The notes under the pieces: model-generated
Told to the model about the DNA's origin: nothing
The model's input: only the letters and a program-made list of their open reading frames with translations
Databases searched by the model: none
Shown: positions 1 to 64,000 of the stretch, in pieces
Position numbering within the stretch: position 1 is the first letter of the stretch
Layout: each line of letters starts with the position of its first letter
From: Butyribacter intestini
GTDB lineage: Bacteria; Bacillota; Clostridia; Lachnospirales; Lachnospiraceae
Length of the DNA stretch: 64,000 bases
NCBI GenBank assembly: GCA_001414325.1
Contig: LLKB01000007.1
Span: 80,871-144,870 of the forward strand
Reading direction: 5' to 3'
Made by a program: the position numbers and the translations under genes

Positions 1-643
1 AACATATAAGAAATGCTGCTAATAGAAAAAACGGGAGTGACAAGTCTATAGGAAAACCTGATATTGTGTATATAAGGTTTAATATTATGATGACACTCAT
101 GACCAATATGATAGGGTAGTACTTCTTGCGGTAGAAATGTGGTATTTCGGCAATCTTAACTATCAGTGCTGCGATAAACATCAGCACAATAAAATAAGCA
201 AAGATATAATGCAGATAATATGCAGCATATCTTTTATCAATGCGATAGATTAAAAGATTGCCATAAGTTGTAAGTTTTAATGTAAAGACATGATGAAAAA
301 AAGCATTTAAAAACAAAGATATACCATCTGCAAAAGCAAGAATAAAGCATCCGGATCTAAAAGGTCTGACTTCACTGAAAACATTAGTATATTGCTGTGA
401 GTATTGTAGTATGTAAATAAGCATTAGATCATATGCAAAAAGATATAATGCCATTGCAAGATACGATATGGTTTCGTTTATATTCAGTGTAAATAAGCCA
501 TTTCCCAGGATGGTAAATATTGCAAAGACAAGACATCTTGTAATGGAAGATGAAATGTCGTTGTGAAATTTTTTAATGTTTTTTATACAGACCAATATTG
601 GAATTATCATTAAGTATATTAGTATAGTGTATATTTTACCCAT
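1..643 (-). CDS. Multi-pass membrane sensor protein, N-terminal part (C-terminus beyond window)
   Basis: An open frame runs leftwards from ATG at 643-641 to the window edge without a stop (at least 214 residues). A GGAGG lies 8 nt upstream of the ATG. The visible part is almost entirely hydrophobic, with about six to seven membrane segments separated by short polar loops (the first begins MGKIYTILIYLM). This resembles the 7TM sensor modules that precede histidine kinase or GGDEF domains in Lachnospiraceae. The effector domain would lie outside the window, so the signalling output is unknown. It starts 36 bp after the chemotaxis gene on the same strand and is probably co-transcribed with it. 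The family assignment is inferred from topology, not from a decisive motif. Confidence 0.6.
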   Translation of the reverse strand, partial: MGKIYTILIYLMIIPILVCIKNIKKFHNDISSSITRCLVFAIFTILGNGLFTLNINETISYLAMALYLFAYDLMLIYILQYSQQYTNVFSEVRPFRSGCFILAFADGISLFLNAFFHHVFTLKLTTYGNLLIYRIDKRYAAYYLHYIFAYFIVLMFIAALIVKIAEIPHFYRKKYYPIILVMSVIIILNLIYTISGFPIDLSLPFFLLAAFLIC

Positions 644-679
644 TTAATACCAACCTCCATTAAAAGAATGTGTTAAATA

Positions 680-2767
680 TCAATGTTTGAACATAGATAA
701 TACGCTGTCTAATTTATCGGTATTTTCTTTGTTAGTATTTACAAGTGATTCATTGTCGTCAACTACTGTGGAGAGTTCTGATGTTTTTTCGGCAATATCA
801 TTAATGCCCTCCGCCGTTTCTGATACTGTTATATTTACCGTATTTACCGAATCGGCAATATTGACAATGGAATTTAAAAGTATATCTATCTGGTCGTTTA
901 TGGCTGTCATGCTGTCGTCAAAAACAGAGGCATCGCTATTGTACTGTTTGGCAACAGTGGTAAAGTCTTTGTAATCATTTAAAACTGTTCCGTTAAGAAA
1001 ATCAGTACTTTCCTGTAAACATTGTGTAAGGTCAGATACGGCGGTGTTTACTTCACTGATGATAGTTTCGATGTTGCTGACTGTTGCAGTTGTCTGAGCT
1101 GCAAGATTACCAATTTCATTTGCGACAACGGCAAATCCCTTTCCGGCTTCACCGGCTCTTGCAGCTTCAATCGAAGCATTGAGGGCAAGCAGGTTCGTTT
1201 GTTCTGAGATTTCAAGGATAGTCTGGGTAAACTGGTTTATCTTTTCAACTGATTTAGCCTGTATCATAGCCTTGTCCATCTTCTGTCTGACATTTTCATA
1301 TATATCAACGGTTTTATCTGTTGCAAGTTTTGTTTTTTGTTCAAGACCATGAGCTCTTTTCTTTATTGTCTGTGCTGTTTCTTTTCCGTTGACTGAGTGT
1401 TGTTCAATGTCTGCAGCGTGCTGTCTTATCTCGCCGACAGTTTCATTTACAGTCTCCATGGTAGCAGCACTTTCCTGCATTGCGGCAGCAATCTCGCGTG
1501 TTGTATCATTGTTAGAATTGCTCATTGTATGTATTTTGTCGGTTATTTCAGTGAGCTGGTCAGAGGTACTTTTTATATCTGATTGTACCTGCTTTATGGT
1601 TGATATCATATTGCGAAGATTTTTACGCATTTCGTGAATGGATAGTGCCATATGTCCTGCTTCATCTTTGTGTTTATAAAGCTTTTGAGATGCGGGATTG
1701 CTCTTGAAATTAAAGTCAGCGGTATCCTGTACTATGCCGTCGATTTGTTTGATAGGTTTTGTGATTGCCGTGCCTATGATAAATCCTATGATAACAGTAA
1801 TAATCATAGCGGTAACGGCTCCGCCTGCAATCTGTTTTGATAGAGCAGCAGATTGGGCATTTAACTCGCTTTTTGGAGCGGTAAGAATGTACTTCATGCC
1901 ATTTTGTAAAGTTTTATAATACATTACCTTTGATGTGTTTTTATATGAGTATGAAATCAATGTCTGTTCTTTTTTTGGATCTTTTAGAGCACTTACAAGC
2001 AGATTTGTACCATTGTCTGTCTTTTGAAGATTAGTGCCCACATCAATTTTGTTGTGGTATGTTATATTTCCGTCGCTGTCTGTAAGAAAAGAATATCCTG
2101 TTTTAAATATTTTAGATGAATCTACGGTATCAGTAAATGTATTGAAATTAATATCCATACCTACAATACCAATAGATTTTCCGTCAACATAGATAGGTAC
2201 AACATATGATATCATGTAAACATTTATGTTGGAATTCATGTAAGGAGACATCCATGTTGCTTTTTTGTTTTTGACAGGGATATAATACCAGCCTACATGT
2301 TCAGTATCGTCTTGGTCATACATAGAAAAATCTGTAGGAGTTACACTGTTAAAGCTGCTTTTTTCGTCATCTCTGGTGAGAAATAATCCGCTTGTAGGCT
2401 CGGTAAATTCGGGATTGTATCTGATATAAGCAGAAAGGGCACCGGGGGTGTCCTCGGCAGACTCCATAAGTATAGGAAGCATTTTCTTTGTGTATTCATT
2501 TACATAGCGTGCACTGCTGCAAAATATCGCAGTGTTGTCAATTTTGGCTTTTGCCATGCTGTAAACCATGTTTACGGAATTTTCAACATTCTGCATGGTT
2601 TTATTTAATTTATCTGTCTGGGTAATGCAGGCAATCTCCATCTGTCTCTTTGAATCTTCAACAGATGTTTTAGAAGAATTTACAATGCTTATTCCACCGC
2701 ATATAACAGTTGAAAGGAGTGAGCAGAATATAACTGCTGCAATAATTTTAGTCTTGATAGATTTCAT
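680..2767 (-). CDS. Methyl-accepting chemotaxis protein with Cache sensor domain
   Basis: Transmembrane chemoreceptor that senses an extracellular ligand and controls the CheA kinase. Read as 695 residues: TM1 at about 8-28, an extracellular Cache-type domain to about 310, TM2 at about 313-336, HAMP at about 337-392, then a long coiled-coil signalling domain. Its hairpin tip is near 516-537 ([20 protein letters not shown], the canonical CheA/CheW-contact motif). The start MKSIKTK was chosen because GAGGG lies 8 nt upstream; an in-frame extension to 2878 has no hydrophobic or domain content. The C-terminus lacks a CheR-binding pentapeptide. It suggests a motile cell, though no flagellar genes are in the window. 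The putative 7TM sensor gene follows 36 bp downstream. Confidence 0.95.
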
Positions 2768-2994
2768 AATAACCCTCATTTCTGCACACATTTTTTGCAT
2801 ATCAAGTTTGTGCCAAGTGTGCACAGACACAAATCTTGTGTGTAAAAAATCGGATTTTTCACACTGATGTCCCTCCAATCATGGTTGTATGTTATTAAAT
2901 GCTTAATATAGTCTGATTTGTAAATGCATATATCTATTTTACCACAAAACAGATAATTATGGAATAAATTGATTAAAGAAATATTCGTACAATA

Positions 2995-3017
2995 GTAACA
3001 GTTCAGCCATAAAAATG
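2995..3017. repeat. Single end of a dispersed repeat (GTAACAGTTCAGCC family)
   Basis: Carries GTAACAGTTCAGCC followed by ATAAAAA, the same left-end sequence seen at 52886. No matching right end is visible nearby, so this is an isolated or decayed copy between the chemotaxis gene and the MATE gene. Confidence 0.6.
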
Positions 3018-3100
3018 TTTACTTTAGTGAAAAGTGTGTTAAAATGATTTCCGGTCCGCAAAAAGTGATACAGAAGTATGGAAATGAGGTTTGAATTAAG

Positions 3101-4432
3101 ATGAAAGATTTGACAAAAGGAAAAACATTGCCGCTTATAATGGGATTTGCAATTCCTATTGCGATAGGAAATATATTTCAGTTATTCTACAGTCTTGCTG
3201 ACACGAGGATAGTAGGACAGTTTCTAGGGGAAAACGCACTTGCGTCTGTGGGTGCTACAAGCTCACTCAACAATATGATAATAGGATTTCTGCTCGGTAT
3301 GACAAACGGATTTGCGATAATCGTTGCGAGAAGTTATGGCGCAAAGGACGAAAAAGCGATAAAAAAGGCAGTAGCTGCAACATTTGTGCTTGGAATAGCG
3401 GTGTCGTTTGTGTTTACGGTGCTCAGTGTGGGATTTTTAAGGAACATACTTGAATTTCTCAACACTCCCAAAAATCTGATAGACGGTGCTTACAGATATT
3501 TCAGAATAATCCTTTTAGGAATGACCGGTGCGATGCTCTACAATGTCTGTGCCGGGCTGTTCAGGGCGATAGGTGACTCGATAACCCCACTTATTTTTCT
3601 GATAATTTCCACATTTGTTAATATAGGTCTTGATATTTTGTTCGTTTGTGGATTTAAGTGGGGAGTTGAAGGTGCAGCATTTGCAACAATCCTGTCACAG
3701 ATAATGTCATTTGTGTGCTGTTTCGTGTATATGCTTAAGAAATATCCCGTACTTCACTTTGGGATAAAAGATATAAAACTTGAAAAAGGACTTGTAAAAT
3801 CAATGTTTGCGATAGGCTGTTCAATGGGATTTATGAGTTCGCTTATTAATATAGGTTCTGTTGCACTTCAGGGAGCGATAAACTCTCTCAACAATGCGAA
3901 CTATATAGTCGCACATACTGCGGCGAGAAAGATTTCAGAGTTTTTCATGCTGCCGTTTACCGTGTTTGGAACAACGATGGCAACATTCTGCGGTCAGAAT
4001 ATGGGGGCAAAGAAACCAGACAGGATAAAGAAAGGAATATGGCAGGTAACGATAGTCACATGGATATGGTGTGCATTTATGGTGCTTTTGTCATATACTG
4101 TTGTGCCGTACATGGTTGAGATGATAACTGCGACAAAACAGCAGCAGGTGATAGACACGGCAACGCTTTATCTCAGAGTTGACACGCTGCTCTATTTTAT
4201 ACCGGCAGTCATATGTATCCTTAGAAATGCAATGCAGGGAATCGGGGACAGTGTGACACCTGTTGTATCAAGTTCATTTGAGCTTATATGTAAAGTGCTT
4301 GTGGCAACATTTTTGACCCCGGTACTCGGATATTGGGCAATCATATGGGCTGAGCCTATTGCATGGGTCATAATGGTAATGCCACTGCTTATCGGGATAA
4401 AGAAAAATCCGGTAATAAACGGGGTGGAGTAA
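3101..4432 (+). CDS. MATE family efflux transporter
   Basis: Integral membrane protein of 443 residues with about 12 predicted helices. It has the MATE signature near the N-terminus (PIAIGNIFQLFYSLADTRIV, then GATSSLNNM and NGFAIIVARSYGA) and the pseudo-symmetric second half starting near residue 235. MATE proteins export cationic drugs or metabolites using Na+ or H+ gradients; the substrate cannot be read from sequence. It is monocistronic and convergent with the gene at 4466-5212, with a 33-bp gap and no clear terminator hairpin. The start ATG follows a weak GAGG-like site (aaatgagg, about 15 nt upstream), so initiation signals are modest. Confidence 0.93.
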   Translation: MKDLTKGKTLPLIMGFAIPIAIGNIFQLFYSLADTRIVGQFLGENALASVGATSSLNNMIIGFLLGMTNGFAIIVARSYGAKDEKAIKKAVAATFVLGIAVSFVFTVLSVGFLRNILEFLNTPKNLIDGAYRYFRIILLGMTGAMLYNVCAGLFRAIGDSITPLIFLIISTFVNIGLDILFVCGFKWGVEGAAFATILSQIMSFVCCFVYMLKKYPVLHFGIKDIKLEKGLVKSMFAIGCSMGFMSSLINIGSVALQGAINSLNNANYIVAHTAARKISEFFMLPFTVFGTTMATFCGQNMGAKKPDRIKKGIWQVTIVTWIWCAFMVLLSYTVVPYMVEMITATKQQQVIDTATLYLRVDTLLYFIPAVICILRNAMQGIGDSVTPVVSSSFELICKVLVATFLTPVLGYWAIIWAEPIAWVIMVMPLLIGIKKNPVINGVE

Positions 4433-4465
4433 ATATATTAGATTATTGAATATTTTCGCAAGGTC

Positions 4466-5212
4466 CTATCTTTTATATAAGATACACCGCCCGTTTTTTC
4501 CGATTTCTTCGACTGCACCGGTTCGTTTCAGGACGGTAAGTGTAGTTTGTGCAAGGCGGAGGGGGATTTTTGCACATTTGGCAAGGTCTTTTGAGGTGAA
4601 TGTTTCCGGGAGGTTATGAGGCAGCAGCAGGGCATAGTCCTTGCCACCGCCTATATAGAGTTCATCATGGAGTGCGACAGGTATGCGGTCGTAGCGTGAT
4701 GAGCCTTTTTTTCTTGTCTCGTTCCAGCCGTTTAAAAGTCGGTATTCCTCCATATCAACAAGGACAAGACAGATGTGCAGATTAGGATTTGACAAAAACA
4801 TACTTATCTTATACAGCTCTATAAAAGCATCAAAAAAAGTTCCGGTTTTAGGTGATTTACGCTTTTTAGAGACTTCTCCCGTGTCCTCGTCTATCCAGTA
4901 AAGCCACTTGTTGTGTGGGATGGGATAGACAATGGTAACAGGATATTTTTCTAAAAAAACACTGAGTTTCTTACGCATTGCATTGAAACTTCTTGTCTGT
5001 ATCTCTATAATCTCATCATCACGCAAAATATCCGCAACAAAGCGGCCAACTTTTATCTCCTGATGTGAAATGTCAGGCTCATAAAAGTTTTTAAGTACTG
5101 CGTGCATTGTTTTTTCTTTTAGAGTGCCGATACCGTTTGTTTCACGCTCTTTGGCAACAATTTTTTGGCAGGCATCGGCGAAAAGTTTCTGGTCGTATGT
5201 AGTGATTGACAT
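4466..5212 (-). CDS. Conserved hypothetical protein, possible PD-(D/E)XK-like fold with C-terminal winged helix
   Basis: 248 residues, no signal peptide or membrane segment. Residues about 55-75 read GRFVADILRDDEIIEIQTRS. An acidic residue followed by a strand ending in ExQ is the pattern of PD-(D/E)XK nuclease-like folds. The C-terminal ~50 residues (TSKDLAKCAKIPLRLAQTTL...LKRTGAVEEIGKNGR) look like a winged-helix unit of the kind that follows nuclease or regulatory domains. GGAG lies 10 nt before the ATG. It stands alone and convergent with the MATE gene. I recognise it only as a clostridial conserved hypothetical; a nuclease role is inference from one short motif. Confidence 0.7.
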   Translation of the reverse strand: MSITTYDQKLFADACQKIVAKERETNGIGTLKEKTMHAVLKNFYEPDISHQEIKVGRFVADILRDDEIIEIQTRSFNAMRKKLSVFLEKYPVTIVYPIPHNKWLYWIDEDTGEVSKKRKSPKTGTFFDAFIELYKISMFLSNPNLHICLVLVDMEEYRLLNGWNETRKKGSSRYDRIPVALHDELYIGGGKDYALLLPHNLPETFTSKDLAKCAKIPLRLAQTTLTVLKRTGAVEEIGKNGRCILYKR

Positions 5213-5527
5213 AGGGCGGCTCCTAGGGGATTAAGGTGTAATATTTTTTGAAAATCTTTAATTCACAAATTTAACTGAATAATAATATATATAATCATTG
5301 TCAGTCTCGTCAAGTCCATCAATACTATTCTTTGTGATGTGCTGCATAGCATATGTATATTTTACTGTTTTCTGCAAACAATAACCATTGTTCATAGTCA
5401 GGCGGATATTTGCAATTCGCTTTTCTGCTTGTTTAATAGTGTTAAAAATCAGATATATTGAAAAATATATTGAAGTTGCTTGCAAATATCGCAAATGCGA
5501 ACAGTAACAAATCGGAGGCAGTCGGAA

Positions 5528-7006
5528 ATGAATAGTGGTACGCAGCAAAACAGTACAGATAATACAAAACAAAAAAGCTCCATTATTTTTGGAAGTGATT
5601 TCAAAATGCGTCAGCAGGAGATAAGCAATCTTTTTAAACTTGATGAAAATTTTGATCTGCTTCACCGTGAGGTTCGGATTGGAGGCAGAAAAGTTTCTAT
5701 TTATTCAGTGGACGGATTTCTGCCCGGAGATACGATAGAAAAACTTATGCAGTTTTTTTATTCGATAAAAGAGGAGGATATGCCTGAGAATTTAGCAGGT
5801 TTTATAAGTAAAAGTACACCGTTCGTCGATATTATTGAGATTGATAAAGAACAGGATTTTATAGATAATTTCCTTGCAGGACTCACCTGTATGATGATAG
5901 AAGGGTACGAAGGGATTCTTGCTCTCGACCTTAGGGAATATCCGGGACGAAGTGTGGAAGAACCTGAAAAGGATAAGGTTTTAAGGGGGTCAAGGGATGG
6001 ATTTATCGAGGCACTTATACCGAATATGGCACTTATCAGGAGACGAATAAGAGATAAAAACCTTATGTTTAAATTTGCGAGAGTAGGCAGAAGTTCAAGG
6101 ACGGATATTGCTGTCGGATATATGTACGGCAGGGTAAATGAAAAAGATGTAAAAAAAGTCATGGACAGCATAAATTCAATGGATGTTGATGCACTTACAA
6201 TGAATCAGGAAAGCCTTGCGGAGATGCTTTTTCCGGGAAAATGGATAAATCCGTTTCCAAAGTACAAATATACGGAAAGACCTGACACGGCGGCGGCAAG
6301 TATGCTGGAGGGAAGTATTGTAATACTTGTCGATAACTCACCTGCCGTTATGATACTGCCTACATCATTGTTCGGTATAATCGAAGACGCAAATGATTAT
6401 TATTTTCCTCCTGTAACGGGAACATACTTAAGGATTACAAGAATGGTGACAAATATACTTGCCGTTTTTATCACACCTGTTTTCCTGCTCCTTATCGAAA
6501 ATCCGGAGTGGGTGCCGAAGCCGCTTGAATTTATATTAATCCGTGATGATATAAATGTGGCACCTGTATTTCAGTTCCTTATACTTGAATTTGCAATAGA
6601 CGGATTGAAAATGGCAGCGGTCAACACCCCAAATATGCTCACAACACCACTTAGTATCGTTGCCGGTATCGTATTTGGTGATTATACGGTAGACTCAGGA
6701 TGGTTTAATCCGGAAATAATGCTCTACATGGCATTTGTTGCGGTGGCAAATTATACGCAGAGCAATATGGAACTCACCTATGCAGTCAAATTTCATAGAG
6801 TGATACTACTGATATTGACAAGTATATTTGGTGTATATGGATTTATAGCAGGAACGGTACTTCTTATAGCATCACTTCTTATGACACATACACTATTAGG
6901 AGAGGGATATCTCTATCCGCTGATACCGTTCAATGCAAAATGTCTTGCAAGAAGATTTTTTAGAATGAGCCTGCCGGCATATGAAAAGACGCACAAACAG
7001 GAATAA
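5528..7006 (+). CDS. GerA-family spore germination protein, SpoVAF-like
   Basis: 492 residues from the chosen ATG, which has GGAGG 9 nt upstream; an in-frame extension to 5480 lacks such a site. It has a soluble N-terminal domain (about 1-290, with GYMYGRVNEKDV and ALTMNQESLAEMLFPGKW), then about five membrane helices (about 300-470), as in GerAA/SpoVAF subunits of inner-spore-membrane germination complexes. The length matches SpoVAF (about 490 residues). There is no adjacent GerB or GerC gene, as expected for an orphan SpoVAF-type protein rather than a full nutrient receptor operon. It supports a spore-forming host. Which receptor it partners is unknown. Confidence 0.9.
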   Translation: MNSGTQQNSTDNTKQKSSIIFGSDFKMRQQEISNLFKLDENFDLLHREVRIGGRKVSIYSVDGFLPGDTIEKLMQFFYSIKEEDMPENLAGFISKSTPFVDIIEIDKEQDFIDNFLAGLTCMMIEGYEGILALDLREYPGRSVEEPEKDKVLRGSRDGFIEALIPNMALIRRRIRDKNLMFKFARVGRSSRTDIAVGYMYGRVNEKDVKKVMDSINSMDVDALTMNQESLAEMLFPGKWINPFPKYKYTERPDTAAASMLEGSIVILVDNSPAVMILPTSLFGIIEDANDYYFPPVTGTYLRITRMVTNILAVFITPVFLLLIENPEWVPKPLEFILIRDDINVAPVFQFLILEFAIDGLKMAAVNTPNMLTTPLSIVAGIVFGDYTVDSGWFNPEIMLYMAFVAVANYTQSNMELTYAVKFHRVILLILTSIFGVYGFIAGTVLLIASLLMTHTLLGEGYLYPLIPFNAKCLARRFFRMSLPAYEKTHKQE

Positions 7007-7023
7007 GAGGGAGCGTCAATCTA

Positions 7024-7037
7024 TGGCAGAACTGTTA
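7024..7037. repeat. Single end of the GTAACAGTTCAGCC repeat family
   Basis: GGCAGAACTGTTAC is the right-end sequence of this family with one change (T to A). No left partner is visible close by. Confidence 0.4.
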
Positions 7038-7066
7038 CAAAATAATAAAAAAATATAAAACATTTA

Positions 7067-7095
7067 TTGATTTTTTATGACCTCTGTACTATAAT
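7067..7095 (+). promoter_or_regulatory. SigA-type promoter of the antiporter gene
   Basis: TTGATT (7067-7072), 17-bp spacer, TATAAT (7090-7095). It lies about 70 bp upstream of the antiporter start codon. Confidence 0.75.
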
Positions 7096-7167
7096 AACTC
7101 GGTATGCGAATAGTGTTATATTCTAATAAGTAGAAACAGTGTTATTTTACACAGGAGGCGTAAGAGT

Positions 7168-8613
7168 ATGAAAACAGTAAAAAACAGCTTTTTGGCTATT
7201 ATATCAATGCTTCTTCTTGCGGCTGCCGTCAATCCGGCTGTGTCATTTGCAGCAGAAAAGGGAGCTGAGCAGGAGCTTGGAAACAGTCTGTCGCTTGCGT
7301 ATTGTATTCCGTTTGTCGGAATGCTTCTTTGTATAGCGATATGCCCGTTAGTTATCGGGGAGTTATGGGAAAAATATAAAGCAGTAGCAGTAATCTTTTG
7401 GTCACTTGCGTTTTTGATACCATTTGCCATAGGTTATGGCGGAAGTAAAACATTTGAAGAATTTCTCGAAGTTATTTTTGGAGATTATATTACATTTATA
7501 GTGTTGTTGTTTGGTCTGTTCTGCGTGGCAGGAAATATAGCACTTGAGGGCGATCTTGTAGGTACACCTAAAGTAAATATTTTGATGCTTCTTATCGGTA
7601 CGCTTTTGTCGAGCTGGATTGGTACGACAGGAGCAAGTATGCTTATGATAAGACCTATAATCAGAGCAAATAAATGGCGTAAAAGAAAAGTACAGATAAT
7701 AGTATTCTTTATTTTCCTTGTATCAAATATCGGAGGATGCCTTACACCGGTCGGTGACCCACCGCTTTTGATGGGATTTATGAATGGTGTTGATTTCTTC
7801 TGGAGTTTGCACCTCATTCCGATATTGTTATTAAATATTGTACTTCTTTTAGCACTATTTTTTGTAGTTGATACAAATGCATATAAGAAAGATATTGCTG
7901 ACGGTCTTAAACCGGAAGTACTTGAAAATAAGACACCTATCCGTCTTTCGGGTGCAAAGAATATAATTTTCCTTGCAATGATAGTTGGAGCCGTTATATT
8001 GAGCGGAGTTCTTCCGCAGATAAGTCCATTCTTTGCAAAGAATATTCATATATACGGTGAGGTAGAGTTTGGATATGCATCACTCCTCGAAGTTATCATA
8101 ATACTTGCCGCAGCTTTGATTTCTTACAAGACTACGGACAAGGGTATCAGGGAGGATAACCATTTTACATGGGATGCCATCGAGGAAGTTGCAATTCTTT
8201 TCATCGGTATATTTATTACAATGATACCTACACTTCTTATTCTTGAAGTAAAGGGTGGGGAACTAGGAGTGACAAAGCCGTGGCAGTTCTTTTGGATAAC
8301 AGGATTTTTGTCAAGTTTTCTTGATAATACACCGACATACCTTGTATTCTTTAAGACAGCACTTTCACTTGGATTTAAAGACGGAATACAGGTTACGGGA
8401 GGATTTGTTCCAAAAATACTTCTTATGGCGATTTCGTCAGGTGCAGTATTCATGGGAGCAAACACATATATCGGAAATGCACCGAACTTTATGGTTCGCT
8501 CGATTGCCGAGGAAAACGGTATCAAGATGCCGTCATTCTTCGGATATATGCTTTGGTCAATAAGCTGTCTTATTCCGGTATTTTTGATAGACATGATTGT
8601 GTTCTATTTATAA
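7168..8613 (+). CDS. Sodium:proton antiporter, NhaD/CitT-like superfamily
   Basis: 481 residues. A signal-peptide-like N-terminus (about 1-29, ending VSFAAEK) is followed by about 11-12 membrane helices. The motifs match NhaD-type antiporters: SWIGTTGASMLMIRPI, NIGGCLTPVGDPPLLMGF and, in the second half, LSSFLDNTPTYLVFF and GANTYIGNAPNFM. These paired helix-break motifs form the ion path in this superfamily. It expels Na+ against H+ (inference by family), which fits the sodium-type ATP synthase at 57-63.8 kb. It has an excellent RBS (AGGAGGCG) and its own promoter and terminator. Confidence 0.9.
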   Translation: MKTVKNSFLAIISMLLLAAAVNPAVSFAAEKGAEQELGNSLSLAYCIPFVGMLLCIAICPLVIGELWEKYKAVAVIFWSLAFLIPFAIGYGGSKTFEEFLEVIFGDYITFIVLLFGLFCVAGNIALEGDLVGTPKVNILMLLIGTLLSSWIGTTGASMLMIRPIIRANKWRKRKVQIIVFFIFLVSNIGGCLTPVGDPPLLMGFMNGVDFFWSLHLIPILLLNIVLLLALFFVVDTNAYKKDIADGLKPEVLENKTPIRLSGAKNIIFLAMIVGAVILSGVLPQISPFFAKNIHIYGEVEFGYASLLEVIIILAAALISYKTTDKGIREDNHFTWDAIEEVAILFIGIFITMIPTLLILEVKGGELGVTKPWQFFWITGFLSSFLDNTPTYLVFFKTALSLGFKDGIQVTGGFVPKILLMAISSGAVFMGANTYIGNAPNFMVRSIAEENGIKMPSFFGYMLWSISCLIPVFLIDMIVFYL

Positions 8614-8636
8614 TATTTTAAAAATTGTATTTTAGT

Positions 8637-8683
8637 AAAAAATCCGCTATACTAAGCATAATGTTTGTATGGTGGATTTTTTT
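8637..8683 (+). terminator. Rho-independent terminator after the antiporter gene
   Basis: Arms AAAAATCC and GGATTTTT flank a loop of about 30 nt and are followed by a T run. The pairing is short but is positioned 23 bp after the stop codon. Confidence 0.6.
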
Positions 8684-8778
8684 GACAGTTTTTACCGCAG
8701 ACAGAATTTAGGGTAAAATCTGATTTTGACAGAAGATTTATATCTATGAATAATGTCTGTTTAATAGAAAAATATAAT

Positions 8779-8941
8779 AAACTTTAACAGGCTTATTAAG
8801 AGTTTTGAATGAAACGCTGTCGTGTGCAGAAAACAGCACAAAAAAGAGATAATAATGAAACTTAACAGATTTATTTATATTTAAGAGTTTCTAATGAAAC
8901 GCTATCATGTGCAGAAAACAGCACGGAAAAGAGGCTATATG
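8779..8941 (+). repeat. Imperfect tandem duplication of the tatD 5' region
   Basis: Two adjacent copies of about 80 bp (8779-8857 and 8857-8941) share AACGCT-T-TGTGCAGAAAA and the following CAGCAC, an AAGAG ribosome-binding stretch and a terminal ATG. Each contains the small hairpin GTGC-agaaaaca-GCAC. Only the second ATG opens the tatD frame. Confidence 0.75.
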
Positions 8942-9706
8942 ATTTTTGATACACACGCTCATTATGATGATGAGAGATTTGATGAGGACAGGGAAGAACT
9001 ACTTTTTTCTTTAAAAAATAAAGGGATTGGGACCGTTGTAAATGTTGGGGCAAGTGTCGCATCGACAAAAAAGACATTTGAGATAGTTAAGAAATATGAT
9101 TTTATGTACGGTGCGGTCGGTATCCATCCGGAGGATGTAGAGAGACTTGACGAGAGTCATATGGAGTGGCTTAAAAGTCTTGCGACTGATGAAAAAATCG
9201 TGGCGATAGGCGAGATAGGACTTGATTATCACTATGACGAGCCGGAACGAGAAGTTCAGAAGAAATGGTTTGCAAGACAGCTTGACCTTGCCTATGAACT
9301 TGATATGCCGATTATTATTCACAGCAGGGATGCGGCAGCAGATACACTCGATATAATGAAAGCACATCACGGGGACGAGCTTAACGGAGTTATCCATTGT
9401 TTTTCTTACAGTCCGGAGATGGCACAGATTTATCTTGATATGGGATATTATCTTGGAATTGGCGGAGTAGTTACATTTAAAAACAGCAAAAAACTCAAAG
9501 AAGTAGTGAAAATGACACCACTTGAGCGTATTGTGCTTGAAACAGATTGCCCATATCTGACCCCTGAACCTCATCGTGGAAAGAGGAATGACTCATCGTA
9601 TCTTAAGTATGTGGTGGAATGTATTTCCAAACTTAAGGGGATTTCGGCTGAGAAAATCATAAAAACTACTTGCGAAAATGCGGTGAAGATGTACCGGATA
9701 AAATAA
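8939..9706 (+). CDS. tatD: TatD family metal-dependent hydrolase
   Basis: 255 residues covering the whole family. Metal-ligand motifs are in order: DTHAHYDD at the N-terminus, GEIGLDYH near 90, IHSRDA near 125, GVIHCFSYS near 152, and LETDCPYLTPEPHRGKRND near 200. TatD proteins are TIM-barrel metal-dependent 3'-5' DNases or phosphodiesterases. The start was chosen at the DTHAHYD-proximal ATG with GAGG just upstream; the in-frame extension to 8894 is encoded by the duplicated leader and is not family sequence. It is followed 31 bp later by rsmA, a common Firmicute order, but the RNase M5 gene often found between them is absent. Confidence 0.95.
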   Translation: MIFDTHAHYDDERFDEDREELLFSLKNKGIGTVVNVGASVASTKKTFEIVKKYDFMYGAVGIHPEDVERLDESHMEWLKSLATDEKIVAIGEIGLDYHYDEPEREVQKKWFARQLDLAYELDMPIIIHSRDAAADTLDIMKAHHGDELNGVIHCFSYSPEMAQIYLDMGYYLGIGGVVTFKNSKKLKEVVKMTPLERIVLETDCPYLTPEPHRGKRNDSSYLKYVVECISKLKGISAEKIIKTTCENAVKMYRIK

Positions 9707-9737
9707 TTAGTGTGTAACAGCACGGAAATGAGGAAAT

Positions 9738-10598
9738 ATGGCAACACTTGGAATACCACAAAATACAATAGAAATATTACAGAAATACAATTTCAGATTT
9801 CAGAAGAAATTTGGTCAGAACTTTCTTATAGACACTCATGTTTTAGAGAGGATAATAAGCGAGGCAGGGATAACAAAAGATGATTTTGTACTTGAAATAG
9901 GACCCGGAATAGGTACGATGACGCAGTATCTTTGTGAAAGTGCAAGGGAGGTAATGGCGGTAGAGATAGATGACAATCTCATACCCATACTTGCAGATAC
10001 ATTGTCTGCTTATGACAATGTCACGGTTGTAAATGAGGATATACTTAAACTTGACATTGCAAAAGTGGCAAAGGAGCATAACGGCGGCAAGCCGATAAAG
10101 GTTGTTGCAAATCTTCCATATTATATAACAACACCTATCATAATGGGATTATTTGAAAGTCATGTGCCACTTGAAAGCATAACGGTCATGGTGCAGAAAG
10201 AGGTCGCAGACAGGATGCAGTCAGGACCGGGAACAAAAGATTATGGTGCATTGTCGCTTGCCGTACAGTTTTATTCAAAAGCGGAGATAGTCGCTAATGT
10301 TCCGGCAAATTGTTTTATGCCGCGTCCAAATGTCGGCTCTGCGGTTATAAGGCTTACCTGCCATGCGGAAAGACCGGTTGATGTAAAAGACGAAGCATTT
10401 ATGTTTAAAATAATAAGAGCATCATTTAATCAGAGAAGAAAAACACTTCAGAACGGATTAAATAATGCTTCAAATCTAAGTGTAAATAAAGAACAGGTTG
10501 TCACAGCATTAGAAAAAATGGGACTTCCTGCAACGGTCAGAGGAGAGGCATTAAGTCTTGAACAGTTCGCCGAGCTTAGCAATCTGTTGAAAGCTTAG
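9738..10598 (+). CDS. rsmA: 16S rRNA dimethyladenosine transferase RsmA (KsgA)
   Basis: 286 residues. Dimethylates the two adjacent adenosines in helix 45 of 16S rRNA late in 30S assembly, using SAM. It shows the KsgA/Dim1 motifs: KKFGQNFLID at the N-terminus, the SAM-binding VLEIGPGIGTMT near 53, and the catalytic NLPYYITTPI near 125. The C-terminal helical domain (FNQRRKTLQNGL) is complete. It is in a probable operon with tatD. Its ribosome-binding region (AACAGCACGGAAATGAGG) closely echoes that of tatD. The 3' end overlaps the convergent PAP2-like gene by 23 bp. Confidence 0.97.
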   Translation: MATLGIPQNTIEILQKYNFRFQKKFGQNFLIDTHVLERIISEAGITKDDFVLEIGPGIGTMTQYLCESAREVMAVEIDDNLIPILADTLSAYDNVTVVNEDILKLDIAKVAKEHNGGKPIKVVANLPYYITTPIIMGLFESHVPLESITVMVQKEVADRMQSGPGTKDYGALSLAVQFYSKAEIVANVPANCFMPRPNVGSAVIRLTCHAERPVDVKDEAFMFKIIRASFNQRRKTLQNGLNNASNLSVNKEQVVTALEKMGLPATVRGEALSLEQFAELSNLLKA

Positions 10599-11280
10599 TC
10601 TGCCTGAAAGGTCTGATATAAATAATCGTGTAATAAAAAGCAAATAATACACAACCGCCGACAAGGTCTAAAAATGAGTGCTGTTTAAGTGTCAGCGTTG
10701 ATATGCAGATAAGAATACAAAGTATAAGCGATGAAAGTCTTAAGATTTTAATCGCTTTTCTTTTTTTGTCGTTCTTAACAATATTAACATCATCGACATT
10801 TCTAAAATAATAACTGCGGCTTATGCCAAAATGGATTGCAATCGAGTTGAACACATGGATGCTTGGAAAAACATTTGTATCCGTGTCGGTTCGGTAAAGT
10901 ATGTCAATGATAGTAGTAAAAATATTGCTGTGGTCAAAGGTTTTAGGCCGCATTGTCTGCTGATTTGGAAAAATCGTATAAATGAGAAGTGAAGTCGTCA
11001 TTCCTAGTAGCAGCACGGCACAACACCTATAAAAATCGTCGAGGTGTTTTGTCTGAAAGAAAAGATATACTAAACTGACTGCAACATATAAAAACCATAA
11101 AAGATAAGGAATTATAAAAAACTCACAAAAGGGTATATAATCATCGATCTTGCAATGAATGTCGGTGAAATGCACATTGGTTCTCTTCTCGAGACTTGTA
11201 AACCATAAAAGATAAATCGGCATATATAAAATAATAATTGCGTGTTTGTATTTGAAAAGAAATTCTTTTAATCTAGTCAT
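10576..11280 (-). CDS. PAP2-superfamily membrane protein (inositolphosphotransferase-like)
   Basis: 234 residues with about six membrane helices. Phosphatase-type motifs are visible: RPKTF near 112, FPSIHVFNS near 138 (in place of the usual PSGH) and KQHSFLD near 203. The histidines of the last two are the expected catalytic pair. The PSIH and KQHSFLD variants are those of the PAP2_3/Aur1-like branch, which hydrolyses or transfers lipid phosphate head groups. The substrate is unknown. It converges with and overlaps the end of rsmA by 23 bp, so each 3' end is coding for the other strand. Confidence 0.85.
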   Translation of the reverse strand: MTRLKEFLFKYKHAIIILYMPIYLLWFTSLEKRTNVHFTDIHCKIDDYIPFCEFFIIPYLLWFLYVAVSLVYLFFQTKHLDDFYRCCAVLLLGMTTSLLIYTIFPNQQTMRPKTFDHSNIFTTIIDILYRTDTDTNVFPSIHVFNSIAIHFGISRSYYFRNVDDVNIVKNDKKRKAIKILRLSSLILCILICISTLTLKQHSFLDLVGGCVLFAFYYTIIYIRPFRQTKLSTDC

Positions 11281-11526
11281 AAAAAACCTCGTTCTGCTGT
11301 TTTTGTGTAAATATAGTTATGTCAAAGCAAATGTTGTTGAGAATAAAAATACCGTTGCGTTATTGCTGTGGGACATATTATTGTGTAAAACTTGCTGCAT
11401 TTGCTGTGTGTAGGTGTCAGACAACAAATGTAATGAATAGTTTAGCATAAAATTTGGGATTAAACAATCCTGATATAAGGGATAAATGGATTTAAATTTT
11501 AGGTATTAATATTAAAATTAATTTAG

Positions 11527-11555
11527 TTGCGTTTGTAGTGTATCTTTAATATAAT
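11527..11555 (+). promoter_or_regulatory. SigA-type promoter of the Rpn-like nuclease gene
   Basis: TTGCGT (11527-11532), 17-bp spacer, TATAAT (11550-11555). The rest of the 11281-11595 gap is AT-rich and shows no other clear feature. Confidence 0.65.
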
Positions 11556-11595
11556 TGTATCAAAGAATATGAGTATAAGGTATATAAGAGGTGAT

Positions 11596-12618
11596 ATGCA
11601 AAAAGATAAGAGGGGGAATGAAAAGTTGAATACAGAAATAAAAAATGTGCTGAGTGCAGCAGATGATAAGGCACAATATGATGCGTATGCAAAGAAGCTG
11701 ATTGCACAAAAGAGTATATTAGCAAATATATTAGTAAAAACTGTTGGTGCATTTAAAGGTATGAATCCGAAAGATGTTGTAAAGTATATTGAAGGAGAAC
11801 CTGAAATAGGAGTAGTACCTATTGAACCTGGTATGACAAATGCAGAATATGTATCCGGTGAGAAGATAAAAGGATTTAATACAGAAGATAATGAAATAAA
11901 TGAGGGGATGATAAGGTTTGATATTATATTTTATGTAAGAATGCCGCTGCCGGATAAGTCCCAAAACAATTTGTCGAAGATTATAATAAATGTAGAATGT
12001 CAAAAAGATGAACCGTCAGCATATGAAATATTAAATAGGGCAATCTTTTATGTGAGCAGATTGATATCATCACAAAAAGAAAGAGATTTTGTGAATTCAA
12101 ATTATGATGATATAAATCAGGTGTTTAGCATATGGATATGTATGAATATGAAGTACAATAGCATGTCGCATATACATCTTGCAAAAGATGAGATTTTAGA
12201 GCCATATGATTGGAAGGGGAATCTTGATCTGATAAACATTGTGTTGATAGGTATAACCAATACATTGCCGGAATATGAAGAAAAATATGAATTACATCGT
12301 TTGATATGTACATTACTATCAAATGAACTGCCAGAGGCACAGAAATTTGATATTCTTGAAAAAGAATATAATATTCCGGTTGATACAAAATTAAGAGAGG
12401 ATGTGAGTGTGATGTGTAATTTAAGTTTAGGAATAGAAGAAAGAGCAGAGGCGAGAGGAGAAGCGAGGGGAGAAGCCAGAGGAATGAAAAGAACCAATGA
12501 AACGATTATTATAAATATGTATAAAAATAAGTTTACATTGGAACAGATTTCACTTGCAACGCAGAAAAGTGTTGAGGAGATTGAGCATATTATAGAAGAA
12601 AATTGCGTGACAATGTAG
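11596..12618 (+). CDS. Rpn/PD-(D/E)XK nuclease-family putative transposase
   Basis: 340 residues from ATG 11596 (AAGAGGTG just upstream). A TTG at 11626 with GAGGGGG 9 nt upstream is an equally good start and fits the usual family N-terminus. The protein has the family's conserved front (SAADDKAQYDAYAKKLIAQK, then FKGMNPKDVV and IEGEP) and a PD-(D/E)XK-like core, IRFDIIFYVRMP followed by IIINVECQKDE, giving the D...ExQ pattern. Near residue 285 it has a charged repeat (EARGEARGEARG). The C-terminus looks like a small helix-turn-helix (FTLEQISLATQKSVEEIEHII). Relatives promote RecA-independent recombination or are transposon-associated. It sits directly upstream of the CRISPR-Cas locus. Confidence 0.85.
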   Translation: MQKDKRGNEKLNTEIKNVLSAADDKAQYDAYAKKLIAQKSILANILVKTVGAFKGMNPKDVVKYIEGEPEIGVVPIEPGMTNAEYVSGEKIKGFNTEDNEINEGMIRFDIIFYVRMPLPDKSQNNLSKIIINVECQKDEPSAYEILNRAIFYVSRLISSQKERDFVNSNYDDINQVFSIWICMNMKYNSMSHIHLAKDEILEPYDWKGNLDLINIVLIGITNTLPEYEEKYELHRLICTLLSNELPEAQKFDILEKEYNIPVDTKLREDVSVMCNLSLGIEERAEARGEARGEARGMKRTNETIIINMYKNKFTLEQISLATQKSVEEIEHIIEENCVTM

Positions 12619-12693
12619 CAAACTGTTATGTGTTTGTTTGTGTTAAAATGTTTTTTGATATCAGTATAGTAATATTTGGAAAAATATAAATGG

Positions 12694-12802
12694 AAAAAGC
12701 ATCTTTTCTTTGTGTTGACATGATACTTCTAAAGTAGACGGATTAGATATAAAATCTGTTGCTTTAGAGGGGTATATCAGCACTAGGAGAGATGCTTTTT
12801 TT
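12694..12802. terminator. Long three-tier hairpin, probable bidirectional terminator
   Basis: Outer arms AAAAAGCATCT (12694-12704) and AGATGCTTTTT (12790-12800) end in a T run on the plus strand and, read on the minus strand, also end in a T run. Inside, GATAC/CTAAAG (12722-12734) pairs with CTTTAG/GTATATC (12762-12778), and CGGATT (12739-12744) pairs with AATCTG (12753-12758). It would end the Rpn gene on plus and the crRNA-like transcript on minus. The inner helices are more elaborate than a simple terminator needs, so a structured RNA is possible. Confidence 0.65.
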
Positions 12803-12812
12803 ATAGGGAAGT

Positions 12813-12896
12813 GAATGATTTCCATAATGTAGCTATTAAAATTGAAATAATTAAATATAATTTATTTTTTACATCCCAAAATGTATATTAAGTATA
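12813..12896 (-). ncRNA. Crisp repeat-like guide RNA gene targeting the cas promoter (CreR-like)
   Basis: On the minus strand, 12867-12896 is a degenerate CRISPR repeat (CTTAATAT-ACATTTT-GGGATGTAAAA; the array repeat ends GGGATGTAAAT), and 12813-12842 is a second one (TTTTAATAGCTACATTATGG; the array repeat starts GATTTAATAGGAACATAATG). Between them is a 24-nt spacer-like segment (12866 down to 12843); array spacers are 34-38 nt. Its first 21 nt, starting right after the ATGTAAAA handle, are identical to plus-strand 12973-12993 in the cas promoter. The transcript would start inside the first pseudo-repeat and end at the hairpin 12694-12802. Known precedent: CreR-type RNAs guide Cascade to repress cas promoters. 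That this locus works so is inference. Confidence 0.75.
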
Positions 12897-12919
12897 GGTG
12901 AAAAGAAAAAGATTGTAAA
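12891..12919 (-). promoter_or_regulatory. Promoter of the crRNA-like guide
   Basis: On the minus strand: TTTACA (complement of 12914-12919), exact 17-bp spacer, TATACT (complement of 12891-12896). A start about 7 nt later falls just before the conserved GGGATGTAAAA handle. Confidence 0.7.
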
Positions 12920-12969
12920 GAAAAAAGAGTGTAAGGATTAATTTTATTTTGTGTCGAATAAATATTCAT

Positions 12970-12993
12970 CCAAATAAATTATATTTAATTATT
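12970..12993 (+). promoter_or_regulatory. Presumed Cascade target (PAM plus protospacer) in the cas promoter
   Basis: CCA at 12970-12972 is followed by 21 nt (12973-12993) identical to the PAM-proximal part of the pseudo-spacer at 12846-12866. The protospacer overlaps the first two bases of the cas -35 box. A full Cascade footprint would cover the -35 and approach the -10. CCA is the PAM reported for the Clostridioides difficile I-B system, whose repeat also ends ATGTAAAT. Confidence 0.7.
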
Positions 12994-13019
12994 GACTTTT
13001 GATGTAAAAGTGATATACT
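12992..13019 (+). promoter_or_regulatory. SigA-type promoter of the cas operon
   Basis: TTGACT (12992-12997), 16-bp spacer, TATACT (13014-13019). It lies 75 bp before the cas6 start codon and no other ORF intervenes. Confidence 0.75.
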
Positions 13020-13093
13020 AAACTCAATCATTCAAATAATCAGAGTTGAAATGATTGAAGAAATAATTATGGATTATAGAAAGGGGTGAAAAA

Positions 13094-13816
13094 ATGAACC
13101 AGTTCAAATTAACTTTTAGTTTGGAAAAACAATTTTTGCCAAAAAGTTTGGAATCACTCATGATTAGTTTTTTTAAAGAGGCAACATTGAACTATTCAGA
13201 ACAATTTCATATGAGTCTTTACGACAAGAGCAAATCTGTCATGAAAAGTTATACATTTTCATATTATCTTCCAAATGCAAAGTTTCAAAAAGAACAGATC
13301 TCACTAGGGATGCCTTGTTTTGAGGTGTTCTTTAGTGACGCTGATCTTGAGGAAAGCATACAGATGCTCAAGTCTTTCAAGACTATGTATGGAAAAAGTT
13401 ATCCCATGAAGTGTAATTCTATAAAACTTGTGTCTATCGTTGCACAAAAACGAAAGGAAATAAGGGATTCAGAGATTGTTGTGAAAATGTTGAGTTCTCT
13501 TATTGTCAGAAGACATAATTCTGACGACAATTCCGATATTTATTACACTTATGAAGATGATGAATTTGGAGAAGTTTTGAGAGAAAATGTTGATTTTATG
13601 CTGAAAAAACTTGATGTACCGATTTCAACAGATGGTTTTTCAATTGTTCCAATAAAAGGAAAAAAGGTTGTTCAGTGTGTATTTGAACATATGATAGATG
13701 CTAATATAGGGATTTATAAATTGACTGGGACACCTGAACTTTTGAACTTTTTGTATATGGCAGGGTTAGGGTGCAGAAGGTCAGAAGGGCATGGTAAATT
13801 TGAAATCGTTATGTAG
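13094..13816 (+). CDS. cas6: CRISPR-associated endoribonuclease Cas6
   Basis: 240 residues. Cleaves the array transcript within each repeat to leave the 8-nt 5' handle (ATGTAAAT here). The RAMP-fold C-terminus has the typical glycine-rich region (GIYKLTGTPELLNFLYMAGL, then GCRRSEGHGKFEIV). A likely catalytic histidine is not certain from sequence; HMSLYD near 36 is a candidate. It has a strong RBS (AAAGGGGTG). It is first in the cas operon, so repression at the upstream promoter would affect crRNA processing and all interference genes together. If the pseudo-repeats upstream are processed, Cas6 would do it. Confidence 0.9.
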   Translation: MNQFKLTFSLEKQFLPKSLESLMISFFKEATLNYSEQFHMSLYDKSKSVMKSYTFSYYLPNAKFQKEQISLGMPCFEVFFSDADLEESIQMLKSFKTMYGKSYPMKCNSIKLVSIVAQKRKEIRDSEIVVKMLSSLIVRRHNSDDNSDIYYTYEDDEFGEVLRENVDFMLKKLDVPISTDGFSIVPIKGKKVVQCVFEHMIDANIGIYKLTGTPELLNFLYMAGLGCRRSEGHGKFEIVM

Positions 13817-13822
13817 AGGGGA

Positions 13823-15497
13823 GTGAAATATTTGGAGCCAATCAAGATTACAAAAGGTGATTTCCTGAAAAATGCAGGTATTGTAGGAATGTATAATATG
13901 CTTCATGTTTTCAAGGCAAGAAAAGGTGAGGATTTTTGGATTGATGAAGAAGAACAAGTACTCTGCATAAGTCGTGAGTTTGCATTAAATGCAGACTGGA
14001 CAGATATGTACTTTAAGGCATTTGTAGAAATTTATGGTCCAATGTGTACATATCAGGAAATTATAAATAGAATTGAAAAGTGCAGAGGAGTTATAGAAAA
14101 AGGAGATGGTATAGAAAAAAACAACAATGTAAAAGATGACTTGAAATACATTACAGATAAGATGACGTCGAGTAGTTACAAAAGTGGTTTTGCAAATATT
14201 CGTGACAAAATTGAAAATCCGGAAGTGTATGAAAATCTTAAAAGTAAAAAAATAAATATGAAAATGGAGTCTGATGAGATTCTGAAAAGATTGTCAGAAC
14301 TTGAAGATTTTTTGGAACAGCCATTGTGCAGGGAAACTTTTTGTATGAAAAGTGTAATTTACAACTACATAAATCGTTTTTGGAATGGCAAGAGTTTTTT
14401 GCTTAGGGCAAATGCGGCAAAAGATATGCGTGAGATGTTTGAAAAAGATTTTTCAAAACCTTTAAAAGATTATCTGCAAAAATCACATGAAAAATCTAAG
14501 GAATATTGTATTGAATGTAATACGATGATAGACAGTAAAGAAAAGATTTCAATTGCCTTTATGAATGATATGGCAGATGACCTCTCAAGAAAGCGTTCGG
14601 CATTTTGGAACTGCAAAGTTGATGCGTATATATGTCCTTTATGTGCTTATCTGTATGCACTTGTTCCTTTGGGATTTCGTCTGGTTGGAAATAAGTTTGT
14701 TTTTCAAAATATAGATTGTAGTCTTAAGGCATTAATAGATTCTAATAAAATGGGAACGGTAGTACTGAAAGAAAATGCAAAGCATATCGGAGAAAAGTAC
14801 GCTACATGGGTTGCAAGGACTTTAAATACTGTATTTAAATTAAAGATTAGAGAGCTTAACAATATACCTGTGATACTAAGAGGAACAAATGAAAAAGACA
14901 GATATACTTTCAATATATTACACAAAGATATTCTAAATATTCTTAAAGATAAGAAGATAATGGAATATTTAGAAAAATTATCAGAACATCCAAATGTGAA
15001 GATAAAAAATGACTTTTTAAATGTGTATGAAAGCTCGATTGAAAATCTGATAAGTTATAATAATCAGTACAGGCTTATAAACAGGCTTATAAAGGCAAGT
15101 ATTGAAACAGAAAGTATTTTGAGCAGGGCAGTGCTTGTATTTAAGATTCAGGTCAGGACATTTATGATTGTACAAGATGAAGGAGGTAATAAGAAAATGA
15201 ATGTATGGTCTATGAGAAATAGCGGATATGAATTGAGAAAAGCAATTTTAGCCGCAAAAGGAGTTGTTTCTGATGAGTGCATAAGAGGAACGATTTACAG
15301 ACTGACAAATGCACTTTCGGTAGGTAATACGGAAAGATTTATGGATGTTATTATTAGATTATATACATCAAGCAGACTTGATGTGCCAAATGGTTTTGTT
15401 GATATGTTACAGGATAGAGATAAATTCAATCAATATGGATATGCGTTTGTTTTAGGGTTAAAAGGAAGTCATCATGTAAGTAAGGAGGAAAACGAAA

Positions 15498-15505
<8 letters not shown>
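13823..15505 (+). CDS. cas8: Type I-B Cascade large subunit Cas8 (Cst1/CXXC-CXXC type)
   Basis: 560 residues from GTG 13823 (GAGGGG just upstream; TTG 13832 is an alternative). The family mark is a zinc-finger-like pair, YCIECNTMID near 228 and YICPLCAYLYALVPLGF near 270, typical of the Cst1/Cas8 branch of I-B (Tneap) systems. As the large subunit it should read the PAM and hold the R-loop during Cascade binding. Otherwise the sequence is poorly conserved, as usual for Cas8. It starts 6 bp after cas6 and overlaps cas7 by 8 bp, indicating translational coupling. It is the component that would have to accept the CCA motif at 12970-12972. Confidence 0.88.
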
Positions 15506-17094
<1,589 letters not shown>

Positions 17095-17143
17095 AGAAAA
17101 TATAATAGATACATTTTGGGATGAAAAATTTAGGGGGATGAAA

Positions 17144-19537
17144 ATGAATTTTTACGCTAAATCAAAAAAGCACATATTAAAATATAATGAAAAAGAGAAA
17201 GTTGAGAAAGTGTATTCAGATTTAATAGAAGAAATGGCTGACATACTTTCAAAAGCTGAGATTGCGGCATTGGAAAATGAGAAGAACAATATCATTAACG
17301 ATGTTTACGAAGAACAAAAAACACTTAGGGAACACTTAGACGAGACTGTTGAATGTGCGGAAAAATTTTTTGAACAGTATGGAAAATATTTTACTGAAAA
17401 GGAAAAAAATCTTATTTATATTGCGTGTAAATATCATGATGTTGGAAAGGCAAATCTTGTTTTTCAGGCAAAGCTATCTGATGGGGGAGATGGAAAGTAT
17501 AAAAATATAACACAGGTTCCGCATGGGTTTCTTAGTGCTTTGACTTTATCTTTTGAAAAATTGCAAAAAGAATTTGATGACATAACAAAGGAAGATTTTA
17601 AATGCCTTGTAACGGCAGTTTATTATCATCATACAAGGGATGATGAGTTTGAAGCGTGTGAAATAAGAGAGTTTTCAGAAAAATATTTTAAAGATTGTTT
17701 TAATGAATTTTGCAAAGCAAGTGAATGGAAAACCAGTATGAGAAATCGAGGCAGGGAACTCCTTTTTGTCAACTCAAAAGCATATCCTAATGTTGTGATA
17801 AATGAGGATATATGGCAAGAATATATGCTTATAAAAGGAATGCTAAATAAATTTGACTGGACAGTAAGCAGTGGAAAAATTGAATCCGAGGAAAAGGTTG
17901 ATTTTGAAAAGAAGATACTGATAAATAATATTGATAAAAGATATGGAAAAAATATGAGAGCGGTTCAGAAGTATATGAGAGAAAAAGCGGACAGCAATGT
18001 TGTCATAATCGCACCTACAGGTTCGGGAAAAACAGAAGCAGCCTTATATTGGCTTAACGGAGAAAAGGGGTTTTATACATTGCCGCTTAAAGTGTCTTCA
18101 AATGCAATATATAAAAGAATACGGGAGGAATATAATTTTAAAGATGCTGCGTTGCTTCACTCTGAGAGTTTGCAAAAGTATATAGAGGAATCTGCTGATG
18201 AACAGGAGAAAGATGCGGAGGAAAAGTCTGCAAAAGAAAAGTTTGAAAAGACAAAAATGTTTAGTGCACCATTAACAATATCTACTGTAGACCAGTTGTT
18301 TTTATTTGTGTATAAAGCATTGGGAACAGAAATAATGGCAGCAACATTGAAATATTCAAAGGTTATAATAGATGAAATACAGTCATATGAACCAAGAATT
18401 GTTGCGGCACTTATATATGGTTTAAAAACGATTTCACAGATGGGAGGAAAATTTGCTATTATGACAGCAACACTCCCACCGGTATTGCTTGATTTTATGA
18501 ACAAATATGGATTGATAAAAAATGAGACATATTGTTTTGAAGATTTTTCGGCAGAAAATGTGATGCAGAGACATATGATAAAGTTATATGAACAGGAATT
18601 TAATCTGGAAGAAATCGCAGAGGAATCAAAAACAAAAAAAGTGCTTGTTATATGCAACACTGTAAAAAAAGCACAAGAAACATATCGTTTGTTGGAAGAA
18701 TATACGGACAATGTATATTCGTTACATGCAAGATATATTAAAAAACACAGAAAAATGCTTGAAAAAAATATAATGCAGTTTTCGGAAAACAGAGAAAGCA
18801 TAGGTATATGGGTGACAACACAGATTGTAGAGGCGAGTCTGGATATAGACTTTGATATACTTTATACGGAAATGTGTACCGCAGACAGTTTGTTACAGCG
18901 TATGGGACGCTGCAATAGAAAAGGTAGATATATTCCGTCAAAACCTAATATAAAAATTTATAAAACAGAAAATGCAAAAAGACAAGTAAAAAACAGAATT
19001 AACAACACAGGAATATATTATCGGGATTTATTTGAGCGTTCTTGGGAATGTATGGGCGATTATGAGAATCAGCTATTTACTGAAGAACAGAAAATAAATT
19101 ATATCAACGAAGTTTACGATACGGAAAAAATAGTAAATACTGAATATTATAAAGAAATAGAAGCATATCTTGAATATTTTCAGAAACTATCTGTGAACGA
19201 ACTGAGTAAAATGGATGGTAAGAAAAAATTCAGAATGATAGAGAGTGTGTCTGTGATGCCTGATAAAATTTACAATGAAAATGAGGATTTAATAGAAAAG
19301 TATCAGAGTGAAATATACGATAGACATTTAGGGAGAGAAGCCAAAGAAATATTAAAAACAAAGCTTGATGAATTGACTTTAAGTGTAACTATATATAATA
19401 AATATTCAAAGGAAGGTATAGAAGGCGTTATCGAAAAAACGGATATACATCGTACAGATTTTGTGTACGATTTTGATGAGGAGACGGGAAAAGGTATCGG
19501 GTTATCGAAAACGGAGAGAGAGGGAAACATACTTTAA
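17144..19537 (+). CDS. cas3: CRISPR-associated nuclease-helicase Cas3 (HD plus DExH fused)
   Basis: 797 residues. Degrades target DNA after recruitment by Cascade. An HD nuclease domain is N-terminal (FYAKSKKH start; CKYHDVGKAN near 97; YYHHTRDD near 160), followed by superfamily 2 helicase motifs: APTGSGKTEAAL near 290, DEIQ near 410 in place of DExH, a TAT motif (IMTATLPP), and QRMGRCNRKG near 584. The start was chosen at ATG 17144 with GGGGG 8 nt upstream; a longer frame from 17054 overlaps cas5 and lacks a good RBS. All catalytic motifs look intact, so the system should be active for interference. Confidence 0.94.
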   Translation: MNFYAKSKKHILKYNEKEKVEKVYSDLIEEMADILSKAEIAALENEKNNIINDVYEEQKTLREHLDETVECAEKFFEQYGKYFTEKEKNLIYIACKYHDVGKANLVFQAKLSDGGDGKYKNITQVPHGFLSALTLSFEKLQKEFDDITKEDFKCLVTAVYYHHTRDDEFEACEIREFSEKYFKDCFNEFCKASEWKTSMRNRGRELLFVNSKAYPNVVINEDIWQEYMLIKGMLNKFDWTVSSGKIESEEKVDFEKKILINNIDKRYGKNMRAVQKYMREKADSNVVIIAPTGSGKTEAALYWLNGEKGFYTLPLKVSSNAIYKRIREEYNFKDAALLHSESLQKYIEESADEQEKDAEEKSAKEKFEKTKMFSAPLTISTVDQLFLFVYKALGTEIMAATLKYSKVIIDEIQSYEPRIVAALIYGLKTISQMGGKFAIMTATLPPVLLDFMNKYGLIKNETYCFEDFSAENVMQRHMIKLYEQEFNLEEIAEESKTKKVLVICNTVKKAQETYRLLEEYTDNVYSLHARYIKKHRKMLEKNIMQFSENRESIGIWVTTQIVEASLDIDFDILYTEMCTADSLLQRMGRCNRKGRYIPSKPNIKIYKTENAKRQVKNRINNTGIYYRDLFERSWECMGDYENQLFTEEQKINYINEVYDTEKIVNTEYYKEIEAYLEYFQKLSVNELSKMDGKKKFRMIESVSVMPDKIYNENEDLIEKYQSEIYDRHLGREAKEILKTKLDELTLSVTIYNKYSKEGIEGVIEKTDIHRTDFVYDFDEETGKGIGLSKTEREGNIL

Positions 19538-19557
19538 CACTATCAAGGAAGTAGCAG

Positions 19558-19581
19558 AGCAGATTGTGAATATCCGATTGA
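19558..19581. repeat. Dispersed 24-bp hairpin repeat, copy 1
   Basis: AGCAGATTGTGAATATCCGATTGA, a variant of the consensus seen six times in this window, lies in the 75-bp gap between cas3 and the accessory genes. Confidence 0.6.
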
Positions 19582-19612
19582 TTATATGACAGAATAAAAT
19601 GGAGGGATATAA

Positions 19613-20065
19613 ATGATAGATATATATACAGATAAGAAAAATTGTGAGGACTGGATAATACAAAACGACCTCTACTTTAATTTAAACACCTGTAATGAGG
19701 AGATGACAGAAAGAGATATAAATCTTATCAAGCAGGCGGATGATGCTGTATTAACACCAGACAAGCATATTCAGACAAAGTTCGGTTTGGGAACAATCAG
19801 AAATTTATCATCAGGATGCAAAACTTTGTTAAATATTATAAAACATCCGGATAAAGTTGTATGTGTAGAGGAATGTGGACCTAATGTACTAAAAATAATA
19901 TTTGAGATGGATAATATTAAGATATATATGTCAAGACCAAGTTTTGTTTATGTTTCGGATAATACAAAAATCAGGTTTAATGGTGATGAGATTGTGACAG
20001 GGAGTGCAGGATATAGTGCATGGTGGAGTAAGGAATATGAGAGGAGGGAAAAAGATGATTTATAA
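19613..20065 (+). CDS. DUF4869-like hypothetical protein
   Basis: 150 residues, acidic and soluble, no membrane segment. Segments LGTIRNLSSGCKTLLNIIKH and VEECGPNVLKIIFEM recall the DUF4869 family common in Lachnospiraceae (a conserved 'LSGGxKTL ... CGxNC' layout); the match is from memory of the pattern. The function of that family is unknown. It has a strong RBS (ATGGAGGG) and its last 11 bp overlap the ATP-binding gene that follows. It belongs to a coupled trio inserted between cas3 and the CRISPR leader; it is not a recognised Cas family. Confidence 0.7.
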   Translation: MIDIYTDKKNCEDWIIQNDLYFNLNTCNEEMTERDINLIKQADDAVLTPDKHIQTKFGLGTIRNLSSGCKTLLNIIKHPDKVVCVEECGPNVLKIIFEMDNIKIYMSRPSFVYVSDNTKIRFNGDEIVTGSAGYSAWWSKEYERREKDDL

Positions 20066-20456
20066 AAATATTTCATTTAAAGCAGCTCCATTTTCGTATG
20101 AATTATTTTTTGATGATAGAATAACACTGGTTGGCGGAGACAGTGGAACAGGGAAAACAGTGTTATATGAAATACTTGAGGATCTTAAGTTGACAGAGGA
20201 ATATAATGCAATAAAATTGTTTAATTACAAATCAGAGAATATGAAAGAAAATCTGAAAAAATGCAGGGATTGTTTTATTGTTATTGATAATGCAGACATT
20301 CTGATTGACGATGATATAAGAAGATTTATTAATTTTGAGTTTTCTAATCAGTATATGCTTTTTTCAAGAAATTGTGATGGCTTGAATGTATCAGATAAAA
20401 GTTTTAAAATATTGCAGCTTGATGACAATAAAATAACACTTCAAGATGAGTTATAG
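20055..20456 (+). CDS. Small P-loop ATPase, accessory gene of the CRISPR locus
   Basis: 133 residues. Walker A GGDSGTGKT near residue 26 and a hydrophobic Walker B-like strand CFIVIDNADIL near 73 are clear. The protein is too short for a full AAA+ or ABC unit and ends soon after a strand-rich segment (FKILQLDDNKITL). The start was chosen at ATG 20055, which has GGAGGG 7 nt upstream. It overlaps the gene before by 11 bp and its stop codon abuts the gene after, so the three are translationally coupled. It might power or gate the neighbouring toprim-like protein, by analogy with ATPase plus toprim defence pairs; this is inference. Confidence 0.75.
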   Translation: MIYKNISFKAAPFSYELFFDDRITLVGGDSGTGKTVLYEILEDLKLTEEYNAIKLFNYKSENMKENLKKCRDCFIVIDNADILIDDDIRRFINFEFSNQYMLFSRNCDGLNVSDKSFKILQLDDNKITLQDEL

Positions 20457-20479
20457 TGTGTGTAGAAATGGGGAATAAA

Positions 20480-20908
20480 ATGAAATATTTATGGACAGAG
20501 GATACAGGTGCAGGATTATATTTTTGGCAGTTGGCAAATGAGCTTTTCTTTGGTGGCGAATTAGAGGTAGAAAGCAAAGGGAGCAATCAGGGGATATTAG
20601 ATGCAGTATCACATATAGATGCTAATGATAATAATATATATTATATTGCATTTGACTATGTGGTTGATAATCAGGATATTCGGAATAAATACAGATTACT
20701 CAGAACATATGCTGCCAAATCGGATAGCCACATTGTAATACTTGATATGATTTGCTTTGAATATTTGATTTTAACTTTTGATAAACTTGTGGAATGGACA
20801 GGGACTGGTAAAAAGGATAAGGTAAAGATGCGTATGGAAATACTGAAAACAATAGAAAATCACCATATTAATTTATCGAAAATACAAGACGAGAAAACTT
20901 TAAAATAA
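20480..20908 (+). CDS. Hypothetical protein, possibly toprim-like, third gene of the accessory trio
   Basis: 142 residues from ATG 20480 (GGGG 7 nt upstream); GTG 20456 or ATG 20468 would add 8 or 4 residues. The layout is WTEDTGAGLYFWQLANELFF, then EVESKGSNQGILDAV, then YIAFDYVVDNQDI and HIVILDMICFEYLI. An early acidic residue, a Gly-rich turn and a hydrophobic strand ending in FDYVVDN resemble a toprim or OLD-type nuclease core, but key residues are not secure. It follows the small ATPase within one coupled unit. I do not recognise the family with confidence. Confidence 0.65.
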   Translation: MKYLWTEDTGAGLYFWQLANELFFGGELEVESKGSNQGILDAVSHIDANDNNIYYIAFDYVVDNQDIRNKYRLLRTYAAKSDSHIVILDMICFEYLILTFDKLVEWTGTGKKDKVKMRMEILKTIENHHINLSKIQDEKTLK

Positions 20909-21169
20909 TTAGCAGGATTTAAGAGGTTTTCTACGGAAAGAGTAATGAAATCATTGGCAGGGGAATTAACAGAAAATGAAAGATGGTCGATAAAAGGAAA
21001 AGAAATGGGGGGATGTTGGCATAAGGATTGTTGCATTTCAGAACATAAAGACAGTATCAGATGCGGACAACCAAATGTCAAATCAGGAATTATGAAAATG
21101 CGTATGTTAATACAATCTGTTGAAGTGCAAAAGGTACTAAGAGATATAGTAGTTTAGAAATGATTGCTG

Positions 21170-21354
21170 TGCTATTGTCGACCTAAGAAAGTGCATTTTT
21201 GTGGGGGAGTTGACAATCCATTGATTCGTGTGGTATGAGAAGCGTTGTGAGCAAGTAATTGAGCAGATTGCGAACATCTACTTGACTTGTTTTTTCGGGG
21301 GTAGACAAAAAGGGGGTTGAAAATCGTAGAAAATAGAGTATTATATAGGTATGG
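21170..21354 (+). promoter_or_regulatory. CRISPR leader
   Basis: AT-rich, non-coding stretch directly before the first repeat, with TTGAAA (21317-21322), a 16-bp spacer and TATTAT (21339-21344) placed to start transcription at about the first repeat. Repeat conservation is highest at this end and decays at the other, confirming leader polarity. It contains GTCGAC at 21178 and, unusually, a copy of the dispersed 24-bp repeat (21262-21285). The preceding 20909-21169 holds no convincing gene. Confidence 0.75.
21262..21285. repeat. Dispersed 24-bp hairpin repeat, copy 2 (inside the CRISPR leader)
   Basis: AGCAGATTGCGAACATCTAC followed by TTGA; a family variant lying about 70 bp before the first CRISPR repeat. 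Confidence 0.55.
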
Positions 21355-24300
21355 GATTTAATAGGAACATAATGGGATGTAAATAATTCTATAACGGGGT
21401 TGCAAAAAGCGGCAGACAAATGATTTAATAGGAACATAATGGGATGTAAATTTGAGTAGGTATTTTATCATATAGCATACACTCATGATTTAATAGGAAC
21501 ATAATGGGATGTAAATAAAAGAATATCTTTATAAAGTTCTTCACTGATATTCGATTTAATAGGAACATAATGGGATGTAAATTTCTATACTCGTAATATA
21601 GCAATAAATGTACTGAGATTTAATAGGAACATAATGGGATGTAAATTCTTATGTTGCTGTCACCTTGCGACCATGGTACATGATTTAATAGGAACATAAT
21701 GGGATGTAAATGTCGAAAAACTCTTTGTAAATGAAAATGAAGTGTTGATTTAATAGGAACATAATGGGATGTAAATATCATTGTGTTAGCGGCTAAGCAA
21801 AAATAAACGAGGATTTAATAGGAACATAATGGGATGTAAATATCAATAGAACCGATAAAATCAGCAATAGCCTGCCCGATTTAATAGGAACATAATGGGA
21901 TGTAAATTCAAAGCCTAAGAGAATATTTTTGTAAAGCTCGTCGATTTAATAGGAACATAATGGGATGTAAATATGTGTTTATTTACTTTCCGTATGTTGT
22001 ATATATGGATTTAATAGGAACATAATGGGATGTAAATTCGTTTGTAAGACCGAAGTTATTTTGCATTTTTAGATTTAATAGGAACATAATGGGATGTAAA
22101 TAAATGTGGCTATTAAATACAATTACTAAATATAAGATTTAATAGGAACATAATGGGATGTAAATTATTCCCACCGGTCAAATTGCGACCGATGAAAGTT
22201 GGATTTAATAGGAACATAATGGGATGTAAATACAGCTGAATTGTGTGAAGCTGAATTACTCGCACAGCGATTTAATAGGAACATAATGGGATGTAAATCA
22301 CTTATTCCGTTTGACCTTACAAAATTATAATCAGATTTAATAGGAACATAATGGGATGTAAATGCGGATATTGCTATCGCCTTGCGACCACGGCACATTG
22401 ATTTAATAGGAACATAATGGGATGTAAATCCGCATAAAAGAGGTGAAAAAAGATGTGGTATTCTGATTTAATAGGAACATAATGGGATGTAAATACTCAG
22501 CAAGGTTTTGTATATATGACAGGTATTACGATTTAATAGGAACATAATGGGATGTAAATCAAGATGTAGCGGTTATTGAGAATAAAAACCACTAGGATTT
22601 AATAGGAACATAATGGGATGTAAATTGGTTTACTGTAATGTCAGCAAAAGTTATTTTTTCGATTTAATAGGAACATAATGGGATGTAAATTTTAACAAGG
22701 AGGTCTATAACTTTATAGACCTCTCGGATTTAATAGGAACATAATGGGATGTAAATACACAACTTTATAAATTACAAGATAGTGGGTTAGATTTGATTTA
22801 ATAGGAACATAATGGGATGTAAATATCACATACGAAAACTTTTTGTCAGAAACTGAAATAGATTTAATAGGAACATAATGGGATGTAAATAACAGTTATA
22901 TAACATAGCAACAAATCTATTTTCAGATTTAATAGGAACATAATGGGATGTAAATCTCAACTTTATAAATTACAAAATAGCGGCTTAGATGATTTAATAG
23001 GAACATAATGGGATGTAAATTTTTCAAGAATTGATAAACACTCGTAACTTATGTAGAGATTTAATAGGAACATAATGGGATGTAAATTTTGAGCGTGAAC
23101 GGTTAGCGTTATATCTGTTGCACGATTTAATAGGAACATAATGGGATGTAAATATGTTTAAGTTTGTTGTGACGGTTATTGAAAAATGGATTTAATAGGA
23201 ACATAATGGGATGTAAATAGAGTAACTGTACAAGAATATTGTAATTGACATGCCGATTTAATAGGAACATAATGGGATGTAAATTTTGCCCTTACTCGCT
23301 AACTTAGAGTAGTGATTTAGATTTAATAGGAACATAATGGGATGTAAATAGATAGTCTAACATCTTTACTTTTCCCGTCAAAAACGATTTAATAGGAACA
23401 TAATGGGATGTAAATTTCAAGGTGATTATACTTCTGTTTGGGGAGTTGGGTCGATTTAATAGGAACATAATGGGATGTAAATTTACTTTATCTAATGATA
23501 TGTGTAAAAATTTGGAATTGATTTAATAGGAACATAATGGGATGTAAATCATTACCATCTATCATTGTGTTGGCGGCTAAACAAGATTTAATAGGAACAT
23601 AATGGGATGTAAATTTGTCACTGAAAAAATCGGTGCTTAAATTAAATTTGATTTAATAGGAACATAATGGGATGTAAATGTGAAGAATATAGACAGATGA
23701 GTAAATATGATAGAGGGGATTTAATAGGAACATAATGGGATGTAAATATGATATAAATGATTTATCTGATAAACTCAATGCTGATTTAATAGGAACATAA
23801 TGGGATGTAAATCAGTACTATCAGATGTTTTTACATAAACAAAAACACGATTTAATAGGAACATAATGGGATGTAAATCTCACTACATCCATTTGAGCGT
23901 GTACCTCTATCGGATTTAATAGGAACATAATGGGATGTAAATAGATAATCTCATATCATGTTCATATCGACTGACGAGATTTAATAGGAACATAATGGGA
24001 TGTAAATTCTTTTTTGAAGAATTTGTGCTTATGGAAGATGATGATTTAATAGGAACATAATGGGATGTAAATTAATTGTCTGGCAAAAGTAATTTTGCAT
24101 AATTTAAGATTTAATAGGAACATAATGGGATGTAAATCGAAATAAATCAGCAATAGCATCACTAAGATTAAAGATTTAATAGAAACATAATGGGATGTAA
24201 AGTAGCAACTTTATTTGAAAGTGCTTCACCAGTCCAGATTTAATAGGAACATAATGGGATGTAAAGAGTGACTATGGCGTAAAATTTGAAAAAGATACAA

Positions 24301-24599
24301 ATGGATTTAATAGGAACATAATGGGATGTAAAGGTCATCATGTTTGTGACGGCATACGGAAGAAAAAAACGATTTAATAGGAACATAATGGGATGTAAAG
24401 TTGAGTCACGAAAGATATTCGGATAATTTTACTTTTGGATTAATAGATACATATTGTAATGTAAAGAACTCAACAAAAAGGATTTCTTCACACTCAACAA
24501 AGATTTAATAGAAACATAATGGAATGTAAAGCCTATGGCTTCTGCAACTGAATTTTTTGCACCATTACCAATTTAATAGAAACATAGTGGAATATCAAC
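21355..24599 (+). CRISPR. Type I-B CRISPR array, 50 repeats and 49 spacers
   Basis: Repeat of 30 nt beginning GATTTAATAGGAACATAAT and ending GGGATGTAAAT; spacers are 34-38 nt, mostly 35-36. Repeats 1-43 are identical. From repeat 44 (24173) on the last base is G instead of T, and repeats 44, 48, 49 and 50 carry further changes (repeat 48 at 24438-24466 is one base short; repeat 50 at 24570-24599 ends ATATCAAC), marking the old, leader-distal end. Transcription is rightward, giving a 5' handle ATGTAAAT. It lies between the interference genes and cas4-cas1-cas2. Several spacers are related in pairs (5/16, 7/34, 3/9, 22/25). Spacer 21 (22691-22726) is itself palindromic. Confidence 0.99.
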
Positions 24600-24629
24600 T
24601 GCCAAATATTAAGCATGGAAGGAGAAAAA

Positions 24630-25127
24630 TGTATGGAAGAAAGAATAACAGGAGTAATGATTTATTATTATTTTGTGTGTAAGCGTAAATTGTGGTATTT
24701 TTGTCATGAAATTAATATGGAATCAGGTAATGAGGATGTGCAGCTTGGAAAGATTTTGGATGAGACAAGTTATGGAAGAAGTGAGAAACACATTCAGATT
24801 AATGGAGAGATTAATATAGATTTTATAAAAGAACATCGTGAGTTACATGAGATTAAAAAAAGTAAGTCAATAGAGCAGGCAGGAATATGGCAAGTTAAAT
24901 ATTATCTGTATTATTTAAAAAAGCGTGGAGTAGATGGATTAAAGGCAAAAATTGATTATCCATTATTAAAAGAAAATGTTATGGTTGAATTATCAAAAGA
25001 TGACGAAAATCAGCTACAATTTGTAATTGGAGATATTGTTAAAATTAAAAAGGAAAAAAGACCGCCAATTATGAAGAAAACAAAGTTGTGTTCAAAATGT
25101 GCATATCGTGATTTGTGTTTAATTTGA
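24630..25127 (+). CDS. cas4: CRISPR-associated exonuclease Cas4
   Basis: 165 residues. Trims prespacers and helps select PAM and orientation during acquisition. It has the single N-terminal cysteine (VCKRKLWYFCHE near 15) and the C-terminal trio CSKCAYRDLC that ligate the Fe-S cluster, with an intervening RecB-type core (QAGIWQVKYYLYYLKKRG, the QxxxY motif). The start was chosen at ATG 24630, 9 nt after GGAG; the upstream ATG 24615 lacks an RBS. It begins about 30 bp after the last degenerate repeat, and the adaptation genes may share array read-through transcription. Confidence 0.93.
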   Translation, partial: CMEERITGVMIYYYFVCKRKLWYFCHEINMESGNEDVQLGKILDETSYGRSEKHIQINGEINIDFIKEHRELHEIKKSKSIEQAGIWQVKYYLYYLKKRGVDGLKAKIDYPLLKENVMVELSKDDENQLQFVIGDIVKIKKEKRPPIMKKTKLCSKCAYRDLCLI

Positions 25128-25140
25128 GGGGAGTGTGTCT

Positions 25141-26133
25141 ATGAAGCAAAGTTTTTATGTTTACAATGATGGTGAAATTAAAAGAAAAGATAATACATTG
25201 CAATTTCGCACATATGAGGGAGAAAAAAGGGATATTCCGATAGAGCGGATTTCAGATATTTATGTTATGTCAGAAATGTCATTTAATACAGCATTTTTAA
25301 ATTATATTTCTCAATATGGTATTCCTATTCACTTTTTTAATTATTATAATTTTTATACGGGAAGTTATTATCCGAGAGAATCATTGCTTGCCGGACAGTT
25401 ATTGGTTAATCAGGTGGAATACTATCAGGATAGTGTGAAAAGACTGAAAATTGCTCAAAAAATCATAGATGCGGCAACTTTCAATATATATAGAAATTTA
25501 AGATATTATAATGGCAGAGGTAAAGATGTTTCAAAATGGATGAATGAAATAGATGGACTGCGGAAACAGATTGAAAAGACAAATACGATAAATGAACTTA
25601 TGGGTATTGAGGGAAATATAAGACAACAATATTATGCGGCATGGAATGTTATAGTGAATCAGGAAATAAAGTTTGAAAAAAGAGTAATGCACCCACCTGA
25701 TAATATGATAAATTCGTTGATATCATATGTAAATTCATTGATTTATTCAAAAACATTGAGCGAGGTTTATCATACACAGTTAAATCCGACAATCAGTTAT
25801 CTGCATGAGCCTGGTGTAAGACGTTATTCGTTGTGTCTAGATATATCTGAAGTTTTTAAACCTTTAATAGGTGACAGATTGATTTTTTCATTGTTAAATA
25901 GACAACAGATTACAGAAGAAAGTTTTACGCAGGAGTTAAATTTTTTACATTTGAAAAAAGAAGCATCAAAGCTGATTGTTAGGGAACTTGAAAATTCATT
26001 AAAAAAGACAATTAAACATAAGGAATTAGGACGACAGGTTTCTTATCAATATTTAATTCGTCTAGAATTATATAAATTGATAAAGCACATAATTGGAGAA
26101 AAAGAATATGAAGGGTTTAAAATATGGTGGTAA
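25141..26133 (+). CDS. cas1: CRISPR integrase Cas1
   Basis: 330 residues. Integrates prespacers at the leader-repeat junction with Cas2. The conserved metal-ligand triad is present: E157 in GIEGNIRQQYY, H222 in SYLHEPG, and an acidic residue in CLDISEVFKP near 236-240. The N-terminal beta domain (MSMKQSFYVYNDGEIKRKDN) and the helical C-terminus are full length. The start was chosen at ATG 25141 with GAGGGG 8 nt upstream, 13 bp after cas4. With identical repeats over most of the array, acquisition has evidently been active. Confidence 0.97.
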   Translation: MKQSFYVYNDGEIKRKDNTLQFRTYEGEKRDIPIERISDIYVMSEMSFNTAFLNYISQYGIPIHFFNYYNFYTGSYYPRESLLAGQLLVNQVEYYQDSVKRLKIAQKIIDAATFNIYRNLRYYNGRGKDVSKWMNEIDGLRKQIEKTNTINELMGIEGNIRQQYYAAWNVIVNQEIKFEKRVMHPPDNMINSLISYVNSLIYSKTLSEVYHTQLNPTISYLHEPGVRRYSLCLDISEVFKPLIGDRLIFSLLNRQQITEESFTQELNFLHLKKEASKLIVRELENSLKKTIKHKELGRQVSYQYLIRLELYKLIKHIIGEKEYEGFKIWW

Positions 26134-26136
26134 AAA

Positions 26137-26415
26137 ATGTATGTAGTTTTGGTATATGATATAAGTCTAGAAGATAAAGGGGCAAAAAGATGGAGGTCTG
26201 TTTTTAAGATATGTAAAAAATATCTGTCACATATACAAAATTCGGTATTTGAAGGTGAGATTTCAAAAGTTCAATTAACGAAAATGCAAAATGAATTAAA
26301 ACCTCATATAGATAAAAATCTTGACTCGGTTATTGTCTTTAAAAGCAGACAGGAAAAATGGCTTGAAAAAGATTTTTGGGGTAAAGATAACGACATGACA
26401 GACTTTATGCTTTAA
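26137..26415 (+). CDS. cas2: CRISPR adaptation protein Cas2
   Basis: 92 residues with the ferredoxin-like fold typical of the family. It starts MYVVLVYDIS with the conserved aspartate after the first strand, followed by RWRSVFKICKKYLSHIQNSV and EGEIS. It bridges two Cas1 dimers in the integrase complex. It is 3 bp from the end of cas1. A 10-bp hairpin follows. Confidence 0.96.
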   Translation: MYVVLVYDISLEDKGAKRWRSVFKICKKYLSHIQNSVFEGEISKVQLTKMQNELKPHIDKNLDSVIVFKSRQEKWLEKDFWGKDNDMTDFML

Positions 26416-26426
26416 TTTTTGCTTAT

Positions 26427-26453
26427 AAGGTGGATAACAACATATCCACCTTT
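26427..26453 (+). terminator. Terminator-like hairpin after cas2
   Basis: AAGGTGGATA, 6-nt loop, TATCCACCTT, then a short T run. The 26454-26557 stretch after it is extremely T-rich and holds no other feature. Confidence 0.6.
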
Positions 26454-26557
26454 AACTAATAAATTATTATTCCCCGATTTTTTCTAAATTTTAATTTTTT
26501 ACTTTTAATATTTTTACTTTTCTTCAAAAAATATTTCTCATTTTTACTGTTTTAATT

Positions 26558-27118
26558 TCAATACTTATTCGATTTCTTCCAGTCAATATTTTCCCTAATG
26601 TACTTAAAAGTTGCTTCTTCGCCCTCATCAGCAAGCATAGTCAGCAGTTTTTCGAGCAATTCCCGTGTATCGGGATGCAGTACATAGTAATCTTTGTTTT
26701 TGTTGTAGTATGCCAATGGGAAAGAGTCATTGTAGGTATCACGGTTATAGTTTTTGCTTGCGGAAATCCTGTCACAGAACATTTCGAGGACATATCTTGT
26801 AGGCATAGGCATACCGATAAGACCATCTCTTGGGTTTATTGCAAAATCTATCCAGTATTCAAAATGATGTTTGTTGCGTCCTTTGTGGTGAAGCCATGCG
26901 GAAGAATATTTTTTATCTTCTTTTTCTGCAAAATTCGGGCTTCTTTTGCCACCCTGATAATATTTTACACCTGCAAAAAATTCTATAGGATTATATTTAG
27001 ACCAGTCGTGCATAATTCCTTGCTTGTAAAGACCTGCTTTAAAGCAGTAATGTCTTACAAGATTTTTGTGGTGAAGGATCGTACATAAGTGACCGTAAAA
27101 ATTTTTTAAGTAGTTCAT
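26558..27118 (-). CDS. DUF5662 family protein
   Basis: 186 residues, soluble, rich in His, Tyr and Trp. HDWSKYNPIEFFAGVKYYQG near 37 and WLHHKGRNKHHFEYW near 75 are the conserved blocks of the DUF5662 family, a widespread Firmicute family. Histidine/aspartate pairs suggest a metal-binding HD-like helical fold; no activity is established that I know of. It has its own orientation, opposite to the cas genes, so it marks the end of the CRISPR locus. It is common in Lachnospiraceae and not obviously transferred with the locus. Confidence 0.88.
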   Translation of the reverse strand: MNYLKNFYGHLCTILHHKNLVRHYCFKAGLYKQGIMHDWSKYNPIEFFAGVKYYQGGKRSPNFAEKEDKKYSSAWLHHKGRNKHHFEYWIDFAINPRDGLIGMPMPTRYVLEMFCDRISASKNYNRDTYNDSFPLAYYNKNKDYYVLHPDTRELLEKLLTMLADEGEEATFKYIRENIDWKKSNKY

Positions 27119-27273
27119 AATGTGCCTCGTTTCTGGTATATGTATATTGCATAACCTTTTTGCATATGATATAATGTGGCATAGGCAAAAAGATATGATT
27201 TATTCATTTAAACACCTATGCCTGTTATTAGGTATAGGTGGGACAACTAACTAGACAAGTATATCATAATCTC

Positions 27274-28401
27274 TCATGAATTTCCATATTCCCTCCTCCA
27301 GACCTTAGGTGTCATTCCTTTCCAATGCTTAAACGAGCGTATCAGATGGCTGCAATCGGAAAATCCGGTTTCCTGACTTATATAATTTAAGTCAAGGTCG
27401 GTATATATAAGCAGGTCTGCTACACGATTAAGCCGTATAAATTCTATATATTCCTTGCATGACTGGTTATAAAGCTGTCTGAATGAACGGGCAAAGTTTG
27501 AGTAACTCATATTACACATCTTTGCTAGTTCTTTTACTTGAAGCTGCTCATTGTAATGTCGGTCAATATATTCCGTGATGTTGTCAAATGGATTGTCAGG
27601 GGCTGATGCACAGAGTATTTTCTCGTCTACAGCTATGCCTTTTGATATCCATATACGGCTCAGATATGTAAGGAGTTTTGCGATATTTGTGCCGATGAGT
27701 GTATCGTATCCATATTGTCTTGTTTTTATTTCTTCAATGCATTGTTCAAAGAGTTCGTAAATCTGATAGTTTTTTAAATCCTCTTTTGAAAAAAATATAT
27801 TTTCCGGATTTTGTTCATAAGCAACATTCATCATATTTAAAAATCTTGATTTGTAGTTGCCTGATATATGAAGAAAGTTAAGGTCAAATTTTAATACCTG
27901 ATAGCGTATATTACAGCTTTTCGATAATATTGTTTTGTCGGGAACAGGCTGGATAGAACCGTGTTTTTTGTCAATCTTAGGATGTATTTCATCGGTTGAA
28001 AGCGGACTTAAACAGGCTTTTTTACTTAAAGAAAGACCTTTTTTGGCGATGGAAATATTATTGTTTGACACATATTTATTGCCAGAAGGACTGTTTGCAA
28101 ATAAATTACTGAAAGTTAAAATATCTGTTTCAGTTGTTGGGGCACTGGCTTCGGCTGGTGTTTCATAAATTGAATGTATATGTTTCGGACAGAAGATAAT
28201 AATGTCGCCCGGAGTAAGATTATAAACATTTTCATTGCAGGTAACTTCTACATTTCCGTTTAATATATGAATAATTTCAAAAAAATAGTGCCAGTGTGGG
28301 AGGATTGGGAAGTTGTCCGGTATCGAGGTATGCAAAAAGGCCTCTATAGGTGAGTTAAGTCCATCGCAGTATTCATAAAGATTTTTAATGTTTTTTTCCA
28401 T
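27274..28401 (-). CDS. AraC family transcriptional regulator with cupin domain and internal insertion
   Basis: 375 residues. An N-terminal cupin sensor fold (PHWHYFFEIIHILNGNVEVT near 35) and a C-terminal double helix-turn-helix (NITEYIDRHYNEQLQVKELA near 270; SYSNFARSFRQLY; then TDLDLNYISQETGFSDCSHL with the final helix FKHWKGMTPKVWRREY). Between HIHSIYE (about 83) and YQVLKFDLNFL (about 170) lies a polar stretch of about 80 residues that interrupts the cupin barrel, making it longer than usual relatives (about 290). It is divergent from the two-gene ABC exporter and may regulate it. The ligand is unknown. Confidence 0.93.
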   Translation of the reverse strand: MEKNIKNLYEYCDGLNSPIEAFLHTSIPDNFPILPHWHYFFEIIHILNGNVEVTCNENVYNLTPGDIIIFCPKHIHSIYETPAEASAPTTETDILTFSNLFANSPSGNKYVSNNNISIAKKGLSLSKKACLSPLSTDEIHPKIDKKHGSIQPVPDKTILSKSCNIRYQVLKFDLNFLHISGNYKSRFLNMMNVAYEQNPENIFFSKEDLKNYQIYELFEQCIEEIKTRQYGYDTLIGTNIAKLLTYLSRIWISKGIAVDEKILCASAPDNPFDNITEYIDRHYNEQLQVKELAKMCNMSYSNFARSFRQLYNQSCKEYIEFIRLNRVADLLIYTDLDLNYISQETGFSDCSHLIRSFKHWKGMTPKVWRREYGNS

Positions 28402-28972
28402 AGTGATTCTCCGTTCTTTGGTGTTATGCCGTTTTATCAGAAGTGATATGATGTTTGGGAAAATATTCTTTACCTAAATTGCTGTCACGAATTGTTATAT
28501 TTCTATATGTTGTTGCTCCGTGCATCATAATACTAAAAATAATGAGGTGTGAAAATGTTAGTTTGCACTGATTTTGTTTGCAGATATTATATAACATATA
28601 AACGATTTTTTCAATAATATAAGTTTGTGATAAAGATAGCAAAAAATAAAGCAAAATAGTATCTTTGCGGCTTAAAATAGTATTATATGATTTTGATATA
28701 TGATAGGTTTATGCAATTTTTTTATATGTTTATTATATTATCTATATGTCTGCTGTGCTATACTGTAGAAACTTTCGTAAGTTATTGTTTACCGGCAAAC
28801 TTGATATTAGATATAAAGCTATGTGCAAATGACAGAGTTGGCAATACACTAGTGTACTGGCATGTTGTTATTTAGCTAAATATGAATAGGTCAGCACACT
28901 AGGTGTAAGCATTAACAATTACGAAAAACAGAAGAAAAAGAGTACATGAACAGAAAAAGGAGGACAAGAAAA
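28402..28972. other. Divergent intergenic region between AraC regulator and ABC exporter
   Basis: 570 bp without a convincing gene. It contains a palindrome ACACTAGTGT (28847-28856) and a related ACACTAGGTGT at about 28894, either of which could be a regulator site. A 62-codon ORF at 28687-28875 has no RBS or family features. The exporter RBS (AAAGGAGG) is at its right end. Confidence 0.5.
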
Positions 28973-30721
28973 ATGACACCGATGAAATGGTTTTATTCGT
29001 TTCTGAAGAAATACCGCTGGCGTATGTTTTGGGGCATTGTGCTGACTACTATTGTTGCGGCTTGTGCTTTGGTGAGTCCGTATGTTTCAAAACTTATCGT
29101 TGACAGAGTTATTCAGCATGAACAGTACGGTATGCTTAAAAATCTTATTATCGTGCTTATTGTTACTATTATAATAAGAGGAATATGCAGATTTTTTTCG
29201 CAGGTGCTTTTTGAGACGAGTTCGCAGAATGTTCTTTACAGTATGCGTGACACTGTTTACAGAAAACTTCTTCAGGAGGATTTTGCTTTTTACAACAAGA
29301 ACAGAACAGGTGACCTGATGAGCCGCCAGACCGGTGATATGGATGCTATCAGACATTTTGTTGCGTATGTAATATATGTTACATATGAATATGTCTTGTA
29401 TTTTGTGATAGCTCTTATCATGATTTTTGCGACAAATCTGAAAATGGCTCTCTGCATGGTGCTCGTGCTCCCGCTTACGGCACTTACCACATATTTTCAG
29501 GCAAAGAGTGTTAAGCCTGCTTTTAGAAACTGCCGTAATGCGTTTTCAAGTCTTAATACTTTTGTTCAGGAAAATGTAAGTGGAAACAGGGTTGTTAAGG
29601 CTTTTGCAAAAGAAGATTATGAGATGGAAAAGTTTGCCGTTGAGAATGATAAGTACAGGGATTCTGAGCTTGGCGCGGCAAATGTTTGGAAAAAATATGT
29701 GCCGCTGTTTGAACTTTTCTCAAATATTCTTACATTGGTACTTATGCTTGTCGGCGGTATTATGGTTGTGAACGGTCAGATGACAATGGGTGACCTTGTT
29801 GCAGTGAATGGTTATCTCTGGATGCTCACAATGCCGCTTCGTATGGCGGGCTGGCTTATCAATGATATGCAGAGATTTACGACTTCTGTTGAAAAAATCT
29901 ACAATACATATATCGCTGAGCCGGATGTTAAGAAGCCGCTTAATCCTATACACCGCAAGAAACTTGATGGAAATGTCAAATTTGAGCATGTTTCGTATCA
30001 GGCAGATGATGAGGACATTCTTCACGATATAAATTTTGATGTTAAGAAAGGTGAAACTGTCGGAATAATAGGAACTACAGGTGCAGGAAAGTCTACGGTG
30101 ATGAACCTTTTGTGCCGTTTCTTTGATGCGACAGAGGGAAGTGTCTATGTTGATGGTGTAAATGTTAAAGACATGGATATGTATGAACTCAGGGAAAATA
30201 TCGGTATTGCAATGCAGGATGTATTTCTCTTTTCAGATACAATCGAGGGAAATATCGCATACGGAAGACCGGATTGCAGCTTTGAGGATGTAAAGCGTGT
30301 TGCAAAGATGGCGGATGCAAATTTATTTATTAAAAATCTTCCTGACGGATACGACACTATCGTAGGTGAGCGTGGAGTAGGTCTTTCAGGCGGTCAGAAG
30401 CAGAGAATTTCGCTTGCAAGAGCATTACTTAAAGATCCGTCAATCCTTATTCTTGACGATACAACATCGGCTGTTGATATGGAAACGGAGAGTTATATTC
30501 AGAGACAGCTTGAAAATATAAATCATGCCTGCACGACATTTATAATCGCATACAGAATTTCTTCTATTAAAGATGCGGATAAGATACTCGTGCTTGACCA
30601 GGGCAGGATTATTGAGCAGGGAACACATGAGGAGCTTGTTGCAAAAAACGGATATTATGCGACGGTTTATTACCACCAGTATCCAATGGCAGCTAAAATG
30701 AGAGAACAGGGGGTGAAATAG
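28973..30721 (+). CDS. ABC exporter half-transporter, degenerate nucleotide-site subunit
   Basis: 582 residues: six-helix transmembrane domain (about 10-310) and ATPase domain. Walker A GTTGAGKST near 367, signature LSGGQKQR, Walker B ILILDDTTSAVD. The catalytic glutamate after Walker B is Asp here, and the H-loop reads AYRISS instead of AHRxS, so this subunit's own site is degenerate. It is coupled to the next gene (stop 1 bp before its ATG). Together they should form a heterodimeric multidrug- or peptide-type exporter. ATG 28973 was chosen for AAAGGAGG 9 nt upstream; an ATG at 28946 has no RBS. The AraC gene is divergent. Confidence 0.93.
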   Translation: MTPMKWFYSFLKKYRWRMFWGIVLTTIVAACALVSPYVSKLIVDRVIQHEQYGMLKNLIIVLIVTIIIRGICRFFSQVLFETSSQNVLYSMRDTVYRKLLQEDFAFYNKNRTGDLMSRQTGDMDAIRHFVAYVIYVTYEYVLYFVIALIMIFATNLKMALCMVLVLPLTALTTYFQAKSVKPAFRNCRNAFSSLNTFVQENVSGNRVVKAFAKEDYEMEKFAVENDKYRDSELGAANVWKKYVPLFELFSNILTLVLMLVGGIMVVNGQMTMGDLVAVNGYLWMLTMPLRMAGWLINDMQRFTTSVEKIYNTYIAEPDVKKPLNPIHRKKLDGNVKFEHVSYQADDEDILHDINFDVKKGETVGIIGTTGAGKSTVMNLLCRFFDATEGSVYVDGVNVKDMDMYELRENIGIAMQDVFLFSDTIEGNIAYGRPDCSFEDVKRVAKMADANLFIKNLPDGYDTIVGERGVGLSGGQKQRISLARALLKDPSILILDDTTSAVDMETESYIQRQLENINHACTTFIIAYRISSIKDADKILVLDQGRIIEQGTHEELVAKNGYYATVYYHQYPMAAKMREQGVK

Positions 30722-32500
30722 ATGGCTAGAAATAAATACGATGTTGACGAAGTAGTAGAGCAGAAATTTGATATTAAGCAGCTTAAAAGACTTGTTGATT
30801 ATATCAGGCCTTATAAAGGAAAAATGCTTTTTGTGCTTGTGCTTATGCTTTCCTCATCGGGACTTGGAATGTTTCTTCCGAAGTTTTTGCAGATTGAAAT
30901 GGATAAGTATATACCTGATAAAGATATAAAATCAATTGTGATGCTCACGGCACTTGCCGGTGTTATCGTTCTCTATTCGGTAATAAGCACAAGGATAAAG
31001 ATAGATGTGACAACTAAAGTCGGTCAGGACATAATACATACAATAAGAGAAGATATTTTTAAACATCTTCAGGAACTTCCTTTTAGTTATTATGATGAAA
31101 GACCGCACGGAAAAATTCAGGTAAGGGTAGTAAATTATGTAAACAACCTTAGTGACCTTCTTTCAAACGGTATTATAAATACGATAACCGACCTTTGCAA
31201 TCTTATATTTATATTGATATTTATGTTTGCAATGAGTCCTAAACTTACACTTATATGTCTCTGCGGACTTCCTGTGCTTGTCATATATGTAGTGTTTTTG
31301 AAACGGAGACAGAGCCATGCATGGCAGGTTCAGAGCAACAAGCAGTCAAACTTAAATGCTTACATAGCAGAGAGTATTAACGGAATCAGAGTTACACAGG
31401 CTTTTGTAAGAGAAGAAAAAAACATGGACATATTTAATGACCTCAGTATGTCCTACAGAAATGCATGGCTTAAGGCGGTATATTATAACTTTGCTATGGG
31501 TCCTATGGTTGACCTTATATCAACGATAACAACATCATTTATATATGTAGTTGGTGTTTCGTGTATTATAAACGGCGGACAGTCGGGCGTCACAGTCGGT
31601 GTACTTATCGCATTTACGGCTTATATAAGCAGATTTTGGGCACCTATAAATACTATTGCAAGTTTTTATAACAGCCTTTTAACTGCAATCTCATATCTTG
31701 AAAGAATATTTGAGACAATAGATGAGCCGGTGGAAGTTAAGGACGCACCTGACGCAACGGATATGCCTCCGATAAAGGGTGATGTATCATTTGAAAATGT
31801 AAAATTCAGCTATGAGGATGGAGTACCTATTCTTAAAGATGTAAGTTTTGATGTGAAACAGGGACAGACAATAGCGATAGTCGGACCAACGGGAGCAGGA
31901 AAGACAACAATCGTAAATCTTTTGAGCCGTTTTTACAATGTTGACAGCGGAAAAGTTCTTATTGATGGAATTGACATATCAAAGGTAAAAATACATTCGC
32001 TCAGAACACAGATGGGTGTGATGATGCAGGACAGTTTTATATTTTCGGGAACTATTATGGATAACATAAGGTACGGAAATAAGACTGCAACGGATGAAGA
32101 AGTAATAAAGGCGGCAAAGACGGTATGTGCACATGACTTTATTATGGAGATGGAGGACGGTTATAATACTCAGGTAAATGAGAGAGGAAGCAGACTCTCA
32201 GTTGGACAGAGACAGCTTATCTCATTTGCGAGGGCATTGCTTGCAGACCCCGCAATCCTTATACTTGACGAAGCTACTTCAAGTATTGATACGGAAACGG
32301 AAATCGTACTTCAGGAAGGTCTTAACAATCTTCTTAAAGGAAGAACTTCATTTATCATAGCACACAGACTTTCCACTATAAAAAATGCCGACACTATCAT
32401 GTATATAGATAAGGGCGGCATCGTGGAGGCTGGAAGTCATGATGAACTTCTTGAAAATAAAGGGGCTTATTATGAGCTTTATATGTCGCAATATATGTAA
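30722..32500 (+). CDS. ABC exporter half-transporter, canonical nucleotide-site subunit
   Basis: 592 residues: six-helix domain (about 30-330) plus ATPase. Walker A GPTGAGKTT near 385, Walker B ILILDEATSSID with the catalytic Glu, and H-loop AHRLST are canonical, but the signature reads LSVGQRQ instead of LSGGQ. In a heterodimer each ATP site pairs one subunit's Walker motifs with the other's signature. Thus this Walker set plus the upstream LSGGQ makes one active site, while the upstream Asp/Tyr site plus this LSVGQ makes one inactive site. Its stop codon lies inside the left end of the repeat at 32497. Substrate unknown. Confidence 0.93.
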   Translation: MARNKYDVDEVVEQKFDIKQLKRLVDYIRPYKGKMLFVLVLMLSSSGLGMFLPKFLQIEMDKYIPDKDIKSIVMLTALAGVIVLYSVISTRIKIDVTTKVGQDIIHTIREDIFKHLQELPFSYYDERPHGKIQVRVVNYVNNLSDLLSNGIINTITDLCNLIFILIFMFAMSPKLTLICLCGLPVLVIYVVFLKRRQSHAWQVQSNKQSNLNAYIAESINGIRVTQAFVREEKNMDIFNDLSMSYRNAWLKAVYYNFAMGPMVDLISTITTSFIYVVGVSCIINGGQSGVTVGVLIAFTAYISRFWAPINTIASFYNSLLTAISYLERIFETIDEPVEVKDAPDATDMPPIKGDVSFENVKFSYEDGVPILKDVSFDVKQGQTIAIVGPTGAGKTTIVNLLSRFYNVDSGKVLIDGIDISKVKIHSLRTQMGVMMQDSFIFSGTIMDNIRYGNKTATDEEVIKAAKTVCAHDFIMEMEDGYNTQVNERGSRLSVGQRQLISFARALLADPAILILDEATSSIDTETEIVLQEGLNNLLKGRTSFIIAHRLSTIKNADTIMYIDKGGIVEAGSHDELLENKGAYYELYMSQYM

Positions 32501-32737
32501 CAGTTAAGTAGTAGGAATAACGGAAAACAGGGGCTATATATGTTCTTAGGTGGCACGCTTGCGCTATACAAACACGCAGCGGTACTAATGCACCAAAATA
32601 CGGTGCATAAGTGCCGGCGAGTTTGAAAATGCCACTTGCTAAACATTATAGCCCCTGTTTTCCTGTTTATTGGAGAAATGAACAAAAAATGACATGGCAG
32701 GTTTATGAATGTAGGAAATGGAAAGCTGAACTGTTAC
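32497..32737. repeat. Repeat unit with GTAACAGTT / AACTGTTAC ends enclosing structured element A
   Basis: Left end GTAACAGTTAAG (32497-32508, overlapping the exporter stop codon) and right end AGCTGAACTGTTAC (to 32737) are inverted. The right 45 bp (GGCAGGTTTATGAATGTAGG onward) match the right end of the unit at 52886-53069. It looks like a small non-autonomous element; no ORF is inside. Confidence 0.55.
32522..32663. repeat. Structured inverted-repeat element, copy A
   Basis: A 142-bp near-palindrome. Outer arms begin GGAAAACAGGGGCTATA and end TATAGCCCCTGTTTTCC. The core has GGCACGCT..CGCTAT, then CAAAC/GTTTG, CGCAGC, GGTAC/GTGCC and TGCACC/GGTGCA pairings. The same core order recurs in copy B at 52638-52781 with different paired bases, suggesting a conserved folded RNA or DNA hairpin. 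Confidence 0.65.
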
Positions 32738-32857
32738 ATTATCAGTTGGATTGATTTTGGGGAATATACGATTGAAAGGGGTTATTTTGTTGCATATAGT
32801 TAAATGTAATGTTATCATGAGAATAATATAGAATTGATTGGGGAGAGGAGCTGGGGA

Positions 32858-33628
32858 ATGGAAAAGGATTTATTATTCTATAATGAATATGAGCAGTTTT
32901 ATTTAATGGCGAGGAAGTCTGAAGTATTTCGTTTGTTTTGTGAGAAAGCATTTGGAATGGATTTTTCACAAGACGGATTTAGTGATATTAGTCAGACCGA
33001 TAGAATTTTACAATATATTCCCAAAAATGAGAAAGCATATATTCTTGATATTGGCTGCGGAAATGGAAAGATGTTAGGTTATCTGCAGGAAAAGACAAAT
33101 TGTTTTATACATGGATTTGATTATTCAAAAAATGCTATCGAAACTGCTAAAGAATTATTTAGTATTGATAGTGAATTTATACAGGGCTGTATAGGCGAGG
33201 TGGATTATTCAGAAGAAATGTTTGATGTTATCATTTCAATGGATACCATGTATTTTGCACCTGATATGTCTGATTTTGTAGACCAGATTATGAAGTGGTT
33301 AAAAAAGGATGGAGTTTTCTTTGTTTGTTATCAGGAGGGGGATGTAATGCCAAAGACAGAAAATGTGAATACAACAGTTTTTGCCAAGACTTTGCTTGAT
33401 AAAAAAATAGATTTTGACAGCATTGATATTACAAGGGAAACTTATGACATGCTTTTACACAAGAGAGTTATTGCTAATTTATTTGAGAAAGAATTTGCAG
33501 AAGAAGGTAATATTGACTGGTTTAATATGCTTATTGGTCAAACTGAGTATGCAAACAGACCGTATGAGGAATTTGCAAAAGTAATGTCAAGATATATTTA
33601 TATTGTAAGGAAAGAGAGGAGATGTTAG
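32858..33628 (+). CDS. Class I SAM-dependent methyltransferase
   Basis: 256 residues. The SAM-binding motif YILDIGCGNGKMLGYL lies near 66, followed by the acidic strand end HGFDYSKNAI and a motif-II region (FDVIISMDTMYFAPDM). The substrate is not evident. The start was chosen at ATG 32858 after AGGAGCTGGGGA; an in-frame start at 32834 is less likely. It precedes and overlaps the small membrane protein gene by 7 bp, so they may be co-expressed. Confidence 0.9.
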   Translation: MEKDLLFYNEYEQFYLMARKSEVFRLFCEKAFGMDFSQDGFSDISQTDRILQYIPKNEKAYILDIGCGNGKMLGYLQEKTNCFIHGFDYSKNAIETAKELFSIDSEFIQGCIGEVDYSEEMFDVIISMDTMYFAPDMSDFVDQIMKWLKKDGVFFVCYQEGDVMPKTENVNTTVFAKTLLDKKIDFDSIDITRETYDMLLHKRVIANLFEKEFAEEGNIDWFNMLIGQTEYANRPYEEFAKVMSRYIYIVRKERRC

Positions 33629-34026
33629 GTATGTTTTTGGAATCTGATGCAATGTTTGACACATCATTTGATATTTTGGTCGTGCTGTTTTTTGTGTGCT
33701 TTTTTGGAGTTATAGGTTATGTCGTGGTGAAAGTTGTAGTGCAATGGAATAGAAATAATCACTCCCCTTTAATAAATGTTCCTGCGACAGTGATTGCAAA
33801 GAGGGCAGATGTTTCAAGTCACAGGTATGCAAATGCAAATGATTTTTCGGGAGCGCATGGTTACAGAACAACTTCATCTACAGATTATTACATAACATTT
33901 CAGACAAAAAGCGGTGAGAGAATAGAGTTTTCTGTTGAAGATTCAGAGTATGGTCTTTTGATTGAAGGAGATGAGGGTGTGTTAAGTTATCAGGGGACAA
34001 GGTATCTTGGGTTTAAGAGAGTTTAG
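33622..34026 (+). CDS. DUF2500-like small membrane protein
   Basis: 134 residues with one N-terminal membrane helix (DILVVLFFVCFFGVIGYVVV, about 15-37) and a soluble C-terminal domain ending LLIEGDEGVLSYQGTRYLGF. That tail and the preceding YYITFQTKSGERIEFSV fit the DUF2500 family of membrane-anchored proteins of unknown function. The start may be ATG 33622, which overlaps the methyltransferase, or ATG 33631, which is better spaced from AGAGGAG. Its stop codon overlaps a GTG that opens the next frame. Confidence 0.8.
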   Translation: MLGMFLESDAMFDTSFDILVVLFFVCFFGVIGYVVVKVVVQWNRNNHSPLINVPATVIAKRADVSSHRYANANDFSGAHGYRTTSSTDYYITFQTKSGERIEFSVEDSEYGLLIEGDEGVLSYQGTRYLGFKRV

Positions 34027-34109
34027 TGGATTGTAAAGGAGATAAAGAAGATGACAGAATTGGAAAAATATCCGGTTTTTTAATAATATTAAGAATGGGG
34101 AAAGTTTTT

Positions 34110-34505
34110 ATGAATAGTGGATTTGAGTACGCAGGTAATTCTATTGAAATAATAAATTATAGATATAACAGGGAGGATGCTGTAAGTGGTAATCCATATA
34201 ATTGTTCATTTCAGATAAAAGTTGTTTCGGGGAATTTTTCGGGACTGGCTGATTATGAATGTGACCGCAGTAAGTGGGAACAGTTTGTCAGGCAAATGGA
34301 ACTGTTTTATCAATTCAAGTGTGATAAATTAGAATTTAAAGATATAAGTTATGGGAGCAAAATATCTTTTGAAATGGATGCTTGCGGTCATTTTGCTGTA
34401 AAAGGGAAAATATATGGCGTCCATATGACACATTCTTTGGAATTTGAATTTGATGCAGACCAGACGGTATTGCCTGAGTTTATAAATGGGTTAAAAAAAT
34501 TGTAA
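34110..34505 (+). CDS. WapI-like immunity-type hypothetical protein
   Basis: 131 residues from ATG 34110; the frame is open back to GTG 34026, but that extension has no domain character. Soluble, with alternating strands. The C-terminus (THSLEFEFDADQTVLPEFIN) resembles WapI-family immunity proteins that neutralise contact-dependent toxins. No toxin gene is adjacent, so an orphan immunity gene is possible. The family call is tentative. Confidence 0.6.
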   Translation: MNSGFEYAGNSIEIINYRYNREDAVSGNPYNCSFQIKVVSGNFSGLADYECDRSKWEQFVRQMELFYQFKCDKLEFKDISYGSKISFEMDACGHFAVKGKIYGVHMTHSLEFEFDADQTVLPEFINGLKKL

Positions 34506-34544
34506 TACAATGGCGGGTGATTTTGGAAAGGTGGTACTGTTATA

Positions 34545-35045
34545 ATGAAGATAGACATTATAGGTTCGGTGGCAAGTGGAAAAACAACACTGGCAGGAAA
34601 AATATCCAAGAAATATAATGTGCCGTATTATGAAAAGGACAATGTTGTCTGGGACAGGACTCCGGATGGAGACAGAAAACGGACACCTGAAGAGCGTGAT
34701 TTGTATTTTCAAAAGATTATCAGTGGTGATGTTTGGATAGTAGAGGGAAGTCCAAGAAAGTGCCTTAAGGAAAGCTTTGAAATTTGTGATTATATTATTG
34801 TCTTGAACGAAAAAACTTCTGTGAGATTGTTCAGGGTATTCAAACGGTGGATAAAACAAAGAATAGGGAAAGAACATTATAATACAAAGCCGACTTTGAA
34901 TTTTTTGAGGTATAATATTAAGTGGGTGTTGGAATTTGATGATATGAAAAAGGATTTGTTTAAGGAGTTAAATTCTTATGGCGAAAAGGTAAAAATATTT
35001 AGCAATTCTGATGAGGCATGGGAGTTTGTTTCAAGAAAATATTAA
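34545..35045 (+). CDS. P-loop nucleoside/adenylate kinase-like protein (FlaR-type)
   Basis: 166 residues. It starts MKIDIIGSVASGKTTLAGKI with Walker A GSVASGKT, followed by YYEKDNVVWDR and VWIVEGSPRKCL, the layout of the AAA_18/FlaR 'topology modulation' family related to adenylate kinases. RhxxR-type arginines lie in the lid (RLFRVFKRWIKQR). Likely a small kinase; the substrate is unknown. The 35046-35313 gap downstream holds nothing recognised except the lipoprotein RBS. Confidence 0.82.
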   Translation: MKIDIIGSVASGKTTLAGKISKKYNVPYYEKDNVVWDRTPDGDRKRTPEERDLYFQKIISGDVWIVEGSPRKCLKESFEICDYIIVLNEKTSVRLFRVFKRWIKQRIGKEHYNTKPTLNFLRYNIKWVLEFDDMKKDLFKELNSYGEKVKIFSNSDEAWEFVSRKY

Positions 35046-35313
35046 AAGATTATGGAGGTTTGGTTATGGCGGTTATATGCCGGTGTCAGCAGCTAATAGT
35101 GCTGTAAGCAGGCAAGCAGGGCGGCATGGTGCTATAGAGGAATGAATTTTGGAATGTCATGAGTAGCCAAGATAAAAAGTAATGCAATTTTGTATTACTG
35201 ATAGTATAATTGAAAATAGGTGATTGCAAAACTGATTATAGTTACAATTAATCACAGATTATGACAGTTTCGCAAATGCCTGATAATGAAGAGAAAAGAA
35301 AGGAGTTTTGTAA

Positions 35314-38300
35314 ATGGAGTTTGGGAAAAGGTTTAAAAAGAAATTGTTGTGTGTGTTGGTCGCAACTTCTTTGGTCTTAACAGGTTGTTCAGGAGGGGAA
35401 CCTACAGATGACGGTGAAGATGATGTACCTAAGGGACAATATGAACTTGTTGTCATGAATCAGTATGGAGAGATTGTTCCGGGGGCAGAGGTTAGTATAG
35501 GCGGAAGTACATATACGACAAGTGATTATGGAACTATTAAAATAGATAATCCGGGTATGGGAAATTATGATATATCTGTTAAGTGTAATAATTATTATGA
35601 TTACAATGCTAAATATAGTATTGGTGATGAGAGTACAGGAAAGATTACGATTAAAGCGGCAACTTTAGACGCACACAGGTTACAGTCAGCCGTATATAAA
35701 AGAGGGGCTGGAAAAGTAGACCTGGTTGATACATATAAAAAGGTTAATAAAGGAACGGCAGGCTGGAAGTTTTCTATTGATGCCGCTGTTTGCAATGATG
35801 CAGAAACAGTAGCATCATATAAACTTTTTCAGAGAACGGAAAGTGGAGATAAAGAAATTGCAAGCAGTACCACAGGTGAGTTCAATGATATAAGTATTAA
35901 TGATTTTTCGGTAGGTACGGGAGTGTTTATAACCGTGTATGATAATGATGGAAATCAAATATCAACTTCGCTTAGGCTTGAGATAGCGGAAAATCCAAAT
36001 TATACTGAGCATACAGAGCTTAGTTTTGGAAATGAGAATAAGATAACTGTTAGCGACAAAGTGCCTATATTTGGCGGGACGGAATTAAATTTTGGTTTTC
36101 CTTCAATACCATTGGATTATAAAGTGTCTGAAGATACTATTCATATAGGGTTTAATGTCGATGATGAAACTTTTGATGATAATGCCCTGTTTGAAAATTA
36201 CAAAAAAATGCTTAATCAGGTTAAAGCGGCAAAGTTTGCTTCAACAAATATGAAGACTGCCATAGCACAGTTGAAAAAGAAGCAGAAGAAAAAAGGCGTC
36301 ATGGGAATGGCAGGTTTTGATAAAGGCGTAGAGGTGACGGCAAGCGGATATGCAGAGGCAGGCGTAAATAGTGACGGAACATTATCGTCAGGAACAGGTT
36401 ATCTGTGCGTGACGGCTGAGGCATCAGCAGAGTTTGACTGGCAGTTTGTTGTATGGGTTATACCGGTAACTATAGGAATAACAGGAGCAATTGAAGCGGA
36501 TTTTGCGGATACCATAACATATGATTTTAATGAAAATAAACTTGAGGGAGATTCGTCACTAACATTAAAACCATCTCTTGAGGCAAATGCAGGCGTGGGA
36601 TTTAAATATCTCAATGGTGGAGTGTATGGCTCGGCAGGACTCGAGACAAAACTTGTTATAGCAAGTTTGAGCGAGGAGCCTGGATTTACATATCTTGATC
36701 TTAGCAGTTCGATAGGAATATATGCAAGAGTTGCATGGTTTGAACCAAAATATGACATTGCAAAAGGAACATTCCATTTATGGACAAGAGAAGATAAAAA
36801 GTCGGCACAGTCAGTTAAGAAAATATCTGATGGCATGACAGATTTTTCACAATTATATGACTTGACAAATTATAAACTTTCAAAAAATGCAGATAAAATA
36901 AAGATAAAGGCTGTTTCTAAAGGTGACAAAACAGTAATTGCTTCGGGAGTTAATCCGGCGGCAGAACCGGTTGTGTCATCAAATGGAAAAGATGCTTTAA
37001 ATGTATATACGGTGCGTGAAAATGTAAATGGTACGGATTATACAGCACCTAAACTGTATTATCAGACATATACTGCCGATGGAAATACAGGTTCGTGGTC
37101 GGACGCAAAAAAAGTAGACCAGGATGAAAGTGATTCTTCGACAGCGGTCAGTGAGATGAATCAGAAATTATATACTGATGGCAAGAACTATTATATGGTT
37201 TATCAGGAGTCATCTGTTGATACCAATATATTAAAAAGTTATGCTTCAGCTTCAACAGATGAAGAAAAAGACAGTATTCTTAAATCAATATGGAAGAATG
37301 TTGAACTTCATGTGAAAAAATATGATACTGAAAATAATCAGTGGATTGATTATGGAAAGATAAAAACAGACGGTGCATTTGATTATAATGCTGATATTAT
37401 TGTTAATGACGGTAAGATATATGTGTGCAGTGCTGCTAACATGGAGGGCGATTACTTTGGAACAGGAACAGATAAGAACTATATAAATATCTCAAACTGC
37501 ACCATAAATGATGCTTCGGCAACAAAAAACTGGAATGTAAAGAAAGCAGCAGGAAACCTCAACTCAGTTACATCCCTTGCAGCAGGTATTAAAGACAATA
37601 AGATAACCTGCGTATATGGTGTGGATTCAGATAATGACCTTTCTACGGATGAGCAGGAAATAAAATCATATACGGATGGTGATAGTCAGGAAAACACCAG
37701 TGTTTGCACAGGAAATGCGGTAACTGTAGATTATGGATACAAGAATGATGGAAAAGAAACATTTACGATTGCATCAAACAGCAATCTTTCGTATCTGAAA
37801 GATGATGGTACGGTTAATGGTATCGTTGATGATATGGGAAGTTATGACGGAGTATATGCTATAACTGACAGAGGTATTTATTATGCGAAGAATACTGAAA
37901 ATGGAACAGAGATTTTTGGAAGGTATAAAACGGCAGATGGTACATATGGAGATGCTGTTGAGGTTACACAGGAAGAACGCTGGCTGAGAAATGTATCGGC
38001 ATTTACAATAGCAGATAAAGATTTTATCGTTGCATCATCGGATGATTATGATACCGAGGGTGACAGAGGTGTTACAGATTCAGAGATAGATGCTTTTGAA
38101 GTGACGGATTACTATGATCTGAATGTGGAAGAGGCAAGTTATGATTTGAATAATTCTTTGATGGGAGAGGAACTTCCGGTAACTTTAAAACTTAAGAATG
38201 ATGGAAATAAAAAGATTTCGTATGTTGAGGTAAATGTAAATGATGCAGACGGAAAAGAAGTGGCACAGAAGTCAAAATATTATACGGTTGATATAGAGCC

Positions 38301-39723
38301 GGGTAATGAAAAGAACATTACACTTGAATTGTCAGGTATAAATGCTGCAGAATATGGAGACTGGAAAGTTTCGGCAAATATAGTTTCGTCAGTGCCGGAG
38401 GATACTGCCGCCTCAGGAGATAATTTGATTTCGATGGAACCGGCACAAACAGAGGAAGCGACAACTTCACCGAATATTAATAATGAGCCAAAAGAGATAG
38501 AGGAAAAGACAAAGGATAACAACGGCACAGAGATGACTTTAGGAAATAGTGACTTTGTTGTAAGAACACAGATGTGCGATTCGGGTGCTTATCCATATAT
38601 GCTTGTCGAGGTTAAGAATGAAGGCAATAGAAAGGATTCAGCGAAACTTAAACTATACAACGCAAATGATGTGACAGAGTCATATGGAGAAAGGGATGTT
38701 TCAAATCTGGAACCGGGAAGTGCCAAGATGTTTAAGGTAAACATAAAGCAGGATTGGGCAGATGATAATGGAAAAGTAGCGGTGCTTGCTCATGTTCAGG
38801 ATGCCTCAAACGAAATGTACACATATAATAATTATGCATATCAATATACGACCATAAATTATGGAAGATTTTTGATAAATTATATTTTGAATGGTGGTGT
38901 AAATAATTCTGAAAACCCATCGACTTATACAACATCAGATAGGATAAAACTTAAGGAGCCGACAAAAGACGGTTATACATTTGAAGGCTGGTACACATCT
39001 TCAAAATTTGATATTATCTCAAGAATCTCTGAGATTGCATCGGGAAATGCACAGGACATAAGTGTCTATGCTAAGTGGAAGCAAAAAGAAGCAGAAGCAA
39101 CAAAAACTCCTGCACCGGAGGTGACTGAGAAACCGCTTGTAAAGCCGACGACAACACCAACAAAGACACCGGCTGCAACAGCAAAAGCGACAGCAAAACC
39201 GACAACGAAACCGACAACAAAGCCGGGCAGTAATCCAAGTGCAGGCAGTAAGGTTAAGCTGTTGAAAAAGGGAATTGTAAAGAAACTTACAAAATATAAT
39301 GCATATTTTAAGGTTACAAAACCTGGAAAAGTTGTTAAAAGTAAGATAACAGGTGGAGAAGTTCAGTTTGTTAAACCGATTAAAAATAAGACTTCAATAT
39401 CTGTACCGGACACTGTAAAGATAGGAAAATTTTCTTATAAGGTTAAGTCTGTTGCCGGAAATGCACTAAAAAACAAAAAGACTTTGAAGAAAGTAACTAT
39501 TGGTAAAAATGTTACAACAATTGGAAAAAATGCTTTTACCGGAAGCAAAAAGCTTAAAAATATAACAGTAAAATCATCAGTGCTTAAGAGTGTTGGAAAG
39601 AATGTATTTAAGGGCATATACAAAAAAGCTGTTATAAAGGTACCAAAGTCAAAATATAAAAAGTATAAAAAGCTGTTTAATAAAAAAACAGGATTCGGCA
39701 GAAAAATGAAGCTTAAGAAATGA
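35314..39723 (+). CDS. Large multidomain surface lipoprotein
   Basis: 1469 residues. Lipoprotein signal with lipobox LVLTGCS (Cys about 25). Next is a carboxypeptidase-regulatory-like beta domain (about 40-110: YELVVMNQYGEIVPGAEVSI), a long central region without recognised family (about 110-910), and a CARDB-like segment (about 945-1035: ELPVTLKLKNDGNKKISYVE) with a similar unit near 1090-1170. A Listeria-Bacteroides repeat follows near 1190-1250 (KEPTKDGYTFEGWYTSSKF), then a Thr/Lys/Pro linker and C-terminal BspA-type leucine-rich repeats (TIGKNVTTIGKNAFTGSKKL). It is anchored to the membrane by lipid and likely reaches through the wall. Binding partner unknown. Good RBS (AAAGGAG). Confidence 0.88.
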   Translation: MEFGKRFKKKLLCVLVATSLVLTGCSGGEPTDDGEDDVPKGQYELVVMNQYGEIVPGAEVSIGGSTYTTSDYGTIKIDNPGMGNYDISVKCNNYYDYNAKYSIGDESTGKITIKAATLDAHRLQSAVYKRGAGKVDLVDTYKKVNKGTAGWKFSIDAAVCNDAETVASYKLFQRTESGDKEIASSTTGEFNDISINDFSVGTGVFITVYDNDGNQISTSLRLEIAENPNYTEHTELSFGNENKITVSDKVPIFGGTELNFGFPSIPLDYKVSEDTIHIGFNVDDETFDDNALFENYKKMLNQVKAAKFASTNMKTAIAQLKKKQKKKGVMGMAGFDKGVEVTASGYAEAGVNSDGTLSSGTGYLCVTAEASAEFDWQFVVWVIPVTIGITGAIEADFADTITYDFNENKLEGDSSLTLKPSLEANAGVGFKYLNGGVYGSAGLETKLVIASLSEEPGFTYLDLSSSIGIYARVAWFEPKYDIAKGTFHLWTREDKKSAQSVKKISDGMTDFSQLYDLTNYKLSKNADKIKIKAVSKGDKTVIASGVNPAAEPVVSSNGKDALNVYTVRENVNGTDYTAPKLYYQTYTADGNTGSWSDAKKVDQDESDSSTAVSEMNQKLYTDGKNYYMVYQESSVDTNILKSYASASTDEEKDSILKSIWKNVELHVKKYDTENNQWIDYGKIKTDGAFDYNADIIVNDGKIYVCSAANMEGDYFGTGTDKNYINISNCTINDASATKNWNVKKAAGNLNSVTSLAAGIKDNKITCVYGVDSDNDLSTDEQEIKSYTDGDSQENTSVCTGNAVTVDYGYKNDGKETFTIASNSNLSYLKDDGTVNGIVDDMGSYDGVYAITDRGIYYAKNTENGTEIFGRYKTADGTYGDAVEVTQEERWLRNVSAFTIADKDFIVASSDDYDTEGDRGVTDSEIDAFEVTDYYDLNVEEASYDLNNSLMGEELPVTLKLKNDGNKKISYVEVNVNDADGKEVAQKSKYYTVDIEPGNEKNITLELSGINAAEYGDWKVSANIVSSVPEDTAASGDNLISMEPAQTEEATTSPNINNEPKEIEEKTKDNNGTEMTLGNSDFVVRTQMCDSGAYPYMLVEVKNEGNRKDSAKLKLYNANDVTESYGERDVSNLEPGSAKMFKVNIKQDWADDNGKVAVLAHVQDASNEMYTYNNYAYQYTTINYGRFLINYILNGGVNNSENPSTYTTSDRIKLKEPTKDGYTFEGWYTSSKFDIISRISEIASGNAQDISVYAKWKQKEAEATKTPAPEVTEKPLVKPTTTPTKTPAATAKATAKPTTKPTTKPGSNPSAGSKVKLLKKGIVKKLTKYNAYFKVTKPGKVVKSKITGGEVQFVKPIKNKTSISVPDTVKIGKFSYKVKSVAGNALKNKKTLKKVTIGKNVTTIGKNAFTGSKKLKNITVKSSVLKSVGKNVFKGIYKKAVIKVPKSKYKKYKKLFNKKTGFGRKMKLKK

Positions 39724-39794
39724 TTTTTTGTATAAGGTAAGCAGTGTAATAAAAGGGATGTAGTTTGTATAAATTTACAAATTGCATCTCTTTT

Positions 39795-39880
39795 GTAACA
39801 GTTCAGCCAAAAAAAGATAAGTCAATAATACACGAGCTTGCTCGATGTATTATTGGCTTGTTTTTTGGCTGAACTGTTAC
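39795..39880. repeat. 86-bp near-perfect hairpin of the GTAACAGTTCAGCC family
   Basis: Ends GTAACAGTTCAGCCAAAAAA and TTTTTTGGCTGAACTGTTAC are exact inverted copies. The centre CAATAATACA-GAGC-TT-GCTC-TGTATTATTG also pairs. It lies 75 bp after the lipoprotein gene and could act as a terminator in either direction. It is the cleanest copy of the family here. Confidence 0.8.
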
Positions 39881-39990
39881 TATCTTTTTGGTATTGTCAT
39901 AAAAAAGTAAATGAAAATTTGTGTCATAAGGAGTATAATAGTAAAGATGTTTATAAAACGATATGATTTGACAGAAAGGATTGGAATGAT

Positions 39991-40698
39991 ATGTACACTT
40001 TTAACAGCAGAGTAAGATATAGTGAGGTTGACAGTGACGCAAGGCTTACGCTTGACGGTATTATAAATTATATGCAGGACTGCACGAATTTTCAGTCCGA
40101 GGATTTGGGAGTCGGTCTTGATTTTCATAAGGAAAGGCAGATTGCGTGGATTCTTAATTCATGGCAGATAGTTATTGATGAATATCCGAGGATGGGCGAA
40201 AATATTATAATTGGTACGCAGTCATTTGGATATGAAAAGATGTTCGGTCACAGAAATTTTCTTATTACAAAGGAGGACGGCAGCAGGGTTGCTATTGCAA
40301 ATTCACTCTGGGTGCTTATGGATTTAAAGAAAAACAGACCTATGATAGTTACGCCTGAGATAGGGGATGTCTATGGTACACATGAGCCGCTTGAAATGGA
40401 TTATGCACCGAGAAAGATTAAAGTGCCGGAGGGCGGTGTGAAAGGCAGGGAGTTTGTGGTGCAGGAGTCACAGCTTGACACAAACCACCATGTAAATAAC
40501 GGACAGTATGTGAGGATGGCGATGAACCAGATTGAACTTAAGTCTGTTAAAGAACTCCGTGTCGAGTATAAGAAACAGGCACTTCTTGGTGATGTTATTG
40601 TTCCGGTGATATGTGAGCAGGAAAATGAGACTTTTGTTTCGCTTGATGATGAAGAGGGCAAAGCGTATGCGGTCGTGCAGTTTAAAACTATCAGGTAG
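39991..40698 (+). CDS. Acyl-ACP thioesterase (hot-dog fold)
   Basis: 235 residues. Releases fatty acids from acyl carrier protein. Two hot-dog repeats are present: the first starts FNSRVRYSEVDSDARLTLDG, with the GIINYMQDCTNFQSEDLGVG helix; the second has the SQLDTNHHVNNGQYVRMAMN motif, whose Asn-His pair is the family's catalytic element. Length and order match bacterial FatA-like thioesterases common in gut Clostridia. GAAAGGA precedes the ATG. It is monocistronic; the 24-bp dispersed repeat follows its stop codon within 4 bp. Confidence 0.93.
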   Translation: MYTFNSRVRYSEVDSDARLTLDGIINYMQDCTNFQSEDLGVGLDFHKERQIAWILNSWQIVIDEYPRMGENIIIGTQSFGYEKMFGHRNFLITKEDGSRVAIANSLWVLMDLKKNRPMIVTPEIGDVYGTHEPLEMDYAPRKIKVPEGGVKGREFVVQESQLDTNHHVNNGQYVRMAMNQIELKSVKELRVEYKKQALLGDVIVPVICEQENETFVSLDDEEGKAYAVVQFKTIR

Positions 40699-40701
40699 CA
40701 A

Positions 40702-40725
40702 AGCGGATTGCGAATAGCCGCTTGA
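40702..40725. repeat. Dispersed 24-bp hairpin repeat, copy 3
   Basis: AGCGGATTGCGAATAGCCGC followed by TTGA, immediately after the thioesterase stop codon. Confidence 0.65.
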
Positions 40726-40800
40726 CATTTTTACACGCAGGATTTGTGTTTACGCACAAATTTGAGATGCCCTGAAAAGCGGGCAGGAATGGAGTTTTTT

Positions 40801-41553
40801 ATGGTTTTAGCTTTTGTATTATGGGTGCTTGGGATTGCATCCGTGGTGTATTTTGGCGCTTATGCGTTCATTATCGGTTTGAATAATTCATTTACATATT
40901 TCTGGCTGCTTCTCGGCGTGGTGCTTTCGGCGGCTGGAACAGCTTCGAGGATGTGTCACAACGGCAGACTGCATCTGCCTAAGGCGGTGTCAGTGGCATT
41001 GATTGTATGTGTGATATTATTTCTAGGTGCTTTCGGTGTTGCAGAAAGTGCTATAATTAAAAATGCGGTTCAGAAACCGGAGAAAAATGCGGATTATATA
41101 GTGGTTCTCGGTGCGAGGGTGAATGGGACAAGAGTTACTTTAAACCTCAAATACCGTCTTGATGTGGCACTTGATTATCTTAATGAAAATGAGGGGACAA
41201 AGGTTGTTGTTTCGGGCGGTCAGGGTAAAGGCGAGGAAATAACGGAGGCTAAAGCAATGTCTGATTATCTTGTCAAAAACGGAATTAAAAGTGACAGGAT
41301 AATACTTGAGGACCGGTCAAAAAATACAAATGAAAATCTGAAATTTTCGGCTGAGCTTATCGGCAGCAAAGAAAAAAAGACTGTTATTGTCAGCAATGAT
41401 TTTCATATTTACAGGGCAAAATGCATAGCAAAAAAGATGGGTTACACAGATGTGAGCGGTGCAAGTGCAAAGACTAAGCCGATTACGATACCCAACAGTT
41501 TTGTGAGAGAAGCATTTGCGGTTATAAAATATAAGATTTTTAATCAGATATGA
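40801..41553 (+). CDS. YdcF family (DUF218) membrane protein
   Basis: 250 residues. Three N-terminal membrane helices (about 1-85) precede a DUF218 domain: DYIVVLGARVNGTRVTLNLK near 97, VVVSGGQGKGEEITEAKAM near 137, DRIILEDRSKNTNENLKFS near 165 and VIVSNDFHIYRAKCIA near 195. These are the conserved blocks of the YdcF/SanA group, linked to envelope metabolism but without an established reaction. The start was chosen at ATG 40801 with GGAG 6 nt upstream; ATG 40789 and the 40744 start are worse placed. Confidence 0.88.
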   Translation: MVLAFVLWVLGIASVVYFGAYAFIIGLNNSFTYFWLLLGVVLSAAGTASRMCHNGRLHLPKAVSVALIVCVILFLGAFGVAESAIIKNAVQKPEKNADYIVVLGARVNGTRVTLNLKYRLDVALDYLNENEGTKVVVSGGQGKGEEITEAKAMSDYLVKNGIKSDRIILEDRSKNTNENLKFSAELIGSKEKKTVIVSNDFHIYRAKCIAKKMGYTDVSGASAKTKPITIPNSFVREAFAVIKYKIFNQI

Positions 41554-41673
41554 CAAAAACCGTTATGCGAAAACGGCTGAAAATATAAAAGAAAAATCGT
41601 ATAAATACATTGTTTGGATATATCAGGAAACAAGTTTTACGAAGTGATGTATCTATATGGAAATGAGGAAAAA

Positions 41674-42399
41674 ATGGAAAATGAAGCATCAGATAAAAAG
41701 AAAGATATAAAAAGAGGAGTACAGGACGGAATACCGATAGCACTTGGTTATCTGTCGGTGAGTTTTGCATTTGGAATAATGGCAGTTTCGGCAGGGCTTA
41801 CACCGTGGCAGGCGATACTTATATCGGTTGCAAATGTAACATCGGCGGGACAGTTTGCTGGTGTTGAGATAATGGCTGCGTGTGGCGGTCTTGTTGAGAT
41901 GGCACTTACGCAGCTTGTTATAAATATACGATATGCACTTATGTCACTGTCACTTGCACAAAAGGTGGATGACACCTTTAAAAAGCCGACACGAATGGCA
42001 GTAAGTTTTTGCGTGACGGACGAGATATTTGCGGTTTCAGTCAGCAGAAACAAGACCGTAAGCAAATATTATATGCTTGGGATTATATCGGTTTCATACA
42101 TCGGCTGGATAGCGGGAACAGCGTTTGGTGCACTGCTTGGCGGCATACTTCCGGCAGTTATAAGTGACGCACTGGGTATTGCAATATATGGAATGTTCCT
42201 TGCGATAATTCTTCCGGCGGCAAGGGACGACAGTCGTTTTCTGAAAGTAATAATAATTGCCGTGGTATTAAGCTGTATGTTCAGATGGGTTCCGGTGTTA
42301 AATAAAGTTTCGTCAGGCTTTGTTATAATAATATGTGCGGTAGCTGCATCGGCAGTCGGTGCGTGGCTTTATCCGATTGATGAGGAGGAAGGAAATTAA
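41674..42399 (+). CDS. azlC: AzlC family branched-chain amino acid exporter, large subunit
   Basis: 241 residues with about six to seven membrane helices. The signature is near the N-terminus (RGVQDGIPIALGYLSVSFAF) and in AGQFAGVEIMA and NIRYALMSLSLA. It exports leucine-type amino acids or analogues together with AzlD, which follows 98 bp downstream on the same strand. ATG 41674 was chosen with GAGG 5-6 nt upstream; the frame extends to 41614 without a good RBS. Confidence 0.93.
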   Translation: MENEASDKKKDIKRGVQDGIPIALGYLSVSFAFGIMAVSAGLTPWQAILISVANVTSAGQFAGVEIMAACGGLVEMALTQLVINIRYALMSLSLAQKVDDTFKKPTRMAVSFCVTDEIFAVSVSRNKTVSKYYMLGIISVSYIGWIAGTAFGALLGGILPAVISDALGIAIYGMFLAIILPAARDDSRFLKVIIIAVVLSCMFRWVPVLNKVSSGFVIIICAVAASAVGAWLYPIDEEEGN

Positions 42400-42497
42400 A
42401 TCTCTGATATATTTAGTAAAGATTTGTGAAGAAGTAATGTTGAAAACGAAAAATGATTTTATATCCATAAAAGTATGTGGAGAAATGAGGAAAATAA

Positions 42498-42815
42498 ATG
42501 AACACACAGACATTTTTTATATATCTTATAGTGATGGCAGGGGTTACATATCTTATCAGGGCAATTCCGCTCACGGTTTTTACGGGAAAGATTGAGAACA
42601 GATTTATCAAATCATTTCTTGCGTATGTGCCGTATGCGGTGCTTGGTGCGATGACATTTCCGGCAATAATCTATTCAACGGCAGATTTGATTTCGGGAAT
42701 AGCAGGAACGGTGGTCGGAGTATTCTTTGCATATAAAAGGAAAAGTCTTTTGACGGTTGCGGTCGCAGCCTGCCTTGCGGTTCTTCTTGTATCAGTGATA
42801 GAGCTTGCGTTATAG
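42498..42815 (+). CDS. azlD: AzlD family branched-chain amino acid exporter, small subunit
   Basis: 105 residues, three to four membrane helices. It starts MNTQTFFIYLIVMAGVTYLI and contains IRAIPLTVF and SFLAYVPYAVLGAMTFPAI, the AzlD pattern. It pairs with AzlC upstream. Confidence 0.92.
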   Translation: MNTQTFFIYLIVMAGVTYLIRAIPLTVFTGKIENRFIKSFLAYVPYAVLGAMTFPAIIYSTADLISGIAGTVVGVFFAYKRKSLLTVAVAACLAVLLVSVIELAL

Positions 42816-42867
42816 CTGTAAAATCTAAATAAACAGAACAAAGAACACAAAAAGTTCACAAAAATTA

Positions 42868-42894
42868 TTAGCACTCGCTATTGACGAGTGCTAA
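42868..42894. promoter_or_regulatory. CIRCE element (HrcA operator)
   Basis: TTAGCACTC, 9-bp spacer, GAGTGCTAA: a perfect CIRCE inverted repeat. It overlaps the -35 region of the promoter for the Hsp20 gene. HrcA binding here represses the gene until heat or protein-folding stress. Confidence 0.97.
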
Positions 42895-42909
42895 TAAAAG
42901 TGCTATAAC
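42881..42909 (+). promoter_or_regulatory. Promoter of the small heat-shock gene
   Basis: TTGACG (42881-42886), 17-bp spacer, TATAAC (42904-42909), with the -35 box inside the CIRCE spacer and right arm. The leader to the start codon is long (about 210 bp) and holds a copy of the 24-bp repeat. Confidence 0.7.
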
Positions 42910-43044
42910 ATAATCAGAACAAAGGAAGGGAACAAAAAGAAGAAAAGAAATAAGATTTCAATCAGACAATCGGATTTGGAGATTGAGATTAAAAACTTTC
43001 ACTGACAGGTCGCAAAGCGACTGTGTTCATGAGCAAGTAGCGAA

Positions 43045-43068
43045 AGCGGATTGCGAATGTCTGCTTTG
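43045..43068. repeat. Dispersed 24-bp hairpin repeat, copy 4
   Basis: AGCGGATTGCGAATGTCTGC followed by TTTG, in the 5' untranslated region of the Hsp20 gene. Confidence 0.6.
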
Positions 43069-43127
43069 CTCCTCCCGGTTCCATGAAACAAGGTAACAAA
43101 GCATATATGAAAAAGGAGAGATGACTT

Positions 43128-43595
43128 ATGTTAATGCCTAGTATTTTTGGAGAAAATTTGTTTGATGATTGGTTTGATGAATTCCCGTTTTATGATTTCG
43201 ATAAGAGCATGAAAAACACGGAAAAGAAATTATATGGTAAGAAAGCAAGCAGGATTATGAAAACTGATATTAAAGAGAAAAAAGACAGTTATGAGCTTGA
43301 AGTTGACTTGCCGGGATTTACTAAAGATGAGATAAATGCTTCTATTGAGGACGGCTATTTGACAATCAGTGCCGCAAAAGGTCTTGATAAAGACGAGAAA
43401 GAAAAAGACAGCGGTAAATATATCCGCAAAGAGCGTTATGCAGGTGCCTGCCAGAGAAGTTTCTATGTTGGTGAGGGTGTCAAACAGGAAGATGTCAAGG
43501 CTGAGTTTAAACATGGTATTTTGAAACTCACTGTTCCAAAGAAAGAGCCTGAAAAGGAAGTTGAAGAAAAGAAATATATTGCGATTGAAGGATAA
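43128..43595 (+). CDS. Hsp20/alpha-crystallin family small heat-shock protein
   Basis: 155 residues. ATP-independent holdase. An N-terminal arm (MLMPSIFGENLFDDWFDEFP) precedes the alpha-crystallin domain (about 43-145): MKTDIKEKKDSYELEVDLPG, KDEINASIEDGYLTISA and the closing GILKLTVPKKE with the I/L-x-V/I-type strand. The tail is KKYIAIEG. It is regulated by the CIRCE operator upstream. A strong AAAGGAG precedes the ATG. Confidence 0.97.
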   Translation: MLMPSIFGENLFDDWFDEFPFYDFDKSMKNTEKKLYGKKASRIMKTDIKEKKDSYELEVDLPGFTKDEINASIEDGYLTISAAKGLDKDEKEKDSGKYIRKERYAGACQRSFYVGEGVKQEDVKAEFKHGILKLTVPKKEPEKEVEEKKYIAIEG

Positions 43596-43621
43596 AATAT
43601 AGTGTTATGAGCAAGCCGCAG

Positions 43622-43645
43622 AGCGGATTGCGAATATCCGATTGA
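43622..43645. repeat. Dispersed 24-bp hairpin repeat, copy 5
   Basis: AGCGGATTGCGAATATCCGA followed by TTGA, 26 bp after the Hsp20 stop codon; preceded by GAGCAAGCC as at several other copies. Confidence 0.65.
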
Positions 43646-43743
43646 TATGACGACTGTAAAAAGTTCTATTTTAAACCTCCATAGCATAACTTGAATAAGA
43701 TACAAATGTATATAAGTCAAGGTATGTTATGGAGGTGTTTTTT

Positions 43744-44745
43744 ATGGGAATGGATGAAAAAGTTGATGAAGTGCTTAAACAGTATGAGCTTGATATAAAG
43801 GCAAAAAGACGCGTGAGGGGTTCAGTGGTTGTAGAAAGTGGGGATGAATTTTATGTTGTAAAACCATATCTTAGGGATGAGATGAGGATTTTGTTTGAGG
43901 AGAGTGTAAAAGAATGTCTCTATAAAAACGGCTATGAATTTGCTGATTTTGCTTTGAAAAATAATTTAGAGAAATATATAAGCGAGGATTCGTGTGGCGG
44001 GAAGTGGGTTATAAGAAGATGGTTTCAGGCACAGGATTGTGATGTGAGAGATAAAAGTGAGGTCCGTATGGCGGCGGGGCATCTTGCATATTTACATAGA
44101 TGTATGAGACTGCCTGATGAATCTGAGGCAAAATTTAATACATCAAGAATAGATATAGTTTCTTTGTTTAAGAAACATAATAATGAAATGAAGCGTGTGA
44201 ACAGTTATATCAAGGCAAAAAAACAGAAAAATCATATGGAGATAAGCATACTCAATTCGTTTAGAGAGTTTTATGAGCAGGGAGTAGAGGCTTTGGAATA
44301 TATACAAAGATGCGGCATAGATGAGTTATGTGAGAAGACAATAAGTGAAAACAGGATAATTCATGGAAGTTATAATTATCATAATATTTTTTTTAGCAGG
44401 GAAAATATAATAACATCAAATTTTGAAAAATCTGCGGTGGGACTTCAAATGACAGATTTATATGACTGGATTAGAAAAATTATGGAGAAAAACGGATGGA
44501 ACTGTGAGCTTGGAGTTTCTATCGTTGAGGAATATATTAAAAAAAGAGAGCCTGAACCCGGTGAAATGGAAGTTTTGCATGCACTGTTACTCTATCCTGA
44601 AAAGTATTGGAAACTGGTTAATTTTTATTATAATGGAAAAAAGACATGGATTTCCGAAAAAAATTATGAAAAACTTGAAAAAATAAGGGCACAGGAACCT
44701 GACAGACAAAAATTTATCGCTAAGATAAAAGATTTAAGAGTTTGA
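43744..44745 (+). CDS. CotS-like spore coat kinase-fold protein
   Basis: 333 residues, aminoglycoside phosphotransferase-like fold. The N-lobe binds a phosphate-like segment (KAKRRVRGSVVVESGDEFYV); the C-lobe has GHLAYLHRCMRLPDE and IIHGSYNYHNIFF. In active kinases the latter reads HGDxxxxN and a later DxD coordinates metal; here the catalytic Asp is Ser and the later segment reads TSNFEKS, so activity is doubtful. CotS-family proteins of spore coats resemble this. ATG 43744 has GGAGG 8 nt upstream. It supports sporulation; its exact role is unknown. Confidence 0.8.
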   Translation: MGMDEKVDEVLKQYELDIKAKRRVRGSVVVESGDEFYVVKPYLRDEMRILFEESVKECLYKNGYEFADFALKNNLEKYISEDSCGGKWVIRRWFQAQDCDVRDKSEVRMAAGHLAYLHRCMRLPDESEAKFNTSRIDIVSLFKKHNNEMKRVNSYIKAKKQKNHMEISILNSFREFYEQGVEALEYIQRCGIDELCEKTISENRIIHGSYNYHNIFFSRENIITSNFEKSAVGLQMTDLYDWIRKIMEKNGWNCELGVSIVEEYIKKREPEPGEMEVLHALLLYPEKYWKLVNFYYNGKKTWISEKNYEKLEKIRAQEPDRQKFIAKIKDLRV

Positions 44746-44786
44746 CTTTTTTTTTAAGTGGTTTTGAGTTATAATCAAATAGTACA

Positions 44787-44822
44787 GTATGAAAAATGCC
44801 GCTGATGCAGTATTTTTCATAC
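44787..44822. repeat. Perfect 11-bp inverted repeat, possible terminator
   Basis: GTATGAAAAAT (44787-44797) and ATTTTTCATAC (44812-44822) flank a 14-nt loop, between the CotS-like gene and the PEGA lipoprotein. No long T run follows. Confidence 0.55.
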
Positions 44823-44923
44823 GACAATTTGGGTTTGAGTAAAACAAGTTGTTCAGAAATAAGGATTAGTGTATTAGTCTTATGACTGTGCAGTGACTTT
44901 TTGATTAGGAGGGGCATTTTAAG

Positions 44924-46267
44924 ATGCACAAGAAAATAGGGACCGGTTTTATTAAACGGTGTGTGTGCCTTGTATTTTTGGTGGTAATGATGTGTGGATG
45001 TGCAAATAAAAGCGATTCACAAAACAAAGTGCAGGATACGGCTAAGCCTATGGCTGCACAGTCTTTTACAGGGGTTATCACGAGTGTTGACAAGGAACTG
45101 AAACAGCTTTCGGTAAGGGAGATTGACACAGATGTTGACACTATCATAAATTATGATGATACGGCAGAGATTAAGGATAAGTATAAGCAGGATATTTACG
45201 GGGATGAACTTGAACAGGGAATGATCATGAAGACTACCTATAGGACAAGCGATGCCAAGCTTGTATCTATGGAAGTGCCTGAGGACGCATGGGAGTATAA
45301 AAATGTGGACAAGTTTTCTTTTGATACATCTGAGTCATCAATGGAAGTTGCCGATGAATTATATCAGTATTCAGAACAGACATATTTTGGCACATCGGGT
45401 AACAAGGCTATTGAAATGGTGGAGCTTAGTGAGGCTGATGAACTTACGGTGCGTGGGATAGGGTATAAGGTCTATTCTGTTATAAGGACAGAGGGACATG
45501 GCTATTTGAGGCTGTTAAATTATAAGGATTTCATCGGTGGTATGATAAATATTGATGATGACATAATTTTACCGGTGACAAATAATATGCTTATAACAGT
45601 GAGCTGCGGCAATTACAGGGTTACCCTGAACAAAGGAACTGCAAAAGCGTCAAAGACAGTCAGTATAAAAAATAATAAAGAGAGCACTCTTGATTTTAGC
45701 GACTACAGAAATAGTATAAAAAATGTAGGAAGCATTAAGTTTAATATTGACCCGATAGGTGCAGATTTGTATATAAATGGTACTAAGATTGATTACAGCA
45801 AACCAATATCACTTAATTATGGTACTTATTCAGTTTCCGCAAGCCTTAACGGATACAGTACATATAATGGAAAGCTTACTGTTGCAGAGGCAAGCAAGAC
45901 TATAAATATAAGTCTGGAAACCTCTGATACGGCGTCAGCGGCAACGAGTGCTCCGCAGAGCACGGCATCGTCTGAAACGACAGAACCCCAGGCGACTGCG
46001 GCAGCGACGAGCAAGAGTAAGACTAAAACTAAAAAGATAGACAGCAACCATACCATATCGGTGACGGCACCTGAGGGTGCGGAGGTTTATCTGGACAATG
46101 TTTATAAAGGCATAGTTCCGTGTAAATTTACAAAGGTTATAGGTTCACAGACTATTACATTGAGTAAAAGTGGTTATGTGACAAAAAGTTATTCGGTGGA
46201 TATTCTTGATGATGACAAAAATGTAAAACTTTCATTTTCAGAACTTATCGAGGATGCAGATAAATAA
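44924..46267 (+). CDS. PEGA-domain lipoprotein
   Basis: 447 residues. Lipoprotein signal (RCVCLVFLVVMMCGC, lipid Cys about 26). A central region of unrecognised type (about 50-260) is followed by a PEGA domain near 265-330 (SIKFNIDPIGADLYINGTKI), a Ser/Thr/Ala-rich linker (about 335-375) and a second PEGA domain near 380-440 (ISVTAPEGAEVYLDNVYKGI). PEGA domains are beta-rich surface modules. GGAGGGG precedes the ATG. Probably anchored on the outside of the membrane. Confidence 0.87.
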   Translation: MHKKIGTGFIKRCVCLVFLVVMMCGCANKSDSQNKVQDTAKPMAAQSFTGVITSVDKELKQLSVREIDTDVDTIINYDDTAEIKDKYKQDIYGDELEQGMIMKTTYRTSDAKLVSMEVPEDAWEYKNVDKFSFDTSESSMEVADELYQYSEQTYFGTSGNKAIEMVELSEADELTVRGIGYKVYSVIRTEGHGYLRLLNYKDFIGGMINIDDDIILPVTNNMLITVSCGNYRVTLNKGTAKASKTVSIKNNKESTLDFSDYRNSIKNVGSIKFNIDPIGADLYINGTKIDYSKPISLNYGTYSVSASLNGYSTYNGKLTVAEASKTINISLETSDTASAATSAPQSTASSETTEPQATAAATSKSKTKTKKIDSNHTISVTAPEGAEVYLDNVYKGIVPCKFTKVIGSQTITLSKSGYVTKSYSVDILDDDKNVKLSFSELIEDADK

Positions 46268-46383
46268 AATTGTTTTTAAAATTTTACTAAACAGATACAA
46301 AGCAAACTCTATATGACAGATTTTGCAGTATCATAAATGTATGATGCAAAGGTCAAAAGCGACAGCGGACCATTGCATCAGTC

Positions 46384-46407
46384 GGGGTCAAAAGATATTT
46401 TGACCCC
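46384..46407. repeat. Small dispersed hairpin GGGGTCAAAA / TTTTGACCCC, copy 1
   Basis: Perfect 10-bp arms around a 4-nt loop. A related imperfect hairpin (GATGCAAAGGTC ... GGACCATTGCATC) precedes it at about 46341-46377. Confidence 0.7.
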
Positions 46408-46460
46408 GGCATCAAATATATAATTTCAAATAAAAGAGCAGAAAGAGGAGGATATACAAG

Positions 46461-48182
46461 ATGGATTACAAAGAGATTTATGAGTCATGGCTTGCAAACC
46501 CTTATTTCGACGAGGAGACAAAAGCTGAACTTAAGGCTATTGCAGATGATGATAACGAGATTAAGGAGCGTTTTTATCAGGAACTTGAGTTTGGTACAGC
46601 CGGACTCAGAGGTGTTATAGGTGCAGGTACAAACCGTATGAACATTTATACAGTCCGCAAGGCTACACAGGGACTTGCAAATTATATTATAAAAGCAGGA
46701 AAACAGTCACAGGGCGTTGCTATCGCATACGATTCACGCCATATGTCACCTGAGTTTGCAGATGAAGCAGCACTCTGCCTTGCAGCCAATGGAATTAAAG
46801 CATATGTATTTGAGTCACTCAGACCTACACCTGAACTTTCGTATGCTGTAAGAGAGCTTAAATGCGTAGCAGGTATCAATGTTACCGCAAGCCACAATCC
46901 ACCTGAGTACAATGGTTACAAGGTGTACTGGGAGGATGGAGCACAGATTACACCACCTCATGACACAGGTATAATGGACGAGGTTAAGGCAGTTACGGAT
47001 TACAACACAGTCAAGACAATGTCAAAAGACGATGCCGTTAAACAGGGATTGTATCAGCAGATTGGCAAAGATATTGATGACAAATATATTGAAGAACTTA
47101 AAAAACAGGTTATCCATTGGGACAGCATTAAGGAGATGGGGGACAAGCTTAAGATTGTTTACACTCCACTTCATGGCACTGGAAATATTCCTGCAAGGCG
47201 TGTCCTTGAGGAACTTGGATTTAAGAATGTTTATGTTGTACCTGAGCAGGAACTTCCTGACGGAGACTTCCCGACAGTAAGTTATCCAAACCCTGAGGCA
47301 GCAGAGGCATTTGAACTTGCACTCAAACTTGCAAAAGAAAAGGATGCAGACCTTGTTCTTGCAACTGACCCCGATGCGGACAGACTTGGTGTTTATGTAA
47401 AAGATACAAAATCAGGCGAGTATATCACTCTTACCGGAAATATGTCAGGCTGCCTTCTCGCTGATTATGAGATTTCACAGATTAAGGAGACAAAGGGACT
47501 TCCAGAGGACGGAAAGCTTATCAAAACTATCGTTACATCAAATCTTGCAGATGAGATTGCGAAATATTACGGTGTAGACCTTATTGAAGTTCTTACAGGA
47601 TTTAAGTATATCGGACAGCAGATACTTAATTTTGAGACAACAGGCAAGGGTACATATCTCTTTGGATTTGAGGAGAGTTATGGCTGTCTTATCGGTACTC
47701 ATGCAAGGGATAAGGATGCTATCGTTGCGACTATGGCTCTCTGTGAGGCAGCAGCTTATTACAAGACAAAGAATATGACACTCTGGGATGCCATGATTGC
47801 AATGTACGAGAGATACGGATATTGCAAGGACGGAGTGAAGGCCGTTACTATGAAAGGTATCGAGGGACTTGCAAAAATTCAGGAGATTATGTCAGACCTT
47901 CGTAAAAATCCTCCTAAGGAGATTAACGGACACAAGGTACTTTCATTCAGAGATTACCAGGCTGATACTATTACAGACCTTGCAACAGGTGAGGTTAAAC
48001 CTACGGGACTTCCTAAGTCAAATGTACTTTACTTTGATATGGAAGACAATGTATGGATGTGTGTAAGACCATCAGGAACAGAGCCAAAGATTAAATTCTA
48101 CTATGGAGTTGTCGGAACATCTCTTGAAGATGCGGATAAGAAGTCAGAGCAGATGGCAAAGGCTGTTGATGACCTTATCTAA
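46461..48182 (+). CDS. Phosphosugar mutase (phosphoglucomutase/phosphomannomutase)
   Basis: 573 residues, full-length alpha-D-phosphohexomutase of the PgcA type. Interconverts glucose-1-P and glucose-6-P (or mannose equivalents). It has the catalytic phosphoserine loop TASHNPPEYNGYKVYW near 145, the metal loop DPDADRLG near 302, the sugar-binding FGFEESYGCLIG near 400 and the phosphate-binding RPSGTEPKIKFYYGV near 540. It precedes glgB, so it plausibly supplies glucose-1-P for glycogen. The start has GAGGAGG. Spacing to glgB (221 bp with hairpins) suggests separate transcription. Confidence 0.96.
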   Translation: MDYKEIYESWLANPYFDEETKAELKAIADDDNEIKERFYQELEFGTAGLRGVIGAGTNRMNIYTVRKATQGLANYIIKAGKQSQGVAIAYDSRHMSPEFADEAALCLAANGIKAYVFESLRPTPELSYAVRELKCVAGINVTASHNPPEYNGYKVYWEDGAQITPPHDTGIMDEVKAVTDYNTVKTMSKDDAVKQGLYQQIGKDIDDKYIEELKKQVIHWDSIKEMGDKLKIVYTPLHGTGNIPARRVLEELGFKNVYVVPEQELPDGDFPTVSYPNPEAAEAFELALKLAKEKDADLVLATDPDADRLGVYVKDTKSGEYITLTGNMSGCLLADYEISQIKETKGLPEDGKLIKTIVTSNLADEIAKYYGVDLIEVLTGFKYIGQQILNFETTGKGTYLFGFEESYGCLIGTHARDKDAIVATMALCEAAAYYKTKNMTLWDAMIAMYERYGYCKDGVKAVTMKGIEGLAKIQEIMSDLRKNPPKEINGHKVLSFRDYQADTITDLATGEVKPTGLPKSNVLYFDMEDNVWMCVRPSGTEPKIKFYYGVVGTSLEDADKKSEQMAKAVDDLI

Positions 48183-48196
48183 TTAAACAACAAGAT

Positions 48197-48265
48197 GCAA
48201 GGGTCAAAATGCTTTTTGGTCCCAAACATCATAATAAAAGGGTAAAATGCTTTTTGATCTCAATA
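48197..48265. repeat. Degenerate GGGTCAAAA hairpin repeats between mutase and glgB
   Basis: AAGGGTCAAAATGCTTTTTG followed by GTCCC (from 48197), and a second related unit AGGGTAAAATGCTTTTTGAT (from 48238). They belong to the same loose family as 46384-46407. Confidence 0.5.
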
Positions 48266-48349
48266 TTATTAAACGGCATTTAAAAATGCAGCAGAATATT
48301 AAAAAGTTTAGATATTTAAAGTGTTTTGCAAATGTAAATTAAAAATAAT

Positions 48350-48381
48350 AACATGGACAGCCATATATGGCTGTTCATGTT
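48350..48381. promoter_or_regulatory. 32-bp palindrome just upstream of the glgB ribosome binding site
   Basis: AACATGGACAGCCATA followed by TATGGCTGTTCATGTT; all but one position pair. It ends 9 bp before the CGGGGG ribosome binding site, so it could be an operator or a 5' UTR hairpin. Confidence 0.55.
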
Positions 48382-48403
48382 AAAAAGATTCGGGGGAAAG
48401 CGT

Positions 48404-50629
48404 ATGCAGGAAAAAATGGACCAGTGGATTAACTGGGTTGAATATGATGAGCTGCTTGAGGGAAGACATAATGCACCACATAATTTACTGGGATTGCACA
48501 GCTTTGGCAGAGGTCAGGTTCTTACGGTCTACAGACCTGAAGCTGAAAGAGTTTTTATAACCGATATGTCAGGGAAAAATGAACTTGAGTTAGAGGAAAT
48601 TGGTGAGGGTTCAGGTTTTTTTGGAAAATATATTCCGAGAAAAAACTACAGAGCACCATATAAGGTAAAGGTTCAATATTCTGAGAATGATGTTATAGAA
48701 TATGTAGATCCATATTGTTTTGAACCGCAGATTGGTGATGAAGATTTATATTATTTTGCGGAGGGTAAGCATTACGAGATATACAAAAAACTTGGTGCAC
48801 ATCCTATGACGATAAATGGTGTGAAAGGAACATACTTTGCGGTATGGGCACCTCATGCCAGGGCGGTAAGTGTGGCAGGAAGTTTTAATATGTGGGATGG
48901 CAGGCTACATCATATGAGAACACTTCAGGTTTCAGGTGTTTATGAACTGTTTATTCCGGGTGTTGAGCCGGGAGCAATTTATAAATACCAGATACTTACA
49001 AGAACAGGTGAAGTTCTGATGAAAGCAGATCCGTATGCAAACTGTTCTGAACTTCGTCCGGCAAACGCATCTGTAGTCGCAGACATAAGCGGATTTAAGT
49101 GGAATGATACTAAATGGATGCGTGAGCGTGAAAAGAAGGACAGAAATACGCTTCGCAAAGAGCCGATGGCTATATACGAAGTTCATATCGGTTCATGGCA
49201 CAAGAAAGATGACGGTACGGAAGATGGATTTTATACTTATCGTGAGATGGCACCTATGCTTGCAGAGTATGTTAAGAAGATGGGATATACTCATGTCGAG
49301 CTTATGGGAATTGCCGAGCATCCGTTTGATGGCTCATGGGGATACCAGGTGACAGGTTATTATGCACCTACAAGAAGATATGGTTCGCCGAGAGACTTCA
49401 TGTATTTTGTTGATTATATGCATGAAAAAGGTATTCATGTAATTCTTGACTGGGTTCCTGCACATTTTCCAAAGGACGAGCATGGTCTGGGAAGATTTGA
49501 TGGACAGCCGCTTTATGAGCATCCTGATCCGAGGAGAGGAGAGCATCCGCACTGGGGAACTTATATCTTCAATTATGGCAAGAGGGAAGTCGAAAACTTC
49601 CTTATCGCAAACGGACTTTTCTGGCTCAAGGAGTTCCATGTAGACGGTCTTAGAGTTGATGCGGTTGCATCAATGCTTTATCTTGATTATGGAAAGGATG
49701 ACGGCGAGTGGCTTCCAAATGAAAAGGGTGGCAATGAAAATTATGATGCCATAAATCTTTTCAGACATATGAACGAGCAGTTTGAAAAACAGTGTCCGGG
49801 AACAGAGATAATAGCCGAAGAGTCAACGGCATGGGCGGGTGTTACATCACCTGTTTCAATGAATGGACTTGGATTTCTGTTCAAGTGGAATATGGGATGG
49901 ATGAACGACTTCCTTGAATATATGAAGCTTGATCCTTATTTCAGGGCAAACAATCATGGAAAACTTACATTTAGTATGCAGTACGCATACAGTGAAAACT
50001 TTATTCAGGTTCTCTCTCATGATGAAGTTGTTCACGGAAAAGGTTCAATGATAGAAAAGATGCCGGGTGAGTACGAGGACAAATTTGCAAATCTCCGCAC
50101 GGCATATGGATTTATGTATGGTCATCCGGGAAAGAAACTTCTTTTTATGGGACAGGAATTTGCACAGTTCAGGGAGTGGAGCGAGAAGCGAAGTCTTGAC
50201 TGGGAACTTCTTGACTACGATATGCACCAGAAGATGCAGGCATATGTAAGAGAGCTTAACAAACTTTATGAAAAATATGATGCCATGTATGTAAATGACT
50301 GTGAGCCTATCGGATTTGAGTGGATGAGTTGTGATAATGCTAATATGAGCACTGTAAGTTTTGTGCGTCGTGGAAGTTCTGCGAAAGAGCAGCTTTTGTT
50401 TATTTGCAACTTTACACCGGTGCAGTATGAGGAATATCGTACAGGAGTGCCTTGTGCAGGTGAATATACAAAGATACTTTCATCAGATGATGAGAAGTTT
50501 GGCGGAACAGGCGTGAATGTTAAAAAGGTAGTAAAAGCAGAAAAGATTGAGTGTGAGAAAAAAGAATACTCAATAGAGTTAAATCTTCCGCCTATGTCAG
50601 TTACGGTATTTAAGTTTGATTATAAATAA
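48404..50629 (+). CDS. glgB: 1,4-alpha-glucan branching enzyme GlgB
   Basis: 741 residues. Makes alpha-1,6 branches in glycogen. An N-terminal helical/beta region, a CBM48 module (GTYFAVWAPHARAVSVAGSF near 145), then the GH13 barrel: IYEVHIGSWHKK, DWVPAHFPKDEHGL, GLRVDAVASMLYLDY (nucleophile Asp), TEIIAEESTAW (acid/base Glu) and VLSHDEVVHGKGSM (transition-state Asp). The C-terminal beta domain is intact. ATG 48404 follows GGGGGAAAG; a longer frame to 48353 runs through the palindrome and is unlikely. It needs glucose-1-P from the neighbouring mutase indirectly. Confidence 0.96.
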   Translation: MQEKMDQWINWVEYDELLEGRHNAPHNLLGLHSFGRGQVLTVYRPEAERVFITDMSGKNELELEEIGEGSGFFGKYIPRKNYRAPYKVKVQYSENDVIEYVDPYCFEPQIGDEDLYYFAEGKHYEIYKKLGAHPMTINGVKGTYFAVWAPHARAVSVAGSFNMWDGRLHHMRTLQVSGVYELFIPGVEPGAIYKYQILTRTGEVLMKADPYANCSELRPANASVVADISGFKWNDTKWMREREKKDRNTLRKEPMAIYEVHIGSWHKKDDGTEDGFYTYREMAPMLAEYVKKMGYTHVELMGIAEHPFDGSWGYQVTGYYAPTRRYGSPRDFMYFVDYMHEKGIHVILDWVPAHFPKDEHGLGRFDGQPLYEHPDPRRGEHPHWGTYIFNYGKREVENFLIANGLFWLKEFHVDGLRVDAVASMLYLDYGKDDGEWLPNEKGGNENYDAINLFRHMNEQFEKQCPGTEIIAEESTAWAGVTSPVSMNGLGFLFKWNMGWMNDFLEYMKLDPYFRANNHGKLTFSMQYAYSENFIQVLSHDEVVHGKGSMIEKMPGEYEDKFANLRTAYGFMYGHPGKKLLFMGQEFAQFREWSEKRSLDWELLDYDMHQKMQAYVRELNKLYEKYDAMYVNDCEPIGFEWMSCDNANMSTVSFVRRGSSAKEQLLFICNFTPVQYEEYRTGVPCAGEYTKILSSDDEKFGGTGVNVKKVVKAEKIECEKKEYSIELNLPPMSVTVFKFDYK

Positions 50630-50673
50630 ACTGATATGTAATTTATAAAAAACATTAATATTAAAAAATATAA

Positions 50674-50715
50674 AAGAGAGTGCAACAATTTTTAGTATTG
50701 CACTCTCTTATTTTT
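50674..50715 (+). terminator. Rho-independent terminator of glgB
   Basis: AAGAGAGTGCAA, 12-nt loop, TTGCACTCTCTT, then ATTTTT; 45 bp after the stop codon. Confidence 0.85.
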
Positions 50716-50780
50716 AATGCATAGGAAAATGCTTGTAACGCAATGCGGTGCCAACAAAAATTGCGAAGCAATTCTTGCAG

Positions 50781-50807
50781 GAGCAAAACGCTGGTTTTGC
50801 TCTTTTT
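50781..50807 (+). terminator. Second terminator-like hairpin between glgB and the lysozyme gene
   Basis: GAGCAAAAC, 4-nt loop, GTTTTGCTC, then TTTTT. It may back up the glgB terminator or shield the convergent lysozyme gene. Confidence 0.65.
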
Positions 50808-50860
50808 ATAATAAAATTTTTTATTCTTTAGAATATTTTCAGATAATCTTATCTTCAATT

Positions 50861-52585
50861 TTACTTCACATACTTTGCATTAACATATCCCACATAAGAT
50901 TTCTTTGTGTCAGAATATCTTACTTTATAAAACTTGACTTTACCCGCCTTTTGAGTTTTGAGCACAGCCAGATACGAACCTTTAGGTATTTTTACTTTTG
51001 GCTTTGTCAGTGAACTTAAATTATTGTAAAGTTTAGCTGCCTGTTTAGCGGTGCCGCCCTTATAATATTTAAGTTTTGCATCGGCGGGAAGATAAACACT
51101 GTTTTTTTTGCCTTTAATATAATAATTTACATGAATAAATGTTGTATTGTTTTTGTAAACCGTTTTACCGAGATATTCAACTATTGAATTTTTAGGTATC
51201 GTTCTAAAGGCATCTGACTGTGCCGAAGGTTTTTTCAATAGTTTGTGTTTTGCTTGCGTTATGCCTGCACGGCTCTTTGAAGCGGAAGCCGTGAGTGAAG
51301 CATAATTGCTGTATGTAGTATCAGAAGCGGTTTTGTTTATGCTTCTTATTTTATAATAATATTCATGTCCGTTTGTTACTTTTGTGTCTTTATAAGTTGT
51401 CGTATTTACATTTGATATTATTTTAACATTTTTGTAGCTGCCATCGTAAAAGTTTTTTCTGAATATCTGGTATCCGGCAGCATTACTGCTTTTTGTCCAT
51501 TTTAAAGTGATTGCTTTTGTGCCGGAAACAGCTCTGAAATTCTTTGGTGCTGTCATTTTGGTGCCGGCAGGTTTAGCAGTCGGCTTTACAGTCGGCTTTG
51601 CCGTTGCTTTAGCAGTAGGTTTTGCGGTAGGCTTAGCAGTCGGTTTGGCTGTCGGTTTAACCGTTGGCTTGACAGTAGGTTTTGCGGTAGGCTTAGCAGT
51701 CGGTTTGACCGTTGGAGAAGCAGTTGGCTTTGGTGTGTTTGTTGCTGCTGGAGCGGGTGTTGAGCTTGTGTCATCAAGTTTGCTCTTTGTGTACCAGAAG
51801 TTACAGTCAACTTTTCCTGTTATACCATTGACTTTTCCTGAGCTTGTGTACTGCCAGTATTCATATTTGTTTGCATAAGTTGTTTTTGTAGTGTAATTTG
51901 CAAGCCATACTTTATATGATTTGCCTATTGAAGCACCGTCAATAAGGCTTGAAAAGTCGCTCTTGTTTGCGTAGACAAGAGGTGTATATCCGGCATCCTT
52001 AACGGCGGCACAAAATGCTTTTACATTAGCTGTTGCAGCGGATTTGCTTAACTTGGCATCATACATTCTGCCGACCGGTTTGGAGCCGTCGGTCGGATAT
52101 TCATAGTCGATGGCAACCGGCAGTGTAATATCGTAATCTTTAATCTTATCTATACAGAATTTGGCCTCTTCCTTAGCTTCGGCTGTCGTGAGTGCTTCGG
52201 TAAAATAGTAAACACCGACCTTTATGCCGGCGGCAAGAGCACCTTCTATATTTGTTTTATAGAAAGGATCAGTACAGAGAGTGCCTGATTTTCCGTAACC
52301 TCTGTAGCCTACTCTTACAATTACGAAGTCAACTCCGGCTTTTTTGACTTTGTTCCAATCAATAGTGCCGTTGTTATTGTTGTATTTAGAAACATCAATT
52401 CCGTGATATATATTATATCCGCTAAAATTATCATTATGTGTATAAGTGGAGCTTGTGAACGGACTTTTTCCGGTCAGTGCGGCAGATGCCTTTTTGGTGT
52501 TTGCAGGCATAGATACAGTCGATGCAAATGCACTTTGTAAGGCAAGTGTGCAGACGAGCAGTTTTGACAATAGTTTCTTTTTCAT
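50861..52585 (-). CDS. Secreted GH25 lysozyme with TAKPT linker, fibronectin III and SH3-like tail
   Basis: 574 residues. Signal peptide (about 1-33). GH25 domain about 60-265: HGIDVSKYNNNNGTIDW start with the conserved Asp, PVAIDYEYP with catalytic acids, YTPLVYANKSDF. A Pro/Thr/Lys/Ala linker of about 60 residues (near 275-340) is built of TAKPTVKP-type repeats, then a fibronectin type III domain (about 345-435) and a C-terminal SH3-like tail (about 450-574). It hydrolyses peptidoglycan. The linker repeat is mirrored at the DNA level (51555-51730) and creates a long antisense open frame that is not a gene. Confidence 0.94.
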   Translation of the reverse strand: MKKKLLSKLLVCTLALQSAFASTVSMPANTKKASAALTGKSPFTSSTYTHNDNFSGYNIYHGIDVSKYNNNNGTIDWNKVKKAGVDFVIVRVGYRGYGKSGTLCTDPFYKTNIEGALAAGIKVGVYYFTEALTTAEAKEEAKFCIDKIKDYDITLPVAIDYEYPTDGSKPVGRMYDAKLSKSAATANVKAFCAAVKDAGYTPLVYANKSDFSSLIDGASIGKSYKVWLANYTTKTTYANKYEYWQYTSSGKVNGITGKVDCNFWYTKSKLDDTSSTPAPAATNTPKPTASPTVKPTAKPTAKPTVKPTVKPTAKPTAKPTAKPTAKATAKPTVKPTAKPAGTKMTAPKNFRAVSGTKAITLKWTKSSNAAGYQIFRKNFYDGSYKNVKIISNVNTTTYKDTKVTNGHEYYYKIRSINKTASDTTYSNYASLTASASKSRAGITQAKHKLLKKPSAQSDAFRTIPKNSIVEYLGKTVYKNNTTFIHVNYYIKGKKNSVYLPADAKLKYYKGGTAKQAAKLYNNLSSLTKPKVKIPKGSYLAVLKTQKAGKVKFYKVRYSDTKKSYVGYVNAKYVK

Positions 52586-52637
52586 GATGTCCCCCCTAAA
52601 GTTTGTTGTGCTTACAAAATCAGTTGAAAGTTGTGCT

Positions 52638-52781
52638 GATTGTAATGATATAACAATAATAACGCAGGCACGCTCTCGCTATGCCGTCGTTCGCAGCAGT
52701 ACATAGGTCAATAAAAAACATTGCCCAAGTGCTGGCGACGACGGAATGTCTGCTTATATTATTTGCTATATCATTACAATC
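52638..52781. repeat. Structured inverted-repeat element, copy B
   Basis: Outer arms GATTGTAATGATATA and TATATCATTACAATC pair. The core repeats the layout of copy A: GGCACGCT..CGCTAT, CCGTCGT/ACGACGG, CGCAGC, AGTAC/GTGCT and GGTCAAT/ATTGCC. The AGTAC/GTGCT pair replaces GGTAC/GTGCC of copy A by a compensating change. It lies about 50 bp upstream of the lysozyme start. The rest of 52586-53338 holds the repeats listed next and no gene. Confidence 0.65.
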
Positions 52782-52885
52782 TTGTAAATCTGTCAAGATT
52801 TTGCAAGTGTTATGTTTATTAGAACTGTTACTTACTTTTCTATGGTATTCTACAGTATATATGTGTGATATGTCAAAAAAAAGTT

Positions 52886-53069
52886 GTAACAGTTCAGCCA
52901 TAAAAAGATAATTGGCAATACAATGAGCTTGTTCATTGTATTGTTAAGTACCTTTTTATGGTAGAATAGCCTTTCATTTATTGCATGAAATTAACAAAAG
53001 CTGCAAAGCAGCGGCTGACAGCTTGCTGGCAGGTTTATGAATGTAAGAAATGCAAGGCTGAACTGTTAC
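52886..53069. repeat. 184-bp repeat unit with GTAACAGTTCAGCC inverted ends
   Basis: Exact inverted ends GTAACAGTTCAGCC and GGCTGAACTGTTAC. Near the left end lies a hairpin GGCAATACAATGA / TTCATTGTATTG. The right 45 bp match the right end at 32737. No ORF inside; looks like a non-autonomous mobile element. Confidence 0.65.
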
Positions 53070-53203
53070 AAAATGTTTGACACTATTAATAAAGTCCCTA
53101 ACATTTATTGCATAGAGAAGTAAGTGGTGGGGATACTTTTTGATATCAGGAGAGGCAAAAGTACATTTTGATATGTTGTGATAGTGTTGTAAGCAGGCAG
53201 CAC

Positions 53204-53227
53204 AGCGGATTGTGAATATCCGCTTGA
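53204..53227. repeat. Dispersed 24-bp hairpin repeat, copy 6
   Basis: AGCGGATTGTGAATATCCGC followed by TTGA, about 110 bp before the radical SAM gene. Confidence 0.65.
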
Positions 53228-53338
53228 AATATAGATATAGACATAATGGTAATAAATGGTGATTGACAGTTAAGCTATGTGATGATAAAATATAAACAAA
53301 TGTTCGGGAACTAAAGTTCGAGAAAGGCGGTCGGTTAC

Positions 53339-54949
53339 ATGGTTTTTGAGAGTGATACAAATCTTATGAAGAAATTACAGATATTATCAGATGCGGCAAA
53401 GTATGATGTTGCCTGTACTTCGAGCGGAGTGCAGCGTGACGGCATCAAGGGTGAGATAGGAAATGCAATGTCGTGTGGTATCTGCCACAGCTTTGCGGCA
53501 GATGGAAGATGCGTGTCGTTGCTTAAGATATTGTTTACAAATGAGTGCATTTATAATTGCAGATATTGTATAAATCGTGTATCAAATGATGTTCCGAGGA
53601 CTTCTTTTACACCTGAGGAGGTGTGCAGGCTTACAATGGAGTTTTACAGGAGAAATTATATAGAGGGATTGTTTTTGAGTTCGGGTATCTTATATTCTCC
53701 TGATTATACGATGGAACTTATCTGTAAAACGCTTCATGAGCTTAGGATAGTACACCATTTTAATGGCTATATACATTGCAAGGCTATTCCGGGAGCTTCA
53801 CAGGAGCTTGTTGAACTTGCGGGCTGGTATGCAGACAGGATGAGTGTCAATCTTGAACTTCCGACAGAGGCAGGTCTTAAAGAACTTGCTCCGAACAAGA
53901 GCAGAAAAAACATACTTACACCGATGCGTCAGATACAGTCGGGTATGGCACAGAGCAGGGAAATGTTAGGGATGAAAGGCGGCAATAGGAGTGCGTACTG
54001 GTACACATCAAAGCGTTTGGGACGGAGTATGGAGATTGAGGAACATAAGATTACACCTGATAGCAGTTTAATAGGTGGGAGAAATGATAGATTTGAAGAA
54101 CAGAAAAACATTCATAAAAGCAGTAATGACAAAACAGATAACTTATCGATGGACACAGGAAAAAATGCAATATTAAATGCAGATTTTAAAGGCAGAAAGT
54201 CGGAAAAGCAGATTGAAAAAACGGATATTTTGTCTATGCAGGAACATAAGACCGGCTCAAATGCACTTACCATGTGGAACAAGACTGATATAAGCAGAGG
54301 GTTTGTTCCGGCAGGACAGAGCACACAGATGATAATTGGAGCGACAGGTGAGAGTGATTACGAGATAATGTCTGTATCTGAAGCACTTTATAAAAGGTTT
54401 GATTTAAAGAGGGTATTCTACTCTGCATTTATCAATGTAAATAATGACAGTACACTTCCGGCACAGGCGGGAGGACCGCCGCTTCGCAGGGAACACAGAC
54501 TTTATCAGGCAGACTGGCTCCTGAGATATTATGGCTTTGAGGCAAATGAACTTTTATCTGAAAAAAGGCCATTTTTCAATACATTCTTAGACCCTAAGTG
54601 TGACTGGGCATTAGGACATCTGGAGGATTTTCCGGTAGAGATAAATAAAGCAGATTACAACACTCTTCTCAGAGTACCGGGGATAGGAGTCAAGTCGGCA
54701 GGGCGTATAGTCCGTGCGAGAAAGTCGGGAAGTCTTGACTTTAATTCGTTAAAGACAATAGGTGTTGTTTTAAAGCGTGCCGTATTTTTTATAACCTGCA
54801 ACGGAAAGATGATGTATGATTTTCTTAAAGTGGATGAAGATTATATTACGAGGAGTCTTGTTACTAATGAGGGCGATGTGATGAGAGGTTTTGGGGCGGA
54901 TATTACTTATAAGCAGCTTACACTGTTTGATGATTTCCAACTTGGGTAG
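53339..54949 (+). CDS. Putative DNA modification/repair radical SAM protein
   Basis: 536 residues. Radical SAM cysteines in ECIYNCRYCINR near 72 (Cx3Cx2C). The C-terminus has a helix-hairpin-helix DNA-binding motif (KADYNTLLRVPGIGVKSAGR near 440). It matches the 'rSAM linked to UDG-like' family encoded beside the next gene. An unusual polar stretch of about 90 residues (about 225-315, between YWYTSKRLG and FVPAGQSTQMIIG) makes it longer than typical members. The start ATG has AGAAAGG upstream. The partner gene follows after 20 bp. The reaction is unknown. Confidence 0.9.
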   Translation: MVFESDTNLMKKLQILSDAAKYDVACTSSGVQRDGIKGEIGNAMSCGICHSFAADGRCVSLLKILFTNECIYNCRYCINRVSNDVPRTSFTPEEVCRLTMEFYRRNYIEGLFLSSGILYSPDYTMELICKTLHELRIVHHFNGYIHCKAIPGASQELVELAGWYADRMSVNLELPTEAGLKELAPNKSRKNILTPMRQIQSGMAQSREMLGMKGGNRSAYWYTSKRLGRSMEIEEHKITPDSSLIGGRNDRFEEQKNIHKSSNDKTDNLSMDTGKNAILNADFKGRKSEKQIEKTDILSMQEHKTGSNALTMWNKTDISRGFVPAGQSTQMIIGATGESDYEIMSVSEALYKRFDLKRVFYSAFINVNNDSTLPAQAGGPPLRREHRLYQADWLLRYYGFEANELLSEKRPFFNTFLDPKCDWALGHLEDFPVEINKADYNTLLRVPGIGVKSAGRIVRARKSGSLDFNSLKTIGVVLKRAVFFITCNGKMMYDFLKVDEDYITRSLVTNEGDVMRGFGADITYKQLTLFDDFQLG

Positions 54950-54969
54950 AAAGGAGAGCCGTAATCATT

Positions 54970-55758
54970 ATGGGAGATAAGAGGGTACGCATATACAGGT
55001 GTGCGGATGATGAAGTGGGCATTTTTAGTGCCATATATGAAGCAGGTATATCAGGGTATGGTCATAAGTATATTAAAATTCAGCCGCAGTCTGCTGATTA
55101 TATGTATAGCATGGAGCTGTTTGCGGATTATATAGATGTGGAGAGTTCCATAAAGAAGATGAATTCTGTTCTTGATGCGATTAAGGAAAAGATTTCGCAT
55201 GAAGCATATGAGTATGTCATGAAAGCAATAGTGAGCGGAGATGCCGGCAGGGGAGATGTGATATATCAGTTTATCACATATGGATTTACTCTTGGGGCAA
55301 AGGTTGTCATGGCGGTTCAGTTTCAGGAGGTTTCGGATATGTTTACGCTTGTACGCAGTGTCCAAAATGAAGCGTATCGGTATATTGAGGTGCTGAGATT
55401 TAAGGAAGTTATACACAAACCACCGCTTCTTTTAAGTGTGATAGAGCCAAAACACGATATTGTGGCACATTTAGCAAATCATTTTGCGGACAGGTTTAAC
55501 AGTGAGTGGTTTATTATATATGATGCAAGGCATCACAAGGCAGTTTTCCATGAAGCAGGAGGAAAGTGGGAAGTAAGACTATTAAGTGAGAATGAGGAAC
55601 AACGGCTTAAAGAACTGAATGAGACGGAAGAGGAATACTCAGACTTATGGAAAGTATTTTTTGAAAATATAGCTGTCAAGGAGAGAGAAAATAAAAAATT
55701 GCAAACGGGAAATCTTCCGTTGAGATTTAGGGGGCATATGACGGAGTTCGAGAAGTAA
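54970..55758 (+). CDS. Radical-SAM-linked DNA metabolism protein (TIGR03915/DUF4130 family)
   Basis: 262 residues. The N-terminus (RVRIYRCADDEVGIFSAIYE) and the central VIEPKHDIVAHLANHFADRF block fit the DUF4130 family, always found next to the radical SAM protein encoded upstream. The two are thought to act together on damaged or modified DNA, some homologues carrying a uracil-DNA glycosylase domain; none is visible here. AAAGGAG precedes the ATG. The C-terminal part is helical and charged (LKELNETEEEYSDLWKVFF). Confidence 0.9.
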   Translation: MGDKRVRIYRCADDEVGIFSAIYEAGISGYGHKYIKIQPQSADYMYSMELFADYIDVESSIKKMNSVLDAIKEKISHEAYEYVMKAIVSGDAGRGDVIYQFITYGFTLGAKVVMAVQFQEVSDMFTLVRSVQNEAYRYIEVLRFKEVIHKPPLLLSVIEPKHDIVAHLANHFADRFNSEWFIIYDARHHKAVFHEAGGKWEVRLLSENEEQRLKELNETEEEYSDLWKVFFENIAVKERENKKLQTGNLPLRFRGHMTEFEK

Positions 55759-55821
55759 AAGGTAATCCGAGCAAGGTCATAGGGGTGTTGGCTTGATTTC
55801 AGAGATGAATTCTCTTTTCAG

Positions 55822-55835
55822 GGCTGAACTGTTAC
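55822..55835. repeat. Single right end of the GTAACAGTTCAGCC repeat family
   Basis: GGCTGAACTGTTAC, the exact right-end sequence, between the DUF4130 gene and the atp promoter. No left end seen. Confidence 0.55.
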
Positions 55836-55863
55836 CGATTAAGTGATAAAATTTACCTTGTGG

Positions 55864-55892
55864 GTGGACTTTTGTCTAATGATAACTTATAA
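55864..55892 (+). promoter_or_regulatory. SigA-type promoter of the atp operon
   Basis: TGGACT (55864-55869), 17-bp spacer, TATAAT (55887-55892), about 115 bp before the first gene of the operon. Confidence 0.65.
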
Positions 55893-55943
55893 TAAAACAT
55901 ATGTAGAAATAATATAAGAGATATATAGATATATTATGATGTT

Positions 55944-55966
55944 GGGGTCAAAATTTATTTTGACCC
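55944..55966. repeat. Small dispersed hairpin GGGGTCAAAA / TTTTGACCC, copy 2
   Basis: Same family as 46384-46407; lies in the atp operon leader. Confidence 0.6.
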
Positions 55967-56008
55967 AACTAATGCCAAGGCTTGATATGTAGATTATGGA
56001 GGAAGATT

Positions 56009-56365
56009 TTGAAAGAAGATAGTCGAAAAGTTTTAAAAAGCATGATGATGGTTACGCAGTTAGGAATAGTTATGATGGTTCCGATTTTCTTGTGCGGAGC
56101 TTTAGGTGTGTGGTTGAACAGGCTGACGGGTATAGATATTATATTCCCTATTTTGCTTGTGCTTGGCATTGGCTCGGGATTTAGAAGTGTATATATGGTT
56201 ACAAAATCATTTTATGCATCAGATAAAAAGAAAGAAAATGAAAAGCTTCAATATATGGAAGATTTGAAAAATTATAGAAATACACATCCGGACGAGGATT
56301 TTTCAGATGTTATGGAGGGCAAGAAAAAGAGGTATCCGGAACATAAGACACGACAGAATTTTTGA
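56009..56365 (+). CDS. atpZ: AtpZ/AtpI-like membrane protein of the ATP synthase operon
   Basis: 118 residues from TTG 56009, chosen because GGAGG lies 6 nt upstream and no ATG fits; the first later ATG would cut into the first helix. Two membrane helices (MVTQLGIVMMVPIFLCGALG near 16 and ILLVLGIGSGFRSVYMV near 45) and a charged tail match the AtpZ/AtpI accessory family, which aids c-ring assembly or magnesium supply. First gene of the operon. Confidence 0.8.
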   Translation: MKEDSRKVLKSMMMVTQLGIVMMVPIFLCGALGVWLNRLTGIDIIFPILLVLGIGSGFRSVYMVTKSFYASDKKKENEKLQYMEDLKNYRNTHPDEDFSDVMEGKKKRYPEHKTRQNF

Positions 56366-56478
56366 GCTAAATATAAATATGTGAAACAAAAGTTTTGCAA
56401 TACAGAGTGTTAATGAATGTAATGATAAATATAGATGAAGGCTGGAATAGAGATAGGAAAAGGTAGAAAAATAAAAAT

Positions 56479-56874
56479 ATGCGAGAAGCGAAAAAGATTT
56501 TAAAAGAAATGATTATAGGAGTGTTTATATGGTCGCTGCCGGTTTTGGTTATGCTTGCTTTTATAGCAGAAAACAAACCAGCGGCTGTTTGTGGTGTTCT
56601 GGCTGGGGCATTTACGGCAGCAGGGATAATATACCATATGTATAAACATCTTGACATAGCACTTGACATGGACCCGGAAAATGCAAGAAAACATACATTA
56701 AAATCTGCATTTCAGAGAACATTTATAATGGTGGCAGTTCTTATGGTGTCGATGATATGGTACAGTTATGTGCATCCTATAGGTGTTGTATTAGGGCTTA
56801 TGGGTGTGAAGATGACTGCTTATATGCAGCCGTATGTGCACCGTTTTATTGCCAGTGTCAAAAGAGTGGGATGA
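56479..56874 (+). CDS. atpI: ATP synthase subunit I-like membrane protein
   Basis: 131 residues with four membrane helices: VFIWSLPVLVMLAFIAEN, AAVCGVLAGAFTAAGIIYHM, FQRTFIMVAVLMVSMIWY and VVLGLMGVKMTAYMQPYV. Its place between AtpZ and atpB and its topology fit AtpI, the c-ring assembly helper. Sequence motifs are weak, so this rests largely on context. A 223-bp gap of AT-rich sequence precedes atpB. Confidence 0.75.
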   Translation: MREAKKILKEMIIGVFIWSLPVLVMLAFIAENKPAAVCGVLAGAFTAAGIIYHMYKHLDIALDMDPENARKHTLKSAFQRTFIMVAVLMVSMIWYSYVHPIGVVLGLMGVKMTAYMQPYVHRFIASVKRVG

Positions 56875-57097
56875 GAACTGACATATAAGAAACTATGGTG
56901 ATGAGAGTATATTTGTTATTTTTGTTCATTTGCCTGCGTGATATAAAATGCATAGGTATTCAGCATTATATGCAAAAAAATTGCGTGAATTTATGATAAA
57001 AGGTGTTGAGTTGTGCATTGAACATAAAAATATATTTTCATGACTATAGTTGTAATGACTAAGATAGTCATAAAAAATAAAGAAGGAGGATGAGAAT

Positions 57098-57862
57098 GTG
57101 GGAAGTGACATCTTAAATATGTCATGGGTAAACAGTAAGGCACTGCTGGCAGGCGGTGAAGTAGACTTCTTTATCAGAGGATATACTGACAAGAAATTTA
57201 TGTTTCTCGGACACGAAGTCTATCTTACGACGACGCATATATCAATGATAATCGTCATGGCATTTCTGCTTGTTTTTGCCTTGTTTGCAAACCATGCGAT
57301 TAAGAAAGCAGATCCCAAAGAAGCACCCGGTCCGTTTTTAAATGTGGTCGAACTGATAGTTGAAAAACTTGATGGAATGGTTGCAAGCTCAATGGGAGCT
57401 AGAAATGCCGTGAAGTTTAGAAATTATGTAAGTGCCTTGTTTTTGTTTATACTTACATGCAACTTATCAGGATTGTTAGGCTTAAGACCGCCGACAGCGG
57501 ATTTTGGTGTGACATTTCCGCTCGCCGTTATTACATGGGTGATGATTCAGTACAATGGATTTAAGTACCAGAAGATGGGCAAGATAAAAGGTTTGTTTGA
57601 ACCGATTTTCTTATTTTTCCCAATGAATCTTATCAGTGAATTTTCAACGCCTGTATCGATGTCTCTCCGACTTTTCGGAAACATCCTGTCAGGTACCGTA
57701 ATGATGGGACTTATCTATGGTTTGTTGCCAAAAGTGCTTACTTTGGTATGGCCGGCAGCATTGCATGTATATCTTGATGTATTCTCAGGATGCATTCAGA
57801 CATATGTATTCTGTATGCTGACTATGTGCTTTGTCGCAGATGCGATAGGAGAAGACGCATAA
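57098..57862 (+). CDS. atpB: ATP synthase F0 subunit a
   Basis: 254 residues from GTG 57098 (AAGGAGG 8 nt upstream). Stator channel subunit. It has the conserved essential arginine helix MSLRLFGNILSGTVMMGLIY near 190 and the N-terminal helix motif SALFLFILTCNLSGLLGL near 112, with about five to six membrane segments. Translation by GTG next to an out-of-frame ATG is notable. It forms the ion half-channels that load the c-ring; see the sodium signature in subunit c. Confidence 0.96.
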   Translation: MGSDILNMSWVNSKALLAGGEVDFFIRGYTDKKFMFLGHEVYLTTTHISMIIVMAFLLVFALFANHAIKKADPKEAPGPFLNVVELIVEKLDGMVASSMGARNAVKFRNYVSALFLFILTCNLSGLLGLRPPTADFGVTFPLAVITWVMIQYNGFKYQKMGKIKGLFEPIFLFFPMNLISEFSTPVSMSLRLFGNILSGTVMMGLIYGLLPKVLTLVWPAALHVYLDVFSGCIQTYVFCMLTMCFVADAIGEDA

Positions 57863-57883
57863 CAATTATTATATTTATTTTGA

Positions 57884-58162
<279 letters not shown>

Positions 58163-58184
58163 ACTGAGCTGAAAGCGAAGGATA

Positions 58185-58218
58185 CTTCTTGAACGATAGT
58201 TCAAGAAGGGAGTTTTTT
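58185..58218 (+). terminator. Intra-operon hairpin between atpE and atpF
   Basis: CTTCTTGAAC, 4-nt loop, GTTCAAGAAG, then GGAGTTTTTT. A terminator-like structure that could partly stop transcription or protect the atpE end, helping make more c subunit than the others. Confidence 0.65.
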
Positions 58219-58268
58219 CGGGAAAGCGAAGGAACTGGAAAGAGTTAAAATAGAAAGGAGGCTGTAAA

Positions 58269-58826
58269 GTGAATGGTTTGGTAAAGGTTGCTTTAGCAGG
58301 TGACGGACTTGGAGATTATATATTTGGTCTTGACCCACAGCTTCTTGTGGATTCGGCTATCACAATACTTGCAATGTTCGCAATGTTTCTTCTTTTGTCA
58401 CATCTTCTTTTCAATCCTGCAAGGGATCTTCTTGAAAAGAGGCAGGCATATATAAAAGAACAGCTTGAAAAAGCAGCAAAAGAAAAACAGGATGCCATTG
58501 AATTTAAGGCAGAATATGATGAAAAACTTAAGGCTGTTGATAAAGAAGCAGAACAGATTTTGAGCCAGACGAGAAAGAACGCTGTCAAGAGAGAAAACGA
58601 GATAGTGGACGAGGCTAAGGCAGAAGCTGCAAGGATTGTTGACAGGGCAAATCATGACATAGAACTTGAAAAGTCTAAGGTTAAGGATGATGTTAAGAAA
58701 GAAATGGTATCTGTTGCAACAGTTATGGCTGAAAAGATAGTGGCATCTTCTCTTGATGAAGAAAAACAGTCACAGCTTATCGCAGATACATTGGAAGAGA
58801 TGGGTGAAGAGACATGGCTAAGCTAA
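58269..58826 (+). CDS. atpF: ATP synthase F0 subunit b
   Basis: 185 residues from GTG 58269 (AAAGGAGG 7 nt upstream). One N-terminal membrane helix (SAITILAMFAMFLLLSHLLF, about 30-50), then a long charged coiled coil (EKAAKEKQDAIEFKAEYDEK onward), the peripheral stalk. Its end overlaps atpH by 13 bp. Confidence 0.95.
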   Translation: MNGLVKVALAGDGLGDYIFGLDPQLLVDSAITILAMFAMFLLLSHLLFNPARDLLEKRQAYIKEQLEKAAKEKQDAIEFKAEYDEKLKAVDKEAEQILSQTRKNAVKRENEIVDEAKAEAARIVDRANHDIELEKSKVKDDVKKEMVSVATVMAEKIVASSLDEEKQSQLIADTLEEMGEETWLS

Positions 58827-59365
58827 TATCCAAAACTTACGGTGACGCACTTTTTGAGGTGGCGGCTGAGGAAGATAAGCTTGAAAGCCATCTCGAGGAA
58901 GTGGAAGCTGTACTTGATGTGCTGAAAGAAAACGAAGAGTATATAAAGATAATAGGCTATCCTAGAATTCCCGTTGAAGAAAAGAAAGCCATGATAGAAA
59001 GTGCTTTCAAAGACAAAGTGTCTGATGATATGGTCGGTTTCCTTACGGTCATCGTGGAAAAGGGAAGATTTTCAAAGATAGAAGAAATCTTGAACTATTT
59101 TGTTGAGAGAGTACATGAAGCAGAAAAAATAGGAACTGCTGAGATTAAATCCGCCGTAGAGCTTAGTGAAGCACAGAAAAAGGCGGTTGAAGACAAGCTG
59201 CTTACAACTACACAGTACAAAAAGATAATCGCAAAGTACAGTGTGGATGAGTCACTTATAGGCGGTATGGTTATACGCATCGGTGACAGGATCGTGGACA
59301 GCAGCGTAAAGACAAAACTTGAGACTATGGCAAGAGAATTGTCAAAAGTCCGTTTGTCAAACTAA
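58814..59365 (+). CDS. atpH: ATP synthase F1 subunit delta
   Basis: 183 residues; joins the b stalk to the alpha3-beta3 head. It starts AKLISKTYGDALFEVAAEED, the usual OSCP/delta front, and the C-terminal conserved strand reads SLIGGMVIRIGDRIVDSSVK. Complete, translationally coupled to atpF. Confidence 0.96.
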   Translation: MAKLISKTYGDALFEVAAEEDKLESHLEEVEAVLDVLKENEEYIKIIGYPRIPVEEKKAMIESAFKDKVSDDMVGFLTVIVEKGRFSKIEEILNYFVERVHEAEKIGTAEIKSAVELSEAQKKAVEDKLLTTTQYKKIIAKYSVDESLIGGMVIRIGDRIVDSSVKTKLETMARELSKVRLSN

Positions 59366-59394
59366 ATTAAATTGAAAGAAGGTGCGAGAGTATC

Positions 59395-60909
59395 ATGAAT
59401 TTGAAACCTGAAGAAATCAGTTCGGTTATCAAAGAACAGATTAAACAGTACAGTACCAAATTTGAAGTCGCAGATACGGGTACTGTTATACAGGTTGCCG
59501 ATGGTATTACGCGTATTCATGGTCTTGCAAAGGCTATGGAGGGCGAGTTGCTGAAATTTCCAAATGAAATTTACGGCATGGTTTTAAACCTTGAGGAAGA
59601 CAATGTCGGAGCCGTACTCTTAGGTGACCATAAAAATATCAACGAGGGCGATATAGTAAAGACTACAGGACGAGTTGTTGAGGTGCCGGTTGGTGATGAA
59701 ATGCTCGGACGAGTAGTAAATTCTCTCGGACAGCCTATAGATGGCAAAGGTCCGATAAAGACAACAAAAACAAGACCGATTGAGAGAGTTGCATCAGGTG
59801 TTATCTCAAGAAAATCGGTAGATACACCGCTTCAGACAGGTATCAAGGCGATTGACTCGATGGTTCCTATCGGAAGAGGACAGCGTGAGCTTATCATAGG
59901 CGACCGCCAGACAGGTAAGACGGCGATAGCCATTGATACCATCATCAATCAGAAAGGTCAGGGTGTTAAGTGTATTTATGTTGCCATAGGTCAGAAAGCA
60001 TCAACAGTTGCGGCACTTGTAAATAAACTTGAAGAGTTCGGTGCGATGGACTATACGACAGTAGTTGCATCAACAGCCAGCGAACTTGCACCATTACAGT
60101 ATATTGCACCATATTCAGGATGTGCCATCGGTGAAGAATGGATGGAAAATGGCGAGGATGTACTTGTAATCTATGATGACCTTACAAAGCACGCAGCAGC
60201 ATACCGTACACTTGCATTGCTCTTAAAGCGTCCACCTGGACGAGAGGCATATCCGGGCGATGTATTCTATCTTCACTCAAGACTTCTTGAGAGAGCAGCA
60301 CGCCTTTCAGACAAGCTTGGAGGAGGTTCACTTACAGCACTTCCTATCATTGAGACACAGGCAGGTGATGTATCAGCATACATTCCTACAAATGTTATCT
60401 CAATAACAGACGGACAGATATATCTTGAGACAGAGATGTTCAACTCAGGTTTCCGTCCTGCCGTAAATGCCGGTCTTTCAGTTTCACGAGTAGGTGGAGC
60501 TGCACAGATAAAAGCCATGAAGAAGATTTCAGGTTCTATCCGTATCGAGCTTGCTCAGTACAGAGAACTTGCGGCATTCTCGCAGTTTAGTTCAGACCTT
60601 GACCCTGAGACAAAAGCACAGCTTGCACAGGGAGAGAGAATCCGTGAGGTATTAAAACAGGACAACTACAATCCTATGTCTGTTGAGCATGAATTTATCA
60701 GTATTTATGCGGCAACACATAAATATCTCATAGATATTGAACTTGAAGATATTGCCGACTTTGAAAAAGGTCTTTTACAGTTCATCGATGAGAAGTATCC
60801 TGAAGTTCCGGGTACGATAAAAGAGACCGGTGAACTTTCAAAAGATATGGAAGAAAGATTTGTTCAGGCAATCGAAAAATTCAAGGCAGAGTTCGTTAAG
60901 AACAGATAG
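59395..60909 (+). CDS. atpA: ATP synthase F1 subunit alpha
   Basis: 504 residues. Regulatory nucleotide-binding subunit. Walker [16 protein letters not shown] near 169, the arginine-finger region (SISD-type loop [20 protein letters not shown] near 340) and the C-terminal bundle are standard. Complete, in operon order after atpH. Confidence 0.98.
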
Positions 60910-60923
60910 AGAGGTGTGATAAT

Positions 60924-61802
60924 ATGGCCTCAATGAGAGATATAAAAAGGCGTAAGGAAAGTGTCCAGAGTACAGGGCAGATTACAAAGGCTATGAAGCT
61001 TGTATCATCTGTAAAACTGCAAAAGGCGAAAGTCGGAGCAGAGTTGTCAAAGCCGTATTTTGATACGATGTATGAAACTGTTGCCGATATGATAGCAAGG
61101 TCAGGCCAGTTGTCACATCCGTTTTTAAAGAAAAGCGAGTCAGACAAAAAGGCTGTTATTGTTATTACATCAAACAGAGGACTTGCAGGCGGTTACAATT
61201 CAAATGTAGTAAAACTTGTGACACATGATGAACGCTTTAAAAAAGAAAATACACTTATATATGCTGTTGGAACAAAGGGCAGAGATACCCTTATGCGTCA
61301 GGGCTACGAGATAGCAGGCGATTATTCGGAGGCTATGAACGAGCCGCTTTACAGTGATGCGACAGGCATTGGAAAAGATGTACTTGGCAAGTTTGTCAAG
61401 GGTGAGATAGGTGAGATTTATATCGCCTACACTATCTTTAAAAATACTGTTGTTCAGATTCCAACACTTATGAAACTTCTTCCTATTGATGCAGAGGATA
61501 TAGTATCTGAGCAGGAAGAAGACCAGAGTCCGTTAGACAAGCTTACGCTTATGAATTATGAGCCGGAACCTGAGGAGGCACTCGATGCCATAATTCCAAA
61601 ATATATAAACAGTCTTATATATGGAGGACTTGTGGAGGCACACGCCAGCGAAAATGGTGCCCGTATGCAGGCGATGGATTCAGCGACAAGTAATGCGGAG
61701 GACATGATAAGTGACCTGTCACTTAAATATAACAGAGCAAGACAGGCATCTATCACTCAGGAGCTTACGGAGATTATTGCAGGTGCATCGGCTATTTCTT
61801 AA
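60924..61802 (+). CDS. atpG: ATP synthase F1 subunit gamma
   Basis: 292 residues. Central rotor shaft. The N-terminal helix (SMRDIKRRKESVQSTGQITK, then AMKLVSSVKLQKAK) and the C-terminal helix (NGARMQAMDSATSNAEDMIS, RARQASITQELTEIIAGA) are the conserved coiled-coil halves. A 196-bp non-coding gap follows before atpD, longer than other gaps in this operon; I see no clear promoter or hairpin in it. Confidence 0.97.
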   Translation: MASMRDIKRRKESVQSTGQITKAMKLVSSVKLQKAKVGAELSKPYFDTMYETVADMIARSGQLSHPFLKKSESDKKAVIVITSNRGLAGGYNSNVVKLVTHDERFKKENTLIYAVGTKGRDTLMRQGYEIAGDYSEAMNEPLYSDATGIGKDVLGKFVKGEIGEIYIAYTIFKNTVVQIPTLMKLLPIDAEDIVSEQEEDQSPLDKLTLMNYEPEPEEALDAIIPKYINSLIYGGLVEAHASENGARMQAMDSATSNAEDMISDLSLKYNRARQASITQELTEIIAGASAIS

Positions 61803-61977
61803 ATTATGTCAAGTTGATTGATTATGGCTGTTGATTATTTGTAAATTTGACTTTAGCGTTCAAACTTATCTGTCAAATTATGTATAAATAACTGATTTAA
61901 AAAATATTGCTGAAAAAACTGCAAAACTTTTCGGTCAAAATCTAAATAAATATTGGATATTGTCCGAAAGATAATAA

Positions 61978-63396
<1,419 letters not shown>

Positions 63397-63411
63397 TTCG
63401 GGAGGTGTATT

Positions 63412-63822
63412 ATGGCTGAAAAGAAGTTTAATCTTCAGATTATATCACCTACCAGAGTTTTCTTTGACGGAGACATAGATATGGTGGAAATGAAGACAAC
63501 GGAGGGTGAAATCGGTGTACTCGCCGGACACATTCCGCTTACGGCTATTCTTGAACCGGGTGTGCTTCGCATAAAGAAGTCAGACGGTGACAAAGAAGCG
63601 GCACTTCATGACGGATTTGTAAAAATCACAAAAGACAAGGTAACGATCCTTGCCGAATCCTGCGAGTGGCCTGACGAGATAGATGTAAACAGGGCAAATG
63701 AAGCAAAGACAAGAGCAGAGCGCAGGCTTAAGAGCGGCGAACCTGCCGTAGATATGCTTCGTGCGGAGCTTGCACTTAAAAAGGCACTTACCAGAATTGA
63801 TATTGCAGGAAAATATAAATAA
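63412..63822 (+). CDS. atpC: ATP synthase F1 subunit epsilon
   Basis: 136 residues. N-terminal beta sandwich (FNLQIISPTRVFFDGDIDMV, EGEIGVLAGHIPLTAILEPG) and C-terminal helical hairpin (RANEAKTRAERRLKSGEPAV). Last gene of the operon; a terminator follows 5 bp after the stop codon. Confidence 0.97.
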   Translation: MAEKKFNLQIISPTRVFFDGDIDMVEMKTTEGEIGVLAGHIPLTAILEPGVLRIKKSDGDKEAALHDGFVKITKDKVTILAESCEWPDEIDVNRANEAKTRAERRLKSGEPAVDMLRAELALKKALTRIDIAGKYK

Positions 63823-63826
63823 AAAT

Positions 63827-63864
63827 CAAAAGGTTTGCAGATACAAAGTCTGCAAGCCTTTTTT
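63827..63864 (+). terminator. Rho-independent terminator of the atp operon
   Basis: AAAGGTTTGCAGA, 7-nt loop, TCTGCAAGCCTTTTTT. A strong hairpin with a T run; the group II intron begins within about 5-8 bp of the T run. Confidence 0.9.
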
Positions 63865-64000
63865 ATGTTTGCGCGCCATGGGCGCACTCTAACGGGTGAA
63901 AGTCCCGAACATGCCCAGATAGTGGGAAGTGTATAGCCGAACAGCAAGGGTGTCCATCGTGAGGTGGAATCTGAAGGAAGCTGTAAGCAAATCTCCGGTC
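63865..64000 (+). mobile_element. Group II intron, 5' end (continues beyond window)
   Basis: After the terminator T run the sequence reads GCGCGCC-ATG-GGCGCAC, then CTAACGGGTGAAAGTCCCGA, later AGCAAGGGTGTCCATCGTGA and GGTGGAATCTGAAGGAAGC. These are hallmark domain I sequences of bacterial group II introns that encode a reverse transcriptase/maturase, which would lie downstream. The exact first base is uncertain by a few nt because the expected GUGCG start is GCGCG here. Insertion right after a terminator is the target preference known for class IIC introns. Confidence 0.8.

Follow-up and report, generated by a model that had tools for sequence, protein, structure and literature searches.

The window (the whole stretch of Butyribacter intestini DNA that was analysed, 64,000 nucleotides) carries a type I-B locus with the gene order cas6-cas8b-cas7-cas5-cas3 on the plus strand at 13094–19537, made up of cas6 (Cas6b, 13094–13816), cas8b (13823–15505), cas7 (Cst2/DevR, 15498–16382), cas5b (16366–17094 from its ATG start; the list of open reading frames gives an earlier TTG at 16354) and cas3 (HD and helicase, 17054–19537). 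The reading frames of Cas6, Cas8b, Cas7, Cas5 and Cas3 are all open. A CRISPR array with 50 repeats (GATTTAATAGGAACATAATGGGATGTAAAT) and spacers of 34–38 nt lies on the same strand at 21355–24599 and is followed by cas4 (24615–25127) and cas1 (25135–26133), both on the plus strand; a 92-codon ORF beyond cas1/cas4 occupies the place of cas2 and was assigned by place alone. Three ORFs of about 150 codons lie between cas3 and the array (19613–20908), of which one has a sub-threshold match to DUF4869, another a sub-threshold match to AAA_22 and a weak one to LmuB, and the third no match. The gene upstream of cas6 (11569–12618) gave a weak, sub-threshold match to PDDEXK_2 and contains the stretch EARGEARGEARG. 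The unit reported here sits between the end of this gene at 12618 and cas6, with the array 8 kb off. The same layout of the unit was found in Eubacterium sp. MSJ-13 (Clostridia; cas6 92%; L030 and L002, apparently one contig and counted once).

Degenerate repeats and the guide between them

Two degenerate copies of the array repeat had been described on the minus strand around a 24-nt segment, and both were confirmed to the base in sequence and coordinates. The first copy (psiR1, 12896–12867, TATACTTAATATACATTTTGGGATGTAAAA) agrees with the array repeat at 18/30 positions, with 12/15 in the 3' half, which retains the handle ATGTAAAA (12867–12874), and 6/15 in the 5' half. The retained half terminates in GGGATGTAAAA and is followed directly by the 24-nt guide (12843–12866, minus strand), the spacer analogue of a predicted CreR RNA, and then by the second copy (psiR2, 12842–12813, ATTTTAATAGCTACATTATGGAAATCATTC). 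This copy also agrees at 18/30 positions; it keeps the 5' part (16/21) and has lost the handle end (2/9). Full-length likeness to the repeat proves nothing by itself, since other places on the minus strand of the window reach 18 or 19 of 30 (four with 12 mismatches and one with 11). The weight rests instead on the handle half, the promoter-matching guide immediately adjoining it and the recurrence of both in relatives. Among 11 relatives measured, the 3' half of psiR1 was kept at 10–14/15 and the 5' half at no more than 9/15 except in L011 (12), and psiR2 agreed at 11–17/21 in its 5' part and at 2–6 of the last 9 positions; the window and most of these relatives show complementary decay of the two copies. 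For the L006 locus the stretch taken (L034) held no array and the pseudo-repeats were compared with the repeat of L033; those of L048 were compared with the repeat of L032.

An ordinary array has conserved full repeats and spacers of 34–38 nt; here the repeats are 18/30 identical and the spacer is 24 nt long. The unit has the parts of a CreR, with ectopic degenerate repeats and a spacer analogue beside the cas operon and outside the array. A search of Rfam gave a single match, to a microRNA family; at 24.4 bits, where the gathering score is 140, it was taken as noise. A second candidate guide at the start of cas3 (17099–17128; 22/30 against the repeat, also in MSJ-13) was rejected: it had no convincing target, the best site behind CC anywhere in the window matching at 13/17 positions, and 22 was reached in 2/40 runs of a Markov null.

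The guide target and the predicted promoters

Counted from the first base past the handle, nucleotides 1–21 of the guide are identical to plus-strand 12973–12993, and the remaining 3 nt differ. The initial annotation had given a 21-nt identity running into a −35 box and preceded by CCA; the identity was borne out exactly, and the CCA, a PAM-like motif, is present at 12970–12972. The box belongs to a predicted cas promoter on the plus strand (12992–13019, 10/12 consensus bases) with TTGACT at 12992–12997, a spacing of 16 nt and TATACT at 13014–13019, lying 74 nt before the cas6 start, and the target overlaps TTGACT by 2 nt. The site has the form of a CreR target, a PAM and a seed match in the cognate cas promoter, found here as 21/21 nt behind CCA and into the predicted −35 box. 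When 12897–13093 was shuffled 2000 times with dinucleotides preserved and the guide fixed, no prefix match exceeded 15 (reached once), compared with the 21 of the native sequence. In the organism's own genome (3.6 Mb, 12 contigs), the target was the only zero-mismatch site for CCN plus guide with positions 6, 12 and 18 left free; the next-best sites were the guide itself (2 mismatches, without CC) and two further sites with 3 mismatches.

CCA is a PAM of the related C. difficile I-B system. For an estimate within the sister arrays, 617 spacers of 15 arrays were compared with 15 chosen phage pieces, which gave matches of at least 80% for 17 spacers (L033, 1; L036, 8; L037, 8). CCN preceded the protospacer for 13 of these 17 (CCA 6, CCT 3, CCG 3, CCC 1), the other four being preceded by CAA, CTT, ATT and GCC; the first place found was counted for each spacer, and the spacer with CCC has four tandem places. 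Phage records numbered 53 for L037, 6 for L033 and 9 for L036, and the L031 array gave no record against the phages. The window array gave 4 weak records (80–90% identity), which were not used for the PAM. Within it (21385–24569), the spacer pairs 5/16, 7/34 and 22/25 resemble pieces of related phages; three patterns, each made from the two similar spacers of one pair, had 0 matches in viral contigs.

A creR promoter was predicted on the minus strand (12891–12919, TTTACA-17-TATACT, 10/12 consensus bases). The six bases with which psiR1 begins form its −10 box, 16 nt ahead of the handle, in both the window and MSJ-13; L003 has a weaker promoter pair at the same distance from the handle and L009 a pair at 19 nt, and in several relatives a promoter-pair scan showed nothing convincing as a creR promoter close to the handle. 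Both promoters are consensus matches only, and a promoter scan of the window found 6 sites with 4.4 expected. Downstream of psiR2, an imperfect palindrome of 107 nt (12694–12800), which has T-runs on either strand, shows 73% identity to its reverse complement and folds far better than shuffles (z −6.5 on the minus strand, −10.6 on the plus strand). It is possibly a terminator shared by creR and the upstream gene; a simple terminator scan of the window listed none at 12694–12800.

A matched promoter of this kind could also point to a CreA antitoxin, for which the promoter would mainly drive a small toxin (CreT) in the leader, with the guide silencing the toxin. The cas6 leader does hold a 12-codon ORF (13051–13089) with ATA and AGA codons that ends at the ribosome-binding site, and known CreT toxins, as described in passages of PMC8501985, are tiny ORFs with rare codons. 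The next full gene, however, is cas6. In MSJ-13 the leader ORF has 15 codons and the same endpoint, and only the last four codons, which overlap the ribosome-binding site, agree; past the predicted start site, the L003 leader contains no ATG except that of cas6. The leader comparisons in MSJ-13 and L003 lowered the likelihood of this toxin-antitoxin reading, which we now regard as highly improbable.

Guides and targets at related loci

Relatives of Cas6 were found in 2/28 genomes of the genus, 28/397 of a family sample and 28/392 of an order sample, the own genome being counted each time, and in 2/3, 1/3, 2/5 and 1/1 genomes in four further genus searches. For the survey, all stretches with at most 2 mismatches from GGAATGTAAA were taken from 50/52 loci (n = 76; L062 and L068 left out), and the 17 nt after the handle were scored by their best CC-preceded site near cas6 with equal weight for each position. 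At 18 of the 50 loci, the window included, a handle-like half-repeat was followed by 17 nt that match at 14–17/17. Besides the window and L021, a doubtful case in which the target and the upstream part of the locus's own psiR1 overlap, 16 related loci have the same kind of match between a guide and their own upstream region. None of the 76 candidates scored 12–13, and 58 scored 7–11. The targets of all 18 loci are preceded by CCA or CCT, which is not independent evidence for the PAM since CC was required. Within the 18, the window and L002 are not independent of each other, nor are L004 and L048, and three loci (L055, L058, L061) belong outside the family. The remaining 32/50 loci, taken regardless of whether cas6 is the first gene, show no guide-target pair. 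At L021, a guide-like segment and the overlapping site lie in direct orientation 100–140 bases upstream of cas6.

Scores of 14 or more were reached by 2/2000 random guides, by 1/268 when the guides of the 17 loci (without L021) were swapped between loci and by 1/445 when spacers from the arrays of 10 such loci were used as guides. Judged by these sequence comparisons, the guides fit their own region and not one another's, and a chance match in AT-rich DNA was rejected on the shuffles, the swapped guides, the array spacers and the random guides. The same 17 loci, without L021, had been selected by an unsupervised pair scan of CC-preceded targets at 49/52 loci (L007, L062 and L068 were skipped for too little upstream DNA), a choice that is biased as its scoring omitted positions 6, 12 and 18; the equal-weight survey recovered these loci and added L021. 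Equally strong pairs without a handle were seen in the unsupervised scan at L054 (17.5, an inverted repeat), L048 (14.5) and L010 (14.0).

The 31 mismatches in the 18 loci fall mainly at position 6 (12), position 12 (8) and position 17 (6), with one each at 5, 9, 10, 14 and 15. Positions 6 and 12, bases that are not read by a type I complex, jointly account for 20 of the 31. This clustering bears on another reading, in which the match is an inverted repeat acting as a protein-binding site or RNA hairpin and the repeats are incidental. Guide and target are indeed inverted relative to each other in the window, a reading against which stand the mismatches at 6 and 12 and the start of the match directly after the handle; it was rejected because the copies are direct repeats in L058 and L061, and we consider it extremely improbable.

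Two close pairs of loci carry matched changes. Between MSJ-13 and the window, T is replaced by C at positions 8 and 17 in both guide and target, and over 21 nt the MSJ-13 guide and its target differ at 6, 12 and 18 only. L004 and L048, which belong to one genus, agree in their guide and target changes at 5, 7 and 8, with position 6 of L004 as the lone mismatch within 16 nt. A match retained at 18 of 50 loci (one doubtful) with matched changes in two pairs is the pattern of a CreR, and the covariation of spacer and promoter among relatives, which the initial annotation had put forward as a check, supports its CreR-like interpretation at the level of sequence; for that interpretation the relatives are the deciding evidence. 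They also bear on whether the unit is the remnant of a decayed mini-array without present function, its match left over from an old self-targeting spacer. Both repeats are degenerate (18/30 each), as a remnant would be, but guide and target change together in the two close pairs while 6, 12 and 18 drift, and the two repeats have decayed in a complementary way that is seen again in relatives, so that a remnant appears very unlikely.

The position of the site relative to the promoter varies. Its end falls at or within the −35 box of the top-scoring pair in the window and in L002, L003, L004, L048, L006 and L018; it starts at the −35 box in L009 and covers the −10 box in L058. In L011, L015 and L055 it lies on the opposite strand, downstream of the best promoter pair, and it is less clearly placed in L005, L008, L019, L054 and L061. 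In L011 (G371) and L055 (G474), the coding strand carries the guide unit, which follows the best promoter-like pair and precedes cas6, and owing to this placement one transcript could carry the cas genes and the possible repressor.

Proposed regulation and comparison with known systems

With a guide that matches the cas promoter over 21 bases, the unit is likely to yield a small RNA through which the CRISPR complex would lower its own expression. We judge it very probable that the unit encodes a crRNA-like CreR, which would direct Cas8b-Cas7-Cas5 to the predicted cas promoter and repress cas transcription. The predicted creR promoter within psiR1 would start an RNA near 12884, from which Cas6 cutting or trimming would produce the 8-nt 5' handle; the 3' end would be processed in psiR2. 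The RNA would then load Cas8b-Cas7-Cas5 (Cascade) and bind CCA plus 21 nt, and the R-loop would cover the −35 region of the predicted cas promoter. The short guide (24 nt, against 34–38 nt in array spacers) and the mismatches past position 21 would keep the R-loop short, so that Cas3 would spare the chromosome; this sparing is an assumption, since 21 paired bases exceed the 10 that are critical in CreA. Repression would ease and cas expression would rise once Cascade is drawn off by array crRNAs or by anti-CRISPR proteins. Counting against the proposal are the 32 loci with no such pair, the equally strong pairs that lack a handle, the promoters being consensus matches only, and a psiR1 without most of the 5' half, the part bound by Cas6 in known cases.

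More tentatively, CreR may act here as a compact autonomous regulator, with its promoter in psiR1, an RNA start about 10 bases before the handle and an R-loop of 16–21 nt up to the −35 box. In L011 and L055 it would be embedded in the leader on the coding strand, with the site a short way past the promoter; the cas genes and the repressor would then share one transcript, and guide and promoter would be free to co-evolve except at every sixth base. The loci would extend RNA-guided cas autoregulation to a set of type I-B systems, most of them from a single bacterial family, and their species-specific guides, which fit the upstream region of their own locus at all but every sixth base, amount to a natural co-evolution experiment. 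If the proposal is true, these bacteria would sense when anti-CRISPRs take Cascade away or crRNAs are in surplus, and would then raise cas expression, which would be relevant to phage work and to the use of their native CRISPR systems.

The primary CreR paper is reportedly that of Liu et al. 2023 (Cell Host Microbe). A literature search by title and start of abstract, with the texts of Liu 2023 and Shmakov 2023 lying outside it, retrieved no paper on the guide of this lineage. In their passages on CreR, three reviews (PMC12737573, PMC13131331 and PMC12948488) describe it as a crRNA-like RNA that regulates cas genes, printed for I-B, I-E and V-A, in keeping with the earlier remark that such guides are known in some type I and V systems; repression is relieved there by array crRNAs or anti-CRISPRs that draw the complex away, and the lineage is named in none of these passages. 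As in CreR so described, there are degenerate repeats beside the cas operon, a partial match to the cas promoter and an effector as the proposed repressor. Unlike CreR in those passages, the predicted promoter lies inside psiR1 and 16–21 nt are matched.

For the haloarchaeal I-B CreA, passages of PMC8501985 report that a change at 6 or 12 has no effect and that the other ten of the first twelve positions matter. For CreA, passages of PMC9458426 report that psiR1 conserves the Cas5-binding bases and psiR2 loses them. The unit resembles CreA as described there in a psiR1 with and a psiR2 without the handle, in tolerance at 6 and 12 and in a partial promoter match; unlike CreA, the guard of a toxin gene in those descriptions, it matches a promoter in front of cas6, where no conserved toxin was seen. 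Shmakov et al. 2023 treat CRISPR-derived regulatory elements, which, to judge by the title of that work, are likewise RNA regulators derived from repeats and located near CRISPR-Cas loci. Repression by Cas9 of its own promoter, as covered in part of a review, likewise places an RNA-guided effector on its own promoter; Cas9 is a type II effector with a tracrRNA-derived guide, whereas the present locus is type I-B and its guide crRNA-like. The CreR kind is already known, I-B included, and the locus would add another member to it. The layout with a promoter in the repeat and the leader-embedded guides of two relatives (L011 and L055) are possibly variant traits. Cas9 autorepression uses a long form of tracrRNA.
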